Below, piece by piece: positions 1-64,000 of a stretch of 64,000 nt of DNA; position 1 is the stretch's first letter; the number at the start of each line of letters is the position of its first letter. Origin of the DNA: Blautia wexlerae DSM 19850 (GTDB lineage: Bacteria > Bacillota > Clostridia > Lachnospirales > Lachnospiraceae); contig NZ_CP102267.1 in NCBI RefSeq assembly GCF_025148125.1, forward strand, positions 716,001-780,000. The letters are read 5' to 3'. A model generated the notes under the pieces. That model ran no database searches and was not told the origin of the DNA. It was given only the letters and a program-made list of their open reading frames with translations. The position numbers were made by a program, and so were the translations under genes.

Positions 1-115
1 AAACTGTGTGATAGAAAGTCACGCCATACAGAACGACATTGACAATTACCAGGATCAAAAGAAACGCAGCGAAAGACGCCAAGTGCTTTGAAATATAGGT
101 TCCAAAAGATTTCAT
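1..115 (-). CDS. Sensor histidine kinase, N-terminal fragment (runs off the window)
   Basis: The minus strand reads ATG at 115 and stays open to the window edge, giving about 38 residues: a short basic N-terminus (MKSFGTYISKHL) followed by a long hydrophobic stretch typical of a first membrane helix. It starts 4 bases after the stop of the response regulator, so the two are co-transcribed. By position it is the cognate membrane kinase of that regulator. The kinase domain lies outside the window, so the family is inferred from context only. Pairs of this kind next to LanFEG transporters usually sense an antimicrobial peptide (LanRK-like). Confidence 0.7.
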   Translation of the reverse strand, partial: MKSFGTYISKHLASFAAFLLILVIVNVVLYGVTFYHTV

Positions 116-119
116 GGCG

Positions 120-821
120 TCACTTCCTTGTAATCAGTTTATAACCCAGCCCCTTGATCGTAATCAGGGAAACGGGCTTTGAGGGATCGGCTTCAATTTT
201 TTCCCGAATCCGCCGTACATGGGCATTCAGGCTATTTTCATAGCCGAAAGGATTGTCGCCCCATAATGCTTCACAAAGAGCGTCAACCGTAACGATCTTT
301 CCCTCGTTGCGGGCCAGCGTTTCCAGCAGGGTATGCTCTTTTGCGGTCAGGGGGATAATCTCGCCGCCCTTGTTGACCTCTGCCCGGCTAAAATCAATCG
401 TACATCCATCCAGGAAAACCCGCGGGCTGTCCTCTTTATAAGTTCGGCGCAAAACCGCATAGACACGCAGTAATAGCTCCTGCGGCATAAACGGCTTTGA
501 AATATAATCGTCTGCTCCAAGGCCAAGACCGGCCAACTTGTCTGCTGCTTCGTCTTTTGCGGTCAGAAAGATGATTGGCACATTTGTAAAAGTGCGGAGC
601 TGCTTCATCAGGGAAAAGCCGTCCCCATCTGGCAGCATGACATCCAAAACCATCAAGTCGGGTTTTTCTTTTTCTGCCGTTATTATAGCCTCTTTTACCG
701 TTGCGGCAGTAAGTACCGTTTCAAAACCAGCATCGCTTAAAATATCGGATACCATTTTCAGCAAATCTGGCTCATCGTCTACAAGCAAGAGCTTCTTCCG
801 ATGCAGAAAAGAGTTGTCCAT
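120..821 (-). CDS. OmpR-family response regulator (LanR/BceR-like)
   Basis: A 233-aa regulator with an N-terminal receiver and a C-terminal winged helix. In the receiver the acidic pair lies in LLLVDDE (about residues 11-17), the phosphoacceptor is Asp60 (VLDVMLP), Thr87 is in FLTAK and Lys109 is in ISKPF. The DNA-binding domain ends in the usual IKGLGYKL wing. An upstream in-frame ATG at 938 exists, but the start at 821 is chosen because GGAGGTG lies just before it and the receiver begins normally there. It is transcribed away from the LanFEG-type transporter and overlaps nothing. Likely role: switching on the neighbouring peptide-export genes when its kinase detects the peptide. The family call is firm; the ligand is inference. 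Confidence 0.9.
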   Translation of the reverse strand: MDNSFLHRKKLLLVDDEPDLLKMVSDILSDAGFETVLTAATVKEAIITAEKEKPDLMVLDVMLPDGDGFSLMKQLRTFTNVPIIFLTAKDEAADKLAGLGLGADDYISKPFMPQELLLRVYAVLRRTYKEDSPRVFLDGCTIDFSRAEVNKGGEIIPLTAKEHTLLETLARNEGKIVTVDALCEALWGDNPFGYENSLNAHVRRIREKIEADPSKPVSLITIKGLGYKLITRK

Positions 822-840
822 AGCGTCACCTCCCGAAAGT

Positions 841-901
841 ATTATAACATAGGATTTCAAGTCTGCGGAGGGCATCCTCAAAAAGTAAGGTAAAAGTAAG
901 G
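841..901. promoter_or_regulatory. Divergent control region with an 11-bp-period direct repeat
   Basis: Between the regulator and the transporter genes the minus strand has a TATAAT at 846-841, about 20 bases before the regulator start. On the plus strand the 10-mer AAAAGTAAGG occurs twice, at 881-890 and 892-901, an exact period of 11 bases. Direct repeats one helical turn apart are the usual site form for OmpR-type regulators. This is probably where the regulator binds to control both directions. The site is seen; the binding is inferred. Confidence 0.5.
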
Positions 902-963
902 ACGGGAGAATGTAGATGTCAGGTTGAAGTTGTACCATAGAAGCATCGAAAGGAGATGTTTCT

Positions 964-1728
964 ATGGACTATATCATTACAACGGAACATTTGACCAAGA
1001 AATATAAGAACTTCACTTCAGTCAATCATGTTTCGCTTCATATTCGCAAGGGCAGCATTTATGGTTTTCTTGGCCCGAACGGGGCAGGCAAATCCACTAC
1101 CATGAAAATGCTGTTGGGGTTGACCGCTCCCACAAAAGGCAGCTTTACCATTGATGGGAAACAGTTTCCGCAGGATCGGATTGCCATTCTCAAAGAGATC
1201 GGCTCTTTCATCGAAGCGCCATCTTTCTACGCAAATCTCACCGGGCGGGAAAATCTTGACATTATCCGCCGCATTTTGGGACTGTCGAAAGCTGATGTGG
1301 AAGATGCTCTGGAACTGGTAGGGCTGACCGAGTTTGGCGACCGGCTGGCAAAACAGTATTCGCTGGGAATGAAGCAACGCTTGGGCCTTGCCGGGGCGCT
1401 CTTGGGGCGTCCGCCGATTCTGATTCTGGACGAACCCACAAACGGTCTTGACCCGTCTGGTATCCACGAAATCCGCAATCTGGTAAAATCCTTGCCCAGC
1501 CTTTACGACTGCACGGTGCTGATCTCGTCCCATATGCTGTCTGAAATCGAATTGATTGCAGATGACATTGGGATTCTCAACCACGGGCGGCTGCTGTTTG
1601 AGGGAAGCATGAATGATCTGCGTCAATACGCCCTGCAATCCGGCTTCGCTGCGGACAATCTGGAAGATGTGTTTCTTTCTATGGTTGAGAAAGATAACAT
1701 GGACAGAAAGCAGAGGGCAAAATTATGA
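964..1728 (+). CDS. Immunity-type ABC transporter ATPase (LanF/BcrA family)
   Basis: A 254-aa ATP-binding subunit. Walker A GPNGAGKST lies at about residues 37-45, the signature YSLGMKQ at about 132-138, Walker B LILDEP at about 153-158, and a switch histidine is in SSHM. A good ribosome site (AAAGGAGATG) precedes the ATG. The stop overlaps the start of the next gene (ATGA), so ATPase and permease are translationally coupled. The ATPase plus two permeases of about 250 aa and a divergent two-component system match LanFEG lantibiotic self-immunity or bacitracin/antimicrobial-peptide resistance modules. No lantibiotic precursor or modification gene is visible, so resistance to another strain's peptide is the likelier role. 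Confidence 0.88.
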   Translation: MDYIITTEHLTKKYKNFTSVNHVSLHIRKGSIYGFLGPNGAGKSTTMKMLLGLTAPTKGSFTIDGKQFPQDRIAILKEIGSFIEAPSFYANLTGRENLDIIRRILGLSKADVEDALELVGLTEFGDRLAKQYSLGMKQRLGLAGALLGRPPILILDEPTNGLDPSGIHEIRNLVKSLPSLYDCTVLISSHMLSEIELIADDIGILNHGRLLFEGSMNDLRQYALQSGFAADNLEDVFLSMVEKDNMDRKQRAKL

Positions 1729-2450
1729 AAACGCTGGCAATCGAACTTCGGAAAGGAAAGCGAACCGGCGTGATTCCCGTGCTGCTGGCCGTTGGTGTCT
1801 TGGGAGCTGCCTACGCATTTGTCAATTTCATTGTGCGGAAAGACACACTCCTGAATTTGCCGCTGGCCCCGATGGATGTCTTGTTGACCCAGCTCTACGG
1901 CATGATTATGGTGCTGAATCTGTTCGGTATCGTGGTTGCTGCCTGCATGATCTACAACATGGAATTTAAGGGAAGTGCTGTAAAGAAGATGTATATGCTT
2001 CCCGTCAGCGTCCCGGCCATGTATCTGTGCAAATTTCTGATTCTGACGGTCATGTTTTTGGTTGCAATCGTGCTGCAAAACCTGGCACTTGCACAGATTG
2101 GAATGACGGACTTGCCGGACGGAGCATTTGAGATGGGTACGCTGGTACGCTTTGCCGGATACTCTTTTCTCACATCCATGCCGGTACTGTCGTTTATGCT
2201 GTTGATTTCCGCGCGCTTTGAAAATATGTGGGTGCCGCTTGGAATTGGTGTTGCCGGTTTTCTGAGTGGTATGGCCCTTGCAAATTCGGGGCTGACGCTT
2301 TTGCTGGTGCATCCTTTTGTGATTATTCTGAAACCAGCAGTAGCCATGAGCGCCCAGCCTGATTCGACGGTTGCCCTTGTCGCTTTGGTGGAAACACTGT
2401 TGTTCCTTGCTGTGGGCTTGTGGCTGGCGAAGTACAGACGCTACGAGTAA
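1725..2450 (+). CDS. Immunity-type ABC transporter permease (LanE-like)
   Basis: A 241-aa integral membrane protein with about six hydrophobic segments, starting with a short cytoplasmic MKTLAIELRKGKR stretch typical of ABC-2/LanE permeases. It overlaps the upstream ATPase by 4 bases and is followed 16 bases later by a second permease, so the three form one transcript. Together they would pump a membrane-acting peptide from the membrane to the outside. Size and order match the MutE/EpiE-type subunit of LanFEG. Which permease is E and which is G is assigned by order only. Confidence 0.8.
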   Translation: MKTLAIELRKGKRTGVIPVLLAVGVLGAAYAFVNFIVRKDTLLNLPLAPMDVLLTQLYGMIMVLNLFGIVVAACMIYNMEFKGSAVKKMYMLPVSVPAMYLCKFLILTVMFLVAIVLQNLALAQIGMTDLPDGAFEMGTLVRFAGYSFLTSMPVLSFMLLISARFENMWVPLGIGVAGFLSGMALANSGLTLLLVHPFVIILKPAVAMSAQPDSTVALVALVETLLFLAVGLWLAKYRRYE

Positions 2451-2466
2451 GGAGGGATAATAAGAA

Positions 2467-3231
2467 ATGAGTTTTTTGGATTTACTCAAAATCGAGTTTA
2501 TGAAAGTAAAACGCTCCAAAATCGTACCCCTGATTTTCATTGCACCTTTATTGGTGGTGGTTTCCGGGGTTGCGAATTTGAGCAACTACTTTACACCGGA
2601 ATACACCAATGCGTGGCCTGCCATGTTTATTCAAAGTGCGCTTGTTTACGCCTACTATCTGCTTCCATTCAGCATGATCGTGGTTTGCGTGATGATCGCA
2701 GGACGAGAAACAGGAAATAACGGGATTCTGAAAATGCTGGCGCTGCCAGTCAGCCGCTGCGCATTATCCATTGCCAAATTCTGTGTGCTTACCTTTTATC
2801 TGTTTATGGAGATGGTGGTGTTTCTTGTCGTATTTGTAATCGCTGGGTTGATTGCGACACAGACAATGGAAGTAACAGAAACCCTGCCGATCCTGTATCT
2901 TCTGAAATGGTGCTTGGGGCTGTTTCTGACTATGCTGCCGTGCATTGCGGCTATGTGGGCCATCACTGTGCTGTTTGAAAAGCCGCTTCTTTCTGTGGGA
3001 TTAAATCTGCTGCTTGTGATTCCCGGTGTATTGGTTGCGAATACGCCGCTGTGGATCGCCTACCCGTACTGTTACAGCGGTTATCTCGTTTCCTGCTCTC
3101 TTCATGACTTTACAGCAGAAACTTCCGACGCCGCTTTTTCGGTGTTTCCGTTCCTGCCGTGCGCGATTGTAGTGTTTGGCCTGTTTTTCGCGCTGGCTGT
3201 CACCCAATTTGGGAAAAAAGAAATGAGGTAA
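2467..3231 (+). CDS. Immunity-type ABC transporter permease (LanG-like)
   Basis: A 254-aa membrane protein with six predicted helices and the same N-terminal plan as its neighbour (FLDLLKIEFMKVKRSK, then a membrane helix). The ribosome site is AAGGAGG a few bases upstream. It is the second permease of the LanFEG-like complex. A central motif AGRETGNNGILKMLALP resembles the conserved amphipathic loop of ABC-2 permeases acting on lantibiotics. The family call is good; the exact peptide substrate is unknown. Confidence 0.8.
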   Translation: MSFLDLLKIEFMKVKRSKIVPLIFIAPLLVVVSGVANLSNYFTPEYTNAWPAMFIQSALVYAYYLLPFSMIVVCVMIAGRETGNNGILKMLALPVSRCALSIAKFCVLTFYLFMEMVVFLVVFVIAGLIATQTMEVTETLPILYLLKWCLGLFLTMLPCIAAMWAITVLFEKPLLSVGLNLLLVIPGVLVANTPLWIAYPYCYSGYLVSCSLHDFTAETSDAAFSVFPFLPCAIVVFGLFFALAVTQFGKKEMR

Positions 3232-3235
3232 AACT

Positions 3236-3532
3236 ATGGAAAAGAAAAAATTTCAATCAGTTAGTATCGCTGCGCTCATTGTGAGCATCCTACCGCTGGC
3301 GGCTCTTGCCCCATCGCTTCTGCACCTTTCGCTGTCGGATGGAGTCCGAACCGCTTGGGCCGGAGCCAATATCGTTTTTGTCCTGCTGGGTCTGATCCTT
3401 TCGGTGGTATGTGTGCGGAGCAGGGAAAGCCGCAGCATAATCAATATTGTATCAACTGCAATCAGCGTTTTTTGTCTGCTGCTGATGGTGGGAATTGTTG
3501 CGCTTGCCATGTTCCTTACTTTCGTTCAGTGA
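3236..3532 (+). CDS. Small three-helix membrane protein of the immunity operon
   Basis: A 98-aa hydrophobic protein with three likely membrane helices (about residues 10-30, 42-60 and 72-95) and no recognisable catalytic motif. It begins 4 bases after the upstream stop, so it belongs to the transporter operon. I do not recognise a family. By position it may be an accessory or immunity peptide, similar in size and layout to small membrane proteins often found behind LanFEG genes. Confidence 0.6.
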   Translation: MEKKKFQSVSIAALIVSILPLAALAPSLLHLSLSDGVRTAWAGANIVFVLLGLILSVVCVRSRESRSIINIVSTAISVFCLLLMVGIVALAMFLTFVQ

Positions 3533-3542
3533 GGAAACAGTT

Positions 3543-3686
3543 ATGCGTAGAGTTGGGAAATTTATTGGATGCTGCCTGATCGCGGTTTCTTTGCGTTTAC
3601 ACAAACCAATGACGACTTGCAGGGACACGGTAGCCGATTGGAGGTTAATTTACCGTGTCCTGTTTGCTTTTTCAAAGTTCGCATGA
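3543..3686 (+). CDS. Possible truncated 47-aa membrane-anchor ORF
   Basis: A short frame with a plausible ribosome site (GAGGAAACAG) that starts MRRVGKFIGCCLIAVSL, the look of a signal or membrane anchor, then runs into residues encoded by a terminator hairpin. The anchor may be the 5' remnant of a longer gene cut by a deletion. The C-terminal half has no recognisable features. It could also be untranslated spacer; confidence is low. Confidence 0.3.
   Translation: MRRVGKFIGCCLIAVSLRLHKPMTTCRDTVADWRLIYRVLFAFSKFA
3623..3674 (+). terminator. Intrinsic terminator of the immunity operon
   Basis: GGACACGGTA at 3623-3632 pairs perfectly with TACCGTGTCC at 3651-3660, followed by the T-rich stretch TGTTTGCTTTTT. 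It lies directly behind the transporter operon. Confidence 0.75.
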
Positions 3687-3790
3687 TTTACATCAGTTAA
3701 AAAAAGCATTGCTCCTCCTCCGGGCAAGTACAACATTGCATCGGCATTATTGTTCCATGTAATTCAGTATAATAGTGGCTGTTTTTGGCG

Positions 3791-3825
3791 CGCCAGTTTT
3801 CCATCGCGGAAATCTGGCGTTTTTT
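3791..3825 (+). terminator. Hairpin terminator upstream of the sigma-factor remnant
   Basis: CGCCAG pairs with CTGGCG around an inner TTTCC/GGAAA stem, followed by six Ts. It sits about 100 bases before the truncated sigma-factor gene, so it may end readthrough or attenuate that gene. Confidence 0.7.
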
Positions 3826-3927
3826 GTTGCCGTTTTTTCGGAGATGATCCGGTTGTTTGCCGGTGCCGTTCCCCGCCTCCATTCGATTCACTTGTCAATC
3901 ACCCGTGAATCGAAATGGAGGTACATA

Positions 3928-4155
3928 ATGAAGAAAATTAACCTTCGGGAACTTTATCCTGATGTTTATACAACAGACTTTTTTGTAGATGTGACAGAGG
4001 AAGTAATGGAGACTATTCGAGCAGCTGAACGTGCGGAGACTGCGTATGAGCGAAAGATGTATCGCTACAAGGCTCAGTATTCTCTGGATTGCGAGAATGG
4101 CATTGAAAATTCGAAAAAGTATATTGAGTATATTGCAAACAAAAAATGCATATGA
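3928..4155 (+). pseudogene. Truncated mobile-element sigma-70-like factor (N-terminal 59 of about 140 aa)
   Basis: From the ATG at 3928 (AATGGAGG upstream) the product starts MKKINLRELYPDVYTTDFFV and continues through the conserved YRYKAQYSLDCENGIEN segment. From recall this is the N-terminal half of the short sigma-70-family factor common in Firmicutes integrative elements. In that family the chain continues into a region-4 helix-turn-helix. Here it switches after GIEN (near base 4110) to the unrelated tail SKKYIEYIANKKCI and stops, so the DNA-binding half is lost. It marks the broken right edge of the GC-rich integrated segment. Confidence 0.7.
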
Positions 4156-4161
4156 TATAAT
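4133..4161 (+). promoter_or_regulatory. Promoter for a short plus-strand RNA
   Basis: TTGCAA (4133-4138), a 17-base spacer and TATAAT (4156-4161) preceded by TG one base upstream give a near-ideal sigma-A promoter. Only about 75 bases separate it from a terminator and no ORF lies between. Confidence 0.6.
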
Positions 4162-4167
4162 GCCAGT

Positions 4168-4240
4168 AGGCAAAATGATAAGGTTAAATTCATTTATAAC
4201 ACAGCAAAAGCCCCAGAGTTGCGACCTCTGAGGCTTTTTT
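4168..4240 (+). ncRNA. Candidate antisense/antitoxin RNA of about 73 nt
   Basis: Predicted from the promoter at 4133-4161 and the terminator at 4206-4240. It contains no ORF. It runs convergently into the 3' end of the minus-strand transcript encoding the 27-aa hydrophobic peptide at 4289-4372, and the two would share the terminator region. This is the geometry of Fst/par-type type I toxin-antitoxin loci. Expression is not shown. Confidence 0.45.
4206..4240. terminator. Bidirectional terminator shared by the two convergent RNAs
   Basis: AGCCCCAGAG and CTCTGAGGCT form a stem around TTGCGAC, with TTTTTTA on the plus side and TTTTGCTG on the minus side. It can end transcription in both directions. 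Confidence 0.75.
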
Positions 4241-4288
4241 ATTCCGTTTGGGCAGGGTGGCTTATTCCCCCAGGCTGGCTACCAGCTG

Positions 4289-4372
4289 CTATTTTCTATC
4301 CAACCATTTGCAAATGTAGTAGGCGATTACACTTGCCAAGACAGAAAGCATAAATGATAAGATCATATCCAT
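4289..4372 (-). CDS. 27-aa hydrophobic peptide, candidate type I toxin
   Basis: On the minus strand an AGGGGGGGTG ribosome site precedes the ATG at 4372. The product starts MDMILSFMLSVLASVIAYYI and ends CKWLDRK: one membrane helix with a charged C-terminus. This is the form of Fst/Ldr-like type I toxins that insert in the membrane. The gene is too short for ordinary ORF callers. A TATAAT with an extended TG lies upstream, and the 5' leader (GAGCTACC at about 4414-4407) can pair with GGTAGC in the 3' untranslated part, as type I toxin mRNAs often do. The function is inferred from form and layout only. Confidence 0.5.
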   Translation of the reverse strand: MDMILSFMLSVLASVIAYYICKWLDRK

Positions 4373-4420
4373 TTACAACACCCCCCCTTTCTGCACCTGT
4401 CTAGGGGTGGTAGCTCAACT

Positions 4421-4431
4421 ATTATATCATA
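4421..4431 (-). promoter_or_regulatory. Extended -10 promoter of the small peptide gene
   Basis: On the minus strand TGATATAAT (TATAAT at 4426-4421) precedes the peptide start by about 50 bases. The -35 region is weak, as is common with extended -10 promoters. Confidence 0.5.
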
Positions 4432-4471
4432 GAACAATGTGTACAGAAAGACTATACTTGAAATATATACT

Positions 4472-4496
4472 GGGATAGTGGTGTGTGAACAGTAAC
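4472..4496 (+). repeat. 25-bp solo end of the 143-bp MITE
   Basis: GGGATAGTGGTGTGTGAACA followed by GTAAC matches the terminal 25 bases of the element at 41681-41823 (read on its minus strand) without mismatch. The rest of the element is missing, so this is a decayed or partial copy. Confidence 0.75.
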
Positions 4497-4531
4497 TATG
4501 TTACAATTAGGTCTGTAATTATTATTAGTCT

Positions 4532-4560
4532 TTGACATTCCCGCATCTTTTTGATACTAT
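4532..4560 (+). promoter_or_regulatory. Strong sigma-A promoter of the NSS transporter
   Basis: TTGACA at 4532-4537, an exact 17-base spacer, and TACTAT at 4555-4560. Predicted start of transcription is near 4567, about 70 bases before the transporter start codon. Confidence 0.75.
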
Positions 4561-4582
4561 AGAATCAGTAAAAAACTAGCAG

Positions 4583-4616
4583 ACCTCCCATGGGAGAAAT
4601 CCTATGGGAGGTTTTT
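4583..4616 (+). terminator. Terminator hairpin in the leader of the NSS transporter
   Basis: ACCTCCCAT (4583-4591) pairs with ATGGGAGGT (4604-4612), with inner GGA/TCC pairs and then TTTTTG. It begins only about 15 bases after the predicted transcription start, so it would stop most transcripts unless something prevents folding. The intervening leader is too short for a known riboswitch. Confidence 0.65.
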
Positions 4617-4636
4617 GTAACGAGGTGAGGTGTATA

Positions 4637-6022
4637 ATGAAAAAAGAAAACAATTCTGCACATAACCATAACAGAGGAAGCTTTTCCGGAAGGATTGGTT
4701 ATGTGCTGGCAGTTGCAGGTTCTGCAGTAGGACTGGGAAATATCTGGAGATTTCCATATCTTGCAGCGAAATATGGAGGCGGAATTTTCCTGCTGATCTA
4801 TATTCTTCTGACAGCGTCATTTGGTTATGTACTGATCATGTCAGAAACAGCCCTTGGACGAATGACCAGAAAGAGTCCGGTAGGTGCATTTGAGCATTTT
4901 GGAAAAACGAAATCATTCAAAATCGGCGGATGGTTAAATGCAGTGATTCCAATGCTGATCGTTCCTTATTACAGTACGATTGGCGGATGGGTAATTAAGT
5001 ATCTTGTGGAATATTTCAAAGGAAATGTCCAGGCAGTAGCGGAAGACGGATATTTTGGAAACTTTATTTCCGATTCCTGGCAGGTGGAACTCTGGTTTCT
5101 GGTATTTGCGGCGCTTGTATTCATCATCATTCTCGGTGGTGTACAGAACGGTGTAGAGAGAATGTCAAAGATCATGATGCCGGTTCTGGTAGTTCTGGCA
5201 GTCGTAGTTACAATCTATTCTGTCACACGTCCGGGTGCTGTTGAAGGTGTGAAATATTTCCTGATTCCGAATGTGAAAAATTTCTCCTGGATGACAGTAG
5301 TAGCAGCGATGGGACAGATGTTTTATTCTTTGTCCATTGCAATGGGAATCCTGTATACTTACGGTTCCTATGTCCGTAAAGATATGGATATTGAGAGATC
5401 TACCACACAGGTTGAGGTTTTCGATACAGGTATCGCAATCCTTGCAGGTCTGATGATCATCCCGGCGGTATTTTCATTCTCCGGTGGAAATCCTGAAACA
5501 CTTCAGGCAGGACCATCTCTGATGTTTATCACATTGCCAAAAGTATTTGCAAGTATGGGATTTGGTACTGCAACAGGAATCGTATTCTTCATACTTGTAT
5601 TACTTGCAGCCCTGACAAGTGCAGTTTCCCTGATGGAAACCAGTGTTTCCACATTCATGGACGAACTTCATTGGAGCCGTAAGAAATGCTGCGGTCTGAT
5701 GGTCGTGATCATGATTGTACTTGGAACCGCATCTTCCATGGGATATGGACTTCTGGATTTCATTCGTATCTTTGGAATGAACTTCCTTGACTTCTTCGAT
5801 TTTATAACAAACTCAGTAATGATGCCGCTGGCAGCACTTGCAACCTGTATTCTGATTCTTCGTGTTGTTGGTATTGATGGAATGGTAAAAGAAATTGAAC
5901 AGTCTTCTCCATTCCGCAGAAAGAAACTGTACAGAGTATTTATCAAATACTTTGCAACGATTTGTCTGATTATTATTTTGCTGAGTTCTATTGCAAACGT
6001 TTTGGGAATTATCAGTATGTAA
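4637..6022 (+). CDS. Sodium:neurotransmitter symporter family transporter
   Basis: A 461-aa protein with about 11-12 membrane helices. The NSS hallmark GLGNIWRFPYLAAKYGGG lies near residues 29-46 in helix 1, where sodium and substrate are bound in the LeuT fold. The start at 4637 is chosen over the ATG at 4604 because GAGGTGAGG lies just upstream and 4604 falls inside the terminator hairpin. Bacterial members import amino acids or related amines with sodium. The substrate cannot be told from sequence. It is followed by a ferredoxin-tail remnant and then thiE-thiD; the gaps are small enough for readthrough, but a thiamine-related role is only a guess. Confidence 0.9.
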   Translation: MKKENNSAHNHNRGSFSGRIGYVLAVAGSAVGLGNIWRFPYLAAKYGGGIFLLIYILLTASFGYVLIMSETALGRMTRKSPVGAFEHFGKTKSFKIGGWLNAVIPMLIVPYYSTIGGWVIKYLVEYFKGNVQAVAEDGYFGNFISDSWQVELWFLVFAALVFIIILGGVQNGVERMSKIMMPVLVVLAVVVTIYSVTRPGAVEGVKYFLIPNVKNFSWMTVVAAMGQMFYSLSIAMGILYTYGSYVRKDMDIERSTTQVEVFDTGIAILAGLMIIPAVFSFSGGNPETLQAGPSLMFITLPKVFASMGFGTATGIVFFILVLLAALTSAVSLMETSVSTFMDELHWSRKKCCGLMVVIMIVLGTASSMGYGLLDFIRIFGMNFLDFFDFITNSVMMPLAALATCILILRVVGIDGMVKEIEQSSPFRRKKLYRVFIKYFATICLIIILLSSIANVLGIISM

Positions 6023-6055
6023 AAAATATATGACTCTTTTTACAAAGAATGCAGC

Positions 6056-6241
6056 ATGGATCAACTGCAAGACAAGAGAAGAAGCAACTGCACAGTTCAC
6101 CAGGAAGAATGGCTGGCAGGCAAACATGGCAGGAAATCTGCCAATGAATGTGTGAAATGTGGTAAGTGCGAAGAAGTATGTCCGCAGCACATTAAGATCA
6201 GAGATGAGCTGGAGAAAATTGCAGCAGAACTTTTGGGGTAA
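6056..6241 (+). pseudogene. Ferredoxin-type 4Fe-4S tail, remnant of an aldo/keto reductase
   Basis: A 61-residue frame ending in ECVKCGKCEEVCPQHIKIRD, one complete Cys-X2-Cys-X2-Cys-X3-Cys-Pro iron-sulfur motif. This sequence and the LAGKHGRK just before it match the C-terminal tail of 4Fe-4S aldo/keto reductases (family knowledge). The barrel domain, of about 300 residues, is absent, and there is no clear ribosome site. The frame is continuous with the preceding transporter frame apart from its stop codon. I read it as the leftover end of a deleted reductase gene, although a very small ferredoxin-like protein cannot be excluded. Confidence 0.55.
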
Positions 6242-6277
6242 ATTGCTATAGATAAGAGTAGAAAAGAGGAGTGAAAC

Positions 6278-6913
6278 ATGAAATTCGATAAAGAGAAAAT
6301 GCGCTTATACGCAATAACGGACCGTCACTGGCTTAATGGGCGGAACCTTAAGGAAGTGGTAAAGGAGAGTCTGGATGGAGGCGTAACCTTTCTGCAGCTC
6401 AGAGATAAAAATTCAGATGATGAAACTTTCCTGCAGGAAGCAGCTGAACTTCAGGAATTATGCAGAGATTATAAGGTACCTCTGATCATAAATGACAATG
6501 TGGAAATTGCTTTGAAGATGAATGCAGATGGTGTTCATGTAGGGCAGAGTGATATGGAAGCAGGTGCTGTGCGTGAGAAACTTGGACCGGATAAAATCCT
6601 GGGAGTTTCGGCACGAACGGTAGAGCAGGCATTGCTTGCACAGGAGCGTGGTGCAGATTATCTGGGGGTGGGTGCAGTATTTGCAACCGGTTCAAAAGCA
6701 GATGCGGCAGAACTTCCCCATGAAACACTGAAGGCAATCTGTGAAGTGGTATCTATCCCTGTGGTGGCAATCGGGGGGATCACAGCAGAAAATATATCTC
6801 AGCTAAAGGGAACAGGGATTTGCGGTGTGGCAGTGATCAGTGCCATTTATGCTCAAAATAACATTAAAGAAGCAGCAGAAGAACTGAAAGAGGCAGTAGA
6901 TAAGATTGTATGA
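6278..6913 (+). CDS. thiE: Thiamine-phosphate synthase
   Basis: A 211-aa TIM-barrel protein of the usual ThiE length. It joins HMP diphosphate to thiazole phosphate to make thiamine phosphate. QLRDK at residues 40-44, INDN, GVHVGQSDM, GVGAVFATGSK and VAIGGI are all in order and contact the pyrophosphate and thiazole phosphate. AGAGGAG lies before the ATG. thiD follows 25 bases later, so the pair makes and couples the pyrimidine half. thiC, thiG and thiM are not in the window, so the cell either has them elsewhere or salvages precursors. No TPP riboswitch was seen upstream. Confidence 0.95.
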   Translation: MKFDKEKMRLYAITDRHWLNGRNLKEVVKESLDGGVTFLQLRDKNSDDETFLQEAAELQELCRDYKVPLIINDNVEIALKMNADGVHVGQSDMEAGAVREKLGPDKILGVSARTVEQALLAQERGADYLGVGAVFATGSKADAAELPHETLKAICEVVSIPVVAIGGITAENISQLKGTGICGVAVISAIYAQNNIKEAAEELKEAVDKIV

Positions 6914-6938
6914 TAGCAGAAATGAGAGGAAGACAATT

Positions 6939-7748
6939 ATGAGAACTGCACTGACGATCGCAGGAAGTGATTCCAGCGGAGGCGCCGGAATCCAGGCAGA
7001 TATTAAGACAATGATCACAAATGGTGTATATGCAATGAGTGCCATTACCGCATTAACTGCACAGAATACAACCGGTGTACAGGCAATATTAAATGTAACA
7101 CCGGAATTTCTGGGGCAGGAATTGGATTCTGTTTTTCAGGATATTTATCCGGATGCGGTAAAAATCGGAATGGTATCAGATAAAGATCTGATTCATGTAA
7201 TAGCAGAGAAACTGAAACAATATAAAGCGGAAAACATTGTTGTGGATCCTGTTATGGTTGCAACAAGCGGTGCCAAGCTGATCAGTGATGATGCAGTGGA
7301 GATATTGAAGCAGGAACTGTTTCCACTGGCTGATGTGCTTACTCCGAATATTCCGGAGGCAGAGGTTCTGGTTGAAATGTCAGTGACCAATGCAGAGGAA
7401 ATGATAGAGGCTGCCGGAAAGATTTCTGAGACATACCATTGTGCAGTACTTTGCAAAGGCGGACACAGCATTAATGATGCAAATGATCTGCTTTACTATG
7501 ATGGAAAATATTGCTGGTTTGAAGGAAAGCGTATCGATAATCCAAACACACATGGAACAGGCTGTACGTTGAGCAGTGCCATTGCTTCCAATCTTGCAAA
7601 GGGATATGACCTGCAGACTGCTGTAAAACGTTCTAAACAGTATATTTCAGGAGCACTGGCGGCAATGCTTGACCTGGGAAAGGGAAGTGGCCCTATGGAT
7701 CATGGATTTGCAATCCGAAATGAATATGTGAAAGAAAGTGAAAAGTGA
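6939..7748 (+). CDS. thiD: Hydroxymethylpyrimidine/phosphomethylpyrimidine kinase
   Basis: A 269-aa ribokinase-fold kinase that phosphorylates HMP and HMP phosphate, feeding ThiE just upstream. AGSDSSGGAGIQADIKTM near the N-terminus binds the pyrimidine and HGTGCTLSSA near residue 205 is the anion-hole/catalytic segment. The start at 6939 is preferred over the ATG at 6906, since GAGAGGAAG precedes 6939 and the family begins with the RTALTIAGSD strand. The end overlaps the region of the next start, so thiE-thiD and the lipase gene are probably one transcript. Confidence 0.95.
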   Translation: MRTALTIAGSDSSGGAGIQADIKTMITNGVYAMSAITALTAQNTTGVQAILNVTPEFLGQELDSVFQDIYPDAVKIGMVSDKDLIHVIAEKLKQYKAENIVVDPVMVATSGAKLISDDAVEILKQELFPLADVLTPNIPEAEVLVEMSVTNAEEMIEAAGKISETYHCAVLCKGGHSINDANDLLYYDGKYCWFEGKRIDNPNTHGTGCTLSSAIASNLAKGYDLQTAVKRSKQYISGALAAMLDLGKGSGPMDHGFAIRNEYVKESEK

Positions 7749-7756
7749 GAATAGCT

Positions 7757-8623
7757 ATGGAAGACAACAAAAAGAAAGGCCTCGGAATGGTTCTGGAAGG
7801 TGGAGGTATGCGGGGACTGTATACAGCCGGAGTTCTGGATGAGCTGATGGAGCAGGGGATTTATGCAGATTCTACAGTTGGCGTTTCCGCCGGTGCAATT
7901 TTTGGATGTAATTATAAGTCCCGCCAGATTGGACGAACCCTTCGTTATAATACCAGATTCTGCAAGGATAAACGATATATGGGATTGAAAAGCTGGATCA
8001 CTACCGGCGATCTTTACAGCAAAGATTTTGCATATGGGGAGGTGCCCTGGAAGCTGGATGTTTTTGACACAGAGACATTTGCCAGATCACCCATGAAGTT
8101 TACGGTTGTATGTACAGATATTGAAACAGGAAAACCCTGCTATCAGGAATGCAGAATGGGAGACAGGCTGGATGTGGAATGGATGCGCGCATCAGCTTCC
8201 CTGCCACTGGCCGCCAGACCGGTAAAGCTGAATGGAAGAATGTATCTGGACGGAGGCATCTCAGATCCGATACCTGTAAACTGGATGCTTTCACAGGGGT
8301 ATGAGAAAAATGTGGTAGTGTGTACCCGTCATCCGGGATACAGAAAAGAACATAATAAGCTGATGCCACTGCTCAGACTGAAGTTCAGGGAGTATCCGGA
8401 GCTTGTAAAGCTTCTGGATGAACGTCATATTCAGTATAATCGTATGCTGGATAAAATCGCATATCTGGAAAAAGAGGGCAGGATCCATGTTATCCGCCCG
8501 GACAGAGACATCAGTGCAAAACCGGTTGAGCGTGATCCCGCCCATTTAAAGGAGATTTATGAGGTGGGACGGAGAGTGATGAAAGCTGATATGGAGAAAC
8601 TGAAGGCGTATTTGGCAGAGTAA
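7757..8623 (+). CDS. Patatin-like phospholipase (YjjU-type)
   Basis: A 288-aa serine hydrolase. The oxyanion-hole glycines GGGMRG lie at residues 15-20, the nucleophile Ser44 lies in GVSAG, and the catalytic aspartate is in YLDGGISDP, so the Ser-Asp dyad is complete. The family acts on phospholipid or acyl esters in the cytoplasm or at the inner membrane face; the true substrate is unknown. A GTG at 7745 overlaps thiD and could be used instead of the ATG at 7757; neither has a strong ribosome site. It is linked to thiD by near-overlap only, with no clear functional tie. Confidence 0.88.
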   Translation: MEDNKKKGLGMVLEGGGMRGLYTAGVLDELMEQGIYADSTVGVSAGAIFGCNYKSRQIGRTLRYNTRFCKDKRYMGLKSWITTGDLYSKDFAYGEVPWKLDVFDTETFARSPMKFTVVCTDIETGKPCYQECRMGDRLDVEWMRASASLPLAARPVKLNGRMYLDGGISDPIPVNWMLSQGYEKNVVVCTRHPGYRKEHNKLMPLLRLKFREYPELVKLLDERHIQYNRMLDKIAYLEKEGRIHVIRPDRDISAKPVERDPAHLKEIYEVGRRVMKADMEKLKAYLAE

Positions 8624-9001
8624 TGTTTAGTCTATCAGCAGGTAGCGAATCCGGTGATAGATTTCCATCTGATTGCAATTGACTTTGGGTGAGGAATTAT
8701 GAACAGCAGCAAGTTATCAGTAAAGCTGTCAGATACAACGAAGTCAGTAAAAACAGACAGGAATAAAAATTGTATAAAACTGGTACATAAACCAATTAAA
8801 ACAGTACTGATTTATCAGTTGCTGTTTTTTTTTCGCAAAATAATACTTTTGTTCTATTGCTGTAAACAGCAAATATATCAATGTGTTTTCCTAATCTAAA
8901 TGCTATAATCCGAAAAAAGTCCCATAGAGAAAATGCTATTAAAGGCTATATAATAAAACCATCAAAAACAAGCGCGCTGATAAAAAACAGGAGGAAATTT
9001 T
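8624..9001 (+). other. Intergenic region before the first sugar module
   Basis: This 378-base gap holds a terminator (8797-8833) and two AT-rich -10-like TATAAT boxes (8904-8909 and 8949-8954), neither with a good -35. That pattern fits an activator-dependent promoter for the binding-protein gene at 9002, probably under the YesN-type regulator at 15174. A 66-codon open frame at 8699-8899 crosses the terminator and is not supported. Confidence 0.4.
8797..8833 (+). terminator. Intrinsic terminator after the thi/lipase operon
   Basis: AAAACAG and CTGTTTT form the outer stem, ACTGA and TCAGT the inner stem, followed by a run of Ts. Confidence 0.75.
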
Positions 9002-10372
9002 ATGAAGAGAAGAGGAATGGCTTTAGGTCTGGCGGCATTAATGACCTGTACTGCTTTATTTACCACAACTGCGAAGGCAGAAAACAAGGGTAGTGACGAG
9101 AAAGAAACTATAAAATTCACTTACTGGGGAAGCGGAGACGAAAAAAAGGCTATTGAGGAATCTGTAGATAAATTCATGGAAGCAAACCCCAATATTGAAG
9201 TGGATCTGATGCATATTCCATCTGAGGATTTCCTGACAAAATTGAATGCTATGATTGCAGCCGGCGAAGCACCGGATGTAAGTTATTCAGCTTCATGGAA
9301 ATGTCAGATGGGTGAGGATGGCCTGATTTATAATTTCTATGATCTTCTGGATGATATGGGACTTAGTAAAGATGATTATCTGTCTACCTGTTGGTGGAAC
9401 TGGAGTCCTACAGAATCAGCAGGACCTGTTCAGGCCAATGTTACAACAAATCTGATGTACAATGTAGACTGCTTCGAAGAGGCAGGGGTAGATCTGCCGC
9501 CGACTAAGGTAGAGGAAGCCTGGTCATGGGATGAATTTGTAGAGATGGCACAAAAACTGACGCTGGATACAGAAGGAAGAAATGCAGCTGATCCGGATTT
9601 TGATGCAAATAATATTAAACAGTACGGTGTAATGTTTGGAACAGACTGGAATGTATATATGCCGTTTATTCTATCAGCAGGCGGCGGTTACTTAGATGAG
9701 AGTATGGACGGACTTGGATTAAATGATGAGAAGTCAGCTCAGATTTTACAGAATTTTGCAGATCTGATCAATGTGTACCATGTATCTCCTACAGCAGTAC
9801 AGAAGAATGCAATGCCAAGTGCAGCAACAGCACTGGCTGCAAAACAGACAGCAATGTACATTGACGGAAGCTGGAACCATCTGGATCTTATGAATTCAGG
9901 ATGCAACTGGGGCGTAGGTGTTCTCCCAATTGATGAAAACTATACTACTTTCTTTGATGGTGGTTCTTTGATTATATTCAAGAGTACAAAGCATCTGGAG
10001 GCTTCCGAAAAACTTTATCTGTGGCTTACAAATCCAGAAAGTTCAGAAAGAATCACAGAATTATACAGAACTTTATGGATGCCTGTACAGACAGAATATT
10101 ATACTGATCCGGATAAGATTGATTTCTGGGCATCTGAAGAATTGCCTGCAAGACCAGAGGGCTTTCAGGACGCTATTGTAAAGGCAACTTATGATCATGC
10201 AGTAGTGGCAACCGAAATTAACGTAAAGAATTTTAATGAGATTAATACATTAGTGGGCTCTGCACTGGAACAGGTGTGGTCTGGAAAGAAAACGGCAGAA
10301 GAAGCAATGACAGAAGTAAAAAGCCAGACGGATTCTTTGGTAGAAGGAACCTATTCAGGAGAACGTTCTTAA
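9002..10372 (+). CDS. Sugar ABC transporter substrate-binding protein
   Basis: A 456-aa secreted binding protein of the SBP_bac_1 (MalE/CUT1) type. The first 25 residues form a signal peptide with a likely cleavage after AKA; there is no clear lipobox, although Cys17 lies near it. The mature part begins IKFTYWGSGDEKKAIEE and has the expected PDVSY and aromatic-rich binding-cleft segments such as WWNW. AGGAGG precedes the ATG. Two permeases, a glycosidase-like protein and a YesMN pair follow, so it should capture an oligosaccharide. The ATPase is not encoded here and is presumably a shared MsmK-type subunit. Confidence 0.92.
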   Translation: MKRRGMALGLAALMTCTALFTTTAKAENKGSDEKETIKFTYWGSGDEKKAIEESVDKFMEANPNIEVDLMHIPSEDFLTKLNAMIAAGEAPDVSYSASWKCQMGEDGLIYNFYDLLDDMGLSKDDYLSTCWWNWSPTESAGPVQANVTTNLMYNVDCFEEAGVDLPPTKVEEAWSWDEFVEMAQKLTLDTEGRNAADPDFDANNIKQYGVMFGTDWNVYMPFILSAGGGYLDESMDGLGLNDEKSAQILQNFADLINVYHVSPTAVQKNAMPSAATALAAKQTAMYIDGSWNHLDLMNSGCNWGVGVLPIDENYTTFFDGGSLIIFKSTKHLEASEKLYLWLTNPESSERITELYRTLWMPVQTEYYTDPDKIDFWASEELPARPEGFQDAIVKATYDHAVVATEINVKNFNEINTLVGSALEQVWSGKKTAEEAMTEVKSQTDSLVEGTYSGERS

Positions 10373-10384
10373 AGTATTCAAGTG

Positions 10385-10407
10385 AAAGGCTGCTTTTGGC
10401 AGCCTTT
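10385..10407 (+). promoter_or_regulatory. Hairpin between binding-protein and permease genes
   Basis: AAAGGCTGC and GCAGCCTTT form a 9-bp stem with a 5-base loop and no T-run. Such hairpins behind binding-protein genes usually stabilise the upstream message and keep the binding protein more abundant than the permeases. Confidence 0.55.
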
Positions 10408-10445
10408 CCTGATTGAAATAGCTATAATGCCAGAAAGGAATAAAT

Positions 10446-11357
10446 ATGCAGACGAAAATAAAGTATAAAATGACAAATCGCGAGAAAAGAGAAAATCGTT
10501 GGGGAATTTTATTCAGTCTTCCCTGTATTCTGGGATTTTTGATTTTTGCATTGCTTCCGATGGCAGTCAGTCTGGGATTGAGTTTTACAAATTTTAATTT
10601 TACAACAGGCGGACAGTTTATAGGAATCAGCAACTATAAAAATCTGTTCAGTGGAAGTGATCCGTATTTTTATAAATCATTACTTGTAACAGTAATTTAT
10701 GTTGCGCTTTCTGTACCGACAGCTATCATATTTTCTTTTTTTATAGCAATGCTGTTAAATACAAATGTAAAAGGAAAAGGATTTTTCAGAACAATCTTTT
10801 ATCTTCCGACTGTAGTTCCGATCGTAGCAATGGCAGCGATTTGGATGTGGATTTTCAATCCGGACATGGGATTGGCAAACAATATTTTAAAGGCAATGCA
10901 TTTACCGGTAAGTACATGGCTTTCAGGTGAAAGTTCAGTTATTCCCACACTGGTTTTTATTAATCTGTGGACTACCGGATCAACAATGGTAATTTTCCTT
11001 GCCGGAATGCAGGATGTACCAAGACAGCTTCTGGAAGCAGTTGAGATTGATGGAGGCGGATTCTGGGCAAAGCTGCTTCATGTTACGATTCCTATGATGA
11101 CTCCTACAATTTTTTATAATGTGGTAATGGGAATCATCAATGGATTCCAGATATTTACCCAGTCTTATGTTATGACACAGGGTGGACCAAACAATTCCAG
11201 TTTGTTCTATGTATACTATCTGTACAGAGAAGCATTTGAGTTTGGAAGAATGGGAAATGCCTGTGCAGTTGCCTGGGTATTGTTCCTGATCATTATGGTA
11301 CTGACTGCAGTCATATTTAAGTTTTCCAACCGTTGGGTTTATTATGGAGGAGAATGA
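10446..11357 (+). CDS. Sugar ABC transporter permease, MalF type
   Basis: A 303-aa membrane protein with six predicted helices after a basic N-terminus (KMTNREKRENR). The ABC coupling motif appears as LLEAVEIDGGGFWAKLLHVTIPMM near residues 197-220, which docks on the ATPase. AGAAAGGAA precedes the ATG. The MalG-type partner starts 2 bases after its stop. The first of two permeases in a CUT1 importer. Confidence 0.93.
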   Translation: MQTKIKYKMTNREKRENRWGILFSLPCILGFLIFALLPMAVSLGLSFTNFNFTTGGQFIGISNYKNLFSGSDPYFYKSLLVTVIYVALSVPTAIIFSFFIAMLLNTNVKGKGFFRTIFYLPTVVPIVAMAAIWMWIFNPDMGLANNILKAMHLPVSTWLSGESSVIPTLVFINLWTTGSTMVIFLAGMQDVPRQLLEAVEIDGGGFWAKLLHVTIPMMTPTIFYNVVMGIINGFQIFTQSYVMTQGGPNNSSLFYVYYLYREAFEFGRMGNACAVAWVLFLIIMVLTAVIFKFSNRWVYYGGE

Positions 11358-11359
11358 AT

Positions 11360-12196
11360 ATGAAGAATACAAAGAAAATTATTTCAAAAATTCTAATATA
11401 CTTTGCGCTGATTTTAGGTGTTTTGTTTTGTCTGGTTCCTTTGTACTGGATGATCAGAAGTTCACTGATGAACACAGTGGAAGTGTTTATGATGCCGCCT
11501 CGCTGGATTCCTTCTAAATTTATGTGGGAAAACTATCAGGAAGTTTTTGATACACTTCCCTTTGGAAAATATTTCCTGAATTCATTTATTGTAACCGGAG
11601 GATGTGTAGTGGGAACAATGCTTACCAGTTCCATCTGTGCATATGGATTGGCAAGAATTAAATGGAGAGGCAGAAATGTGGTATTTGCCTGCATTATCAG
11701 CAGTATGATGCTTCCAGTTGCGGTTACTTTGATTCCTACATTTCTGATGTGGAGAACTATTGGAATAACAGACAGCTTTATTCCACTGATTGTTCCGGCA
11801 TGGTTTGGAGGCGGTGCATTTTACATATTCCTGCTTCGTCAGTTTTATCTGGGAATCCCGAAGGATTTTGATGAGGCAGCATATCTGGACGGTGCTTCCC
11901 ATATTCAGATTTTTACAAAAATTATCCTGCCAATTACAAAACCGGCCCTGGCTGTTGTAGGTATGTTTGCGTTTTTAAATTCCTGGAACGATTTCCTGAG
12001 TCCGCTTGTATATTTAAATTCTGAGAAAAAATATACAGTTGCACTGGGACTTCAGTTGTTTACTGGTTCTTACAGAGGTGAATGGAATTTAATGATGGCA
12101 GCAGCCTGCCTGGTGCTTGCACCTGTTGTGATTGTATTTGCCATTGGTCAGAAGTATCTTGTTGAGGGTGTAACAATGTCTGGTGTGAAAGGCTAA
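11360..12196 (+). CDS. Sugar ABC transporter permease, MalG type
   Basis: A 278-aa permease with six helices and the coupling motif FDEAAYLDGASHIQIFTKIIL. There are three possible in-frame starts; 11360 is chosen because GGAGG at 11346-11350 is 9 bases upstream, whereas 11354 would be too close. The last residues GVTMSGVKG are typical of the MalG C-terminus. It forms the heterodimeric channel with the preceding MalF-type protein. Confidence 0.93.
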   Translation: MKNTKKIISKILIYFALILGVLFCLVPLYWMIRSSLMNTVEVFMMPPRWIPSKFMWENYQEVFDTLPFGKYFLNSFIVTGGCVVGTMLTSSICAYGLARIKWRGRNVVFACIISSMMLPVAVTLIPTFLMWRTIGITDSFIPLIVPAWFGGGAFYIFLLRQFYLGIPKDFDEAAYLDGASHIQIFTKIILPITKPALAVVGMFAFLNSWNDFLSPLVYLNSEKKYTVALGLQLFTGSYRGEWNLMMAAACLVLAPVVIVFAIGQKYLVEGVTMSGVKG

Positions 12197-12213
12197 GAAT
12201 AGGAGGAAAAACA

Positions 12214-15087
12214 ATGCATTTAAGAGGAAATGTGATTTATAATACATGGGAAAATTTCTGGAAAAAGGCATATAAGTCTTCTTATTTCAGAGCACAGTAT
12301 GATGAAACTTCGGAGCGCACAGACTGGTCATTAAGTGAGAGACAGCTATTTACACAGTCAAATGGAAGAACACTTTTGGGCCAGGATACCATGGGCAGAC
12401 TGCACTTTTTGTGCACTCCTCATGATAAAATTTATGCAGTACCATCCGGAGGAACAGATCTGGGAGGACAGTTTAAAGGATACATAGGTCAGTATTATCA
12501 GAATGATACAGCATTACTTCTTGGAAAAATGAAATATGATCTGGAGCTGGACAATGGTCTGATGATCTCAGGTGCAAATAAGCAGTCATGGACAACTTAT
12601 TATGATGATTTTCTTCCGGTTACTGCTACAGAGCATCCGGAACTGGAAACCAGAATATTCTCTTTTGCGCCGATTCTGGAGAAAGAAGCAGTTCCGGCAT
12701 CATCAATCCATCCGGTTCCTGGACCTGCAGGAGCATTCTACTGTATAGAAGTAAAAAATATTTCCGGATGCAAAATGAAAGGAAAACTTCGTCTGTCATT
12801 TGACCAGAAGTTTGTAAATCAGTTTGAGCATTATGGGAAATATTTCGATGATTATACAGTAACACCATATAAATCAGAATGGGATCAGAAATTGCTGGTA
12901 TTATGGCACCCGGAAGCCTGTGCAGCAATTCAGCTTCTGGATTCCGTATGTGAAGGCCAGGGAGATAATCCTAGAATTTATGTACCATTTGAATTAAAAG
13001 CAAATGAAAGCAGAACATTTACAACAGTAATTGCTCTTACTCCAAAGAGAGAAGAGATTTATTCTGCCCTTGGAACACTGTATCAACATACACCGCTGGA
13101 ATGGTTGAATGTTACTGATGATTTCTGGAAAGAAAGATTTGGAAAAATCACTACAGATATTCGGGAAAACCAGGAGGCTGGTGAGAAATACCGTGATATG
13201 CAGGTACGGTTTATTCTTGATAATTTTAACTGCCTTTCTTTCAGAGAAGATGGAAGTCTTCTGACCAACTGGCAGGGGGCACCGTCCCATAGTCTTTCGA
13301 GGCTCTGGGGAATTGATATTACTCCTGATGTGGTAAGTGTTATGTATGCAGTACCTGAGGTAGGAAAAAGTGCAATGTTTTATCTGGCAGAAAGAAACCG
13401 GCCACGTTATAGCCTGTATTCGGATCATAGTATGTTTTACTACATTTCTTTGCTTGTAATAGCAGGAAAATATCTGGAGCTGACAGGAGATGAGAAATTC
13501 TTCAGAGATCATCCGGAACTGGTTGCTGCTATTGATGAGATCTACGATGGAATGATGAAGCATAAACATAAAGAAAAAGCACTGATTTCTAGCAGATACG
13601 CCAGCGATCTTATTGTATTCCGCAAGTATGATTATGGTGCAAATGTACAGTGTTATTATGCGTTGAAATCTTACAGAAGAATTCTGAAACTTCTGGAACG
13701 GGATGCGACAGATGTGGACAGATTTATGGAACAGATGAAAGCAGACATGAAAGAACTGATGGAAGGCAGCGGACCATTCGGCAGACAGATTACAGGCGGA
13801 AACAACTTAGGTGAGAATGAGGAACGCTTCTACATCCAGGATGATCTGAATTATTATGGTGGTGAGGATACTGCTACAGTTATGGCACCTTTGTATGGAC
13901 TATATGAGTTCGATTATGAGCCATATGTAAATCTTCATAGATATGCACGTTCTATGTATATCACAAACTATGATCCGGAATTCCAGACAATGCGTGAATT
14001 ACATTTTGGCATGAATCCATCTGCAACAGGCTGTACTTTAAAACTTGGCGGAAGTCTTACCAGACAGGAAATGCTTGATAACCTGAATCTCCTTTACGAA
14101 CGTCTGGATGAAACAGGCTCACTTTTCTGGTGGCCAAGAGCAACAAATAAGAAAAGATGCCTGACTAGATGCAGCCAGGGACAGGGGGCATGGATTCAGC
14201 AGAGTATTGAGCAGTGGTTTGGTCTCAGGATGGATGGAACACAGAAAACGCTGGTCATCAAGCCACAGGGACTGCTTTCCGGTTATAAACTTCAGAAAAC
14301 ACATCTTGGAGCTTATGTTTTTGATATTGAATATAGAGAAGAAAAAGGAAAAACTGTTATTAATATTAAAAACTATAATGAGGAAGCAATAAAGGTTATT
14401 TTTGAAGTACGTAAGTACGGTGCAGGTGCACAGGGAGAATGTAGAAAAGTAGAGGAATTAGTATTGGCAGGAGCTCTTGTTGAGAAAGAGTTTGTTACAG
14501 AGACAATGGCTGTGCAGGAAACGGATATTGCAGGAGCTGAGTGCAGCACAATGACAGAGGATGGAATTTTGTTTAGTCCATATGGAATTATCATGCCTAA
14601 ACTTTATAATTCAGACTGTGGAATCTTTTTATTCCGTTATCTGATCAGCCAGTCAACAGACACAGAATGGAAAAATGCAGAAGTGAAGATAGAAGTTCCT
14701 GATGGATGGAAAGTACAGTATAAACAATTCTATCACTGGGATTATCAACCTGTATTTTCAGACAATAAGGCAGTATGCATGGTGGGAGAAGTACCACAGA
14801 ATACCCATAAGGTAGCTGGTTTTTACATCAGTTTGCCAGATGAACTGGCAGGAGGCGAGAAGAGCGTGATGCTGTCAGAGCATCCTTTCCCTCAGGATAC
14901 ACAGCATAAAATGAAACAGGTAACCCTGTATGTGGAGGGACAGAAAACACAGGCAGCAGGAGTGATCAGTGCAAGTCTTGAGACGGATGGAAAACAGCGT
15001 AAGGTTTCAGAAATACCGGTACTGATTCTTTCCAAGGAAGACTATGCCGATGCATTGGATAAGATGTATCACGGAACAAAAAAATAG
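12214..15087 (+). CDS. Large glycosidase/phosphorylase-like protein, family not assigned
   Basis: A 957-aa cytoplasmic protein without a signal peptide. Residues 1-310 look like a beta-rich N-terminal domain, about 310-700 like an (alpha/alpha)6-barrel core, and the rest is a beta-rich C-terminal part. Acidic candidates for catalysis are in FYIQDDLNYYGGEDTAT and NLGENEERFY near residues 530-555. The GQGAWIQQSIEQWFGLRMDG segment near 655 resembles the end of the barrel in GH94/GH65-like phosphorylases and GH36-like enzymes, where a similar GxxxW..G..Y segment precedes a distal sheet. It is co-transcribed with a sugar importer, so it probably breaks down the imported oligosaccharide. I cannot assign a GH family from memory. 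Confidence 0.6.
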   Translation: MHLRGNVIYNTWENFWKKAYKSSYFRAQYDETSERTDWSLSERQLFTQSNGRTLLGQDTMGRLHFLCTPHDKIYAVPSGGTDLGGQFKGYIGQYYQNDTALLLGKMKYDLELDNGLMISGANKQSWTTYYDDFLPVTATEHPELETRIFSFAPILEKEAVPASSIHPVPGPAGAFYCIEVKNISGCKMKGKLRLSFDQKFVNQFEHYGKYFDDYTVTPYKSEWDQKLLVLWHPEACAAIQLLDSVCEGQGDNPRIYVPFELKANESRTFTTVIALTPKREEIYSALGTLYQHTPLEWLNVTDDFWKERFGKITTDIRENQEAGEKYRDMQVRFILDNFNCLSFREDGSLLTNWQGAPSHSLSRLWGIDITPDVVSVMYAVPEVGKSAMFYLAERNRPRYSLYSDHSMFYYISLLVIAGKYLELTGDEKFFRDHPELVAAIDEIYDGMMKHKHKEKALISSRYASDLIVFRKYDYGANVQCYYALKSYRRILKLLERDATDVDRFMEQMKADMKELMEGSGPFGRQITGGNNLGENEERFYIQDDLNYYGGEDTATVMAPLYGLYEFDYEPYVNLHRYARSMYITNYDPEFQTMRELHFGMNPSATGCTLKLGGSLTRQEMLDNLNLLYERLDETGSLFWWPRATNKKRCLTRCSQGQGAWIQQSIEQWFGLRMDGTQKTLVIKPQGLLSGYKLQKTHLGAYVFDIEYREEKGKTVINIKNYNEEAIKVIFEVRKYGAGAQGECRKVEELVLAGALVEKEFVTETMAVQETDIAGAECSTMTEDGILFSPYGIIMPKLYNSDCGIFLFRYLISQSTDTEWKNAEVKIEVPDGWKVQYKQFYHWDYQPVFSDNKAVCMVGEVPQNTHKVAGFYISLPDELAGGEKSVMLSEHPFPQDTQHKMKQVTLYVEGQKTQAAGVISASLETDGKQRKVSEIPVLILSKEDYADALDKMYHGTKK

Positions 15088-15098
15088 AATTTGTAAAG

Positions 15099-15139
15099 AC
15101 AGGTGTGCAATTGTTCATGCACACCTGTTATGCTATAAT
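15099..15139 (+). promoter_or_regulatory. Promoter of yesN-like gene with an operator palindrome over the -35
   Basis: ACAGGTGTGCA (15099-15109) and TGCACACCTGT (15118-15128) are perfect 11-bp inverted arms. The -35 TTGTTC (15111-15116) lies in the loop, 17 bases before an extended -10, TGCTATAAT (TATAAT at 15134-15139). A protein binding the palindrome would cover the -35. The same hairpin could also act as a terminator of the upstream operon, but it has no T-run. Confidence 0.6.
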
Positions 15140-15173
15140 CAAAACGTATATATCAGACAGAACAGGAGATAAA

Positions 15174-16727
15174 ATGTACAATATATTAGTAGTAGATGAT
15201 GAGCGAATTCACAGAGAAGGACTTATTATGCTTCTTGAAAAAATATGCCCGGACGATATGCTGTGGGAAGCATCAAATGGTCAGGAGGCAATGGAGATCA
15301 TGAATAATATTTCCTGTGAGATTGTGATCAGCGATATACGTATGGCAGAAATGGACGGCTTACAGCTGCAAAAAAAAGTAAAAACAGATTATCCAGAAAC
15401 TGCATTTGTGATTGTAAGCGGATATGCAGATTTTTCCTATGCAAGAGAGGCGTTACAGTTTCATGCAAGTGATTATCTGCTAAAGCCTGTAGATGCAGAA
15501 GAGTTAAAGCGTGCCATTAAGAAAATAAAGAAATCAAAAAATCAGGATCAGGTTCAAAAACAAAAAGTAGATCAGATGGAACGACGATTGAAGGAATCTG
15601 CATATGGATATATGGAGTGGCTTCTGAATCAGTATATCCACCATACACGACGTAAGGTATGGGAGCCCTTAAGTGAGATGTTTCCTCTGAGACAGGAAGG
15701 CTATCTGATGTTGATCCGGATCAATAAGCAGCATCTGATTCTTAATGAAGAGATGAAACGGGAGATAGGGTATTTTATAAAAAAACATCTGATAGATACA
15801 TCGTCAATTACATTTCAGGTCAACGGAACAGAAAATCTGCTGGCTGTGTTGGCCTTGTCAGGATCAAGAATTGAACAGGAACAGATCACTCAGATAGAGG
15901 AGTTTATTCAAAATATCCTGGTACTTGAGAAAAACAGAATTTATTTTGCAGTCAGCTCTCTGTATTCGGATATGGAAAGCTGCGGAAACAAGGCATATGA
16001 AGAGGCTATGGCCGCGATGAAGTATTCTTTTTATGAAGAAGAAAGATATTTGCAGGCAGAGAAATATCTGTCTGATGAAAAGCAGGAGGATTCTGTAGGC
16101 AGTGAAGCAATTCTGAATTCTATAAAAGAAGGAAATCTGGAAAAAAGCGAAGCAATTTTTGAAAAAATAACAGAGGTTCTGTCAGAGCATAAAAGTGTTC
16201 AGCCGGATATTTTTAAAAGAAAAATCGTATTCTTTTTTTTCAGAATCTTACGTTATATGGAGCCCTATCTGAAAGCTGAACACTTGTCAGAATTAAATGC
16301 ATTGGATAATTGTCTGATCGAAAGTCAGTGGTATTCTGAATTGAAAAAAAGGTCAGCGGAATTAATAAAAAATATAATCGCTTTCCGGGAAATAGCAGAT
16401 TCACAGGAGACAGATCCTTTGGATGAAAGCAGGCGGTATATAGAGGAACATTACCAGGACGAGATCAGCCTGGAGCAGATTGCTGCATTGTATCATTTTA
16501 ATGCTTCGTATTTCAGTACTTTATTTAAGCAGAGATTCGGAATTTCCTTTTCTGAATACCTGTCAGATATTCGTATGGAGAAAGCAGAGAATCTTTTGAA
16601 AACATCTTCTGATAAGGTAAGGAAGATTGCATTGGAAGTAGGGTATAAGGATCCCAATTATTTTAACAGGGCATTTAAGAAACGTCATAATATGACACCT
16701 GAAGAATTTCGCAAAAGAGTTGGGTGA
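15174..16727 (+). CDS. AraC-type response regulator (YesN family)
   Basis: A 517-aa protein with an N-terminal receiver (VVDDE, phosphoacceptor Asp54 in ISDIRM, Lys in YLLKPVD), a long middle region and a C-terminal AraC helix-turn-helix pair starting near residue 415. The last helix carries the family signature VGYKDPNYFNRAFKKRHNMTPEEFRK. The start at 15174 has AACAGGAG upstream; an ATG at 15105 lies inside the operator. It overlaps the kinase gene that follows. It probably activates the sugar importer and glycosidase genes upstream when the kinase senses the extracellular sugar. Confidence 0.93.
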   Translation: MYNILVVDDERIHREGLIMLLEKICPDDMLWEASNGQEAMEIMNNISCEIVISDIRMAEMDGLQLQKKVKTDYPETAFVIVSGYADFSYAREALQFHASDYLLKPVDAEELKRAIKKIKKSKNQDQVQKQKVDQMERRLKESAYGYMEWLLNQYIHHTRRKVWEPLSEMFPLRQEGYLMLIRINKQHLILNEEMKREIGYFIKKHLIDTSSITFQVNGTENLLAVLALSGSRIEQEQITQIEEFIQNILVLEKNRIYFAVSSLYSDMESCGNKAYEEAMAAMKYSFYEEERYLQAEKYLSDEKQEDSVGSEAILNSIKEGNLEKSEAIFEKITEVLSEHKSVQPDIFKRKIVFFFFRILRYMEPYLKAEHLSELNALDNCLIESQWYSELKKRSAELIKNIIAFREIADSQETDPLDESRRYIEEHYQDEISLEQIAALYHFNASYFSTLFKQRFGISFSEYLSDIRMEKAENLLKTSSDKVRKIALEVGYKDPNYFNRAFKKRHNMTPEEFRKRVG

Positions 16728-18553
16728 TGATGGAAAAATTAAAATATACAAAATTTAAAACTCTGCTGATTAGTTCATTTATTTGTATTTCCATTATTCC
16801 TGTTGTGCTTTTGGGTTTATTTATCTTCCATTTGTCAAAACAGGAACTGATCAGGCAGTCAGAAAAACAAATGTGGCAAAATTCTGAGAATGTCAGTGAT
16901 ATTCTGGATGAAAAGTTGGATTATATTGAGGAATTTTCATTAAAAATAAATGTAGATACGAGAATTTATAAAATATTTCAGAATCTGGATACGTCTGACA
17001 GTATGCAGCTTGAAAGTGCCAGTCAGGAAATTTCAAAAATTTTATTGGACTATCTGCCGTGGAATAACACGGTTTATTCTACGCATATTGTGACTCCGTA
17101 TTATCAGTTTGGCGAAAAGGAAAAGAACTATTATCCAAATTATAGCTTTATGGGTTCTAAAATACAGAAAGCAGCAGATGAGGCAAATGGAAAACTTGTG
17201 TGGATTCCGGCATATAATTATATGGACATGTTTTCAATTGAAGATATGCCGAGAGATTTTCTGGAATATGAGCATGTATTTACGGCTGTCAGAAAGCTGC
17301 AGTTAAGCAGGGTAGAATCAGGACATATTGAACATCTGGAAAATAAGACTGATCAAATGTATCTGGTGGTTAATTTTACAGAGGATAATCTGAATAATAT
17401 GCTGAAAAAGTATACAAAGGCAAATTCTCAGATTCTTTATTATATCATGAGTGAAGATGGCAGTGTTGTTGGTCCTTACGGTGAGAATGAATCAAAGCTG
17501 TTTCGAAATGTAACTGCAGCTGATATGGGAATTACGGAGAATAAAGGAACTGTAAAATACTACGGTGCAAATAATCAGGAATATATCGTAACCTATTCCA
17601 AAAGTATGGTGACGGGATGGTATACACTTGCCATGATTCCAGTTAATGTTTTCAGCAAGAATATTGCTACAGATCTTACCAGGGCAATATTGATTCTGGT
17701 AACTATAGAAATTATTTTATCTGTTACTACGGCTGTTCTTATTTCCAGAAAGATTGGGAAAAAAGTTTATAAACCGCTGCACATGATAGAGAAAACAGGA
17801 GAGGGTAATTTTACTGCAAGAATTGTATATGACAACAGGGATGAGTTTGCGTTTTTTTATAAAAAACTGAATGAAATGAATCAGAACCTGCAGATGTTGG
17901 TTCATGAGAAATATGAGATGATGATCCAGAAACGAGACACGGAGATCATGTCGTTAAATATACAGATGAATCCCCATTTTCTCTATAATTCGCTGAATAT
18001 CATTAACTGGGTATGCCTTAAAGGAGAACAGGAAAATGCCAGCAAAATGCTTTTGGATCTGTCGAGAATGCTTCAGTATACCAGCCAGAATGGTGATGTT
18101 CTGGTTCCGCTGTGGGAGGATCTGGACTGGCTTAAACGGTATATTGGAATTATGCAGAAAAGATATCAGGATCAATTTGAAGTGAGTATGGATATACCGG
18201 AGTATTTAAGAAGTCTGGAAGTTCCAAAGTTATTTCTGCAGCCGTTTGTAGAGAATGCCATTGTGCATGGATTTAAAAATTATCAGGATTCTGGGAAGAT
18301 CTGGATTTCAGCAGAGGAAGAAGAAAATGATATTCTTTTTTATGTAGAGGATAATGGATGTGGAATCTGTGAGGAAGATTTGAAAGAGGTTCTGAATAAA
18401 GAGCGAAAGAGTATAGGCGTCAGAAATACAAATAAAAGGATTCGTATGATTTATGGAGAGAAATATGGGGTTACCATAAGCTCACAGCTGGAAGAAGGCA
18501 CAGTTGTAACCATAAGACTTCCACTAAAAGTTAATTCGAAAAAACAGAGTTAG
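16727..18553 (+). CDS. Sugar-sensing histidine kinase (YesM family)
   Basis: A 608-aa membrane kinase. One helix lies near residues 12-33, an extracellular sensor region follows, a second helix lies near 320-340, then a HAMP-like segment. The phospho-accepting His is in MNPHFLYNSLNIINW (HisKA_7/His_kinase type) and the HATPase part has PFVENAIVHG (N box) and DNGCGI. GTG 16724, ATG 16727 and ATG 16730 are all possible starts; TGATG overlap with the upstream stop favours 16727. Partner of the YesN-like regulator; ligand unknown, but genomic context says carbohydrate. Confidence 0.93.
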   Translation: MMEKLKYTKFKTLLISSFICISIIPVVLLGLFIFHLSKQELIRQSEKQMWQNSENVSDILDEKLDYIEEFSLKINVDTRIYKIFQNLDTSDSMQLESASQEISKILLDYLPWNNTVYSTHIVTPYYQFGEKEKNYYPNYSFMGSKIQKAADEANGKLVWIPAYNYMDMFSIEDMPRDFLEYEHVFTAVRKLQLSRVESGHIEHLENKTDQMYLVVNFTEDNLNNMLKKYTKANSQILYYIMSEDGSVVGPYGENESKLFRNVTAADMGITENKGTVKYYGANNQEYIVTYSKSMVTGWYTLAMIPVNVFSKNIATDLTRAILILVTIEIILSVTTAVLISRKIGKKVYKPLHMIEKTGEGNFTARIVYDNRDEFAFFYKKLNEMNQNLQMLVHEKYEMMIQKRDTEIMSLNIQMNPHFLYNSLNIINWVCLKGEQENASKMLLDLSRMLQYTSQNGDVLVPLWEDLDWLKRYIGIMQKRYQDQFEVSMDIPEYLRSLEVPKLFLQPFVENAIVHGFKNYQDSGKIWISAEEEENDILFYVEDNGCGICEEDLKEVLNKERKSIGVRNTNKRIRMIYGEKYGVTISSQLEEGTVVTIRLPLKVNSKKQS

Positions 18554-18660
18554 ATTAAGGTTATATGGATATTCAATTTTATGAGAAGGCGATTGTGAAA
18601 GATTGCCGGAAATAAGGTTGAATATCCATTTTTGATTATAAGCAAATAAATATCATGTAT

Positions 18661-18707
18661 AACAGTATAAAACAGTTGACAACAGTTATGCACTGTTATA
18701 TACTGTT
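18661..18707 (+). promoter_or_regulatory. Promoter and operators of the GntR/ABC operon
   Basis: TTGACA (18676-18681), a 17-base spacer and TATACT (18699-18704). The spacer contains ACAGT-TATGC-ACTGT, and the whole promoter is framed by AACAGTATA (18661) and TATACTGTT (18699-18707). These nested inverted repeats are the expected operator of the YtrA-type repressor encoded just downstream, giving autorepression. Confidence 0.7.
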
Positions 18708-18727
18708 TGCAGATGGAGGAGAAACAT

Positions 18728-19099
18728 ATGCATATAATAATCAATAATTCATCCATGGTACCTATTTATGAACAGATCATAGACCAGATTAAGTCTGCGA
18801 TTATCAGAGGAGAGTTACAGCCGGACACTGTATTACCTTCAGTACGCAGTTTGTCAAAGGAACTGAAGATCAGTGCCCTGACTGTGAAGAAAGCCTACGA
18901 CAATCTGGAAGAAGAGGGATTTACCGTCACTGTTCATGGAAAAGGAACCTACGTTGCAGCCACAAATAAAAACCTGATGAGGGAAGAACAGCTCAAAGAA
19001 GTGGAACATGATCTGGAGCAGGCGGTCATGAAGGGAAGAAGATGTGGACTGAACGATGAGGAAATCAGAAATCTTTTTGAAATGATCATGGAGGACTAA
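18728..19099 (+). CDS. GntR-family regulator, YtrA subfamily
   Basis: A 123-aa protein: an N-terminal winged helix of about 70 residues (VPIYEQIIDQIKSAI, then LPSVRSLSKELKISALTVKKAYDNLEEEG) and only a short helical C-terminus. The lack of a large effector domain is the mark of the YtrA subfamily, which represses linked ABC transporters. ATG 18728 follows GGAGGAGAAAC, so the ATG at 18707 in the promoter is rejected. The stop is 3 bases before the ATPase start. Confidence 0.93.
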   Translation: MHIIINNSSMVPIYEQIIDQIKSAIIRGELQPDTVLPSVRSLSKELKISALTVKKAYDNLEEEGFTVTVHGKGTYVAATNKNLMREEQLKEVEHDLEQAVMKGRRCGLNDEEIRNLFEMIMED

Positions 19100-19102
19100 G
19101 AC

Positions 19103-19948
19103 ATGTTGAAAATCAGTCATTTGCAGAAACATTACAGAGGTTTTTCGCTGGACTGTTCTATGGAAGTACAGCCTGGGATGATTACAGGACTTATTGGAAG
19201 AAATGGTTCCGGGAAATCCACCACATTTAAAGCTCTGCTCGGCTTGATTCATCCGGATGGCGGAGAGATAGAGGTCTTTGGGAAAAAGGCAGAAGAGCTT
19301 AGGCCGGAGGATAAACAGAAACTGGGAGTTGTTTTTGCAGATTCAGGCTTCAGTATGTATCTGACAGCAGCGGGCGTGGCCAATATTATGAAAAGCATAT
19401 ATCCGGATTTTGACAGAGAGAAATTCCTGCAGCAGTGCAGAAGATTCAATCTGCCCACAGACAAGAAAATCAAAGAATTTTCCACTGGTATGAAAGCAAA
19501 GTTTAAAGTACTGGCAGCATTAAGCCATAAGGCAGAACTGCTGATTCTGGATGAGCCCACAGTTGGTCTGGATGTGATAGCCAGGGATGAAGTGCTGAAC
19601 ATGCTGAGAGAATATATGGAAGAAAATGAAAGCAGTTCTATTCTGATCAGTTCACATATTTCATCAGATCTGGAGAGTCTTTGTGACGATTTTTATATGA
19701 TCCATGCCGGAAAAATTATCCTTCATGAGGATACAGATGTACTGCTGTCAGATTATGCAGTTCTTAAAGTTGCAGAAGAAGAGTACGAAAAACTGGATCA
19801 GCAATACCTTATTAAGATCCGGAAAGAAGCTTATGGATACAGGTGTCTGACAAACCAGAAACAATTTTATATGGAAAATTACCCGGATGTTGTAATTGAG
19901 AATGGAAAGATTGATGATCTGGTAATGATGATGGAGGAACAGGTATGA
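19103..19948 (+). CDS. ABC transporter ATPase (YtrB-like)
   Basis: A 281-aa ATPase with Walker A GRNGSGKST (about residues 32-40), signature FSTGMKAKFKV, Walker B LLILDEPTVGLD and SSHIS switch histidine. A C-terminal extension of about 80 residues follows the NBD. It overlaps the permease gene by 4 bases. In YtrA-controlled operons this transporter answers cell-wall-active compounds; here the substrate is unknown. Confidence 0.9.
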   Translation: MLKISHLQKHYRGFSLDCSMEVQPGMITGLIGRNGSGKSTTFKALLGLIHPDGGEIEVFGKKAEELRPEDKQKLGVVFADSGFSMYLTAAGVANIMKSIYPDFDREKFLQQCRRFNLPTDKKIKEFSTGMKAKFKVLAALSHKAELLILDEPTVGLDVIARDEVLNMLREYMEENESSSILISSHISSDLESLCDDFYMIHAGKIILHEDTDVLLSDYAVLKVAEEEYEKLDQQYLIKIRKEAYGYRCLTNQKQFYMENYPDVVIENGKIDDLVMMMEEQV

Positions 19949-20595
19949 AGGGATTATTTGTAAAGGATATAGAACTGATGAAACAGCAGAAACAGTTTTT
20001 TATCCTGGTTGTTGTAATGGAAGTCATCCTGAATCTGGCAGGAAGCGGGAGCGTCAGTTTTGCTACAGGATATTTTACGATTGTCACAGCAATTTTTGCC
20101 ATTACGACTATAAGTTATGATGAGTTTGATAATGGTCTTGCGTTTCTTATGACCTTGCCGGTTACCAGAAAACAGTATGTGGCGGAAAAATATCTGCTGG
20201 GAGCAGGGCTTACGGCTGTAGCGTGGGGAATTGCAACGATAACGGGAGTAATCTGCAAAGGTGTGGCAGAACTTCAGGGGTGTCTGAGTGAGACTATCAT
20301 TGGCAGCCTGATATACATTCCACTGGCACTTCTTATGCTGGCGGTATCGCTCCCGCTTGTAATACATTTTGGAGCGGAAAAAGGACGTTATATTGCAATG
20401 GTCATGTGGGCTATTATATTTGCCGTAGTTTATATTCTGATAAAAACAATGGGACTTTCAGCAGACGCAGTCGATGCATGGCTGAATGGACTGAACTGGG
20501 GAATGGTATTGGCCGGAGTTGTATTATTTACAGTAATTGTATATATGGGGTCTTTTTGGATTGGTGTCCGGCTTATGGAGAAGAAAGAATTCTGA
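19945..20595 (+). CDS. ABC-2 type permease (YtrC/D-like)
   Basis: A 216-aa membrane protein with six helices. It starts MKGLFVKDIELMKQQKQ, the usual amphipathic entry segment of ABC-2 permeases, and has DNGLAFLMTLPVTRKQYV, the cytoplasmic loop that contacts the ATPase. Only one permease gene is present, so the exporter probably works with a permease homodimer. Translation is coupled to the upstream ATPase through ATGA overlap. Confidence 0.88.
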   Translation: MKGLFVKDIELMKQQKQFFILVVVMEVILNLAGSGSVSFATGYFTIVTAIFAITTISYDEFDNGLAFLMTLPVTRKQYVAEKYLLGAGLTAVAWGIATITGVICKGVAELQGCLSETIIGSLIYIPLALLMLAVSLPLVIHFGAEKGRYIAMVMWAIIFAVVYILIKTMGLSADAVDAWLNGLNWGMVLAGVVLFTVIVYMGSFWIGVRLMEKKEF

Positions 20596-20611
20596 TGTGT
20601 CTCGAATATGG

Positions 20612-20640
20612 TTGTAATTATAAAAGCAGTGTGCTAAAAT
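20612..20640 (+). promoter_or_regulatory. Promoter of the B12-transport transcript
   Basis: TTGTAA (20612-20617), 17-base spacer, TAAAAT (20635-20640). Predicted start near 20647, about 30 bases before the riboswitch aptamer. Confidence 0.6.
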
Positions 20641-20674
20641 TGTATCAGCGTAATTGAATAAGCTGTTAAGTGAA

Positions 20675-20840
20675 CATTATCATATGCAGATTTTGTGTAT
20701 GGTAATGTGAGAGGGAATCAGGTGAAATGCCTGAACGGTTGCGGCCACTGTATACAGAAAAAAAGCGGGATTGTAATATGTCATTGCATAAATATGTGAG
20801 AAGGCGGAATCCGGCTGTCAGAGAGTATCTGGAAATATTT
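20675..20840 (+). promoter_or_regulatory. Cobalamin riboswitch aptamer
   Basis: The conserved core is present in order at 20711-20750: AGGGAA, then GGTGAAATGCC, then ACGG, then CGGCCACTG. A GAGAAG motif follows at 20798-20803 and a weak B12-box-like GTCAGAGAGTATCTGG at 20817-20832. A 5' hairpin (ATTATCATA with TGTATGGTAAT) fits the P2 arm. It precedes a terminator and then genes for a BtuFCD-like importer, so cobalamin binding should switch transport off. The last box matches the consensus poorly, whereas an exact one lies at 20919-20934, so the 3' border is uncertain. Confidence 0.85.
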
Positions 20841-20842
20841 CT

Positions 20843-20895
20843 GATACAACATTCATGAACTGCTGAAGCATGGATGTTGTATCAGTTTTTATTTT
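20843..20895 (+). terminator. Riboswitch-controlled terminator
   Basis: GATACAACAT (20843-20852) pairs with ATGTTGTATC (20874-20883), extended inward by CAT/ATG, followed by AGTTTTTATTTT. GTATC at 20825-20829 can pair instead with GATAC at 20843-20847, giving a possible switching helix. Confidence 0.8.
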
Positions 20896-20918
20896 GTGGA
20901 AATTTTCTGTGATCTGTG

Positions 20919-20934
20919 AGTCAGGAAACCTGCC
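20919..20934 (+). promoter_or_regulatory. Second, exact B12-box-like 16-mer downstream of the terminator
   Basis: AGTCAGGAAACCTGCC matches the published B12 box pattern (AGYCAGGANACCTGCC) at every position, yet lies after the terminator and before the binding-protein gene. It is also part of a small palindrome, GTCAGG...CCTGAC. Either it is the true 3' end of an aptamer with a large insertion, or a relic of a second riboswitch, or chance. Confidence 0.5.
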
Positions 20935-21066
20935 TGACAGCGTAAAGAAGGAGCTTCCGTAAAAAGTATCCGTTATTCTTATCACTTCTATTTTACTTTT
21001 TCTGAAGTCCCATCTTTTCGGTTACACGAACAGGTAAATAACATATACGAAAAGAGAGGAAGTCAA

Positions 21067-22167
21067 ATGAAAAACAGGTATTTATCCACAAGAATCATGG
21101 CAATTATGATGGCAGCAGCTATGGCAGTTTCCGCAGCTCCGGCAGCTTTTGCAGCAGAGAGAGCAGACTCTGAGACAATCAAAGAGGACAATCAGCCGGC
21201 AGCAGATGCAGACGCACAGGATTCAGCAGATGCAGATAAGACAGCAGACGCAGAAGGTACAAAGACAGAATATCCTCTGACCATCACAACCTATGATTAT
21301 GATGGAAATGAAATCGAAACAACCTATGAAAAGGCACCGGAGAAAGTTCTTGCTGTATATCAGGGAAGCATTGAAACCATGCTTGCACTTGGCCTGGAAG
21401 ACCGTCTGGTAGCTACTGCAGGTCTTGACAATGAAGTTCCGGATGAACTTAAAGATGCATTTTCAAAAACAAATTATCTTGATGAATTTACCCCATCCCT
21501 TGAGACTGTAACGATGTTGGAGCCAGACATGATCTTATCCTGGAGCTCCCTGTTTTCTGATAAAAATCTCGGAAATGTAACAGACTGGATCGACAAAGGC
21601 TGCAACACTTATTACAACACAAACACACGCCCTGACGGAGACAGAACTCTGGAAAATGAATTTACAGACATCTTAAATCTTGGAAAGATTTTTGATGTAC
21701 AGGACAAAGCACAGGCAATCGTAGATGATGCAAAGGCAGTGATCGATAAAACTCTTACAGCAACAGCAGATGTAGAAGAGAAACCAAGCGTAATGGTTCT
21801 GGAACCTCTTGGAGAAGATATCACAAACTATGGTGCAAAGAGCCTTGGTGGAGATATGGTAACACAACTGGGTGCGACTCTGGCAAACCCGGATGCTTCT
21901 ACAGCAGGAAAAGAAGATATCATTGCAGCAAACCCTGATGTGATTTTTGTTGTATACATGCCATATGCAGGTGATGATCCGGAAACTGTAAAAGAAAGCC
22001 AGCTTGCCGTTATCAAGGATGACGAAGCACTTCAGAGCCTTGACGCTGTAAAGAACGGTCGTGTTTATCCGATCATGCTCAGTGAAATGTACGCAAGTGC
22101 AACACGTACACAGGATGGTATTGAAACTTTCGCAAAAGGATTATATCCGGATGTGAATCTTGACTGA
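21067..22167 (+). CDS. B12/iron-siderophore-type ABC substrate-binding protein (BtuF-like)
   Basis: A 366-aa secreted protein. A signal peptide of about 30 residues ends AFA-AE, followed by an acidic, low-complexity linker (residues 32-70, rich in Ala and Asp) and then a TroA-type helical-backbone fold: KVLAVYQGSIETMLALGLEDRLVA at the first lobe and NPDVIFVVYMPYAG in the second. No lipobox Cys, so anchoring in this Gram-positive would need another route. The riboswitch upstream makes cobalamin or a precursor the likely ligand. Confidence 0.88.
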   Translation: MKNRYLSTRIMAIMMAAAMAVSAAPAAFAAERADSETIKEDNQPAADADAQDSADADKTADAEGTKTEYPLTITTYDYDGNEIETTYEKAPEKVLAVYQGSIETMLALGLEDRLVATAGLDNEVPDELKDAFSKTNYLDEFTPSLETVTMLEPDMILSWSSLFSDKNLGNVTDWIDKGCNTYYNTNTRPDGDRTLENEFTDILNLGKIFDVQDKAQAIVDDAKAVIDKTLTATADVEEKPSVMVLEPLGEDITNYGAKSLGGDMVTQLGATLANPDASTAGKEDIIAANPDVIFVVYMPYAGDDPETVKESQLAVIKDDEALQSLDAVKNGRVYPIMLSEMYASATRTQDGIETFAKGLYPDVNLD

Positions 22168-22181
22168 TTGAGGACATAACA

Positions 22182-23267
22182 GTGAAAGAACAGGTTTCAC
22201 AGACAAAAAAAGGCAATGTGCTCAGAACATCCATGTATGTGGCAGTCCTCATCGGACTTGCAGGATTTCTTATTTTTTCCATACTTGCGGCGATTACTTT
22301 TGGTAATGCTGACCTGTCACTGAAGGATGTGTACAGTGTCATTGTTTATAAATTATTTCATATAAAAAGTCTGTCCGCCTATGCAGAAGGTGCAATTCAC
22401 GATGTTGTATGGCTGATCCGACTGCCCAGAGTCCTGCTGGCTCTGGCAGTTGGAATGGCTCTTTCTGTATGTGGCGTAGTAATGCAGGCAATCGTGCAGA
22501 ACCCGCTGGCAGATCCGTATGTACTTGGTATTTCATCCGGCGCGTCTCTTGGTGCAACGCTGGCAATCATGCTCGGAATCGGAAGCTTTCTTGGCGGGAA
22601 TTCTGTCGGAGTTACTGCTTTTATTGGCGCGATGATCACCTCCTTTGCAGTTATTGCTATTGCAAATATGGGAGGAAAGGCAACATCAGCTAAGCTGATC
22701 CTTGCCGGAATGGCGGTCAGTGCGGTGTGCTCTGCTTTTTCAAATTTTGTTATTTACATTACGAATGACAAAAATGCAGCTACGGAAGTTATGAAATGGA
22801 GCATGGGAAGTCTTGCAGGGGCAAGCTGGGCCAGAGTAGGTGTGATGCTTCCGGTTACTCTGATATGTGTGGTCATCTTCTGGACGCAGTATCGAAACCT
22901 GAATCTGATGCTTTTGGGAGATGAAGTTTCTATCACACTTGGAACAGATTTACACAGATTGAGAACATTTTACCTGATTGTTGCTTCTGTAATGATTGGA
23001 TTTGCCGTATATTGTGCTGGCGTGATCGGATTTGTAGGACTTGTGATTCCTCATGTAGTCAGGATTCTGTTTGGAACTGACCACAGAAGATTACTTCCAC
23101 TGAGTGCACTTTTTGGCGCGTCTTTTCTGATCTGGTGTGATGTGGCATGTCGTGTGATCCTGAAGAATTCTGAGATGCCGATCGGTGTGCTGGTATCCAT
23201 TATCGGTGCTCCATGCTTTATTTATCTGCTTGTGCGGAAATCCTATGGATTTGGAGGTAGTAAGTAA
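22182..23267 (+). CDS. FecCD-type permease for cobalamin (BtuC-like)
   Basis: A 361-aa permease with about ten helices. FecCD motifs are present: LPRVLLALAVGMALSVCGVV, then QAIVQNPLADPYVLGISSGA, and GFVGLVIPHVVR near the C-terminus. GTG at 22182 (after TTGAGGAC) is the chosen start; the next ATG would remove residues normally present. The stop overlaps the ATPase start (TAATG). It forms the channel dimer of the importer. Confidence 0.92.
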   Translation: MKEQVSQTKKGNVLRTSMYVAVLIGLAGFLIFSILAAITFGNADLSLKDVYSVIVYKLFHIKSLSAYAEGAIHDVVWLIRLPRVLLALAVGMALSVCGVVMQAIVQNPLADPYVLGISSGASLGATLAIMLGIGSFLGGNSVGVTAFIGAMITSFAVIAIANMGGKATSAKLILAGMAVSAVCSAFSNFVIYITNDKNAATEVMKWSMGSLAGASWARVGVMLPVTLICVVIFWTQYRNLNLMLLGDEVSITLGTDLHRLRTFYLIVASVMIGFAVYCAGVIGFVGLVIPHVVRILFGTDHRRLLPLSALFGASFLIWCDVACRVILKNSEMPIGVLVSIIGAPCFIYLLVRKSYGFGGSK

Positions 23268-24022
23268 TGAAAATCACTACAGAAGATATTCAGGTTGGAT
23301 TTCACGCCAGACAGATACTGAAGGGAATTTCCATAGAGTCAAAGGATAAGGAACTGGTAGGGATCATCGGACCAAACGGAAGCGGAAAATCTACATTATT
23401 AAAATGCATCTACCGTATCCTGAAGCCAGATGCAGGTGCCGTTTATCTGGACGGCGAAGAACTCCATTCCATGAGCGTAAAAAGCTCCGCCAGAAAAATG
23501 GCAGTTGTGGCACAGCACAATTACTACAACTTTGATTTTACCGTACGGGAAGTCGTGTTGATGGGACGTGCACCTCATAAGAAAGCATTGGAACGGGATA
23601 ATGCAAAAGATTACCGGATTGTTGAAGAAGCACTGAAAACGGTACAGATGGATGCATTTGCGGATCGCACATTTTCTACGCTGTCAGGTGGAGAGCAGCA
23701 GAGGGTTATTCTGGCAAGAGCACTTGCACAGCAGACACCTGCACTGATCCTTGATGAGCCGACTAACCATCTGGATATCACACATCAGATCATGCTGATG
23801 GAACTGGTAAAGAAACTTAACGTAACTGTAATATCAGCTATCCATGACCTGAATATTGCGGCGGCATACTGCGATAAGATTTATGTATTGAAAGATGGTG
23901 TGCTGGAAGGATATGGAACTCCACAGGAAGTACTCACTCCGGGGCTGATCAAAAGGATTTACCAGGTAGATTCGGAAGTGGTAAATGACAGCCGCGGGAA
24001 GATGCATATTTTATTTTTATAA
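23267..24022 (+). CDS. FepC/BtuD-type ABC ATPase
   Basis: A 251-aa ATPase: Walker A GPNGSGKST (about 35-43), Q-loop in VVAQHNYYNFDFTV, signature LSGGEQQRV, Walker B LILDEPTNHLD, switch His in AIHD. Length and motifs match FepC/BtuD. Last gene of the riboswitch-controlled importer operon; a strong hairpin follows. Confidence 0.93.
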   Translation: MKITTEDIQVGFHARQILKGISIESKDKELVGIIGPNGSGKSTLLKCIYRILKPDAGAVYLDGEELHSMSVKSSARKMAVVAQHNYYNFDFTVREVVLMGRAPHKKALERDNAKDYRIVEEALKTVQMDAFADRTFSTLSGGEQQRVILARALAQQTPALILDEPTNHLDITHQIMLMELVKKLNVTVISAIHDLNIAAAYCDKIYVLKDGVLEGYGTPQEVLTPGLIKRIYQVDSEVVNDSRGKMHILFL

Positions 24023-24034
24023 TATGAGAATTGA

Positions 24035-24070
24035 CAGGCCAGAGTCAGAAAAAATTTTGACTCTGGCCTG
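24035..24070 (+). terminator. Hairpin after the B12 importer operon
   Basis: CAGGCCAGAGTCA pairs perfectly with TGACTCTGGCCTG around an A/T loop; the T-run is short (TTGTATA), so termination may be partial. Confidence 0.65.
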
Positions 24071-24089
24071 TTGTATATGGAGGAAAAAG

Positions 24090-24112
24090 ATGAATAAGAT
24101 AGGAATTTTAAC
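24090..24112 (+). pseudogene. 5' fragment of the split CGGC-domain gene
   Basis: After GGAGGAAAAAG the frame reads ATG AAT AAG ATA GGA ATT TTA AC, encoding MNKIGILT, the usual start of CGGC-domain proteins. Joined to base 25705 it continues in frame TGT ATT CAT, giving MNKIGILTCIHSNN. The break is the left end of the IS200/IS605-type element. Confidence 0.7.
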
Positions 24113-24296
24113 AACCGTAGCAAGAATTCCCTCACCTATAGGTGATGGGATGAATTGCACATTCGAGCATGTCTGCTCAAATTTATAAAAAATTGCAAAA
24201 ACACTTGTTCTGATACAATAAATATATTATAATGAAAAAGAACAATATGCTCTTGAAATTTAGACGGTCGAAATAAGCAATAAGTGAGTGTACATA

Positions 24297-24500
24297 ATGA
24301 GTTTAGATAATAATTCTCATTCAGTGTTTTTGTTTGATTCTGGTTATGAAATATGGCAGAAAGATGCTGGACGATAAGATGTCAGAGAGAACAAAAGAAA
24401 TCTTTGAAATATAGCACCTGTTGAAACAATCCATCAGTATATAGAGAGTCAGGGTGAGAAAGATAAACCGGGCAGTAAAAATAAGGATCTATCCAAATAA
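24297..24500 (+). pseudogene. tnpA: Decayed IS200-type Y1 transposase
   Basis: Starts MSLDNNSHSVFL, the common N-terminus of IS200-like TnpA, then loses frame. DDKMSERTKEIFE appears at 24372-24415 and ends in a stop, after which an internal deletion jumps to the C-terminal part PVETIHQYIESQGEK at about 24419-24462. The conserved HUH motif and the catalytic tyrosine segment are gone, so the element cannot move on its own. The C-terminal remnant still overlaps the tnpB start as in intact elements. Confidence 0.75.
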
Positions 24501-25560
24501 AGAACAGATAACCCAGATAGAGAAGACGATCGGCTGCAGTCGTTTTCTCTATAACCGGATGCTTGCGGATAAGATCCGTCATTATCAGGAAGAAAAAAAG
24601 ATGCTGAAAAATACGCCGGCCGGATATAAAAAAGAATATCCATGGCTGAAAGAGGTAGATTCTCTTGCGCTGGCGAATGTACAGTTAAATCTGGAAGGGG
24701 CTTTCCGGAAATTTTTCCGGGAACCGGGAGTGGGATTTCCGCATTATAAATCAAAAAAACATTCGCGGAAATCCTATACAACGAATATGGTAAATGGGAA
24801 TATCTGTCTGCAGGACAGGTTCCTGAAACTGCCAAAGATGCAGCCGGTAAAAATAAAACTCCACCGTATGATCCCGGAGGGATGGAAGCTGAAATCAGTG
24901 ACTGTGAGCAGGGAACCATCCGGGAAATATTTTGCCAGCCTGCTGTTCGACTGTGAAAACCAAACAGCGGAGAAAAGACAGGCGGAAAAATTCCTGGGGA
25001 TGGATTTTGCCATGCATGGGATGTGTGTATTTTCTACCGGTGAAAGAGCCGGATATCCCATGTTCTACCGGAATGCAGAGAAAAAACTTGCCCGGGAACA
25101 GAGAAAGCTTTCCAGATGTGAAAAGGGCAGCCGTAACTATCAGAAACAGAAGAAAAAGGTTGCTTTATATCATGAAAAGATAAAGAACCAGAGGAAGGAT
25201 TTCCAGCATAAGCTCAGCCACAGCCTTGCAGAAGACTATGACGCAGTATGTGTGGAGGATCTGAACCTGAAGGGGATAGCCGGAGGCCTGCATTTCGGAA
25301 AAGGGATACAGGATAACGGATACGGTCAGTTCCTTTCCATGCTTGGATATAAGCTGGAAGAACGTGGAAAATATCTGATAAAAGTAGACAGATATTTTGC
25401 ATCCAGTAAGATATGCAGCGTATGCGGACATAAGAAGAAAGAGCTGGCATTATCAGAACGGATATACCTATGCGAATGTGGAAACCGGATGGACCGGGAT
25501 GTGAATGCGGCGGTCAATATTCTGAAAGAAGGAAAAAGAATATATAAAAAATGTGCATAA
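24454..25560 (+). CDS. tnpB: TnpB, RNA-guided endonuclease of the IS605 family
   Basis: A 368-aa protein starting at GTG 24454. The RuvC-like catalytic residues are all present: Asp184 in GMDFAMHG, Glu269 in VCVEDLNLKG, Asp349 in DRDVNAAVNIL. A zinc ribbon is formed by Cys321, Cys324, Cys340 and Cys342; the last pair is CEC rather than the usual CxxC. TnpB cuts DNA at sites next to a TAM using an RNA made from the element's right end, and so preserves the element at its site. Here it should still be active although its TnpA is dead. Family known; activity here inferred. Confidence 0.93.
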   Translation: MRKINRAVKIRIYPNKEQITQIEKTIGCSRFLYNRMLADKIRHYQEEKKMLKNTPAGYKKEYPWLKEVDSLALANVQLNLEGAFRKFFREPGVGFPHYKSKKHSRKSYTTNMVNGNICLQDRFLKLPKMQPVKIKLHRMIPEGWKLKSVTVSREPSGKYFASLLFDCENQTAEKRQAEKFLGMDFAMHGMCVFSTGERAGYPMFYRNAEKKLAREQRKLSRCEKGSRNYQKQKKKVALYHEKIKNQRKDFQHKLSHSLAEDYDAVCVEDLNLKGIAGGLHFGKGIQDNGYGQFLSMLGYKLEERGKYLIKVDRYFASSKICSVCGHKKKELALSERIYLCECGNRMDRDVNAAVNILKEGKRIYKKCA

Positions 25561-25720
25561 TAGCACAGAAAAGATCCGTAACCGGATAAAAAAGAACCGC
25601 GGGACACGCGGGGATAGCCTGTTTTAGCTTTGCCCTGAAGGGCAATTGAGCAGGAAGCTCCCACTTCAAAATCTGTAAGATTTAAGTGGCGAGAGCATGT
25701 CACCGTGTATTCATTCTAAT
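25540..25720 (+). ncRNA. Predicted omegaRNA with guide outside the element
   Basis: The tnpB 3' end and right end contain GC-rich stems (for example CCGCGGGACACGCGG near 25597, GCCCTGAAGGGC at 25633-25644) and the terminal hairpin at 25663-25689, the known layout of TnpB guide RNAs. The guide would be the flanking host sequence from 25705, beginning GTGTATTCATTCTAAT. With left flank TTTTAAC as the expected TAM side, the guide targets the empty CGGC-gene allele. Ends are approximate. Confidence 0.5.
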
Positions 25721-26035
25721 AATGTATGCGCCAGAGTTGGATGCCTGGCAGCATTTCAGAACAGAACCGATTTCTTTCAGGATTATCCGGAAGATACCTG
25801 TCTGGCAGCAATGATGACCTGTAACGAATGCAAAGGCGTCAACCCGATAGAACCCATAGAAGACAAAGGAATCCTGGAAAAGATAGACAGACTGGTCAGT
25901 GAAAAAATCAGTACCATCCACGTAGGTGTCTGTCGTCTCCCGGATGGAAAGCATGAATGTCCAAGGATGACACAGATCTGCAATATGATAGAAGAACGTG
26001 GAATCAAAGTAGTCAGAGGGTCACATAAGGAATAA
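25705..26035 (+). pseudogene. 3' part of the split CGGC-domain gene
   Basis: Encodes CIHSNNVCARVGCLAAF and on to TCNECKGVNP and HVGVCRLPDG, the Cys-rich pattern of CGGC-domain proteins (thought to bind metal), ending at 26035. Only the first eight residues are missing, held on the other side of the IS. The IS end supplies an in-frame ATG at 25697 (MSP followed by CIHSN), so a near-full 112-aa protein might still be made. The ribosome site there (GCGAGAG) is weak. Confidence 0.7.
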
Positions 26036-26049
26036 AAAAGTTTCCATAC

Positions 26050-26192
26050 GTTACTGTTCACTCCGTTCACAGTAACGTAGCCAAAATTCATTCCAGATTG
26101 CCTGCGGCAATGGAATTTTGGCTTGTATGTCTCGGGATTTTGGCATATTCATGCCAAAACACCTCGCGGGACAGTGGCGTGTGAACAGTAAC
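26050..26192 (+). mobile_element. 143-bp MITE, copy A
   Basis: Perfect 12-bp terminal inverted repeats GTTACTGTTCAC and GTGAACAGTAAC, flanked by the direct repeat TTCCATAC (26042-26049 and 26193-26200), a target-site duplication. The interior contains nested palindromes (CAAAATTC...GAATTTTG, TTTTGGCATATTCATGCCAAAA). No ORF. It is 98.6% identical (2 mismatches) to the inverted copy at 41681-41823. Confidence 0.88.
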
Positions 26193-26224
26193 TTCCATAC
26201 AATTTATAAAATAAAAAGAATATA

Positions 26225-26300
26225 AAATGCCTTGAAAATAAGAGTAAGTAATGCTAACATAAGTATAAAGCATATTTCTCTTATATTTCAAGGCATTTTT
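26225..26300. terminator. Long hairpin upstream of the Rpn-type nuclease gene
   Basis: AAATGCCTTGAAA pairs with TTTCAAGGCATTT, continued by TAAGAG/CTCTTA around a 30-base loop, followed by TTTTTG. It can act as a bidirectional terminator; its length also fits a small repeat relic. Confidence 0.55.
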
Positions 26301-26436
26301 GCCGTCTGATTATTCTAATCTCAATTCAGAAATCCATGCTTTTAATTCCAGTTAATTATGAAAAGCAGGAGCTGAGAAGTGATAAGAATAGCACAAAATG
26401 TTCTTTGACTCCTGCGGAAAACAGGAGGTATTGCCA

Positions 26437-27378
26437 ATGGCAAAAAGAAAGAACAAAAAAATTATTGTGAAAAGAAACCGATTGAAAGGCAACACAGCAA
26501 CTGCAAACCGTAAGTACAAAGATACAGTCTTCCGTATGCTGTTTTCAGACAGAAAGAATCTGTTGTCGCTGTATAATGCAATCAATGAAACTTCTTATAC
26601 AGATGCTGCTCAATTAGAGATTGTGACACTTGAGAACGCAATCTATATGGGAATGAAGAATGATCTGGCGTTTATTATAAATACGAATCTGTTTCTGTAT
26701 GAACATCAGTCTACGTATAACCCGAACATGCCTTTGAGAGACTTATTCTACATTTCCAGCGAATATCAGAAAATGGTGGATTGGAAGTCCTTGTATACCT
26801 CAACAAGACTGAGAATACCCACACCGAATTTTATCGTATTTTATAATGGAACAGAGAAAAAAGAAGATAGGTGGGTAGATTATCTGTCAGAATCGTATGA
26901 AAATATGTCAGGAGAACCAAATCTTGAACTAAAGGTCATCACATTAAATATCAATGTAGGGCATAATAAAAAACTAATGGAAGAATGCCGGACGCTAAGA
27001 GAATATGCTCAGTATGTTGATAAAGTACGCAGATATTCTAATGAAATGGAACTGAATACGGCAGTAGAACGTGCAGTGAGCGAAAGCATTCAGGAGGGAA
27101 TTCTCAAAGAATTTCTGCAAAAGAATCGAGCGGAGGTAGTTGCTATGAGTATATTTGAATACAATGAGGAAGAGGAAAAAAGGAAACTTCGGAAAGCTGA
27201 GTATGAAGCTGGAAAAAATGATGGGATAAAGATTGGGCGAGAAGAGGAAAAACGTAAAATTGCAAATTCCCTTTTTAAAGAGGGAGATTCAATTGAAAAG
27301 GTAGCCAGGATTCTTTGCGAGAGTGAAGAAACTATCAGAGGATGGGTGAATGAAAAAATGGATATAAAGGTGGAGTAA
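26437..27378 (+). CDS. Rpn-type PD-(D/E)XK nuclease / putative transposase
   Basis: A 313-aa protein. YKDTVFRMLFSDRKNLLSLYNAI opens the Rpn/PDDEXK_2 domain, and the D...EHQ signature is seen in NDLAFIINTNLFLYEHQSTYN (about residues 88-108), with YISSEYQK behind. The C-terminus has charged helical repeats (KIGREEEKRKIANSLFKEG) and a short helix-turn-helix-like end. The family is abundant and multi-copy in Lachnospiraceae and linked to DNA breakage and recombination. Start 26437 follows CAGGAGG. It stands alone between hairpins. Confidence 0.85.
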   Translation: MAKRKNKKIIVKRNRLKGNTATANRKYKDTVFRMLFSDRKNLLSLYNAINETSYTDAAQLEIVTLENAIYMGMKNDLAFIINTNLFLYEHQSTYNPNMPLRDLFYISSEYQKMVDWKSLYTSTRLRIPTPNFIVFYNGTEKKEDRWVDYLSESYENMSGEPNLELKVITLNINVGHNKKLMEECRTLREYAQYVDKVRRYSNEMELNTAVERAVSESIQEGILKEFLQKNRAEVVAMSIFEYNEEEEKRKLRKAEYEAGKNDGIKIGREEEKRKIANSLFKEGDSIEKVARILCESEETIRGWVNEKMDIKVE

Positions 27379-27381
27379 CAG

Positions 27382-27419
27382 AAAAGAGCGTGCATTTGCC
27401 ATGCGCGCTCTTTTCTGTT
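27382..27419. terminator. Terminator after the Rpn-type gene
   Basis: AAAAGAGCG-GCAT pairs with ATGC-CGCTCTTTT, with T-rich sequence on both sides. Confidence 0.75.
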
Positions 27420-27474
27420 ACTCCAATGATGCCAGTTAAAGATATAGATACCTGTTTAACTTTGGCAATGAGAA

Positions 27475-27544
27475 ATTCCAATGTGGAACAACTATTAATT
27501 CTGTGAAAATTTATAATACTTTTTACATTCCAATGTGGAACAAC
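27475..27544 (-). repeat. Pair of 18-bp direct repeats related to the CRISPR-like repeat
   Basis: ATTCCAATGTGGAACAAC occurs at 27475-27492 and 27527-27544, 52 bases apart. On the minus strand these read GTTGTTCCACATTGGAAT, which aligns with GTAGAACCATATTGGAAT of the repeats at 27905-27999 (about 15 of 19 positions). They lie in the opposite orientation to that pair. Confidence 0.5.
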
Positions 27545-27750
27545 AGATACAATTAAAGTATATAACAAATCAGTAAACAAGTGCAAGAAATAAAAAAACA
27601 AATATAAACCAAGTATTATAAAATTATACTTAATAATAAAAACTATTGCATATGCAATGTCGATATGATGAAATGGGATATTATAGAATTGAATTTGCAG
27701 ATGATGTAGATTAATAATGAAAAATTCTGTCGATGTTCGATAAAATAAAA

Positions 27751-27846
27751 ATGCGAAGAGGTCGACAATGGTATGTAAACAAAGGGAATGAGTGGTTTTT
27801 TGATGAAAAACATGATAAAATGAATGGGAAAATAGAACAGATATAG
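27751..27846 (+). other. 31-codon open frame, possible gene relic
   Basis: The frame MRRGRQWYVNKGNEWFFDEK... is short, has no ribosome site and lies in the AT-rich gap 27420-28104. It reads like the decayed remains of a gene between the two repeat pairs. A 20-codon frame at about 27655-27717 (MQCRYDEMGYYRIEFADDVD) has the same appearance. I do not recognise either. Confidence 0.25.
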
Positions 27847-27904
27847 TGAAGTCGACAAAAATGAGTAAATAAGCATAAAAAATATGCGGAACTGACAGCT
27901 ATGG

Positions 27905-27999
27905 ATTAAAGTAGAACCATATTGGAATGTAAAGATTGATGCACTTATGGAAACGGTTAAAGAAATCCCATTAAAGTAGAACCATATTGGAATTATATA
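27905..27999 (+). CRISPR. Two-repeat CRISPR-like remnant, no cas genes
   Basis: A 30-base unit starting ATTAAAGTAGAACCATATTG at 27905 recurs at 27970, with 24 leading bases identical and the last 6 diverged, as terminal repeats often are. The intervening 35 bases (27935-27969) are unique, like a spacer. Unit length and sequence type resemble type I-B/III repeats of Firmicutes. Two units are weak proof of an array, and no cas gene is in the window. Confidence 0.4.
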
Positions 28000-28104
28000 G
28001 ATTCTTATGTTAAAATAGTTATTTAATTGATACAAATGATTAATTTTATTTAAGCCAATACGTATACATCAATTTATAAAGAAAAAGGAGCTTTTAAATA
28101 TACT

Positions 28105-30867
28105 ATGGAGAAACTTGTCATTGGTATCCTTGCCCACGTAGATGCAGGTAAGACTACGTTGTCGGAGGGGATTTTATATTTAACGGGAAAAATCCGTAAG
28201 CTGGGGCGTGTGGATCATAAGGATGCGTATCTTGACACCTATAACCTGGAGCGGGAGCGTGGAATTACGATTTTTTCCAAGCAGGCGGAGTTTGAATTGG
28301 GAAACAGGGGGATAACTCTGCTAGATACGCCGGGGCATGTGGATTTCTCGGCGGAAATGGAGAGGACACTGCAGGTTCTGGATTATGCGATTCTTGTGAT
28401 AAATGGAGCGGATGGTGTGCAGGGGCATACTATGACCTTATGGAGACTTCTGGCAAGATACCAGATTCCGACGTTCCTGTTTATCAATAAAATGGATCAG
28501 GACGGAACTGATAAAGAGAAACTTCTGGCAGAATTAAAGAAGCGATTAAGTGATAATTGCGCTGATTTCACCTGGGAAAACACAAGTGGAATAGAAAATA
28601 GTACTGACGAAACAGCAGAGAAAGCAGAAGATGAAATATCAGATCTGCAGTCTCGGTTTCTGGAAGATATTTCCGTCTGCGATGAAGAACTGCTTGAAAA
28701 ATATCTGGAAACAGAGGAAATATCAACATCAGATATCCGAAAAGTAATCAAAGAGCGAAAACTTTTCCCATGTTTCTTTGGCTCTGCGCTAAAAATGACA
28801 GGTGTAGAAGAATTTCTCCATGGTTTGGAAAAATACTGCGAGACACCGACATATCCATCTGAGTTCGGGGCAAAAGTATTCAAGATTGCCAGAGACGATC
28901 AGGGCAATCGTTTAAGCTATATGAAAATCACAGGTGGAACATTGAAGGTGAAGGAACTTCTCACAGATACAGAGAAAGCGGATCAGATCCGTATCTATTC
29001 CGGTGCGAAATTTGAGCTTGCAAAGGAAGCTCCTGCAGGAACTATCTGTGCAGTGACCGGCCTTTCCCAGACACATCCGGGACAGGGATTTGGGATTGAA
29101 CGGGAATCTGAGATGCCGGTTCTGGAACCTGTATTAAATTACAGAATTCTGCTTCCTGAGGACTGTGATGTTCACCAGATGCTTAAGAAACTCAAAGAGT
29201 TGGAAGAGGAGGAACCGGAACTTCACATTGTATGGAACGAACAGCTTGGAGAAATCCATGCCATGCTGATGGGTGAGGTTCAGATCGAGATATTAAAGCA
29301 TCTGATCTGGGAGCGTTTCCATGTAGCAGTAGAGTTTGGCACAGGAAATATCGTATATAAAGAAACAATCGCAGAGCCGGTAGAAGGTGTAGGCCATTTT
29401 GAACCGCTGCGTCATTATGCAGAAGTACACTTGCTTCTGGAACCCGGAGAACCGGGAAGCGGTCTGCAGTTTTTTACTGCATGCAGTGAGGATGTGCTGG
29501 ACCGTAACTGGCAGCGTCTGATTCTGACTCATCTGGAAGAACGGGAGCACCCGGGAGTACTGACCGGTTCTCCGATTACGGATATGCAGATTACACTGAT
29601 CACAGGGCGAGCTCATCTGAAACATACAGAGGGCGGCGATTTCCGGCAGGCGACGTACAGGGCTGTGCGTCAGGGATTAAAGAAAGCAAAGAGTGTCCTG
29701 CTTGAGCCATATTATGAGTTCAGACTTGAGATTCCGGGGGATATGATAGGGCGTGCTATGACTGACATTCAGAAAATGAATGGAACCTTCCAGCAGCCGG
29801 AAGCGGATGAGGATGATATGATGATATTGAAGGGGAGTGCACCTGTATCAATGATGCGAGATTATCAGACACAGGTAACCTCCTATACAAAGGGACGGGG
29901 CAGATTATTCTGTTCATTGAAGGGCTATGCCCCATGTCAGAATCAGGATGAAATTGTAGAGGAGATTGGATATGATTCCGAACGTGACCTGGACAATCCC
30001 ACGGGTTCTGTATTCTGTGCTCATGGAGCTGGATTTGTGGTGCCATGGTATGAAGTAGAGGATTATATGCACTTAGAAGGGATTGACGAGTCTGAACTGG
30101 GGAATGCCATACCGGATAGTGAAGAAAGTATAGCAGGAAACAGGAACAGTAACAATCAGACAGATTCAGGTTATCGTCCACCCAGGAATGCCGGCGTAGG
30201 AAGCTATGAGGATGAAGAAGAGCTGAAAGCCATTTTCGAGCGCACATTCGGACCGGTCAAGCGTTACAAAGAACCACAGTTTAAGAGAACATTTTCTGCA
30301 AAATCTGACAGCGGCAGCTATTACCGCAACAGTTTTTCTGCTAAGAAGAAAGAAAAAGAATATCTCCTTGTAGATGGCTATAACATCATCTATGCCTGGG
30401 AAGATTTAAAAGAGCTGGCAGATGCAAACCTCCATGCAGCTCAGACAAAACTGATGGATATTCTGAGCAACTATCAGGGCTTTAAGAAATGTACGTTAAT
30501 TCTTGTATTTGATGCTTACAAGATAGAGGGCCATGCAGAGGAAGTGATCACCTATCATAACATTCATGTAGTTTACACCAAAGAAGCTGAGACAGCGGAT
30601 CAGTACATTGAGAAAACGGTTCATAAGATTGGCCGGGAAAATCAGGTAACGGTAGCAACATCCGATGGACTGGAGCAGATCATCATCATGGGACAGGGTG
30701 CCCACCGTATGTCTGCCAGAGGTCTTCGGGACGAAATAAAAGCTACAGAAAATCAGATCCGCCAGCAATGGCATGAGAAACGTCAGAGCAGTAAAAATTA
30801 TCTGATCGACAATATTTCTGATGAAATGGCACAATATATGAAAGAGAAACGACTTGGAAAACAGTAA
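28105..30867 (+). CDS. Tet(M)-like ribosome-binding GTPase fused to a Rae1/YacP-type NYN RNase domain
   Basis: A 920-aa protein. Residues 1 to about 650 are a translational GTPase of the EF-G/ribosomal protection type: AHVDAGKT (P loop, about 11-18), RERGIT (switch I), DTPGHVDF, NKMD, then domains II-V including EVQIEILK. A variable linker at about 670-745 is rich in Ser/Asn/Gly. Residues about 750-885 form a NYN/PIN domain: YLLVDGYNIIYAWEDL with the acidic Asp, LILVFDAYK, ADQYIEKTVHK, VATSDGLEQ. That is the fold of YacP/Rae1, an RNase that cleaves mRNA in the ribosomal A site. AAGGAG lies 15 bases before the ATG. greA follows 15 bases after the stop. Confidence 0.9.
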   Translation: MEKLVIGILAHVDAGKTTLSEGILYLTGKIRKLGRVDHKDAYLDTYNLERERGITIFSKQAEFELGNRGITLLDTPGHVDFSAEMERTLQVLDYAILVINGADGVQGHTMTLWRLLARYQIPTFLFINKMDQDGTDKEKLLAELKKRLSDNCADFTWENTSGIENSTDETAEKAEDEISDLQSRFLEDISVCDEELLEKYLETEEISTSDIRKVIKERKLFPCFFGSALKMTGVEEFLHGLEKYCETPTYPSEFGAKVFKIARDDQGNRLSYMKITGGTLKVKELLTDTEKADQIRIYSGAKFELAKEAPAGTICAVTGLSQTHPGQGFGIERESEMPVLEPVLNYRILLPEDCDVHQMLKKLKELEEEEPELHIVWNEQLGEIHAMLMGEVQIEILKHLIWERFHVAVEFGTGNIVYKETIAEPVEGVGHFEPLRHYAEVHLLLEPGEPGSGLQFFTACSEDVLDRNWQRLILTHLEEREHPGVLTGSPITDMQITLITGRAHLKHTEGGDFRQATYRAVRQGLKKAKSVLLEPYYEFRLEIPGDMIGRAMTDIQKMNGTFQQPEADEDDMMILKGSAPVSMMRDYQTQVTSYTKGRGRLFCSLKGYAPCQNQDEIVEEIGYDSERDLDNPTGSVFCAHGAGFVVPWYEVEDYMHLEGIDESELGNAIPDSEESIAGNRNSNNQTDSGYRPPRNAGVGSYEDEEELKAIFERTFGPVKRYKEPQFKRTFSAKSDSGSYYRNSFSAKKKEKEYLLVDGYNIIYAWEDLKELADANLHAAQTKLMDILSNYQGFKKCTLILVFDAYKIEGHAEEVITYHNIHVVYTKEAETADQYIEKTVHKIGRENQVTVATSDGLEQIIIMGQGAHRMSARGLRDEIKATENQIRQQWHEKRQSSKNYLIDNISDEMAQYMKEKRLGKQ

Positions 30868-30882
30868 AAGGGAGATGCAGTC

Positions 30883-31383
30883 ATGAAAGAAAAGCTTACA
30901 CAGAAGGATGTTGAGAAAATCCAGCAGGAGATTGACCATCGCAAGCTGGTTGTACGAAAAGAGGCAATCGAAGCTGTAAAAGAAGCAAGAGCCCAGGGAG
31001 ACCTGAGTGAGAATTTTGAGTATTATGCGGCCAAGAAGCATAAGAATCAGAATGAAAGCCGTATCCGCTACCTTGAGAATATGCTGAAAACAGCAACCAT
31101 TGTTTCTGATGATTCCAAAGACGATGAAGTTGGAATGGATGATATTGTAGAGGTATATTTCGAGGAAGACGATGAGATTGAGAAATACAAACTGGTTACT
31201 TCCATAAGAGGAAACTCCATGGAAAACCGCATCAGCATTGAATCTCCCATTGGTATGGCTCTGAAAGGTCACAAGGTTGGAGACAGAGTGGAAGTAAAGG
31301 TAAATGATAACTACAGTTATTTCCTGGAAATCCGTTCTATTGATAAGACTGGTTCCGAGGATGAAGAAATCCGCGGATTCTGA
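30883..31383 (+). CDS. greA: Transcription elongation factor GreA-type
   Basis: A 166-aa protein of GreA length. The N-terminal coiled coil holds the catalytic tip AQGDLSENFEYYAAK (about residues 43-57), whose acidic pair coordinates magnesium in the polymerase channel; the C-terminal FKBP-like domain has SPIGMALKGHKVGD. It rescues backtracked RNA polymerase. It lies 15 bases after the GTPase-NYN gene, so factors for stalled polymerase and stalled ribosome are apparently co-expressed. A second GreA may exist elsewhere. Confidence 0.93.
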   Translation: MKEKLTQKDVEKIQQEIDHRKLVVRKEAIEAVKEARAQGDLSENFEYYAAKKHKNQNESRIRYLENMLKTATIVSDDSKDDEVGMDDIVEVYFEEDDEIEKYKLVTSIRGNSMENRISIESPIGMALKGHKVGDRVEVKVNDNYSYFLEIRSIDKTGSEDEEIRGF

Positions 31384-31418
31384 TAATAATACTGTCGAAA
31401 TATAGGATCCGGATTGAT

Positions 31419-31486
31419 AAAAGAACTATTGTAAGAGATGAACACCGGTTAGTGTCATATCTCCTGCAATGGTTCTTTTTATTTTT
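31419..31486 (+). terminator. Terminator after greA
   Basis: AAAAGAAC-ATTG-GAGAT pairs stepwise with ATCTC-CAAT-GTTCTTTT, followed by TATTTTTATA. No other feature is seen in the gap up to 31655 apart from the ribosome site of the next gene. Confidence 0.75.
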
Positions 31487-31655
31487 ATATCAAAAATACG
31501 GATGGATTTATGGGAACCTTACACAGAATGAATATGATGACTGGAAATTTTACATGGATTTAACATTCTCATGGGGATGATTTTACAAAGCATGGTTATG
31601 ATGGGAAACAAGTTAAATAACCATATACTTATGAAAAGGGAAAAGGAGAATAATC

Positions 31656-33425
31656 ATGGATTTATTCAGTATATTAACATTGATCGGAGGCCTTGCATTA
31701 TTTTTGTATGGTATGAATGCAATGGGAGATGGCCTTGCGAAGGTTTCCGGCGGAAAGCTGGAGAAGATTCTTGAAAATCTTACTTCAAATCCGATAAAAG
31801 CAGTGCTTTTGGGAGCAGGAGTAACAGCAGTGATCCAGTCATCTTCAGCTACGACTGTTATGGTAGTAGGTTTTGTAAATTCAGGGATCATGAAATTATC
31901 ACAGGCAGTAGGAGTGATCATGGGTGCCAATATCGGTACTACGATCACCTCCTGGATCTTAAGCCTGACAGGAATACAGAGTGATAATTTTATTATTCAG
32001 ATGTTTAAACCAACATCATTTTCCCCTGTGCTTGCGATCATTGGTGTGATCTTCATTCTGTTTATCAATGATTCAAAGAAAAAAGATATCGGAACAATTT
32101 TTATAGGTTTTGCAATCCTGATGTACGGTATGGATATGATGAGTTCTGCTGTAAAACCTCTTGCAGAAGTGCCGGAATTTACAAACCTGTTACTTAAATT
32201 CTCAAATCCGTTGTTAGGTGTTATAGCAGGTGCCCTTCTTACTGCAGTGATCCAGTCATCTTCTGCATCCGTAGGTATTCTGCAGGCCCTGTGTCTTACA
32301 GGTGCAGTACCGTTCAGTGCAGCAATCCCGATCATTATGGGACAGAACATCGGAACCTGTATTACTGCAATCCTTTCTGCAATCGGAGCCAAGAAGAATG
32401 CAAAACGTGCAGCAGCAGTACATCTGTATTTCAACCTGATCGGTACGGTTATCTTTATGACTGTATTCTATCTTATAAATGCAGTTGTTGGATTTTCTTT
32501 CTTCCATCAGGCAGCAACACCGGCAGGAATTGCTGTTATCCATAGTGTATTTAATGTTACTGCAACGATCATTCTCCTTCCTTTTGCAAAGGGACTGGAG
32601 AAACTTGCCTGTCTTACAATCCGGGACAAAAAAGAGGATGTTGTTGTTTCAGCAGAGGACAGAGAGTTTATGATCCTGGAGCCTCGTTTCCTGGAGAAAC
32701 CGGCATTTGCAGTAGAGCAGAGCCGCAATGCAGCAAGAAAAATGGCAGAAGAATCCCACAATGCACTGTTTACAGCACTGAGTCTGGTGGATAAATACAG
32801 TGAAGAAGGCGTAGAACGTGTGGAAAACATGGAATCCAAGGTTGACCGCTATGAAGATGAACTGGGAACTTATCTGGTGAAGCTGAGCCACAAAGATATC
32901 TCAGAAGCAGACAGTCACAGCCTTTCCATTATGCTTCACTGTATCGGGGATTTTGAACGTATTTCTGACCATGCTGTAAATATTATGGAATCAGCACAGG
33001 AGCTTTATGAAAAAGGACTGAAATTTTCCGAAAATGCAAAGAAAGATCTGGAAGTGCTGGGACAGGCAGTAGAAGATATCGTAAATACGGCATATGAAGT
33101 TTTTGACAAACAGGATATGAAGCTTGCGGAGAAAATTGAACCACTGGAAGAAGTGATTGATGAACTTTCCAAAGAAGTAAAACGTCGTCATGTACAGAGA
33201 CTGAGAAACGGTGAATGTACAATAGAGATGGGATTTATCCTTTCGGACATTACAACCTGTCTGGAACGTGTGGCAGACCATTGTTCCAATATTGGAGTCT
33301 GTGTGACGCAGGTGAATGAAGATCTGTATGATACTCACAGTCATCTGAATATCGTCAAGAGTCATCCGGACGAAACATTTTATCATGAACTGGAAGACGC
33401 ACGAATCAAATATCAGCTTTCATAA
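31656..33425 (+). CDS. Na+/phosphate cotransporter with C-terminal PhoU domain
   Basis: A 589-aa protein. Two inverted PNaS repeats carry the hallmark QSSSATTVMVVGFVNSG (near residue 62) and QSSSASVGILQ (near 200); about eight membrane helices in all. From about residue 340 a soluble PhoU-like helical domain follows (SLVDKYSEEGVERVENMESK, CIGDFERISDHAVNI). It imports phosphate with sodium; the PhoU part probably tunes transport or signals phosphate state. A PhoB/PhoR-type pair follows downstream after a terminator, which supports a phosphate role. AAAAGGAG precedes the ATG. Confidence 0.93.
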   Translation: MDLFSILTLIGGLALFLYGMNAMGDGLAKVSGGKLEKILENLTSNPIKAVLLGAGVTAVIQSSSATTVMVVGFVNSGIMKLSQAVGVIMGANIGTTITSWILSLTGIQSDNFIIQMFKPTSFSPVLAIIGVIFILFINDSKKKDIGTIFIGFAILMYGMDMMSSAVKPLAEVPEFTNLLLKFSNPLLGVIAGALLTAVIQSSSASVGILQALCLTGAVPFSAAIPIIMGQNIGTCITAILSAIGAKKNAKRAAAVHLYFNLIGTVIFMTVFYLINAVVGFSFFHQAATPAGIAVIHSVFNVTATIILLPFAKGLEKLACLTIRDKKEDVVVSAEDREFMILEPRFLEKPAFAVEQSRNAARKMAEESHNALFTALSLVDKYSEEGVERVENMESKVDRYEDELGTYLVKLSHKDISEADSHSLSIMLHCIGDFERISDHAVNIMESAQELYEKGLKFSENAKKDLEVLGQAVEDIVNTAYEVFDKQDMKLAEKIEPLEEVIDELSKEVKRRHVQRLRNGECTIEMGFILSDITTCLERVADHCSNIGVCVTQVNEDLYDTHSHLNIVKSHPDETFYHELEDARIKYQLS

Positions 33426-33463
33426 AAATAAACAGGTGGATGATGGTTATCCGCATGATCAGG

Positions 33464-33527
33464 AAATCCGGGCACTCTGAAGTATCTGAGAGAGATATTT
33501 CAGAGAAAATGGCCGGATTTTTGTTTT
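33464..33527 (+). terminator. Terminator after the Na/Pi transporter
   Basis: AAATCCGG pairs with CCGGATTT around an inner CTCTGAA-TATCT / AGATA-TTCAGAG stem, then TTGTTTT. Confidence 0.75.
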
Positions 33528-33647
33528 AAAGAAATGAAGCAGATGCCGGATATTTACTTGTACAGGGATAAAAAAATAAGTATACTGAAAAAAGAAATAC
33601 ACTTGTGACGACAAAGCAGGTGATAAATAAAGGGGAGGCAAAGCAGA

Positions 33648-34316
33648 ATGATCTATTGTGTAGAAGATGAGCGGAATATCAGGGAGCTTCTTATTTATAC
33701 ACTGGAAACAACAGGATTTAAAGCCAGGGGGTTTGGCAATGGCAATGAACTGATGAAAGCGCTGAAAGAAGAGATACCGGAGCTGATCCTGCTGGATATC
33801 ATGCTTCCGGGAGATGATGGCTATACCATTCTGGAACAGCTGAAAAGTATGCCATCTGTAAAGGATGTGCCGGTAATTATGGTTACTGCAAAAGAAGCGG
33901 AATTTGACAAAGTAAAAGGTCTGGAAGGCGGAGCGGATGATTACATTACCAAGCCTTTCGGTATGATGGAATTTGTTGCCAGAGTAAAAGCAGTTCTCAG
34001 ACGAAGTGCCCGTCAGAATGAAGACAAGGAACTGCATTACGACGAGCTTTATCTGAATGTAGGACGTCATGAGGTGCATTACCGGGAAGAAAAGGTCGAT
34101 CTTACCCGAAAAGAATTTGAACTTCTTCAGTATCTGCTGGAGAATAAAGGACTTGTTATGACAAGAAATCAGATTCTCTGCCATGTATGGGGATATGACT
34201 TTGACGGTGAAACCAGAACTGTGGATGTCCATGTGAGAACCCTGCGTCAGAAACTTGGAGAGGCAGGAAATCTGATCGAAACGGTCCGGGGTGTAGGATA
34301 CAGGATCGGCGCATAA
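33648..34316 (+). CDS. OmpR/PhoB-family response regulator
   Basis: A 222-aa regulator starting almost at the receiver's first strand (MIYCVEDERNIRELL). Phosphoacceptor in LLDIMLPG, Thr in MVTAKE, Lys in YITKPFG; C-terminal winged helix with RKEFELLQYLLENKG and ends VRGVGYRIG. The kinase gene starts 32 bases after its stop. With the Na/Pi symporter immediately upstream, PhoB/PhoP-like control of phosphate response is a fair inference, but OmpR-type sequences alone do not prove it. Confidence 0.92.
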   Translation: MIYCVEDERNIRELLIYTLETTGFKARGFGNGNELMKALKEEIPELILLDIMLPGDDGYTILEQLKSMPSVKDVPVIMVTAKEAEFDKVKGLEGGADDYITKPFGMMEFVARVKAVLRRSARQNEDKELHYDELYLNVGRHEVHYREEKVDLTRKEFELLQYLLENKGLVMTRNQILCHVWGYDFDGETRTVDVHVRTLRQKLGEAGNLIETVRGVGYRIGA

Positions 34317-34348
34317 CAGATAAAACCGACGAAAACAGGAGTGGAAAA

Positions 34349-35692
34349 ATGAAGCATAAAATATTCAGTCACACCAGTTTACTTATTATTTTATCCGTAA
34401 TACTTACATTCCTGGCAGCAGGAACTGTCATGTATAACAGATATGATATTTATATGAAACAGGGTGTCAGAGATGAAGCCGCATATATTAAAACAGGTCT
34501 GGAAGAAGACGGAGACGTTTTTCTCTCAGACAGGGTCGGAGACGCCACCAGCAGCAGGATCACTCTTCTGGGAAAAGATGGTCAGGTGTTGTTTGACAGT
34601 ATTGAGAATCCGGAAGAAATGGAAAATCACAGTAACAGACCGGAATTTATTGAAGCTGAGAAGCAGGGATCCGGTGAGATGGTACGCTATTCAGACACCT
34701 TATCAAAACAGACGTTTTACTATGCTGTAAAATTAAAGGATGATCAGGTTCTGCGAGTAGCCAGAACTACAGACAGTCTTCTGGTAACAATGTTAACCAG
34801 CTCTCTTCTGCTTGGCGGACTGGTATGCGTGATCCTTGTAATTGAACTTTTTCTTGTGCAGAAACAGACCAGAAAGCTGATAGAGCCTATCAACCGGATT
34901 GATCTGGAACATCCTCTGGAGCATGTATGCTACGAAGAATTAAGGCCATTGCTTTTTCGGCTGGATCAGCAGAACAGACAGATTCAGAAACAGCTGGAAG
35001 ATCTTAAGAATGCAGAGAGCGCAAGAAAAGAGTTTACGGCAAATGTTTCCCATGAATTGAAAACTCCTCTTATGTCAATCTCCGGATATGCGGAGCTTAT
35101 GATGAATGGAATGGTACCGCCGGACAAGATGCAGGATTTTTCCGGCAGGATTTTTCATGAGTCCGAGCGTTTATCAAATCTGGTTGCAGATATCATTCAG
35201 CTTTCCAGACTGGATGAGAAGAACGGAGAAACTATGTTTGAACAGGTTGACATCGGAGAGCTTGGGGAAGATGTGATCAACAATCTGCAGAACAGGGCAG
35301 CAAAGAAAAAGATTAATCTGGAATATACAGGCGGACCTGCACAAATGCAGGGAGTACGCCATGTATTATATGAAATGTTCTACAATATTACAGATAATGC
35401 TATCCGCTATACCCCGGATGGTGGAGATGTAAAGGTTTTTGTGGTAAAACTCAATGGGAAACCGTATTTTCGTGTGGAAGATAACGGAATAGGTATTCCG
35501 GAAAGCGAACAGCAGAGAATCTTCGAGCGTTTTTACAGAGTGGACAAGAGCCATTCACGTGAAACCGGAGGTACAGGCCTGGGGCTTTCTATTGTAAAAC
35601 ATGGCGCAGTTTTGCATCATGCGAAGATTCTTCTGGACAGTGAGCCGGGTAAGGGAACGAAGATGGAAATCCTGTTTGATCAGACTAAGTAA
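34349..35692 (+). CDS. Sensor histidine kinase, PhoR-like
   Basis: A 447-aa membrane kinase with helices at about residues 7-27 and 147-170 bounding an extracytoplasmic sensor loop. The H box is FTANVSHELKTPLMSISGYA, N box DNAIRYTPDGG, G1 VEDNGIGIP, F box ERFYRVDKSHSRETGG and G2 GTGLGLSIVKH. All catalytic motifs are intact. AACAGGAGTGG precedes the ATG. Cognate of the regulator just upstream. Confidence 0.92.
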   Translation: MKHKIFSHTSLLIILSVILTFLAAGTVMYNRYDIYMKQGVRDEAAYIKTGLEEDGDVFLSDRVGDATSSRITLLGKDGQVLFDSIENPEEMENHSNRPEFIEAEKQGSGEMVRYSDTLSKQTFYYAVKLKDDQVLRVARTTDSLLVTMLTSSLLLGGLVCVILVIELFLVQKQTRKLIEPINRIDLEHPLEHVCYEELRPLLFRLDQQNRQIQKQLEDLKNAESARKEFTANVSHELKTPLMSISGYAELMMNGMVPPDKMQDFSGRIFHESERLSNLVADIIQLSRLDEKNGETMFEQVDIGELGEDVINNLQNRAAKKKINLEYTGGPAQMQGVRHVLYEMFYNITDNAIRYTPDGGDVKVFVVKLNGKPYFRVEDNGIGIPESEQQRIFERFYRVDKSHSRETGGTGLGLSIVKHGAVLHHAKILLDSEPGKGTKMEILFDQTK

Positions 35693-35885
35693 AGCTCCTG
35701 TGAAGCAGTTATTCGGTGTAGTGAAGAGGATGATTTTGTTTAGTGTTGAAAAGAGAGTGGACAGTATCCGACATGGTTGTTAGAAATGTATAAATTTTGG
35801 GGATTGACAGACAAGTGATTATTGGAGAAAATAAAATCAGACAGTTATCCATGTAAAAGCAGGTACAATGGAGGGTATTTTCAGT

Positions 35886-37154
35886 ATGGAAAAATGGAGA
35901 AGCATTGCAGCGGGTATGAGCTGTTTGTCAATGCTGTTCGCAACAGGAGCGGTTACTGTATCAGCATCAGATGAAATCACAGAAATTCCGGAACAGAGTA
36001 TTGTATACTGGTCCATGTGGGAAGAAGATGAACCACAGGCAGATGTGATCAGAGAAGCAGCAGAAGCTTATGAAGAAGCAACAGGTATTTCTGTAGAGAT
36101 TCAGTGGAAGGGCAGAGGAATCCGGTCTCTGATAGAACCTGCCCTGGATGCCGGAGAACAGATTGACCTTTTTGATGATGATTATCAGAGGATGGCTCAG
36201 GAACACAGGGATTATCTGGCAGAATTAAAAGGAATGGCAGATACTGTGGATTATGAGAAGCATATTATGCCGGTACTGTTGGAGCAGGTGAAGAACTGGG
36301 GAAATGGAGAACTGCTTGCAATGCCGTATCAGCCTTATATCACAGGCGTCTGGTATAATAAGGATTTATGGGAAGAGGCTGGACTTACAGAACAGGATAT
36401 CCCGGATACCTGGGAGAAACTGATCAGAGTATGCCGTAAGATTAAAAACAGTGACAGTGGCCTTAGTGCCATGACCTGCGATGAAGAGTATGTGAATCTT
36501 CTGTATGGATATCAGCTTGCCAGATATCTTGGACAGGAGAAAGTGCAGCAGCTGATCCGTAACTGTACCTGGTCACAGATTCCGCAGGCAAAAGAGGCGG
36601 CAGATGATATCAGAATTTTGTTTTTTGCGGGATATATGAGTCAGAGTGCACCGGCACAGCATCCGGAAGGTCAGGATGAAGTGGGAGATGGCGAGGCAGT
36701 CATGGTGCTGCAAGGCTCCTGGGTTCCGAATGAAGTGACAGAAGCTACAGAATCTGATGATTCCTGGGGATTTTTTCCATGGCCTGCAGTAAAGGCCGGA
36801 ACAGACGGCACAGAAGGTGTTATGGTGGGAGCACAGGGATTTGGAGTCACGAAGGATTCGCAGATGAAACAGGAAGCTTTTGATTTTGCATATTCCATCT
36901 GTACCGGGGAAACAGATATGAAAATGACAGATGCGGTTAATTCCATCCCGGCAGATACGGACAATACACAATGGCCGGAAGTGCTGGCAGATGCAGTACC
37001 GTATATGAAAGAGATGTCAAAGCCGTACATGTGGGCTGCAGGTCTGGAGGCAGATCCGGATTATAAAGAACAGATACAAAGCGAACTTCTGAAGCTTACA
37101 AGATTAGAAGAAACATCGGATGAATTTATAGAGAATCTCAGCAATATGAAGTAA
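35886..37154 (+). CDS. Sugar ABC substrate-binding protein (paralogue 1)
   Basis: A 422-aa secreted SBP_bac_1 protein with a signal peptide ending near VSAS. The mature start IVYWSMWEEDEPQADVIREA and PALDAGEQIDLFDDD closely parallel the binding protein at 38348, so the two are paralogues. ATG 35886 is 10 bases after GGAGGG, whereas ATG 35868 would include that ribosome site in the coding part. It has no permease gene of its own and ends in front of the convergent AraC gene; it may use the permeases at 39845-41642. Confidence 0.88.
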   Translation: MEKWRSIAAGMSCLSMLFATGAVTVSASDEITEIPEQSIVYWSMWEEDEPQADVIREAAEAYEEATGISVEIQWKGRGIRSLIEPALDAGEQIDLFDDDYQRMAQEHRDYLAELKGMADTVDYEKHIMPVLLEQVKNWGNGELLAMPYQPYITGVWYNKDLWEEAGLTEQDIPDTWEKLIRVCRKIKNSDSGLSAMTCDEEYVNLLYGYQLARYLGQEKVQQLIRNCTWSQIPQAKEAADDIRILFFAGYMSQSAPAQHPEGQDEVGDGEAVMVLQGSWVPNEVTEATESDDSWGFFPWPAVKAGTDGTEGVMVGAQGFGVTKDSQMKQEAFDFAYSICTGETDMKMTDAVNSIPADTDNTQWPEVLADAVPYMKEMSKPYMWAAGLEADPDYKEQIQSELLKLTRLEETSDEFIENLSNMK

Positions 37155-37194
37155 GAAAAAGGCTGTTCAACATTATGAAAATATTGGTCTGGTA

Positions 37195-38094
37195 TTACTG
37201 GCGCTCTCGTTCTGAGAGCGCCTTTATTGATGTAATATATTCTGTGGGTGTCATTCCGGAAATTTTTTTAAACTGTCTGGAAAAGTAATGGATGGAAGAG
37301 TATCCCAGAAATTCCGAAATCTGTGTAAAGTTCATCTGGTTCTCGCGGATCAGTTGTCTGGCATAGGCGATCTTTAACCGGGAAAAGAAATCCATGGCGC
37401 CGCACTGATGTTGTTCCTGAAATATTTTCTGAAGCTGGGAGCGTCCGATCATATTGTCATGACACAGATCGCAGAGTGTAATATTTTCCCGGATGTGGTC
37501 TTCCATATAAGCAATGACACGCTTATAGACAGCGGAATTATTTTTCAGATTCACAAATTGGCTGACAGGTACAGTCATGGGAGGAGAAGAATTTCTCCGG
37601 ATCATGTAGATCAGCATCTGCTCAAGGTAAATGCGGATAAGTTGCTGAGAACCAAACAAAAAATCTTCTTTCTTTTCCATCTTTTCTGTATAAGGATCAT
37701 CCAGAGGGGTTTTGATACAGCGGCGTGCCTCGGCAATCAGCATTCCCATGAGATTTCTCTCAGAATCAGAAAGTTTCAGCAATTTTTTCTCAAAGAATTT
37801 CATACATGGAGAATCGCATTCAAAAGAAACTACCACAATATTAGGTGCGGTATTTCCTATGGCAATAAGGTTATGAAATTCATTTGGTCTGTGAAAGATG
37901 AGCTGTCCGCTTGTCAGATGGTAGATACCGTTATCTGTCTCTATTTCTGCCTTTCCCTTATCTACACATTGAAATTCCCAGAAATTATGGCGTTCTCCTG
38001 CAAAGTGAAAATCACTTTTGTATTCAAAATAGTGGATTGTATAAATCCGGTCAATATGAATATCTTCTTCCAGATACATACTCTCAAAAGCCAT
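37195..38094 (-). CDS. AraC-family regulator with cupin sensor domain
   Basis: A 299-aa one-component regulator. The N-terminal cupin (about residues 20-110: HNFWEFQCVDKGKAEIETDN, FHRPNEFHNL) should bind a sugar, and the C-terminal pair of helix-turn-helix motifs ends LGYSSIHYFSRQFKKISGMTPTEY. The start at 38094 follows GGGAGGTGG; the ORF is open further upstream, but that part crosses operator sequences. It is divergent from the sugar importer at 38348 and lies between two paralogous binding proteins, so it very likely controls both. Confidence 0.92.
   Translation of the reverse strand: MAFESMYLEEDIHIDRIYTIHYFEYKSDFHFAGERHNFWEFQCVDKGKAEIETDNGIYHLTSGQLIFHRPNEFHNLIAIGNTAPNIVVVSFECDSPCMKFFEKKLLKLSDSERNLMGMLIAEARRCIKTPLDDPYTEKMEKKEDFLFGSQQLIRIYLEQMLIYMIRRNSSPPMTVPVSQFVNLKNNSAVYKRVIAYMEDHIRENITLCDLCHDNMIGRSQLQKIFQEQHQCGAMDFFSRLKIAYARQLIRENQMNFTQISEFLGYSSIHYFSRQFKKISGMTPTEYITSIKALSERERQ
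37200..37222. terminator. Shared terminator of two convergent genes
   Basis: GGCGCTCTC and GAGAGCGCC form a perfect 9-bp stem with loop GTTCT, then TTTATT. On the minus strand the stem encodes the last residues (ERERQ) of the AraC-type regulator, so coding sequence and terminator overlap. Confidence 0.7.
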
Positions 38095-38135
38095 TACTGC
38101 CACCTCCCTCAGCCTGTCCGAAAACTGCAATATGG

Positions 38136-38285
38136 TTGTTGTGTACAAGTATACAACAAAAACAGATGAAAAACCAGTTAAAAATGAATTTTTGTACAAA
38201 AGAAATGGACGTTTGTGCAAATACTATTTGTGCAAAAATGATAAAATAAGAACTACCAAAAGAAATAATTGTTGAAATTCAACAA
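38136..38285. promoter_or_regulatory. Operator-rich divergent control region
   Basis: Five palindromes lie between the AraC gene and the importer: TTGTTGTGTAC with GTATACAACAA (38136-38159), three TTTGTRCAAA boxes (38191-38200, 38212-38221, 38227-38236), and the perfect palindrome TTGTTGAAATTCAACAA (38269-38285). A TAAAAT -10 candidate lies at 38242-38247 without a good -35. AraC-type activators normally use direct repeats, so the symmetric boxes may belong to another regulator as well. Confidence 0.55.
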
Positions 38286-38347
38286 AAGAGCGAAAAGAGA
38301 GAAAAAGAAGACAAAATGTCAAAACTGACCAAGGAGGAAAAAAGGTT

Positions 38348-39598
38348 ATGGGTATGAAGAAAAAGATGCTTAGTGCAACATTATGTGCGGTTATGGTTGG
38401 TTCACTTGCAGCACCGGCTTTCACTGTTCAGGCAGCAGATGATACATTAGTTTACTGGTCAATGTGGGAAGCTACAGAGCCACAGGGACAGGTGATTCAG
38501 GAAGCAGTTGACGCTTATACAGAACAGACAGGAGTTAAGGTAGACCTTCAGTTTAAGGGACGTACCGGAAACCGTGAAGCACTTCAGCCTGCACTGGACG
38601 GCGGCACACAGATTGATATTTTTGACGAAGATATCGACCGTGTAAACGGAATGTACGGTAAATATCTTCTGGATCTGGAAGACCTTGCGAAAGAGAATGA
38701 CTATGAAGCAACTGCAAATGCAGGTCTGATGGCAGCATGCCGTGATGCCGGCGGCGGTACATTAAAAACAATTCCATATCAGCCAAACGTATTTGCTTTC
38801 TTCTATAACAAAGATCTGTTTGAGCAGGCAGGAATCACAGAAGAACCGAAGACATGGGATGAATTCAAAGATGTATGCCAGAAATTAAAAGATGCAGGAA
38901 TCACACCAATGACTATGGATGATGCCTATGCAACATGTGTGATCGGATATCATCTTGCAAGACTGGTTGGCGAAGATAAAGTAAAAGAGATCGTAACTGA
39001 AGGTGAATGGGATGATCCTGCAGTTCTTCAGATGGCACAGGATATCGAAGAACTTGCATCTAACGGATATTATTCAGAGATGGTTGGTTCCAACGTATGG
39101 CCTGCAGGTCAGAACACAGAGCTTGCACTTGGAACAGCTGCAATGTATCTGAATGGCTCCTGGTTACCAAACGAAGTAAAAGAGATGGCAGGTCCTGACT
39201 TCCACTGGGGATGCTTCGCATATCCGGCACTTACAGACGGAGCAAACGGAATCGAAACAAACAACTTTGGTGCACAGGTATTTGGTATTAACAAAGATAC
39301 AAAACTTGCAAAAGAAGCATTTGATCTGATCACATTCCTTACAAAAGGTGAATACGACCAGAAACTTGCAGATGAAACTGTAGGTATCCCGGCTGATACA
39401 ACAAACACAGAATGGCCGGCAATGGTTGAGTGTGCAAAACCTGTTATTGAGCAGAGCACAAACCGTTTCACATGGGCATGCGGTGTAGAATCCAACGTAG
39501 ATATGACTCCGGTTATCAAAGAAAACTTTATCAAATTAATGGCAGGTTCCATTACAGCAGATGAATTTGTTTCCACTATGCAGGATGCAGCGAAATAA
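38348..39598 (+). CDS. Sugar ABC substrate-binding protein (paralogue 2)
   Basis: A 416-aa secreted binding protein. Signal peptide of about 28 residues ending VQA-AD; mature part starts LVYWSMWEATEPQGQVIQEA. PYQPNVFAFFYNKDLFEQAG and NGSWLPNEVKEMAG line the sugar cleft as in SBP_bac_1 proteins. AAGGAGG lies 10 bases before ATG 38348. Two permeases follow after a terminator-like hairpin and a complex repeat. Close relationship to the protein at 35886 indicates duplication within this locus. Confidence 0.93.
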   Translation: MGMKKKMLSATLCAVMVGSLAAPAFTVQAADDTLVYWSMWEATEPQGQVIQEAVDAYTEQTGVKVDLQFKGRTGNREALQPALDGGTQIDIFDEDIDRVNGMYGKYLLDLEDLAKENDYEATANAGLMAACRDAGGGTLKTIPYQPNVFAFFYNKDLFEQAGITEEPKTWDEFKDVCQKLKDAGITPMTMDDAYATCVIGYHLARLVGEDKVKEIVTEGEWDDPAVLQMAQDIEELASNGYYSEMVGSNVWPAGQNTELALGTAAMYLNGSWLPNEVKEMAGPDFHWGCFAYPALTDGANGIETNNFGAQVFGINKDTKLAKEAFDLITFLTKGEYDQKLADETVGIPADTTNTEWPAMVECAKPVIEQSTNRFTWACGVESNVDMTPVIKENFIKLMAGSITADEFVSTMQDAAK

Positions 39599-39614
39599 AT
39601 AAAGAATTTATAGA

Positions 39615-39655
39615 GATGGTGGCATCGTATCTACGCTGCCGCCATCTGTCTTTTT
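39615..39655 (+). terminator. Hairpin with T-run behind the binding-protein gene
   Basis: AGATGGTGGCA pairs with TGCCGCCATCT around CGTATCTACGC, then GTCTTTTTG. Partial termination here would keep the binding protein in excess over the permeases. Confidence 0.75.
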
Positions 39656-39661
39656 GAATAT

Positions 39662-39812
39662 CCGGGTTTCAAAGGCAAAAAGTCGTTCGTGCTTGCGCGA
39701 TAAGACTTTTAGACTTGGAAACCGCCAGACATGAGGAAGTAGCGATTTACGAAGTAAATCAGCGGATTCCGAATGGCTGGAGGATTGCGGGAGCGAAGCG
39801 TAGCAATCCGTA
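39662..39812 (+). repeat. Multi-hairpin intergenic element
   Basis: Four inverted repeats follow one another: GGTTTC/GAAACC (39665, 39718) around AAAAGTC/GACTTTT (39678, 39704), GATTTAC/GTAAATC (39744-39760), and GGATTGC/GCAATCC (39782-39809). No ORF is likely. It resembles a REP-like or palindromic repeat inserted between the binding-protein and permease genes. Confidence 0.5.
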
Positions 39813-39844
39813 GATATGGTATAACTTACAAAGGAGGTATTTAT

Positions 39845-40750
39845 TTGAAGAAGAATAAAACGATGATCGTTGTATTTCTGACTCCGGCAGTTCTGCTGTT
39901 TCTGGGAATCTTTCTTTATCCGATCATCAGAACAGTGATCATGAGCTTTTTCAAGATCGACGGAGTTACAGATTCCATGGATTTATGGAAATTTGTAGGA
40001 TTTGGCAACTATACAAAGCTGATGAGTACCAGCTTATTTAAGACTTCATTTTTTAACCTGTTTCGTATCTGGCTGATCGGCGGTCTGGTGGTAATGAGCC
40101 TGTCTCTTTTATTTGCAGTTATTCTTACCAGTGGAATCAGAGGAAAGAAATTTTTCCGCGCGATCATTTATATGCCAAATATTGTCAGTGCGGTAGCGCT
40201 TGCTACTATGTGGCTGCAGTATGTATACAGTCCAAGATATGGCTTGTTGAAAGATCTTTTTACAGCACTGCATCTGGACAATCTGGCAAAGATCCAGTTC
40301 CTGGATAATGACCACAAATTCTGGGCACTGTTGTTTGCATATTGTTTTGGAATGGTTGGATACCATATGCTGATCTGGCTCAGCGGTATTGAGCGTATCA
40401 GCCCTGAATATTATGAGGCGGCAACCATTGACGGAGCGACCAAACCGGCACAGTTCCGTTACATGACACTTCCATTGTTAAAGGGAGTATTTAAGACAAA
40501 TATTACCATGTGGTCTGTAAGCAGTGTAGGCTTTTTTGTATGGTCACAGCTTTTCTCCACAGTAACTGCAGACACACAGACAATTACCCCTTATGTTTAT
40601 ATGTATATGCAGATTTTTGGCGGCGGTAATACAGTTACAGAACGAAATGCAGGTCTGGGAGCTGCCATCGGTGTACTGCTCAGTGTCTGCGTAGTCATTG
40701 TATTTACAATCTGTAACAGAGTGATCAAAGATGATGATCTGGAATTCTAA
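39845..40750 (+). CDS. Sugar ABC transporter permease, MalF type
   Basis: A 301-aa permease with six helices. The start is a TTG at 39845, 7 bases after a perfect AAGGAGG; the ATG at 39773 lies in the upstream hairpin element and has no ribosome site. The coupling motif YYEAATIDGATKPAQFRYMTLPLL is near residue 200. It pairs with the MalG-type protein that follows 13 bases later. Confidence 0.92.
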   Translation: MKKNKTMIVVFLTPAVLLFLGIFLYPIIRTVIMSFFKIDGVTDSMDLWKFVGFGNYTKLMSTSLFKTSFFNLFRIWLIGGLVVMSLSLLFAVILTSGIRGKKFFRAIIYMPNIVSAVALATMWLQYVYSPRYGLLKDLFTALHLDNLAKIQFLDNDHKFWALLFAYCFGMVGYHMLIWLSGIERISPEYYEAATIDGATKPAQFRYMTLPLLKGVFKTNITMWSVSSVGFFVWSQLFSTVTADTQTITPYVYMYMQIFGGGNTVTERNAGLGAAIGVLLSVCVVIVFTICNRVIKDDDLEF

Positions 40751-40763
40751 GGAGGGATGAGAA

Positions 40764-41642
40764 ATGGCAAAAGAAAAAGAGGCACGCAGACCCTTTAATC
40801 TGAAAAGAGAAGTCAAACTCCTGCCGGGATACATCATCCTGCTGCTCTGGGTAATCTTTACCATTGCGCTTCTGGGATGGGTATTCGGGGCAAGTTTTTC
40901 AACAACAGCAGAAATCTTCCAGGGAAAAGCCCTGAAGTTTGAGTCCGGATTACATTTTGAAAATTATGCAAAAGCATGGAACGGAGCCGGAGTTGCAGGC
41001 TTCTTCGGAAACTCTCTGATCTATTCAGTAATTTCCTGCACAATACTGATTCTGGTGTGTGCACCTGCAGCTTATGTACTGTCCAGATTTGATTTTATTG
41101 CAAACAAATTTATCCAGACCAGCTTCGTATCTGCCATGGGTGTTCCGGCAATCATGGTTGTTCTTCCCCTTTTCAGCATTATTTCCGGTATGGGAATCCT
41201 GAATAATGTGGCTGCAGGAAGAACTGTACTGATCATATTGTATGTAGGAATTAATGTACCTTATACGACCATTTTCCTGCTTACATTTTTCAGCAATATT
41301 TCCAGGACCTATGAGGAAGCGGCAGCAATCGACGGATGCCCTCCCATGCGTACTTTCTGGAAAATCATGTTTCCCATGGCGCAGTCAGGAATCGTAACAG
41401 TAACAATCTTTAACTTTATTAATATCTGGAACGAGTATTTCCTGTCCTTGATCTTCGCAAGCTCGGATAAGCTGAAACCTGTTGCACCCGGACTTTATGG
41501 AATGATCAACTCCATGAAATATACAGGGGACTGGGCCGGAATGTTTGCAGCAGTGATCATTGTATTCCTGCCGACATTTATTCTGTATATTTTCCTGTCT
41601 GAGAAGATCATCGGTGGTGTTACCGGTGGCATTAAGGGATAA
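40764..41642 (+). CDS. Sugar ABC transporter permease, MalG type
   Basis: A 292-aa permease. AAGGAGGGATGAG precedes the ATG. Six helices, coupling motif YEEAAAIDGCPPMRTFWKIMFPM, and the C-terminal GGVTGGIKG typical of MalG-type subunits. No ATPase gene is in the cluster, so a shared MsmK-type ATPase is presumed. Confidence 0.93.
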   Translation: MAKEKEARRPFNLKREVKLLPGYIILLLWVIFTIALLGWVFGASFSTTAEIFQGKALKFESGLHFENYAKAWNGAGVAGFFGNSLIYSVISCTILILVCAPAAYVLSRFDFIANKFIQTSFVSAMGVPAIMVVLPLFSIISGMGILNNVAAGRTVLIILYVGINVPYTTIFLLTFFSNISRTYEEAAAIDGCPPMRTFWKIMFPMAQSGIVTVTIFNFINIWNEYFLSLIFASSDKLKPVAPGLYGMINSMKYTGDWAGMFAAVIIVFLPTFILYIFLSEKIIGGVTGGIKG

Positions 41643-41680
41643 TATTAGAGGACAGCAGGACAATAACAATTGTTTGCGAT

Positions 41681-41823
41681 GTTACTGTTCACACACCACT
41701 ATCCCGCGAGGTGTTTTGGCATGAATATGCCAAAATCCCGAGACATACAAGCCAAAATTCCATTGCCGCAGGCAATCTGGAATGAATTTTGGCTACGTTA
41801 CTGTGAACGGAGTGAACAGTAAC
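41681..41823 (-). mobile_element. 143-bp MITE, copy B (inverted relative to copy A)
   Basis: Same length and ends as the element at 26050, in the opposite orientation, with only 2 mismatches. Flanked by a 9-bp direct repeat GTTTGCGAT (41672-41680 and 41824-41832). It lies between a permease gene and the promoter of the nucleotidyltransferase gene. Confidence 0.9.
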
Positions 41824-41857
41824 GTTTGCGATTGTGAAAGGTATTATGTAACACGTT

Positions 41858-41886
41858 TTGACCTCGAAATCATAGTATGATAAGAT
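41858..41886 (+). promoter_or_regulatory. Promoter of the nucleotidyltransferase/kinase operon
   Basis: TTGACC (41858-41863), 17-base spacer, TAAGAT (41881-41886). It begins 35 bases after the MITE, so the operon has its own promoter apart from the transporter. Confidence 0.65.
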
Positions 41887-41952
41887 GAATGTAAAAAGTT
41901 ACCAGGTAATCTGAGAGTAACGAAAAACATTTAAAGAAAAGAGGAAAAAATT

Positions 41953-42879
41953 ATGAAGAAACCAGTATTAGTAGTTATGGCAGCAGGTATGGGAAGCCGT
42001 TACGGCGGTCTGAAACAGATCGATCCGGTGGATAAAGAGGGACACATCATCATGGATTTCTCCATTTATGATGCAGTACAGGCCGGATTCCAAAAAGTAG
42101 TATTTATTATCAAAAAAGAAAATGAAGCAGACTTCAGAAGCGCCATCGGTGACCGACTCAGCAATCAGCTGGAAGTATCATATGTTTTCCAGGATCTTCA
42201 CAATATTCCGGAAGGCTATGAAGTACCGGAAGGACGTGTGAAACCATGGGGAACCGGACATGCCGTATTAAGCTGTATCAATGAAATCGACGGACCATTC
42301 GTTGTAATCAATGCAGATGACTATTATGGAAGCCATGCATTTAAGATGGCATATGATTTCCTGACAGAGAACGAAGATACCGCGGATATTTACAGATATA
42401 TGATGGTCGGCTATAAACTGGAAAATACTTTGACAGAGAATGGCCATGTGGCAAGAGGTGTGTGCGTGACAGACGAAGAAGGACATCTTCTTAAGATCAA
42501 CGAGCGTACCCATATCGAAAAGCATGACGGCGGCACAGCTTATACAGAAGACGATGGAAAAACATGGACCATGCTTCCGGAAGGCAGTACAGTATCCATG
42601 AATATGTGGGGATTTTCAGCAAGCATTCTGAAAGAGCTGAAAGACAGATTCCCTAAATTCCTGGATGAGAATCTGAAAGTAAACCCGCTGAAATGCGAAT
42701 ATTTCCTGCCATTTGTAGTAGATGAACTTCTCGGTGAGAAGAGAGCAACTGTAAAAGTTCTGAAATCTATGGATAAATGGTATGGTGTAACCTACAAAGA
42801 AGATAAACCTGTGGTAGTAGCTGCCATTCAGAATTTAAAAGATGGAGGGCTGTATCCACAGAAATTATGGGAGGAATAA
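41953..42879 (+). CDS. Sugar-phosphate nucleotidyltransferase
   Basis: A 308-aa NTP-transferase. VMAAGMGSRYGGLKQIDPV (about residues 8-26) is the nucleotide-binding loop with the catalytic Arg and Lys, and FVVINADDYYG holds the metal-binding Asp. It would join NTP and a sugar 1-phosphate to make an NDP-sugar. The kinase-like gene follows immediately and galE is 1.6 kb downstream, so UDP-GlcNAc or UDP-GalNAc formation from the 1-phosphate is a reasonable guess. The exact sugar is not shown by the sequence. Confidence 0.9.
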   Translation: MKKPVLVVMAAGMGSRYGGLKQIDPVDKEGHIIMDFSIYDAVQAGFQKVVFIIKKENEADFRSAIGDRLSNQLEVSYVFQDLHNIPEGYEVPEGRVKPWGTGHAVLSCINEIDGPFVVINADDYYGSHAFKMAYDFLTENEDTADIYRYMMVGYKLENTLTENGHVARGVCVTDEEGHLLKINERTHIEKHDGGTAYTEDDGKTWTMLPEGSTVSMNMWGFSASILKELKDRFPKFLDENLKVNPLKCEYFLPFVVDELLGEKRATVKVLKSMDKWYGVTYKEDKPVVVAAIQNLKDGGLYPQKLWEE

Positions 42880-42883
42880 TTGA

Positions 42884-43984
42884 GTGGAAATTAACCGGGA
42901 AATAAAGAATATCACCAGTGCATTTGTTCTGGAAGATAATCTGACAGAATGTATTCCTTATGGAAGCGGACATATCAATGACACTTACCGCCTGACTTAT
43001 GATACAGGCAAACATTATATTCTTCAGAAAATGAACAGGAGTATTTTTACCAAACCTGTGGAACTGATGGAGAATGTCAGCGGTGTTACTGCCTGGCTGA
43101 AGAAAAAGATCCAGGAAAACGGTGGAGATGTGGAGAGAGAGACTCTGAATCTTGTGATGACAAAGGATGGACTTCCTTATTATGTAGATGAGGACGGAGA
43201 ATACTGGAGAGTATATTTATTCATTGAAAATGCCACATGCTATGATATGGTAAAAGATGAGGAAGATTTTTACCAGAGTGCAGTTGCTTTCGGGCATTTC
43301 CAGAGGCTGCTTGCAGACTATCCGGCAGAAACGCTTCATGAGACCATCGTAAATTTTCATAATACGGTGGACAGGCTGGATAAGTTTAAAACTGCTGTGG
43401 AAAAAGATATATGTCACAGAGCAGCAGATGTGGAAAAAGAGATTCAGTTTGTTCTGGACCGCACAGAACTGGCACATGTTCTGTGCGATATGCAGGATCA
43501 GGGAAAGCTGCCGTTGCGTGTTACACATAATGATACCAAGCTGAATAACATTATGATTGATAATGCAACGGGAAAAGCCATCTGTGTGATTGACCTTGAT
43601 ACCGTAATGCCGGGACTTTCCGTAAATGATTTCGGCGATTCTATCCGTTTTGGCGCAAGTACCGGAGCAGAGGATGAGAAAGATCTGACGAAGGTGTCCT
43701 GTGATCTTCATCTGTATGAAGTTTATGTCAAAGGCTTCATTGAAGGCTGTGGCGGTGCGCTGACTGAGACAGAACTGGATATGCTTCCCATGGGAGCAAT
43801 CCTTATGACCTTTGAATGTGGAATGCGTTTCCTCACAGACTATCTGGAGGGAGATCATTATTTCAAGATTCACAGAGAGGGACATAATCTGGATCGCTGC
43901 AGAACACAGTTTAAACTGGTGAAAGACATGGAAGAAAAACTTTCCCGGATGAAAGAGATTGTAAATAAGTATAAACAGGTATAA
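42884..43984 (+). CDS. APH-fold sugar kinase, N-acetylhexosamine 1-kinase-like
   Basis: A 366-aa phosphotransferase with the aminoglycoside-kinase fold. SGHINDTYRLTYDTGKHYILQKMN near the N-terminus matches NahK. The catalytic loop is VTHNDTKLNNIMID and the metal motif VIDLDTVMPGL. NahK-type enzymes phosphorylate free GlcNAc or GalNAc at C1, the entry step for lacto-N-biose/galacto-N-biose use. Start is GTG 42884 with GGGAGGAA upstream, 4 bases after the previous stop. Other APH-family sugar kinases cannot be excluded. Confidence 0.82.
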   Translation: MEINREIKNITSAFVLEDNLTECIPYGSGHINDTYRLTYDTGKHYILQKMNRSIFTKPVELMENVSGVTAWLKKKIQENGGDVERETLNLVMTKDGLPYYVDEDGEYWRVYLFIENATCYDMVKDEEDFYQSAVAFGHFQRLLADYPAETLHETIVNFHNTVDRLDKFKTAVEKDICHRAADVEKEIQFVLDRTELAHVLCDMQDQGKLPLRVTHNDTKLNNIMIDNATGKAICVIDLDTVMPGLSVNDFGDSIRFGASTGAEDEKDLTKVSCDLHLYEVYVKGFIEGCGGALTETELDMLPMGAILMTFECGMRFLTDYLEGDHYFKIHREGHNLDRCRTQFKLVKDMEEKLSRMKEIVNKYKQV

Positions 43985-44038
43985 AAAAATGTACATGTCC
44001 ATAAAGACTTGTGTTTATGAACTGATTCGGATAGAATT

Positions 44039-44083
44039 ATCCTGCGGGGATATGAGAGAAATCATATTTTCGCAGGATTTTCT
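44039..44083 (+). terminator. Terminator after the kinase operon
   Basis: ATCCTGCG pairs with CGCAGGAT, with inner ATATGA/TCATAT, followed by TTTTCT. Confidence 0.75.
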
Positions 44084-44100
44084 ACAATACATGATGTGCC

Positions 44101-44261
44101 AGTACAGCGAAAATTAAGTTTCTGCTATATTGACGCAGGATGATTTCTTCAGCTGCAAGGCGGAGGAATGAGGCGTAGCGGTGGCTACGGCGATTGACGA
44201 CAACGCCGCAGATGAAAAATCAGACAAGTCAATATAGCAGTTACTTAATTTTCGCTGTACT
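44101..44261 (+). mobile_element. 161-bp MITE-like element with 34-bp inverted ends
   Basis: The left end 44101-44134 (AGTACAGCGAAAATTAAGTT...) and the right end 44228-44261 are inverted repeats of 34 bases with about 3 mismatches. TGATTTCTTCAGCTGC near the left and GCAGATGAAAAATCA near the right extend the symmetry inward. No ORF. No clear target duplication was found. It lies between the kinase operon and galE; the remaining gap to 44483 holds the galE leader only. Confidence 0.75.
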
Positions 44262-44482
44262 ATGCAACGGTATTTTACAGTTCTGAATATAGGGTGCTGT
44301 AAAATACAGAGGTAAATTTTGCAGATGTGAAACAGGATATCCGCAGAATTTTATAGATTACACTCAGAATTATCAAGGATATTTCTGATGCTGTGAACTA
44401 ATATAGGTATTGTTGAAAGAGAAAAAAACAGAAATTGCAAAAACAGGTATTGTAGCAGGAAGACAGGTTAGGAGGAATTATT

Positions 44483-45499
44483 ATGGCAATTTTAGTTACA
44501 GGTGGAGCAGGCTATATTGGAAGCCATACAGTTGTAGAATTGCAGAATGCAGGATATGATGTTGTAGTTCTGGATAACTTAAGCAATGCAAGTGAGAAAT
44601 CTCTGGAAAGAGTTTCCAAGATCACAGGCAAACCAGTGAAATTCTACAAAGCAGACATCCTGGACCGCGATGCTTTAAATGAAATTTTTGATAAAGAAGA
44701 TATTGATTCCTGTATTCATTTCGCAGGTCTGAAAGCAGTTGGAGAATCCGTTGCCAAACCCTGGGAATATTACGAAAATAACATTGCAGGAACCTTAACA
44801 CTGGTAGATGTCATGAGAAAACATAATGTAAAGAACATTATCTTCTCCTCATCTGCAACTGTATACGGAGACCCGGCAATCATCCCGATCACAGAAGAGT
44901 GCCCGAAAGGACAGTGCACAAATCCATATGGATGGACAAAATCCATGCTTGAGCAGATCCTGACAGACATTCAGAAAGCAGATTCGGAATGGAACGTAGT
45001 TCTTCTCCGTTACTTTAACCCGATCGGTGCTCACAAGAGCGGAACTATCGGAGAGAATCCAAACGGAATCCCGAACAACCTGATGCCATATATCACACAG
45101 GTTGCAGTAGGTAAACTGAAAGAACTTGGGGTATTCGGAAATGATTATGATACTCCGGACGGAACTGGTGTGAGAGATTACATTCACGTAGTTGACCTTG
45201 CAAAAGGACATGTAAAAGCTCTTAAGAAAATCGAAGATAATTCCGGATTAAGTATCTACAACCTTGGTACAGGAAAAGGCTACAGTGTTCTTGATATTGT
45301 GAAGAATTTTGAAGCTGCTACAGGTGTTAAAATTCCATATGTGATCAAGCCACGTCGTCCAGGCGATATCGCAACCTGCTATTCCGATGCTTCCAAAGCA
45401 GAGAGAGAACTGGGATGGAAAGCCGAAAACGGTATTAAAGAAATGTGCGCAGACTCCTGGAGATGGCAGTCCAATAACCCGAATGGTTATGAAGAATAA
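44483..45499 (+). CDS. galE: UDP-glucose/UDP-N-acetylglucosamine 4-epimerase
   Basis: A 338-aa extended [16 protein letters not shown] (residues 5-17) binds NAD, the catalytic Ser-Tyr-Lys lie in SSSATVYGD and [12 protein letters not shown], and the usual [10 protein letters not shown] is near 300. Length fits GalE exactly. GGAGGAATTATT precedes the ATG. It interconverts UDP-Glc and UDP-Gal, often also the N-acetyl forms. With the nucleotidyltransferase and kinase upstream it completes a Leloir-like route for galactose or GalNAc. Confidence 0.95.
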
Positions 45500-45555
45500 T
45501 TAATTAAATCAACTGAATGCAGGTGCATTTAGCAACTTACCTGTGGAAAATCAAT

Positions 45556-45600
45556 ATCCCCCACACATGGAAGGAATGTTCATGCGTGGGGGATGTTTTT
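45556..45600. terminator. Terminator after galE
   Basis: ATCCCCCAC-CATG pairs with CATG-GTGGGGGAT, followed by GTTTTTAAATT. It may also serve the toxin-antitoxin genes on the other strand. Confidence 0.8.
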
Positions 45601-45603
45601 AAA

Positions 45604-45828
45604 TTATAATCCTAGTTCTCTTTTCAGATTTTCAGCAGAGATGGATGGTTGATAATCAGGCTCGCCAGCTTCATATCGGCGTAGTGCTTCCAATTCTTCT
45701 GGGTCTGGTTCTATTTCTTCAACGTCGGACAAAATAAATGATGCCTGAATTAAGTTCCAGACTTTTTCAGCCTCTTCTTCGCTCATAATTGTAACTGCAC
45801 CTATAATTCTTTCTTTTACATTAGACAT
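45604..45828 (-). CDS. Antitoxin of a RelE-type pair
   Basis: A 74-aa acidic protein: a helical N-terminal part (VKERIIGAVTIMSEEEAEKVWNLI) and a disordered, acidic C-terminus (EIEPDPEELEALRRYEAGEP) that would wrap the toxin. ATG 45828 is 10 bases after AAGGAG; a GTG at 45837 overlaps the toxin stop. Order is toxin first, antitoxin second, as in HigBA-like operons. No large DNA-binding domain is obvious. Confidence 0.75.
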   Translation of the reverse strand: MSNVKERIIGAVTIMSEEEAEKVWNLIQASFILSDVEEIEPDPEELEALRRYEAGEPDYQPSISAENLKRELGL

Positions 45829-45833
45829 GATAC

Positions 45834-46076
45834 TCACACTCCTTTATATATTTGTCCGCGATTTCCCACATCTATGATATCAACAACAAATCCGTTGACA
45901 TCGAATAGTACTCTGTAATTTCCAACACGAAGTCGATAGCCGGAGATACCTTGTAATTTTTTGATATTTCCCTCTAATGGTAATTTGCTGATAGCAGTAA
46001 ATAGTCGATACTGTGTTGTTTTATCTTGCTTTCGTAAAAATTTTTCAGCCTTTTTAGAATATGTGATTTGAAACAA
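45834..46076 (-). CDS. RelE/ParE-family toxin
   Basis: An 80-aa basic protein with the RelE fold pattern: ITYSKKAEKFLRKQDKTTQYRL, then LQGISGYRLRVGNYRVLFDVNG, and VVDIIDVGNRGQIYK at the end. The Arg-rich strand (YRLRVGNYRV) is where RelE enzymes hold the mRNA on the ribosome. The start is a TTG at 46076 preceded by AAAAGGAG, which should limit its translation. It is expected to be an mRNA interferase neutralised by the downstream protein. Confidence 0.85.
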   Translation of the reverse strand: MFQITYSKKAEKFLRKQDKTTQYRLFTAISKLPLEGNIKKLQGISGYRLRVGNYRVLFDVNGFVVDIIDVGNRGQIYKGV

Positions 46077-46252
46077 AGAAATGCTCCTTTTCCGGGGTTT
46101 CCGGGATATTTAGAATTTTTATCTTTGGTAGAAGCAGATATGTTTCGGCTTGTTCTTAATATAGCATATAAAAATATTGGAAGCAACTTTAATGTAGGAT
46201 TGGCGATGTGATTTTTTTCAGCTATAATAGAAAAAGAAAGGAGAGGACGCAT

Positions 46253-47062
46253 ATGAAAGTAGCAGCAATTCAGATGCCTACAGTAAAAGATAAAATACAA
46301 AATATCCGTACTGCCGGCACTTATATAGAAAAAATAAAGGCAGAAAATCCGGACTTTGTAATTCTTCCGGAGATGTTCTGCTGTCCGTATCAGACCGAAA
46401 ATTTTCCAGTTTATGCAGAAAAAGAAGGTGGTCCATCCTGGCAGGAAATGTCTGATTATGCCAGAAAGTATCATATTTATCTGATCGCAGGTTCCATGCC
46501 GGAAGCAGATGATGTGGGAAAGGTTTACAACACTTCTTATATTTTTGACAGAGATGGAAAACAGATTGGTAAGCACAGAAAAGCTCATCTCTTTGATATC
46601 AATGTAAAAAATGGCCAGTACTTCAAGGAATCCGATACTCTGACTTCGGGAGATCATGCCACAGTATTTGATACTGAATTTGGGAAAATGGGTGTCATGA
46701 TCTGCTACGACATCCGCTTCCCGGAGTTTGTCCGCACAATGGCACTGGACGGTGCAAGGATGATTTTCGTCCCTGCAGCATTTAATATGACCACAGGTCC
46801 GGCACACTGGGAACTGACTTTTCGTGCAAGAGCCCTTGACAATCAGATATATATGCTTGGATGTGCTCCTGCCAGAGATACACAGGCAGGATATATTTCC
46901 TGGGGACATTCTATTGTAACAGATCCATGGGGAAAGGTTATGAAACAGTTGGATGAGAAAGAGGGCATTTTAATAGAAGAAATAGATTTGGACCGGGAAG
47001 ACCAGATCAGAGAGCAGCTTCCATTATTAAAACACCGCAAATCTGAAATGTACCATTTATAG
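46253..47062 (+). CDS. Carbon-nitrogen hydrolase, omega-amidase (Nit2)-like
   Basis: A 269-aa nitrilase-fold enzyme. The triad is visible: Glu40 in LPEMF, Lys110 in HRKAHLFD, Cys151 in MICYDIRFPE. HLFDINV and RFPE context match omega-amidases, which hydrolyse alpha-ketoglutaramate and ketosuccinamate. Start 46253 (AAAGGAGAGG upstream) is preferred over 46208. It stands alone, facing away from the RelE toxin gene. Confidence 0.9.
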   Translation: MKVAAIQMPTVKDKIQNIRTAGTYIEKIKAENPDFVILPEMFCCPYQTENFPVYAEKEGGPSWQEMSDYARKYHIYLIAGSMPEADDVGKVYNTSYIFDRDGKQIGKHRKAHLFDINVKNGQYFKESDTLTSGDHATVFDTEFGKMGVMICYDIRFPEFVRTMALDGARMIFVPAAFNMTTGPAHWELTFRARALDNQIYMLGCAPARDTQAGYISWGHSIVTDPWGKVMKQLDEKEGILIEEIDLDREDQIREQLPLLKHRKSEMYHL

Positions 47063-47181
47063 GAGAACACATTTTTTTCGCAGACTGACCATAGATCAAA
47101 CATATTTATTAGATATAGTAATACCATTAACAAAAACAAAAGAAACAGAGAAAATTCAAAATAGAAAGAACAGAGAGGCAT

Positions 47182-47931
47182 ATGGAAATGACAGAAACAA
47201 CAAAGAGAACAACAAAAGTATGGGCACACAGGGGTGCCAGCGGATACAGACCGGAGAACACTCTGGAAGCATTTGAACTTGCCATCAGACAGGGCGCAGA
47301 CGGAATCGAACTGGATGTACATACTTCCGCAGACGGCGAACTCATCGTTATGCACGACGAAAACGTAGACCGCGTCACAGACGGAACCGGACTGATCAAA
47401 GATATGACACTGGCTCAATTGAAAGAATTAAAAGTCAGTACACCCGCAGAACCATCAGGAATTTATCACATTCCAACTCTGGCAGAAGTACTGGAGCTCA
47501 TGCGCACCACAGATATGATGGTAAACATCGAACTAAAGAACAGCATCTGCTTCTATCCGGGAATGGAAGGGAAAATCCTGAAACTGGTAAAAGAAATGAA
47601 CATGGAAGACCAGCTGATCTATTCCTCCTTTAACCATTACAGCCTGTTACAGTTAAAACAGCTGAATGACCATGTACAGACCGGAATCCTTTTCAGTGAC
47701 GGATGGGTAAATCCAGCCATGTACGCCAAAAATCTCGGAATCAACGCCGTACATCCTGCAGTTTATCACCTGAAATACCCACAGTTCATAGAAGAAGTCA
47801 AACGTGCCGGACTGAAAATGCACGTATGGACTGCCAACAAACCAGAACACATCCAGCTGGTAAAAGACGCAGGTGCAGAAGCAGTCATTACCAATTATCC
47901 GGACAGAGCGATTGAGATTATAGAGAAATAA
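47182..47931 (+). CDS. Glycerophosphodiester phosphodiesterase
   Basis: A 249-aa TIM-barrel enzyme of the GDPD family. AHRGASGYRPENTLEAF (residues 16-32) holds the catalytic His and Arg-Gly, GIELDVHTSADGELIVMHD the Glu, Asp and second His. No signal peptide, so it acts in the cytoplasm on glycerophosphodiesters to release glycerol 3-phosphate. AGAGAGG precedes the ATG. A terminator follows. Confidence 0.93.
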   Translation: MEMTETTKRTTKVWAHRGASGYRPENTLEAFELAIRQGADGIELDVHTSADGELIVMHDENVDRVTDGTGLIKDMTLAQLKELKVSTPAEPSGIYHIPTLAEVLELMRTTDMMVNIELKNSICFYPGMEGKILKLVKEMNMEDQLIYSSFNHYSLLQLKQLNDHVQTGILFSDGWVNPAMYAKNLGINAVHPAVYHLKYPQFIEEVKRAGLKMHVWTANKPEHIQLVKDAGAEAVITNYPDRAIEIIEK

Positions 47932-47936
47932 AAAAT

Positions 47937-47985
47937 TCCTGCCTGTTCATATGAAACTGTCATATGTTCAGGCAGGATTCTTTCT
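47937..47985. terminator. Bidirectional terminator between GDPD and DUF1846 genes
   Basis: TCCTGCCTG-CATATG pairs with CATATG-CAGGCAGGA, with A-rich and T-rich flanks, so it serves both convergent genes. Confidence 0.78.
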
Positions 47986-48052
47986 TGTATCATTATATAG
48001 ATATTGTGGATTTTCAGAGTTTTCTGCTGCTATTTGAAAACCATTTCAGAAA

Positions 48053-49534
48053 TTATTTCTGCAGTTTCTTAGCATGCTCAGATTTCGGCTCACAGGTAAG
48101 TTCAACACCCAGCTTACGGAACTCCAGGATATCCACCTGAGACAGAAGTACGGAAGTATGAACCTGGCAGCCTTTTAATTTCGGAATCTGCTGCAGGGCT
48201 AGCTTCGCATCTTCATTATCTGCGGCACTGATGGAAAGCGCGATCAGAGTTTCATCAGAGTGAAGTCTTGGATTTTTGCTTCCAAGGTATTCTGTCTTGA
48301 GCGCCTGAATCGGTCTTAATGCTTCCGGAGAGATAACATGTTTGTCATGCTCAATTCCTGCCAGTTCTTTCAGTGCATTCAGAAGCAGTGCTGAAGATGC
48401 ACCAAGAAGTTCAGAGGTCTTACCTGTAACAATACGTCCGTCAGGAAGTTCCATGGCAGCAGCAGGTGCACCTGTTTCTTCTTCACGTTTCAGCGCTGCA
48501 GGAACCACCTTGCGTTCTTCGATGGTCACATGAGCCTGTTTCAGCAGAAGCTCAATCTTATAAACTTCTTCTTCGCGGCCTGTTCCGCGAACCAGAGCTT
48601 CCATGCTCTTATAATATCTGCGGATGATCTCCTGACGTGCAGCTTCCTTGCAGACTTCATCATCAACGATGCAGTTACCGGCCATATTAACGCCCATATC
48701 TGTGGGAGATTTGTAAGGGCACTCGCCCATGATCTTTTCAAACATAGCCTGAAGAACAGGGAAAACTTCAACGTCACGGTTGTAGTTAATAGTAGTCTCA
48801 CCATATGCTTCCAGATGGAACGGGTCGATCATGTTCACATCATTTAAGTCAGCAGTAGCTGCTTCATATGCCAGATTTACCGGATGCTTCAGCGGGATAT
48901 TCCAGATTGGGAAAGTTTCAAATTTGGCATATCCTGCCTTGACACCGCGCTTGTATTCATGGTAAAGCTGAGAAAGGCAGGTGGCCATTTTTCCGCTTCC
49001 GGGTCCTGGAGCAGTGATGACAACCAGTGGTCTTGTTGTTTCGATATAATCGTTCTTGCCATATCCCTCATCACTTACAATAAAGGAAGTATTATTCGGA
49101 TAACCCGGGATCAGATAAAGCACGTATACTTTGATTCCAAGCTTCTCCAGACGTTTCTTAAACGCATCTGCGCTTTCCTGTCCGGAATACTGGGTGATGC
49201 AGACACTTCCGACATAGAGTCCGCGCTCGGTAAATACTTCCATAAGGCGGAGTACATCTTCATCATAAGTGATACCAAGGTCACCTCTGACTTTATTTTT
49301 ATCAATATCAGCGGCGCTGATTACAATAACGATCTCTGCCTGATCAGAAAGCTGCATCAGCATACGCAGTTTGCTGTCCGGCTCAAATCCCGGAAGAACT
49401 CTGGAAGCATGGTAGTCATCAAAAAGCTTGCCGCCAAATTCCAGATAAAGTTTGTTTCCAAACTGGTTAATACGTTCCCGAATATGTTCGGACTGCATTT
49501 TCAGATACTTGTCGTTGTCAAATCCTATCTTCAT
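48053..49534 (-). CDS. DUF1846 family protein
   Basis: A 493-aa cytoplasmic protein starting [20 protein letters not shown], characteristic of DUF1846 (PF08903), a conserved Firmicutes family with a solved structure but no settled function. It has [22 protein letters not shown], a phosphate-binding-loop-like segment, and [13 protein letters not shown]. The start at 49534 has GGAAAGGAAATG upstream; the extra 14 codons at 49576 reach into a repeat and are not used. It is transcribed divergently from ftsH. Confidence 0.9.
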
Positions 49535-49566
49535 TTGTTCATTTCCTTTCCTCATCACATTTTTAG

Positions 49567-49669
49567 TACTGCTCATTTAGAATATCCCGGGACATACAGC
49601 GCAAATTTATGCGGTCAGCATAAATTCTGTGTATTGCGGAGTGCATTACCGGGAACGAAGTGAGCAGTA
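49567..49669. repeat. 103-bp MITE-like repeat, distant relative of the 143-bp family
   Basis: TACTGCTCA (49567) and TGAGCAGTA (49661-49669) are inverted ends. Inside, CCGGGACATACAG and GGGAACGAAGTGAGCAGTAA echo the CCGAGACATACAAG and GTGAACGGAGTGAACAGTAA of the 143-bp element at the same positions. It lies in the DUF1846-ftsH gap. Confidence 0.5.
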
Positions 49670-49797
49670 ATCAGTTTGTCAATAGTATACTACAAATAAA
49701 GCCATTTGTAACAGGTGAATTTGTAAAACTTCATATAAATTTTATAGGGTTTATAGAAAGATATGCACAACCGGACACAATTTTCACAATCTCGCAG

Positions 49798-49826
49798 TTG
49801 ATTTATACCCGAATTCTCTTTATAAT
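49798..49826 (+). promoter_or_regulatory. Promoter of ftsH
   Basis: TTGATT (49798-49803), 17-base spacer, TATAAT (49821-49826). Short leader of about 20 bases to the ribosome site. Confidence 0.7.
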
Positions 49827-49854
49827 AAGAACGATAACGTTTAGGAGGAATGAA

Positions 49855-51825
49855 ATGGATAATCATATGGATAACAATCCGAATGGCAATCGTCCTGATA
49901 ATAATAAAGGTCCGGGCAGACAGGACCCGAACAAGAATCATCAGTCGATACTGGCCTTTCTGGTATGCCTCCTGGTAACTCTGGTATGTTTCGCCATGTT
50001 TACCAATATGCTCAAGGATAATTCGAGTGAGATCACTTATGATAAATTTATTGAGATGGTAGATGATGGAGATGTGAAAGAGGTTACGCTTCAGTCAAAT
50101 ACACTGACGATCACGCCGAAACATCAGTCATCAGGATTTTCAGAAGAAGTTTATTATGCCAATCAGATGGAGTCAGTAGATAAGCTGACGGAGAGACTTG
50201 AGGGAACAGGAATCAAGTTTGAGTATAAGAAGCCGGATGCAGCAGGGGAAATTATTTCTATGCTGGTCAGTGTGCTTCTGCCAACGATTCTGCTCTTTGT
50301 ACTTCTGACGGTATTTATGCGCCGCATGAATAAGGGCGGCGGAATGATGGGCGTTGGAAAGAGCCGCGCCAAAGCCTACATTCAGAAAGATACAGGAATT
50401 ACTTTCAGAGATGTGGCAGGGCAGGATGAGGCCAAGGAATCACTGCAGGAGGTGGTGGATTTCCTGCATAATCCCGGCAAATATACCACCATCGGAGCGA
50501 AGCTGCCGAAAGGAGCTTTGCTTGTAGGACCTCCGGGAACCGGTAAAACACTTCTGGCAAAGGCAGTAGCAGGAGAGGCACATGTGCCGTTTTTCTCTCT
50601 GTCAGGTTCTGAGTTTGTGGAGATGTTTGTAGGTGTGGGTGCATCACGTGTCCGCGATCTCTTTGAGGAAGCAAAGAAGAATGCACCATGTATCATTTTT
50701 ATTGATGAGATTGATGCAATCGGAAAGAGCCGAGATTCTCATTATGGCGGCGGCAATGATGAGCGTGAGCAGACCCTGAACCAGCTTCTTGCGGAAATGG
50801 ACGGATTTGACACTTCAAAGGGACTTCTGATCCTGGCTGCTACCAACCGTCCGGAGGTTCTTGATCCGGCACTTCTTCGTCCGGGACGTTTTGACAGACG
50901 TGTCATTGTGGACAGACCGGATCTGAAGGGAAGAATCGAGATTCTGAAGGTTCATGCAAGAAATGTACATCTGGATGAGACTGTTGATTTTGAGAACATT
51001 GCACTTGCAACTTCCGGGGCAGTGGGTTCGGATCTGGCTAATATGATCAACGAGGCTGCTATCCTTGCTGTTAAGAGTGGACGCAGCGCAGTATCCCAGA
51101 AAGATCTTCTCGAAGCTGTTGAAGTAGTTCTGGTAGGTAAAGAGAAGAAGGACAGGATCCTCAGTGCACAGGAGCGCAGGATCGTATCCTATCATGAGGT
51201 AGGACATGCACTGGTAAGCGCCCTGCAGAAAGATGCAGAGCCTGTACAGAAGATTACTATTGTGCCGAGAACAATGGGGGCACTTGGTTATGTAATGCAG
51301 GTACCCGAGGAGGAGAAATATCTCAATACAAAGAAGGAACTGGAAGCAATGCTTGTGGGATATCTTGGCGGACGCGCAGCAGAGGAACTGGTATTTGACA
51401 CTGTCACAACCGGGGCGGCCAATGATATTGAGCAGGCTACCAAGGTGGCAAGAGCCATGATCACACAGTACGGTATGTCCGACAAGTTCGGACTTATGGG
51501 TCTGACTACACAGGAGAATCAGTATCTCAGCGGAAGAGCAGTTTTAAACTGTGGCGATGATACTGCCACAGAGGTTGACCATGAGGTAATGATACTTCTG
51601 CATAATTCCTATGAGGAAGCCAAGAGACTGATCGGCAGCCACAGAGAAGCACTTGATAAGATTGCCGATTACCTGATCCGCAGGGAAACCATTACAGGTA
51701 AGGAATTTATGAAGATTTTCCATGCGGTAGAGCGTGGAATCGAGATTCCGGAAAATCTGGATGATCTGGTAATTCCGGAGGAAAAACAGAATACAGTAAC
51801 GCTGGATAAGCCAGAGATTCAGTGA
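49855..51825 (+). CDS. ftsH: Membrane-bound ATP-dependent zinc protease FtsH
   Basis: A 656-aa protein: a hydrophilic Asn-rich N-terminus, helix at about 32-50, an external loop ([19 protein letters not shown]), helix at about 130-150, then AAA+ (Walker A GPPGTGKT, Walker [35 protein letters not shown]) and protease with zinc site HEVGH. It degrades misfolded membrane and regulatory proteins. Start at 49855 with AGGAGGAATG; the longer frame from 49660 is leader. The Asn/Pro-rich 30-residue N-terminal tail is longer than in many FtsH proteins. Confidence 0.97.
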
Positions 51826-51831
51826 TACAAT

Positions 51832-51870
51832 AACAGAGTCGGAAACGAAATAATTTCCGGCTCTGTTTTC
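51832..51870 (+). terminator. Terminator after ftsH
   Basis: AACAGAG-CGGAAA pairs with TTTCCG-CTCTGTT, then TTCG. Confidence 0.75.
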
Positions 51871-51951
51871 GTATCACAGGACATTACGCTGTAATATCTC
51901 ATGGATACGAAAAGCATTCAGGGCAGGATTTTTTTGTATAGAGGAGAGTTT

Positions 51952-53814
51952 ATGTTTCAGATAGAAGAAGAACTGAAAAAACTTCCGGGCAAGCCGGGGG
52001 TTTATATTATGCATGGGGAGAAGGACGAGATCATCTATGTTGGAAAAGCCGTCAGTCTGAAAAACAGGGTGCGTCAATATTTCCAGAGCAGCAGAAATAA
52101 GGGCGCAAAGATTGAACAGATGGTTACCCATATCACCAGATTTGAGTATATTATCACAGATTCGGAACTGGAAGCCCTTGTGCTGGAGTGTAATCTGATC
52201 AAGGAGCACAGACCGAAATATAATACCATGCTCAAAGATGATAAGAGTTATCCGTTTATCAAAGTCACAGTAAATGAGGAATATCCCAGAGTTCTTTTTG
52301 CCAGAAGAATGAAGAAAGACAAGGCGAAATATTTCGGACCATATACAAGTGCCGGGGCTGTAAAAGATGTGATCGAGCTTGTGCGAAAACTTTATAAGGT
52401 GCGCTCCTGTAATCGTGTACTGCCAAGAGATTGTGGGAAGGACCGTCCATGTCTGTACTATCACATGAAACAATGCAGCGCGCCATGCCAGGGCTATGTG
52501 AGTTCAGAAGAATATAAGAAAAATATCGCAGAACTGCTGAAATTTCTCAATGGAGACTTTAAGGATACGATTGATATGCTTACCGACAAAATGATGGCAG
52601 CTTCCGAAGAAATGCGTTTTGAGGATGCCATGGAATACCGGGATCTGATCCGTAGTATCCAGAAGATCGGAGAACGCCAGAAAATTACAGGTTACGGAGA
52701 GGAAGATAAGGATATCATCGCAGTTGCCATGGATGAAAGCCTTGATCTGCGGGAGCAGGATGCTGTTGTACAGGTATTCTTTGTCCGGGGAGGCAAACTG
52801 ATCGGGCGGGAGCATTTCTATCTGCGTGTGGCGCGTGGCGATACAAAGGCTCAGGTATTATCCAGCTTTATGAAGCAATTTTATGCCGGAACTCCGTTTA
52901 TCCCACGTGAGATCATGCTGCAAAAAGAAATCGAAGATGCCAGGATCATAGAGGAATGGCTTACAGATCGAAGAAAGCAGCGAGTCTATATCAGGGTACC
53001 GAAGAAAGGTACGAAAGAGAAGCTAGTAGAGCTGGCAGAAGAGAATGCAAAGATGGTTCTGGATAAAGACAGAGAGCGTATCAAACGTGAAGAAGGAAGA
53101 ACCATCGGAGCAGTTCATGAAGTGGAAGAGTGGCTTGGACTGTCGGGAATCAGGCGTATGGAGGCTTATGATATCTCCAATATCAGTGGTTTTGAATCTG
53201 TAGGTTCCATGGTTGTCTATGAGAAAGGAAAGCCAAAGCGCAGTGATTACCGCAAATTTAAAATAAAGTGGGTGCAGGGACCGAACGATTATGCAAGCAT
53301 GGAAGAAGTACTTACCAGACGATTTACTCATGAGGGAAAAGATGAGTTTGACAGCTTTTCTATTATGCCGGATCTGATCCTGATGGATGGTGGAAGAGGA
53401 CAGGTGAATATTGCGTTAAAAGTCCTGGAAATTCTGGGAATAGAGATTCCTGTCTGTGGTATGGTCAAGGATGACCATCACAGAACCAGAGGACTGTATT
53501 ACAATAATCTTGAAATTCCCATTGATACAGACAGTGAAGGCTTCCGTCTGATCACCAGAATCCAGGATGAGGCGCACCGTTTTGCCATTGAATTTCACCG
53601 ATCTCTGAGAAGTAAAGATCAGGTACATTCTCTGTTGGATGATATCCCTGGTATCGGTGAAACCAGGCGGAAAGCATTGATGCGGAAATTTAAGTCTGTT
53701 GAGAATATCAGAGATGCATCACTGGAAGAACTTACAGAGACAGAAAGCATGAATGCAGGAAGTGCACAGAAAGTCTATGAATTTTTTCATGGAGCTAGTG
53801 TACCGACAAGTTGA
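51952..53814 (+). CDS. uvrC: Excinuclease ABC subunit C
   Basis: A 620-aa nuclease that makes both incisions in nucleotide excision repair. The GIY-YIG domain ([18 protein letters not shown], residues 16-33) makes the 3' cut; a UVR segment lies near 200-235; the RNase H-like domain ([26 protein letters not shown]) makes the 5' cut; a C-terminal helix-hairpin-helix ([18 protein letters not shown]) binds DNA. Start 51952 after GAGGAG is used rather than 51901. The last codons lie inside the hairpin at 53798. Confidence 0.97.
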
Positions 53815-53843
53815 TTGTTTCAAGAATCAACTTGTCGGCACAC
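53798..53843 (+). terminator. Long hairpin overlapping the uvrC stop
   Basis: GTGT-CCGACAAGTTGATT pairs with AATCAACTTGTCGG-ACAC (18 pairs, one bulge). There is no T-run. It spans the last uvrC codons and stop, so it may protect the 3' end or stop polymerase weakly. Confidence 0.55.
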
Positions 53844-53923
53844 TGGTGAGAAAAAAATATAAAATATGTAAAAATATTCCTGGGTTCTTCTACATATTAC
53901 CCAAAGACTCTCGCTTTTTGTAA

Positions 53924-53953
53924 TTGAAGTTGTATATAGTGATGTGATATAAT
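53924..53953 (+). promoter_or_regulatory. Promoter of hprK
   Basis: TTGAAG (53924-53929), 18-base spacer, extended TGATATAAT (TATAAT at 53948-53953). It leaves a leader of about 120 bases before hprK in which I see no clear riboswitch. Confidence 0.6.
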
Positions 53954-54080
53954 AAAAAAGACGTGAAATTTACTATGAAAGTTTCGGACGACAGCTATAA
54001 ATGAGTTATGTCTGTATGAGCAGGTTTTGAGATAGCGGACAGACCGGGCTTTCAGATTTTGAACTGAAAAGGAGAAATAA

Positions 54081-55016
54081 ATGAAGGGTGTACAGTTGAC
54101 AAAATTAGTTCAGGAACTGGGACTTCACAACCTGACTCCTGAAATTGATCTGTCTGAGATTGTGATCAAGACAGCGGAGATCAACAGACCGGCATTGCAG
54201 CTGACAGGATATCTGGAGCATTTTGCAAATGAACGGGTACAGATCATCGGATATGTAGAGTATACTTATCTGATGCAGCTCAGTGATGAGGAACGGAAAT
54301 TTAAATATGAGAGATTTATTTCCAGCAAGATTCCCTGTGTAATTTTCAGTACAATGACAAGACCATCACAGGATATGATCGATCTGGCAGTTAAATATAA
54401 TGTTCCGACTTTCGTGACAGAGCGTACAACTTCCAGTTTTATGGCTGAGATTATCCGCTGGCTGGGTGTACAGCTGGCACCATGTATTTCCATCCATGGT
54501 GTGCTTGTGGATGTATATGGTGAAGGTGTCCTGATCACAGGTGAGAGCGGAATTGGCAAGAGTGAGGCTGCGCTGGAACTGATCAAACGAGGACATCGTC
54601 TTGTCAGTGATGATGTTGTAGAACTTCGTAAAGTCAGCGATGTGACGCTGGTGGGTTCGGCACCGGATATCACAAGACATTTCATTGAACTTCGTGGTAT
54701 TGGTATTATCGATGTCAAAACTCTGTTTGGTGTTGAGAGCGTTAAGGATACACAGTCTGTGGATTTGGTTATCAAACTGGAAGAGTGGGACAGAGACAAA
54801 GAATATGACCGTCTCGGCCTGCATGAGGAATATACAGAGTATCTTGGAAATAAGATTGTATGCCATTCTCTGCCTATCCGTCCGGGACGTAATCTGGCTA
54901 TTATCGTTGAATCTGCGGCAGTTAACCACAGACAGAAGAAGATGGGATACAATGCAGCGGAAGAGCTGTACAAACGTGTTCAGGCAAACCTTGCAAAGAA
55001 ACGTGAAGAAAAATAA
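54081..55016 (+). CDS. hprK: HPr kinase/phosphorylase
   Basis: A 311-aa enzyme that phosphorylates HPr on Ser46 and so drives CcpA-dependent catabolite control. Walker A GESGIGKSEAALELIKRGH (about residues 154-172), DDVVEL, and the family signature IELRGIGIIDV are present. Length is normal. The glucokinase gene follows 30 bases later, so glucose phosphorylation and the catabolite signal are co-expressed. AAAAGGAG precedes the ATG. Confidence 0.97.
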   Translation: MKGVQLTKLVQELGLHNLTPEIDLSEIVIKTAEINRPALQLTGYLEHFANERVQIIGYVEYTYLMQLSDEERKFKYERFISSKIPCVIFSTMTRPSQDMIDLAVKYNVPTFVTERTTSSFMAEIIRWLGVQLAPCISIHGVLVDVYGEGVLITGESGIGKSEAALELIKRGHRLVSDDVVELRKVSDVTLVGSAPDITRHFIELRGIGIIDVKTLFGVESVKDTQSVDLVIKLEEWDRDKEYDRLGLHEEYTEYLGNKIVCHSLPIRPGRNLAIIVESAAVNHRQKKMGYNAAEELYKRVQANLAKKREEK

Positions 55017-55046
55017 TTTAAAGTAATTTGGAGGATATCAGATATT

Positions 55047-55991
55047 ATGGGAAAGTATTGTTTTGGAATTGACGTTGGTGGTACATCTGTAAAATGTGGA
55101 CTCTTTCAGACAGACGGAGTCTTAGTTGAGAAATGGGAAATTCCTACACGTAAGGAGAACAGTGGAGAAGCAATCCTGCCGGATATTGCAAAGACAATCC
55201 TTGACAAGATCGCAGAGCGTAAGCTGGATAAAGAAGAAATCGACGGTGTGGGAATCGGGGTACCGGGACCTGTTAATGAGAGAGGGGAAGTGCCATGTGC
55301 GGTAAACCTTTTCTGGGGCTTTAAAGAAGTTACTAAGGAACTGACAGAACTGACAGGACTTCCGTCCAAAGCAGGAAACGATGCCAATGTAGCAGCACTT
55401 GGCGAAGCATGGAAAGGCGCAGCAGCAGGAGCTAAGAACGTTATTCTTGTAACTCTTGGAACAGGTGTCGGCGGTGGAATCATCGTTGATGGAAAGATTG
55501 TTGGCGGTGCTCATGGTGCAGGTGGAGAAATCGGTCATGCAGCAGTTGACCATGAAGAAAAGGAAGCCTGCAACTGTGGTAACTGTGGATGTCTGGAGCA
55601 GTATGCGTCTGCAACAGGTATCGTTCGCGTGGCACAGAGAACTCTGGCTGCTACAGATGAGCAGACTGTTCTTCGCAAATTTACGAAACTTTCAGCAAAG
55701 AATGTTCTGGATGCTTTTAAAGAGGGCGACAAAGTAGCCTGCGATGTTATGGCACAGGTAGGAGAAATGCTTGGCGGAACACTTGCCATGTTTGCATGTG
55801 TGACAGATCCGGAAGCCATCGTTATCGGCGGTGGTGTTTCCAAAGCCGGACAGCCATTGATCGACTGTATTCAGAAATACTATGAGAAATATGCTTTTAC
55901 AGCATGCAAGAAAACACCGATCATTCTTGCAACTCTCGGAAATGATGCAGGTATTTACGGATCTGCGCGTATGGTTATTAAAGAAGTATAA
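55047..55991 (+). CDS. glk: ROK-family glucokinase
   Basis: A 314-aa sugar kinase. FGIDVGGTSVKCGLF is the ATP phosphate loop, NDANVAALGEAW holds the catalytic Asp, GGAHGAGGEIGHAAVDH the sugar-binding Glu and His, and CNCGNCGCLEQYAS the structural zinc site of ROK proteins. GGAGG precedes the ATG. Expected to phosphorylate glucose released by the sugar importers of the cell. Confidence 0.95.
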   Translation: MGKYCFGIDVGGTSVKCGLFQTDGVLVEKWEIPTRKENSGEAILPDIAKTILDKIAERKLDKEEIDGVGIGVPGPVNERGEVPCAVNLFWGFKEVTKELTELTGLPSKAGNDANVAALGEAWKGAAAGAKNVILVTLGTGVGGGIIVDGKIVGGAHGAGGEIGHAAVDHEEKEACNCGNCGCLEQYASATGIVRVAQRTLAATDEQTVLRKFTKLSAKNVLDAFKEGDKVACDVMAQVGEMLGGTLAMFACVTDPEAIVIGGGVSKAGQPLIDCIQKYYEKYAFTACKKTPIILATLGNDAGIYGSARMVIKEV

Positions 55992-56020
55992 TATCTGAGA
56001 ATCAATTTTGAAAGTATATA

Positions 56021-56060
56021 AAAAATCCACAGTCCTGAGTTGACAGGACTGTGGATTTTT
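56021..56060. terminator. Strong bidirectional terminator between glk and the PBP gene
   Basis: AAAAATCCACAGTCCTG and CAGGACTGTGGATTTTT pair over 17 bases around a 6-base loop, giving A-run and T-run on both strands. Confidence 0.9.
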
Positions 56061-56110
56061 TGCAGTACAGGAACATCATTCGGAGGTGCTCCTGTACCGG
56101 TATTTTTGCA

Positions 56111-58702
56111 TTAATAATAGTCGACCTGATAAGAGGAATCATCCTCGTTACCGTCACCGTTGTCATCGCTTCCGCCGGTATTATCAGTACCATCGTCACC
56201 GCTGTTACCGTTGTCATCAGTATTGTTACTGTCACCACTGTTGTCGGTATCTCCATTATCAGAGTTTTCGCTGTTATCAGTGTCAGTGGTGTTGTCAGTC
56301 TGATCAGAGGAATCTGTATCATAATTATAGTCATAATCATCACTGTCATAGAAATGCTGGTTACAGTATTCAGTAGGCATGGTACCTATGTCAAAGTATT
56401 CAGTGATCACCGGACAGCCGGCTCTTGGAAGAAGTCCGGTTTCCTCGCAGACACTTAACTTTTCTACACTTGCAGGCTTCTCGAATTCTTTGGAAGGAAG
56501 TCCCTCATGGATACGAGTCATAACCTTTTTCCATAAAGCTTTGTGGAAGTTACGCGCATAATCAGGTAATTTCTCATTGTTGTCATAACCGGACCATACT
56601 GCGCATGTATAATATGGTGTATAACCCACAAACCACAAGTCGTTATAGGCTTCGGTTGTACCTGTTTTTCCGGCAACAGGCATATTGTCAAGCTGGCAGG
56701 CTGTACCTGTACCCTGTTTTACAACATCCTCCATTGCACTGGTGAGAAGAAAAGCAGTACTTTCTTTGATTACGGAACGTTCGGCAGCAGTATTCTCGAT
56801 CAGGACGTTTCCGTTGTGATCCAGAATTTTTGTGTAATAAATTGGCTTGATATAATTTCCGCCATTTGCGATGGCTGCATAGGATGCACACAGTTCAACA
56901 TTTGTGACACCGCGGGTGATGCCGCCAAGCGCAGTGGCAAGGTTTGCATCGCTCCATACATTACCATTGGCATCTTTGTCAGCCTCTGTTCCATGAGCAA
57001 GGGTTGTAAAACCAAAGTTGTCCAGATATTTCAATCCAAGCTCAGGAGTTACTTTTTCCAGACACTTGACGGCTACAACGTTAATGGAATTCTGGATTGC
57101 AGTACGGATCGTGGTTGTTCCGTTGTAAGAACGGGTTGCGTTGTTTACAGGGGAACCATCCGGATATTCATAAGGTTCGTCTTCAAATGTTGTTGCAAGA
57201 GACATGCCTTTTTCATTTAAAGCAGGTGCATAAGTGGACACGATCTTAAAGGTAGAACCAGGCTGTCTGGTAGTGTCCGTTGCCCGGTTCAGTGTAAGAC
57301 TTGCCGTTTTCTCTCCACGACCACCGATCAGAGCTTTTACATAGCCGGTATGCTGGTCGATCACACTCATGGAAGACTGTGGCTGAGGTGCGAAATTGAC
57401 ACGCTCTGCAAGAACTTTACTTCCGTTGGCGAGTATGCTTGCCTTATATTTGTCTACATAAGTCTGTCCATCTTCCGGGGAATCAAACAGAAGATCGAAA
57501 TCGGGATCCTCATTCTGAAAATAAAGCTGCAGCATTTCCTTACTGTAGTTTACCTGATTTCCATCAGGATCGGTAACCGTCAGGGCATAGTCAAGTTCAT
57601 ACTGGACAGTGTCCGGATAATTGGAAGGATCTGCATATTCCTCATCCAGGATATTCTGGATCTTGGAATCCTGTGTTGTATATACTTTAAGTCCGCCGCT
57701 GTAGAGAAGATTGGTTGCCTGTTTTTTGGTGTAACCTTTGATATTCATCAGGTCGTTGATGATCTGATCTGTCAGTTCATCTTCAAAATATGTGTAAACA
57801 GTATTCTCAGTGCTGGAGTTCTTTTCCTGAGCGGCCTGGATACGGGAATAAACATCATCTGCAAGAGCTTCATCATACTGATCCTGAGTAATATAGTTCT
57901 GATCCAGCATATGCTGGAGAACTTCCTTGCGTCTCTTCCTGTTGCTGTCAGGATTGATGATCGGGTTAAATTTCGTCGGGTTCTGTGTGATACCTGCCAG
58001 AGTTACACATTCAGAAAGATTCAGATCCCATACATCCTTGTCAAAATACTGTCGTGCGGCAGCCTGTACACCGTAGGAACCGGCACCCAGGTTAATTGTG
58101 TTCAGGTAATTCTCAAGAATGGTGTCTTTATCAGTTTTTTTCTCAACCTGGACAGCAAGGTACTGTTCCTGGATTTTTCGCGTAAATCTTTCCAGCTGAG
58201 TAGATTCACTGGTCCAGTTGGTAAATACGTTATTCTTAAGAAGCTGCTGTGTGATCGTACTGGCACCTTCTGAGAAATCTCCGGTAGTGAGAGCTTTCAT
58301 TCCGGCACGAAGAATACCTTTTACGTCAATACCGTTATGTTCATAGAAACGTTCATCCTCAATTGCGACAACTGCATGCTGCAGATCAACAGGTATCTGA
58401 TCGAGAGTGACAGGCAGTCGGTTGGAATCCGGAGCGGCCAGTTTACGGATCTGATTCCCTGCATCATCGTAGAGAAAGGTTGCATAGCCCAGTGGCATAA
58501 TATCAATATCATCAACATCAGGAGCAGTATCAATTACACCCCTGAATGACCCCACACCCAGACAGGTTACTGCGATGCAGAGTGCTATCAGTGATACGAA
58601 CAGGACTCTGATGAAAGAAACTCTGGCGCGCTTTCCCATCATGGAAGAACGGGAAATCAGTGCCGTCCGTTTCTTTGCAGTCGACTTTTTACCGTAGTTC
58701 AT
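56111..58702 (-). CDS. Class A penicillin-binding protein (PBP1A-type)
   Basis: An 863-aa bifunctional peptidoglycan synthase. A basic N-terminus and one helix at about 29-52, then the glycosyltransferase (AIEDERFYEHNGID, STITQQLLKN) and the transpeptidase with SxxK in RQPGSTFKIVS, SIN in QNSINVVAV, and KTGTTEAYND. A C-terminal tail of about 75 residues is almost only Asp, Asn, Ser, Gly and Thr, ending SSYQVDYY. That tail is a low-complexity, strongly acidic linker outside the cell. AAGGAGG precedes the ATG. Divergent from the YigZ gene. Confidence 0.95.
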   Translation of the reverse strand: MNYGKKSTAKKRTALISRSSMMGKRARVSFIRVLFVSLIALCIAVTCLGVGSFRGVIDTAPDVDDIDIMPLGYATFLYDDAGNQIRKLAAPDSNRLPVTLDQIPVDLQHAVVAIEDERFYEHNGIDVKGILRAGMKALTTGDFSEGASTITQQLLKNNVFTNWTSESTQLERFTRKIQEQYLAVQVEKKTDKDTILENYLNTINLGAGSYGVQAAARQYFDKDVWDLNLSECVTLAGITQNPTKFNPIINPDSNRKRRKEVLQHMLDQNYITQDQYDEALADDVYSRIQAAQEKNSSTENTVYTYFEDELTDQIINDLMNIKGYTKKQATNLLYSGGLKVYTTQDSKIQNILDEEYADPSNYPDTVQYELDYALTVTDPDGNQVNYSKEMLQLYFQNEDPDFDLLFDSPEDGQTYVDKYKASILANGSKVLAERVNFAPQPQSSMSVIDQHTGYVKALIGGRGEKTASLTLNRATDTTRQPGSTFKIVSTYAPALNEKGMSLATTFEDEPYEYPDGSPVNNATRSYNGTTTIRTAIQNSINVVAVKCLEKVTPELGLKYLDNFGFTTLAHGTEADKDANGNVWSDANLATALGGITRGVTNVELCASYAAIANGGNYIKPIYYTKILDHNGNVLIENTAAERSVIKESTAFLLTSAMEDVVKQGTGTACQLDNMPVAGKTGTTEAYNDLWFVGYTPYYTCAVWSGYDNNEKLPDYARNFHKALWKKVMTRIHEGLPSKEFEKPASVEKLSVCEETGLLPRAGCPVITEYFDIGTMPTEYCNQHFYDSDDYDYNYDTDSSDQTDNTTDTDNSENSDNGDTDNSGDSNNTDDNGNSGDDGTDNTGGSDDNGDGNEDDSSYQVDYY

Positions 58703-58903
58703 GTTAAACCTCCTTTATAATCCGTTCTATTATATCAAATAAGAATAAGTAAATAAAGCAGAAAAATAAAAATTCACAATTGCTTTTGGATCTTTTTAAT
58801 GGTTATTGTGTTTTTTTACAGGATTAGTATACACTGTGCTGGCACATTTTTGTAATTCATGGTACACTGAGTCAATAAGAGAACGGAAAGAGGAGTATGA
58901 GAC

Positions 58904-59560
58904 ATGCTTGAGAAATATAAGACAGTTTACGAGGGCGGGGAAGGCGAGATCGTGGAAAAGAAATCCAGATTTATTGCTACAGTGCGTCCTGTAAAAACCG
59001 AAGAGGAGGCACTGGCCTTTATAGAGGAAATGAAGAAGAAATATTGGGATGCCAGACATAACTGCTATGTATATTCGGTGGGAAAGAACAGGGAATATAC
59101 CAGATGCAGTGACGATGGTGAGCCGTCAGGCACTGCGGGAAGACCAATGCTGGATGTAATCCTGGGGGAAGATATTTATAATGTGGCAGCAGTAGTTACC
59201 AGATATTTTGGAGGGATACTTCTTGGAACAGGAGGTCTTGTCAGAGCATATTCCAGGAGTCTGCAGGAAGGTCTTGCCGCCAGCACAGTGATTGAGAAAA
59301 CCTACGGAATTTCTATGGAAGTAGTTACGGATTATACCGGGATAGGCAAGATCCAGTATATTGCCGGAGAACAGAAATTACCGATCCTTGATTCTGAATA
59401 CACTGACAGGGTAGTTCTGCATTTGCTGGTTCCGGCGGATCAGATTGCATTTGTAGAAAAAGCAATCACCGAGGGAACAAATGGAAGAGCGAAGATGAAG
59501 AAAGAGAAAGATCTTTACTATTCAGTGATTGACGGTGAAGTGAAAGTATTTACGGACTGA
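58904..59560 (+). CDS. YigZ/IMPACT family protein
   Basis: A 218-aa protein. The N-terminal UPF0029 domain has KKSRFIATVRPV, ARHNCYVYSVG, SDDGEPSGTAGRPML and VTRYFGGILLGTGGLVRAYS; a DUF1949 domain follows from about residue 140. The family binds nucleic acid, and its eukaryotic relative IMPACT acts on translation control; the bacterial role is not settled. GAGGAG precedes the ATG. It lies alone between divergent and convergent genes. Confidence 0.92.
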   Translation: MLEKYKTVYEGGEGEIVEKKSRFIATVRPVKTEEEALAFIEEMKKKYWDARHNCYVYSVGKNREYTRCSDDGEPSGTAGRPMLDVILGEDIYNVAAVVTRYFGGILLGTGGLVRAYSRSLQEGLAASTVIEKTYGISMEVVTDYTGIGKIQYIAGEQKLPILDSEYTDRVVLHLLVPADQIAFVEKAITEGTNGRAKMKKEKDLYYSVIDGEVKVFTD

Positions 59561-59566
59561 TAAAAT

Positions 59567-59600
59567 ATGCCCCATGCAGCCTGAAAACTGCATGGGGCAT
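59567..59600. terminator. Bidirectional terminator
   Basis: ATGCCCCATGCAG and CTGCATGGGGCAT pair perfectly around CCTGAAAA, between the convergent YigZ and cyclophilin genes. T-runs are short. Confidence 0.7.
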
Positions 59601-59614
59601 AAACAGTCAGCGAA

Positions 59615-60133
59615 TCAGCATTTCTCCGGTTCCGGATAATCAACACCGAAAGTTTCTACTGTCATGGATTTGATTTTCTGCTCGTCAAGCGGACGGTCGC
59701 TGTAATCGGTATCTTCTTCTGCAATACGGTTTACAACATCCATTCCTTCAGTGATCTTGCCGAATGCAGCATAAGCACCGTCAAGATGCGGAGCATCTTT
59801 GTGCATGATAAAGAACTGGCTTCCTGCTGAGTTTGGATGCATGGCGCGTGCCATGGAAAGAACACCTGCAGTATGTTTCAGATCATTTTTAAATCTGTTC
59901 TGAGTGAATTCACCCTTAATGCTGTATCCCGGACCGCCCATACCTGTTCCGTCCGGGCATCCTCCCTGGATCATGAAACCGTTGATCACACGATGGAAAA
60001 TAAGTCCGTCATAGAAGCCTTTTTTTACAAGACTGATAAAGTTATTAACTGTATTCGGTGCAATCTCAGGATATAATTCTGCTTTCATCACATCGCCATT
60101 ATCCATGGTAATTGTAACTATCGGATTTGCCAT
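59615..60133 (-). CDS. Peptidyl-prolyl cis-trans isomerase, cyclophilin type
   Basis: A 172-aa cytoplasmic cyclophilin without signal peptide. The active site is FHRVINGFMIQGG (Arg-Phe-Met-Gln), with GVLSMARAMHPNSAGSQFFI and FGKITEGMDVV. It speeds proline isomerisation in folding proteins. The start is set at 60133 (AAGGAGACTTG upstream); the ORF is open to 60202, but those residues are not conserved in the family. Divergent from tsaE. Confidence 0.95.
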   Translation of the reverse strand: MANPIVTITMDNGDVMKAELYPEIAPNTVNNFISLVKKGFYDGLIFHRVINGFMIQGGCPDGTGMGGPGYSIKGEFTQNRFKNDLKHTAGVLSMARAMHPNSAGSQFFIMHKDAPHLDGAYAAFGKITEGMDVVNRIAEEDTDYSDRPLDEQKIKSMTVETFGVDYPEPEKC

Positions 60134-60226
60134 AGTTTCAAGTCTCCTTTTCAAAAAGTATTGTATTTCGCTGTTCGCTCTATTATAATATGCAAAGAAC
60201 AATTCTGCAAGAAAAAGGTGGAAAAG

Positions 60227-60661
60227 ATGATTATAGAGACAAAAACACCACAGGAAACATTTGAGGTGGGAAAGAAGATCGGAGAGAATGCGAAACCGGG
60301 TCAGATTTATACTCTGACAGGTGATCTTGGAGTTGGAAAAACCGTATTTACCCAGGGAGTTGCGGCAGGGCTTGGAATCACAGAGCCTATCTGCAGCCCG
60401 ACATTCACGATCATTCAGGAATACGAAAGCGGACGTCTTCCTTTATATCATTTTGATGTTTACCGTATCGGTGACATTGAGGAAATGGAAGAAATCGGAT
60501 ATGACGATTATTTCTTCGGACAGGGAATCTGTCTGATCGAATGGGCTGATCTGATTGAAGAAATCCTTCCGGAAAAGCTGATCAAAGTAACCATAGAGAA
60601 AGATCTGGAGAAAGGCTTTGATTATAGAAGGATTACAGTGATTGGTCCGGAGAACAGTTAG
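60227..60661 (+). CDS. tsaE: tRNA t6A biosynthesis ATPase TsaE
   Basis: A 144-aa P-loop protein. GDLGVGKTVFTQGVAAGLG (Walker A near residue 33), SPTFTIIQEYESG and HFDVYRIGD are the family motifs. It works with TsaB and TsaD to put threonylcarbamoyl on A37 of ANN-decoding tRNAs. Start 60227 follows AAAAAGGTGG. The tsaB gene starts 9 bases later and tsaD is downstream in the same run of genes. Confidence 0.96.
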   Translation: MIIETKTPQETFEVGKKIGENAKPGQIYTLTGDLGVGKTVFTQGVAAGLGITEPICSPTFTIIQEYESGRLPLYHFDVYRIGDIEEMEEIGYDDYFFGQGICLIEWADLIEEILPEKLIKVTIEKDLEKGFDYRRITVIGPENS

Positions 60662-60670
60662 GAGGTAGAA

Positions 60671-61399
60671 ATGAAAATTTTAGCTTTGGACAGCTCAGGA
60701 ATTGTTGCATCTGTAGCAGTTGTGGAAGATGATACATTACTGGCTGAGTATACTGTAAATTATAAGAAAACACATTCTCAGACTTTGCTTCCGATGTTAG
60801 ATGAGATTGTGAAGATGACGGAACTGGAACTGGAATCCGTAGATGCTATTGCAGTGGCAGCGGGACCGGGATCCTTTACAGGACTCCGTATCGGCTCGGC
60901 AACAGCCAAAGGCCTGGGACTTGCCCTGAAGAAACCATTGGTAGCAGTACCGACAGTAGATGCACTGGCATATAATCTTTATGATGCACAGGGATTGATC
61001 TGTCCGATCATGGATGCCAGAAGAAAGCAGGTATATACAGGAATTTACAGATTTGAAGAGCATCAGCTTATGACTTTGAAAGAACAGTGGGCAGCACCGA
61101 TCGAGGAACTGCTGGAAGAACTGAATCAGAGAGGAGAGATGGTTACATTTTTGGGAGACGGTGTACCTGTATTTCGTGAACTGATCGAAGAGAAACTGCA
61201 GGTTCCGTATTCTTTTGCACCGGCTCATGTAAATAAACAGAGAGCAGCGGCAGTGGCAGCTCTTGGCAGTATTTATTATAAAGAAGGACGCACAGAGACT
61301 GCTATGGAACATATCCCGGAATATCTCCGCGTTTCCCAGGCAGAGCGTGAGCGTGCAGAGAGAGAAAAAGAGCAGAAACCGGCAGGTACAAAAATATGA
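60671..61399 (+). CDS. tsaB: tRNA t6A biosynthesis protein TsaB
   Basis: A 242-aa ASKHA-fold protein starting MKILALDSSGIVASVAVVED, with AVAAGPGSFTGLRIGSATAKG as the family signature. It lacks the metal-binding histidines of TsaD, as expected, and acts as its scaffold partner. AGGAGG precedes the ATG. The end overlaps rimI by 4 bases. Confidence 0.96.
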   Translation: MKILALDSSGIVASVAVVEDDTLLAEYTVNYKKTHSQTLLPMLDEIVKMTELELESVDAIAVAAGPGSFTGLRIGSATAKGLGLALKKPLVAVPTVDALAYNLYDAQGLICPIMDARRKQVYTGIYRFEEHQLMTLKEQWAAPIEELLEELNQRGEMVTFLGDGVPVFRELIEEKLQVPYSFAPAHVNKQRAAAVAALGSIYYKEGRTETAMEHIPEYLRVSQAERERAEREKEQKPAGTKI

Positions 61400-61833
61400 T
61401 CCTGCGGGAAATGCTTGTGGATGACCTGGATCAGGTAATGGAGATTGAGCAGGATCTTTTTCATGTGCCATGGACAAAAGAAGGTTTTTTTACTTTTATG
61501 ACCAGGGATGATGCCATGTTTCTGGTGGTGGAAGAGAAAGAAAAGATTCTGGGTTACTGCGGTCTTCTTATGGTTCTGGATGAGGGAGATATTACCAATG
61601 TGGCTGTGCGCAGGGACAGACAAAAAGAAGGAATTGGCGCTTTTCTGATGCAGAGTCTGATCCGCCTTGCAGCAGAGAGGGAGGTTACGACAATCCATCT
61701 GGAAGTACGTGTGGGAAATGAGACTGCAATCCGTCTCTATGAACGTATGGGATTTACCGGAGATGGAATACGTAAGGCATATTACAGTGATCCTGTGGAG
61801 GATGCGCTGCTTATGACCAGACATCCCGAATGA
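61396..61833 (+). CDS. rimI: Ribosomal protein S18 alanine N-acetyltransferase
   Basis: A 145-aa GNAT acetyltransferase. The acetyl-CoA loop is VRRDRQKEGIGAFLMQ and the C-terminal YERMGFTGDGIRKAYYSDPVEDALLM is typical of RimI. Placement between tsaB and tsaD is common in Firmicutes. Overlaps tsaB by ATGA. Confidence 0.93.
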   Translation: MILREMLVDDLDQVMEIEQDLFHVPWTKEGFFTFMTRDDAMFLVVEEKEKILGYCGLLMVLDEGDITNVAVRRDRQKEGIGAFLMQSLIRLAAEREVTTIHLEVRVGNETAIRLYERMGFTGDGIRKAYYSDPVEDALLMTRHPE

Positions 61834-61918
61834 AAAAGAAATGAAAGCAGAAAAAATCAGCAGCCGGACCATACACCTTTTAAGGGAATTGCCGGAAGCT
61901 GGAAAATAGAGGGAATAT

Positions 61919-62827
61919 ATGTTAGATGTATGTTTAGTTGGAACCGGTGGAATGATGCCTCTGCCTCGCAGATGGTTGACTGCGCTTATGACAAGATATA
62001 ACGGGAGCAGTCTGCTCATTGACTGTGGTGAAGGTACTCAGGTAGCAATTAAGGAGAAGGGATGGAGCTTTAAACCTATTGATGTGATTTGTTTTACTCA
62101 TTATCATGGAGATCATATCAGTGGGCTTCCGGGACTTCTTCTTACTATGGGAAATGCAGACCGCACAGAACCATTGACTCTGGTAGGTCCCAAAGGTCTG
62201 GAGAGAGTGGTCAATGCACTTCGCGTCATTGCACCGGAGCTTCCGTTTGAAATTAAATTTATTGAGATTACACAGCCGGAGCAGGTCATTGAATTAAATG
62301 GCTATCGTATTACGGCTTTTAAAGTGAACCATAATGTACTCTGTTATGGCTATACCCTTGAGATTCTCCGCCAGGGAAAATTCTCGGCTGAGAGAGCGAA
62401 AGAGCAGGATATTCCACTGAAATACTGGAATCCGCTCCAGAAAGGGCAGACTATCGAAGCAGACGGTATTACCTATACACCGGAGATGGTACTTGGACCT
62501 GCGAGAAAAGGAATCAGGCTTACTTATACAACAGATACCAGACCAACAGAATCTATCCTGCGAAATGCAAAGGAATCGGATCTGTTTATCTGTGAAGGAA
62601 TGTACGGAGAAGATGATAAAGCAGACAAAGCACGCGGATACAAGCATATGACTTTCCGCGAGGCGGCGGTTTTGGCCCGTGATGCCCGGGTAAAGGAGAT
62701 GTGGCTGACACATTACAGTCCGTCTCTGGTCAGACCGGATGAGTTTATGGATAAAGTTCGTGAAATTTTTCCAAATGCATATCCGGGAAAAGACGGAAAG
62801 AGTCTGGAATTGAATTTTGAGGAATAA
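61919..62827 (+). CDS. rnz: Ribonuclease Z
   Basis: A 302-aa metallo-beta-lactamase-fold nuclease that trims the 3' ends of tRNA precursors lacking CCA. The zinc motif is FTHYHGDHISGLPG; further ligands are in TTDTRP and LTHYSP. GGAGGMMPLPRRWLT near the N-terminus is the family's start. Full length. It sits within the tRNA-modification run, in keeping with a shared tRNA maturation role. Confidence 0.95.
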   Translation: MLDVCLVGTGGMMPLPRRWLTALMTRYNGSSLLIDCGEGTQVAIKEKGWSFKPIDVICFTHYHGDHISGLPGLLLTMGNADRTEPLTLVGPKGLERVVNALRVIAPELPFEIKFIEITQPEQVIELNGYRITAFKVNHNVLCYGYTLEILRQGKFSAERAKEQDIPLKYWNPLQKGQTIEADGITYTPEMVLGPARKGIRLTYTTDTRPTESILRNAKESDLFICEGMYGEDDKADKARGYKHMTFREAAVLARDARVKEMWLTHYSPSLVRPDEFMDKVREIFPNAYPGKDGKSLELNFEE

Positions 62828-62900
62828 TATGTCACTGAAACTGATTATGAACAAGTAGTAAAACGGATGACTTATCCGTCGGATATATGAGGAACAGAAA

Positions 62901-63920
62901 ATGAAAGATACATTAATTCTTGCAATTGAGAGTTCCTGTGATGAGACTGCAGCTTCTGTTGTCAAAAACGGAAGAACTATTCTGTCAAATGTGATCTCTT
63001 CACAGATCGCTCTTCATACTTTATACGGTGGGGTAGTTCCGGAAATTGCTTCCCGTAAACATATTGAAAAGATTAACCAGGTAATTGAACAGGCACTGGC
63101 AGATGCAGATGTAACTCTTGATGATCTGGATGCAATTGGTGTCACTTATGGTCCGGGACTTGTAGGTGCACTTCTTGTGGGCGTTGCTGAGGCGAAGGCA
63201 ATTGCTTATGCAAAGAAGCTTCCACTGGTAGGGGTCCACCATATTGAGGGCCATGTGTCAGCAAATTATATTGAACATCCGGATCTTGAACCTCCATTTT
63301 TATGTCTGATCGTGTCAGGAGGACATACACACCTTGTGATCGTTAAGGATTATGGAGAATTTGAAATCCTGGGACGTACCCGTGATGATGCTGCAGGCGA
63401 AGCTTTTGACAAAGTTGCAAGAGCTATCGGACTGGGATATCCGGGAGGACCAAAGGTAGACAAGCTCTCTAAAGAGGGAAATCCCAATGCAATTGAGTTT
63501 CCAAAAGCTAAAATTGGAGATTGTCCGTACGATTTCAGCTTCAGTGGTGTAAAATCAGCAGTGTTGAATTATATTAATCATGCGCAGATGACCGGAGAAG
63601 AGATAAACAGAGCAGATCTGGCAGCATCTTTCCAGAAAGCGGTAGTTGATGTGCTGGTGGAGCATACAATGCTTGCAGCCAAAGATTATGGGATGACTAA
63701 GATTGCAATTGCAGGCGGAGTGGCTTCGAATGGAACGTTAAGAGCGGCAATGGAAGAAGCATGTAAGAAAAATAATTACAGTTTTTATCGGCCGTCACCG
63801 ATCTTCTGTACAGACAATGCAGCAATGATCGGAGTAGCTGCTTATTATGAATATATTAAAGGTACACGTCATGGCTGGGATCTGAATGCTGTGCCGAATC
63901 TTAAACTGGGAGAGCGTTGA
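62901..63920 (+). CDS. tsaD: tRNA N6-adenosine threonylcarbamoyltransferase TsaD
   Basis: A 339-aa ASKHA enzyme that transfers the threonylcarbamoyl group to t[15 protein letters not shown] starts the fold; the metal-binding His pair lies in [31 protein letters not shown] and [14 protein letters not shown] complete it. With tsaE and tsaB here only tsaC is missing from the window. ispD follows 1 base after the stop. Confidence 0.97.
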
Positions 63921-63921
63921 G

Positions 63922-64000
63922 ATGTCAGAAAGAAATACGGCCATTGTTCTGGCAGCAGGGCAGGGAAAAAGAATGCACAGTAAAGTACAGAAGCAGTTCC
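63922..64000 (+). CDS. ispD: 2-C-methyl-D-erythritol 4-phosphate cytidylyltransferase, N-terminal fragment
   Basis: The window ends after 26 codons: MSERNTAIVLAAGQGKRMHS, then KVQKQF. The glycine-rich loop is common to nucleotidyltransferases, but the following KQ(F/Y) is typical of IspD (third step of the MEP isoprenoid pathway) rather than GlmU. GGGAGAG precedes the ATG. The rest lies outside the window. Confidence 0.8.
   Translation, partial: MSERNTAIVLAAGQGKRMHSKVQKQF

Follow-up and report, generated by a model that had tools for sequence, protein, structure and literature searches.

A Rae1-type ribonuclease domain fused to an EF-G-like GTPase seems to have replaced stand-alone rae1 in many Clostridia

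The aiming of bacterial nucleases at stuck ribosomes is only partly understood. SmrB/MutS2 and RelE-type factors cut mRNA on ribosomes, which is a likeness to the role that we propose below for a fusion protein, and to our knowledge none of these cutters carries a translational GTPase. Among the closest described systems is Rae1 (YacP), which, according to passages in two papers, acts on B. subtilis ribosomes by attacking the mRNA in their A site (PMC12320835, PMC10100781); the former also mentions RelE. PMC11780869 names S1025 as a Rae1 substrate. Rae1 of B. subtilis stands alone, with a PDB chain of 181 residues, and its gene lies beside sigH, whereas the NYN domain described here is the C-terminal domain of a GTPase and is encoded at unrelated loci. 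The joined architecture itself is already known, given that a section of Atkinson 2015 (PMC4342817) presents it in ten Clostridiales, terms the products Tet proteins, and suggests RNase-based resistance. Our literature search, whose reach was limited on Rae1 distribution, found no functional study of this architecture, and the fusion, or its replacement of rae1, may already be noted in Condon 2018. What is added here is a GTPase that, as judged by its sequence, is not of the Tet type, the retention of four Asp residues, the replacement of rae1, and a predicted disordered tether with a conserved motif.

The gene under study lies in a window of 64,000 nucleotides from Blautia wexlerae DSM 19850, by which we mean the whole stretch of DNA that was analysed. 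Its main features are as follows.

28105..30867, + strand: fusion gene, 920 aa, encoding a translational GTPase, a linker and a NYN_YacP (Rae1) domain (ORF list, translation, Pfam)
28117..28839, + strand: G domain with P-loop, switch and NKMD motifs, residues 5-245 (Pfam GTP_EFTU)
28864..29073, + strand: EF-G domain II, residues 254-323 (Pfam)
29125..29340, + strand: EF-G domain III, residues 341-412 (Pfam)
29347..29691, + strand: EF-G domain IV, residues 415-529 (Pfam)
29695..29946, + strand: EF-G domain V, residues 531-614 (Pfam)
29935..30072, + strand: domain V extension with C611, C638, W648 and H656 (alignment of 47 fusions)
30073..30363, + strand: linker, residues 657-753 (alignment, AlphaFold2)
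30364..30849, + strand: NYN_YacP / Rae1 ribonuclease domain, residues 754-915, with Asp757, Asp803, Asp832 and Asp854 (Pfam, solved-structure match, alignment)

The first-pass annotation had described a single uninterrupted 920-aa frame with intact GTPase motifs, in which EF-G-like domains are followed by a NYN domain, and this description holds in each of its parts. The frame at 28105-30867 on the + strand runs from an ATG start to a TAA stop with zero internal stops, and AHVDAGKTT, RERGIT, DTPGHVDF and NKMD are all found in its translation. Every Pfam match exceeds its curated cut-off, including GTP_EFTU at residues 5-245 (E 4e-51), EF-G_D2 at 254-323, EFG_III at 341-412, EFG_IV at 415-529, EFG_C at 531-614, and NYN_YacP at 754-915 (E 2.5e-54; 184 bits against a cut-off of 24.6). 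A G domain, domains II-V and the GTPase motifs, which together characterize an EF-G-type protein, are therefore all present. Residues D74-H78 of the G domain are invariant in an alignment of 89 fusions, made up of the query together with 88 proteins out of the 360 listed. The domain V extension is likewise conserved (C611 in 47/47 fusions, C638 in 46/47, W648 in 47/47 and H656 in 44/47), and its residues are common to separate GTPases of ~650 aa too. An AlphaFold2 model of the whole protein (mean pLDDT 76.5, pTM 0.54) has an EF-G-like structure over residues 1-624 when compared by Foldseek and VIA-align, whose lists are filled by this larger domain and show the GTPase part alone; the NYN fold was judged from sequence.

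The NYN half aligns to the solved YacP/Rae1 structures of B. subtilis (PDB 5mq8 and 5mq9, E about 8e-26), with which it shares both the NYN_YacP domain and the Asp positions. The possibility had been raised earlier that this half might lack the conserved acidic residues. Instead, Asp757, Asp803, Asp832 and Asp854 are all kept in 64/64 fusion rows, a count that leaves out NYN pieces shorter than 120 residues, duplicates and one split gene (L039) and includes one genome twice, and they are equally kept in 19/19 separate NYNs. In the smaller table of 47 fusions, one NYN cut by a contig end (L048, absent from the 64-row table) appears as a gap, giving 46/47 for D854. Asp757 aligns with Rae1 Asp7 and Asp832 with Rae1 Asp81, which we take to be the pair of residues that have been mutated and tested in Rae1. 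Some positions that are fixed in 19/19 separate NYNs are looser in the fusions (e.g., R868 in 45/64 and E857 in 49/64), which speaks against a wholly unchanged role for the NYN half. In a quick tree, stand-alone NYNs from the same family fall near the fusion NYNs, and the tree is poorly resolved (13 of 81 inner branches starred), its resolution being too low for dating the fusion or for choosing between one capture and several.

The architecture is far more widespread than the ten Clostridiales noted earlier. Our family sample consisted of 150 genomes, one per genus and with the window's own included, and classes were set by frame length, by the loci read and by a GTPase search. NYN_YacP occurs in 135/150 of these genomes, of which 125 are fusion-type, nine carry a stand-alone NYN (G059, G024, G099, G007, G020, G016, G068, G054 and G029), and one is cut by a contig end (G128). 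All 125 fusion-type genomes have a GTPase match, with several of them cut by contig ends or interrupted in drafts (e.g., G042, G095, G140, G006 and G098). No family genome has two NYNs apart from G039, where a second piece opens a contig and neither rlmB nor sigH was found within 4 kb of it, and G076, where the second piece scores below the cut-off. The GTPase is absent from 15/15 family genomes that lack the NYN, and the loss of one fused gene explains this joint absence.

A class sample of 196 genomes, each at least 90% complete and again including the window's own, gave NYN_YacP in 133/196, with 74 fusion-type genomes (70 of them with frames of at least 600 aa) and 59 stand-alone ones; none of the 133 has two NYN_YacP matches over the cut-off. 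Apart from the window's genome, the GTPase is present in 73/73 class genomes whose NYN is not encoded in a short frame of its own; the NYN frame reaches at least 600 aa in 69 of them, the other four being split or truncated at contig ends. A scan of a species-level collection returned at least 596 related stretches, the best 80 of which all align into the NYN part (residue 878 or beyond); named hosts among those listed include Anaerostipes butyraticus, Mediterraneibacter massiliensis, Desulfosporosinus acididurans, Anaerovorax odorimutans and Clostridium punense. These searches supply the measure of spread that had been called for, and they also dispose of the earlier concern that the two parts were joined by a sequencing fusion, an explanation that we reject given a one-contig genome with a sole NYN and an architecture that recurs in most family members sampled.

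The genomes with fusions differ from the others at the locus where rae1 would be expected. Stand-alone NYN genes have rlmB directly upstream in 7/9 genomes of the same family, and sigH adjoins in 10/10 class loci fetched, these ten being the best-scoring of the 59; mrnC lies nearby. The names rlmB, sigH and mrnC are putative assignments from the B. subtilis gene order and from similarity among the loci. That sigH follows rae1 in B. subtilis is evident from strain names in a part of PMC8266666. For comparison, we chose 20 genomes for few contigs or high completeness from the 197 fusion genomes in the two samples, and the rlmB locus is without a NYN in 20/20. In 17/20, sigH follows rlmB across a gap of at most 591 bp (115 bp in the window's genome), and in the other three no sigH was found near rlmB even when longer stretches were included. 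The window's genome, assembled as one 4.69 Mb contig, yields exactly one NYN_YacP match, which is the fusion, and its rlmB-sigH locus lacks rae1. Because the fusion is the only NYN in the genome and all 20 rlmB loci examined lack one, these data show, at the level of gene content, that the fusion stands in for stand-alone rae1. More broadly, it seems to have replaced the stand-alone RNase gene in many Clostridia, gut species included, and genomic evidence supports the view that the NYN half is the cell's Rae1.

The company that stand-alone rae1 keeps, adjoining rlmB and near mrnC, also fits an alternative in which the protein is an RNA maturation factor, whose NYN domain, positioned by the GTPase, would trim rRNA or tRNA on ribosomes that are being assembled or recycled. 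According to a portion of PMC4342817, rRNA/tRNA maturation was the first role proposed for NYN domains. However, passages in PMC10100781 and PMC12320835 describe Rae1 as translation-dependent and as acting on mRNA, and we consider a maturation role improbable.

The nature of the GTPase half bears on the published suggestion that the protein is a tetracycline ribosomal protection protein whose RNase aids resistance. Among solved structures its best matches are TetO (266 bits) and TetM (258 bits), and some records of the architecture are named as members of a TetM/TetW/TetO/TetS family (e.g., H2; five among the 360 listed, most of which are nameless). However, EF-G matches nearly as well (256.7 bits), and 'translation factor GTPase family protein' is the name given to other records. 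Furthermore, the half scores 449 bits with the NCBI tet_protect model NF012153, against a cut-off of 775, and 301 bits with the TetM/W model NF033148, against a cut-off of 1100, whereas a control Tet gene (L116) passes both with 852.6 and 1308.5 bits. Its presence in 125/150 sampled genera of one family is also more like that of a core gene.

Phylogeny points in the same direction. A maximum-likelihood tree was built from 60 GTPases, and in it 31 fusions group with 18 unfused proteins in one clade (bootstrap/SH-aLRT 100/100), outside which fall three Tet references and six Tet-like proteins. Nested within this clade is a fusion clade (100/99) with only two unfused members, namely the split gene L039 and a plasmid gene of Ligilactobacillus salivarius (L128) that encodes a fusion-clade GTPase without an attached NYN. 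The tree omits 17 of the 77 rows of a quick tree that agrees with it; seven ORFs with fewer than 560 aligned GTPase residues had been left out of the quick tree, as had partial, duplicate or otherwise different GTPases (L001-L030, L051, L058, L118-L121, L123, L124 and L126). Because the clade is separate at 100/100, has unfused sisters and lies outside the Tet references, the GTPase half is, as judged by its sequence, its own subfamily of EF-G-like factors. The window's genome also encodes other EF-G-like translational GTPases (names inferred from length and score). Relative to EF-G and EF-G2, the fusion has its own clade, its own domain IV tip (core HxKHTEGGDF) and a NYN tail, and the EF-G-like genes are separate in the genome. 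On phage contigs, each of the best two matches (L242 and L243) is a GTPase part lying at the start of its contig, and no NYN was matched there.

Two loops at the tip of domain IV further separate the fusions from Tet proteins.

29404..29424, + strand: domain IV tip loop PLRHYAE, residues 434-440, with His437 in 47/47 fusions (alignment)
29605..29643, + strand: domain IV tip loop GRAHLKHTEGGDF, residues 501-513 (alignment including TetO/TetM)

In the second loop, His507 is present in 47/47 fusions, and His504 and Lys506 are each present in 45/47, within a consensus of G[RK]AHxKHTEGGDF that has few exceptions. All four residues (His437, His504, Lys506 and His507) are kept in 17 sister-clade GTPases, and the L. 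salivarius protein deviates at positions 504 and 506. A part of Atkinson 2015 (PMC4342817) states that Tet tip loops touch and dislodge tetracycline, and the corresponding SP[VA]ST tip is found in 3/3 Tet references and in 0/47 fusions. Because the tip sequence differs in this manner, the fusion GTPases are unlikely to displace the drug the Tet way. The fusion therefore differs from Tet(M), Tet(O) and TetB(P) in tip loops, clade, curated score cut-offs, the C611/C638 extension and the NYN domain, and it departs from the Tet class assigned to it in the 2015 paper in that its GTPase is placed away from the Tet references and has no Tet tip, its spread is far wider, and it stands in for rae1. We reject membership in the Tet resistance family on the basis of the NCBI cut-offs, tree placement and tip residues, and we give very little credence to a resistance function. 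By the same measures, the term 'ribosomal-protection type' used in the first-pass annotation is not supported, and no positive evidence emerged from cut-offs, tree or tip for its idea that drug-bound ribosomes are cleared. Records of the architecture that are named as tetracycline resistance are thus not members by these tests, which matters for resistome counts.

These observations lead us to a model whose chances we judge to be evenly balanced, in which the fusion would be this lineage's Rae1, a ribosome-dependent mRNA endonuclease that is brought by a GTPase of its own subfamily to ribosomes with an empty A site, where the NYN domain then cuts. The GTPase half would bind such ribosomes, and the His/Lys tip of domain IV may probe the decoding centre. 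An EF-G-like factor occupies the A site itself. Simultaneous delivery of the nuclease to the A site is awkward because the EF-G-like body would fill it, and a sequential order of binding, hydrolysis, withdrawal and cutting is favoured because both halves cannot easily fill the site together. Probably after GTP hydrolysis and withdrawal of domain IV, the NYN half, carried on a predicted flexible tether of 110 or more residues, would cleave the mRNA in or close to the A site. The cut would then free the stalled ribosome for tmRNA rescue and start decay of the mRNA. If so, Clostridia with the fusion may use a GTPase to send an RNase to stuck ribosomes. An mRNA-cutting domain is here tied to a GTPase, with the free form gone in the genomes examined, which makes GTPase gating of mRNA cleavage directly testable.

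It is also conceivable that two housekeeping activities were joined for co-expression, such that an ordinary Rae1 and a GTPase with an unrelated EF-G- or EF4-like job share a tether that has no mechanistic role. Consistent with this, separate members of the GTPase's wider clade (E up to 1e-80) occur in 5/63 NYN-less class genomes, and the NYN occurs without the GTPase in 53/59 class genomes with a separate NYN. The former group and the L. salivarius gene are a point against obligate pairing. There is also no excess co-occurrence of separate GTPases with separate NYNs, given that the GTPase is found in 6/59 separate-NYN and 5/63 NYN-less class genomes (Fisher p 0.76, computed with 64 NYN-less genomes where the tally is 63), and the joint function of the two halves therefore gains no independent support from this comparison. 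However, the architecture persists across many families of the class, the fusion is present where separate rae1 is missing, and the linker holds a conserved motif that a mere joint would not need. With these points on each side, we consider a joint of convenience doubtful.

The linker motif is the following feature.

30220..30249, + strand: conserved linker motif ELKAIFERTF, residues 706-715, within a short helix predicted at low confidence (alignments, pattern, AlphaFold2)

Between the last residue of domain V and the NYN domain lie 110 to 249 residues in 47 fusions. Although this segment had been called a Ser/Asn/Gly linker, its most frequent residues over the 47 are E, K, A, R and S. In the AlphaFold2 model, residues 665-702 and 715-749 fall below pLDDT 50, which predicts disorder, and the motif is contained in a helix predicted with low confidence at 701-715. 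Its general form is E-[LI]-x-x-I-x-x-x-T-[YF], and E706, L707, I710, F711, T714 and G716, which are motif residues and neighbours, are invariant in the 89-row alignment. A strict pattern is matched by 14/47 fusions. A loosened pattern is matched by 40/47 of these more diverse fusions against 0.03 expected in shuffled linkers, a fitted count in that the pattern was loosened after the misses of the strict version were inspected. By the loosened pattern, the motif precedes the NYN domain by 40 to 73 residues, and most of the misses show variants of it by eye. Our guess is that the motif is a docking element. We can speculate that the fusion might be a GTP-gated no-go-decay factor, whose His/Lys tip senses the empty A site, which hands over to the tethered Rae1 after hydrolysis with the linker motif docking, and which displaced free Rae1 across much of Clostridia; its existence would imply that free Rae1 elsewhere also works with a translational GTPase. 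This fuller scheme is tentative, and we think it rather unlikely to hold as a whole.

The surroundings of the gene include four additional features.

30883..31383, + strand: greA, 15 bp downstream of the fusion gene (ORF list, Pfam)
28085..28090, + strand: Shine-Dalgarno-like AAGGAG, 14 nt before the ATG (by eye)
27905..27928, + strand: 24-bp direct repeat, copy 1, upstream of the fusion gene (repeat search)
27970..27993, + strand: 24-bp direct repeat, copy 2, upstream of the fusion gene (repeat search)

The adjacency of greA at 15 bp, from which a partner in the same transcript had been proposed, is real, but the partnership is not borne out by other genomes. Of the 67 other fused loci, all but one include at least some sequence downstream (in part less than 450 bp for four of these 66), and greA is directly downstream in none of the 66, leading us to reject a conserved link; one of them has a greA-like gene 1,140 bp away. 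Likewise, no neighbour family recurs at more than 6 of the 61 loci compared, except for rlmB, mrnC, cysS and the genes around them, which lie beside stand-alone NYNs. Upstream of the gene in the window are the Shine-Dalgarno-like sequence and the two copies of the direct repeat.

Upstream of the fusion gene lies a 24-bp direct repeat, the two copies of which are identical and start 65 bp from each other. A genome-wide search with its 23-base core, allowing up to two mismatches, found no other copy. The repeat is a candidate regulatory site, and this role is possible. It is listed here with other elements of the window.

Elements in the window
20683-20951, cobalamin riboswitch (Rfam)
24454-25560, putative TnpB-like transposon protein, a few kb upstream of the fusion gene (by eye)
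27905-27928 and 27970-27993, two copies of the 24-bp direct repeat
39657-39818, Clostridiales-1 sRNA (Rfam)

Near two stand-alone NYN genes, at loci L031 (genome G059) and L035 (genome G020), none of the usual neighbors rlmB, mrnC and sigH was found. These NYN proteins may be nucleases that were released from an earlier fusion. The NYN of L031 groups among those of the fusions in a tree that is weak.

At four loci from draft genomes (L039, L153, L154 and L043), the fusion gene is split over adjacent or overlapping frames, which may reflect sequencing error, real fission or recoding, each being possible.

A GTPase of the fusion clade that has no NYN domain is encoded on a Ligilactobacillus salivarius plasmid (L128, 5986-7920). 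Its gene adjoins rpsN (S14), its product is labeled as TetM/W/O/S family, and 33 Ligilactobacillus plasmid records gave a match. The separate GTPase of ~650 aa is present twice in one genome, G255 (L103 and L104).
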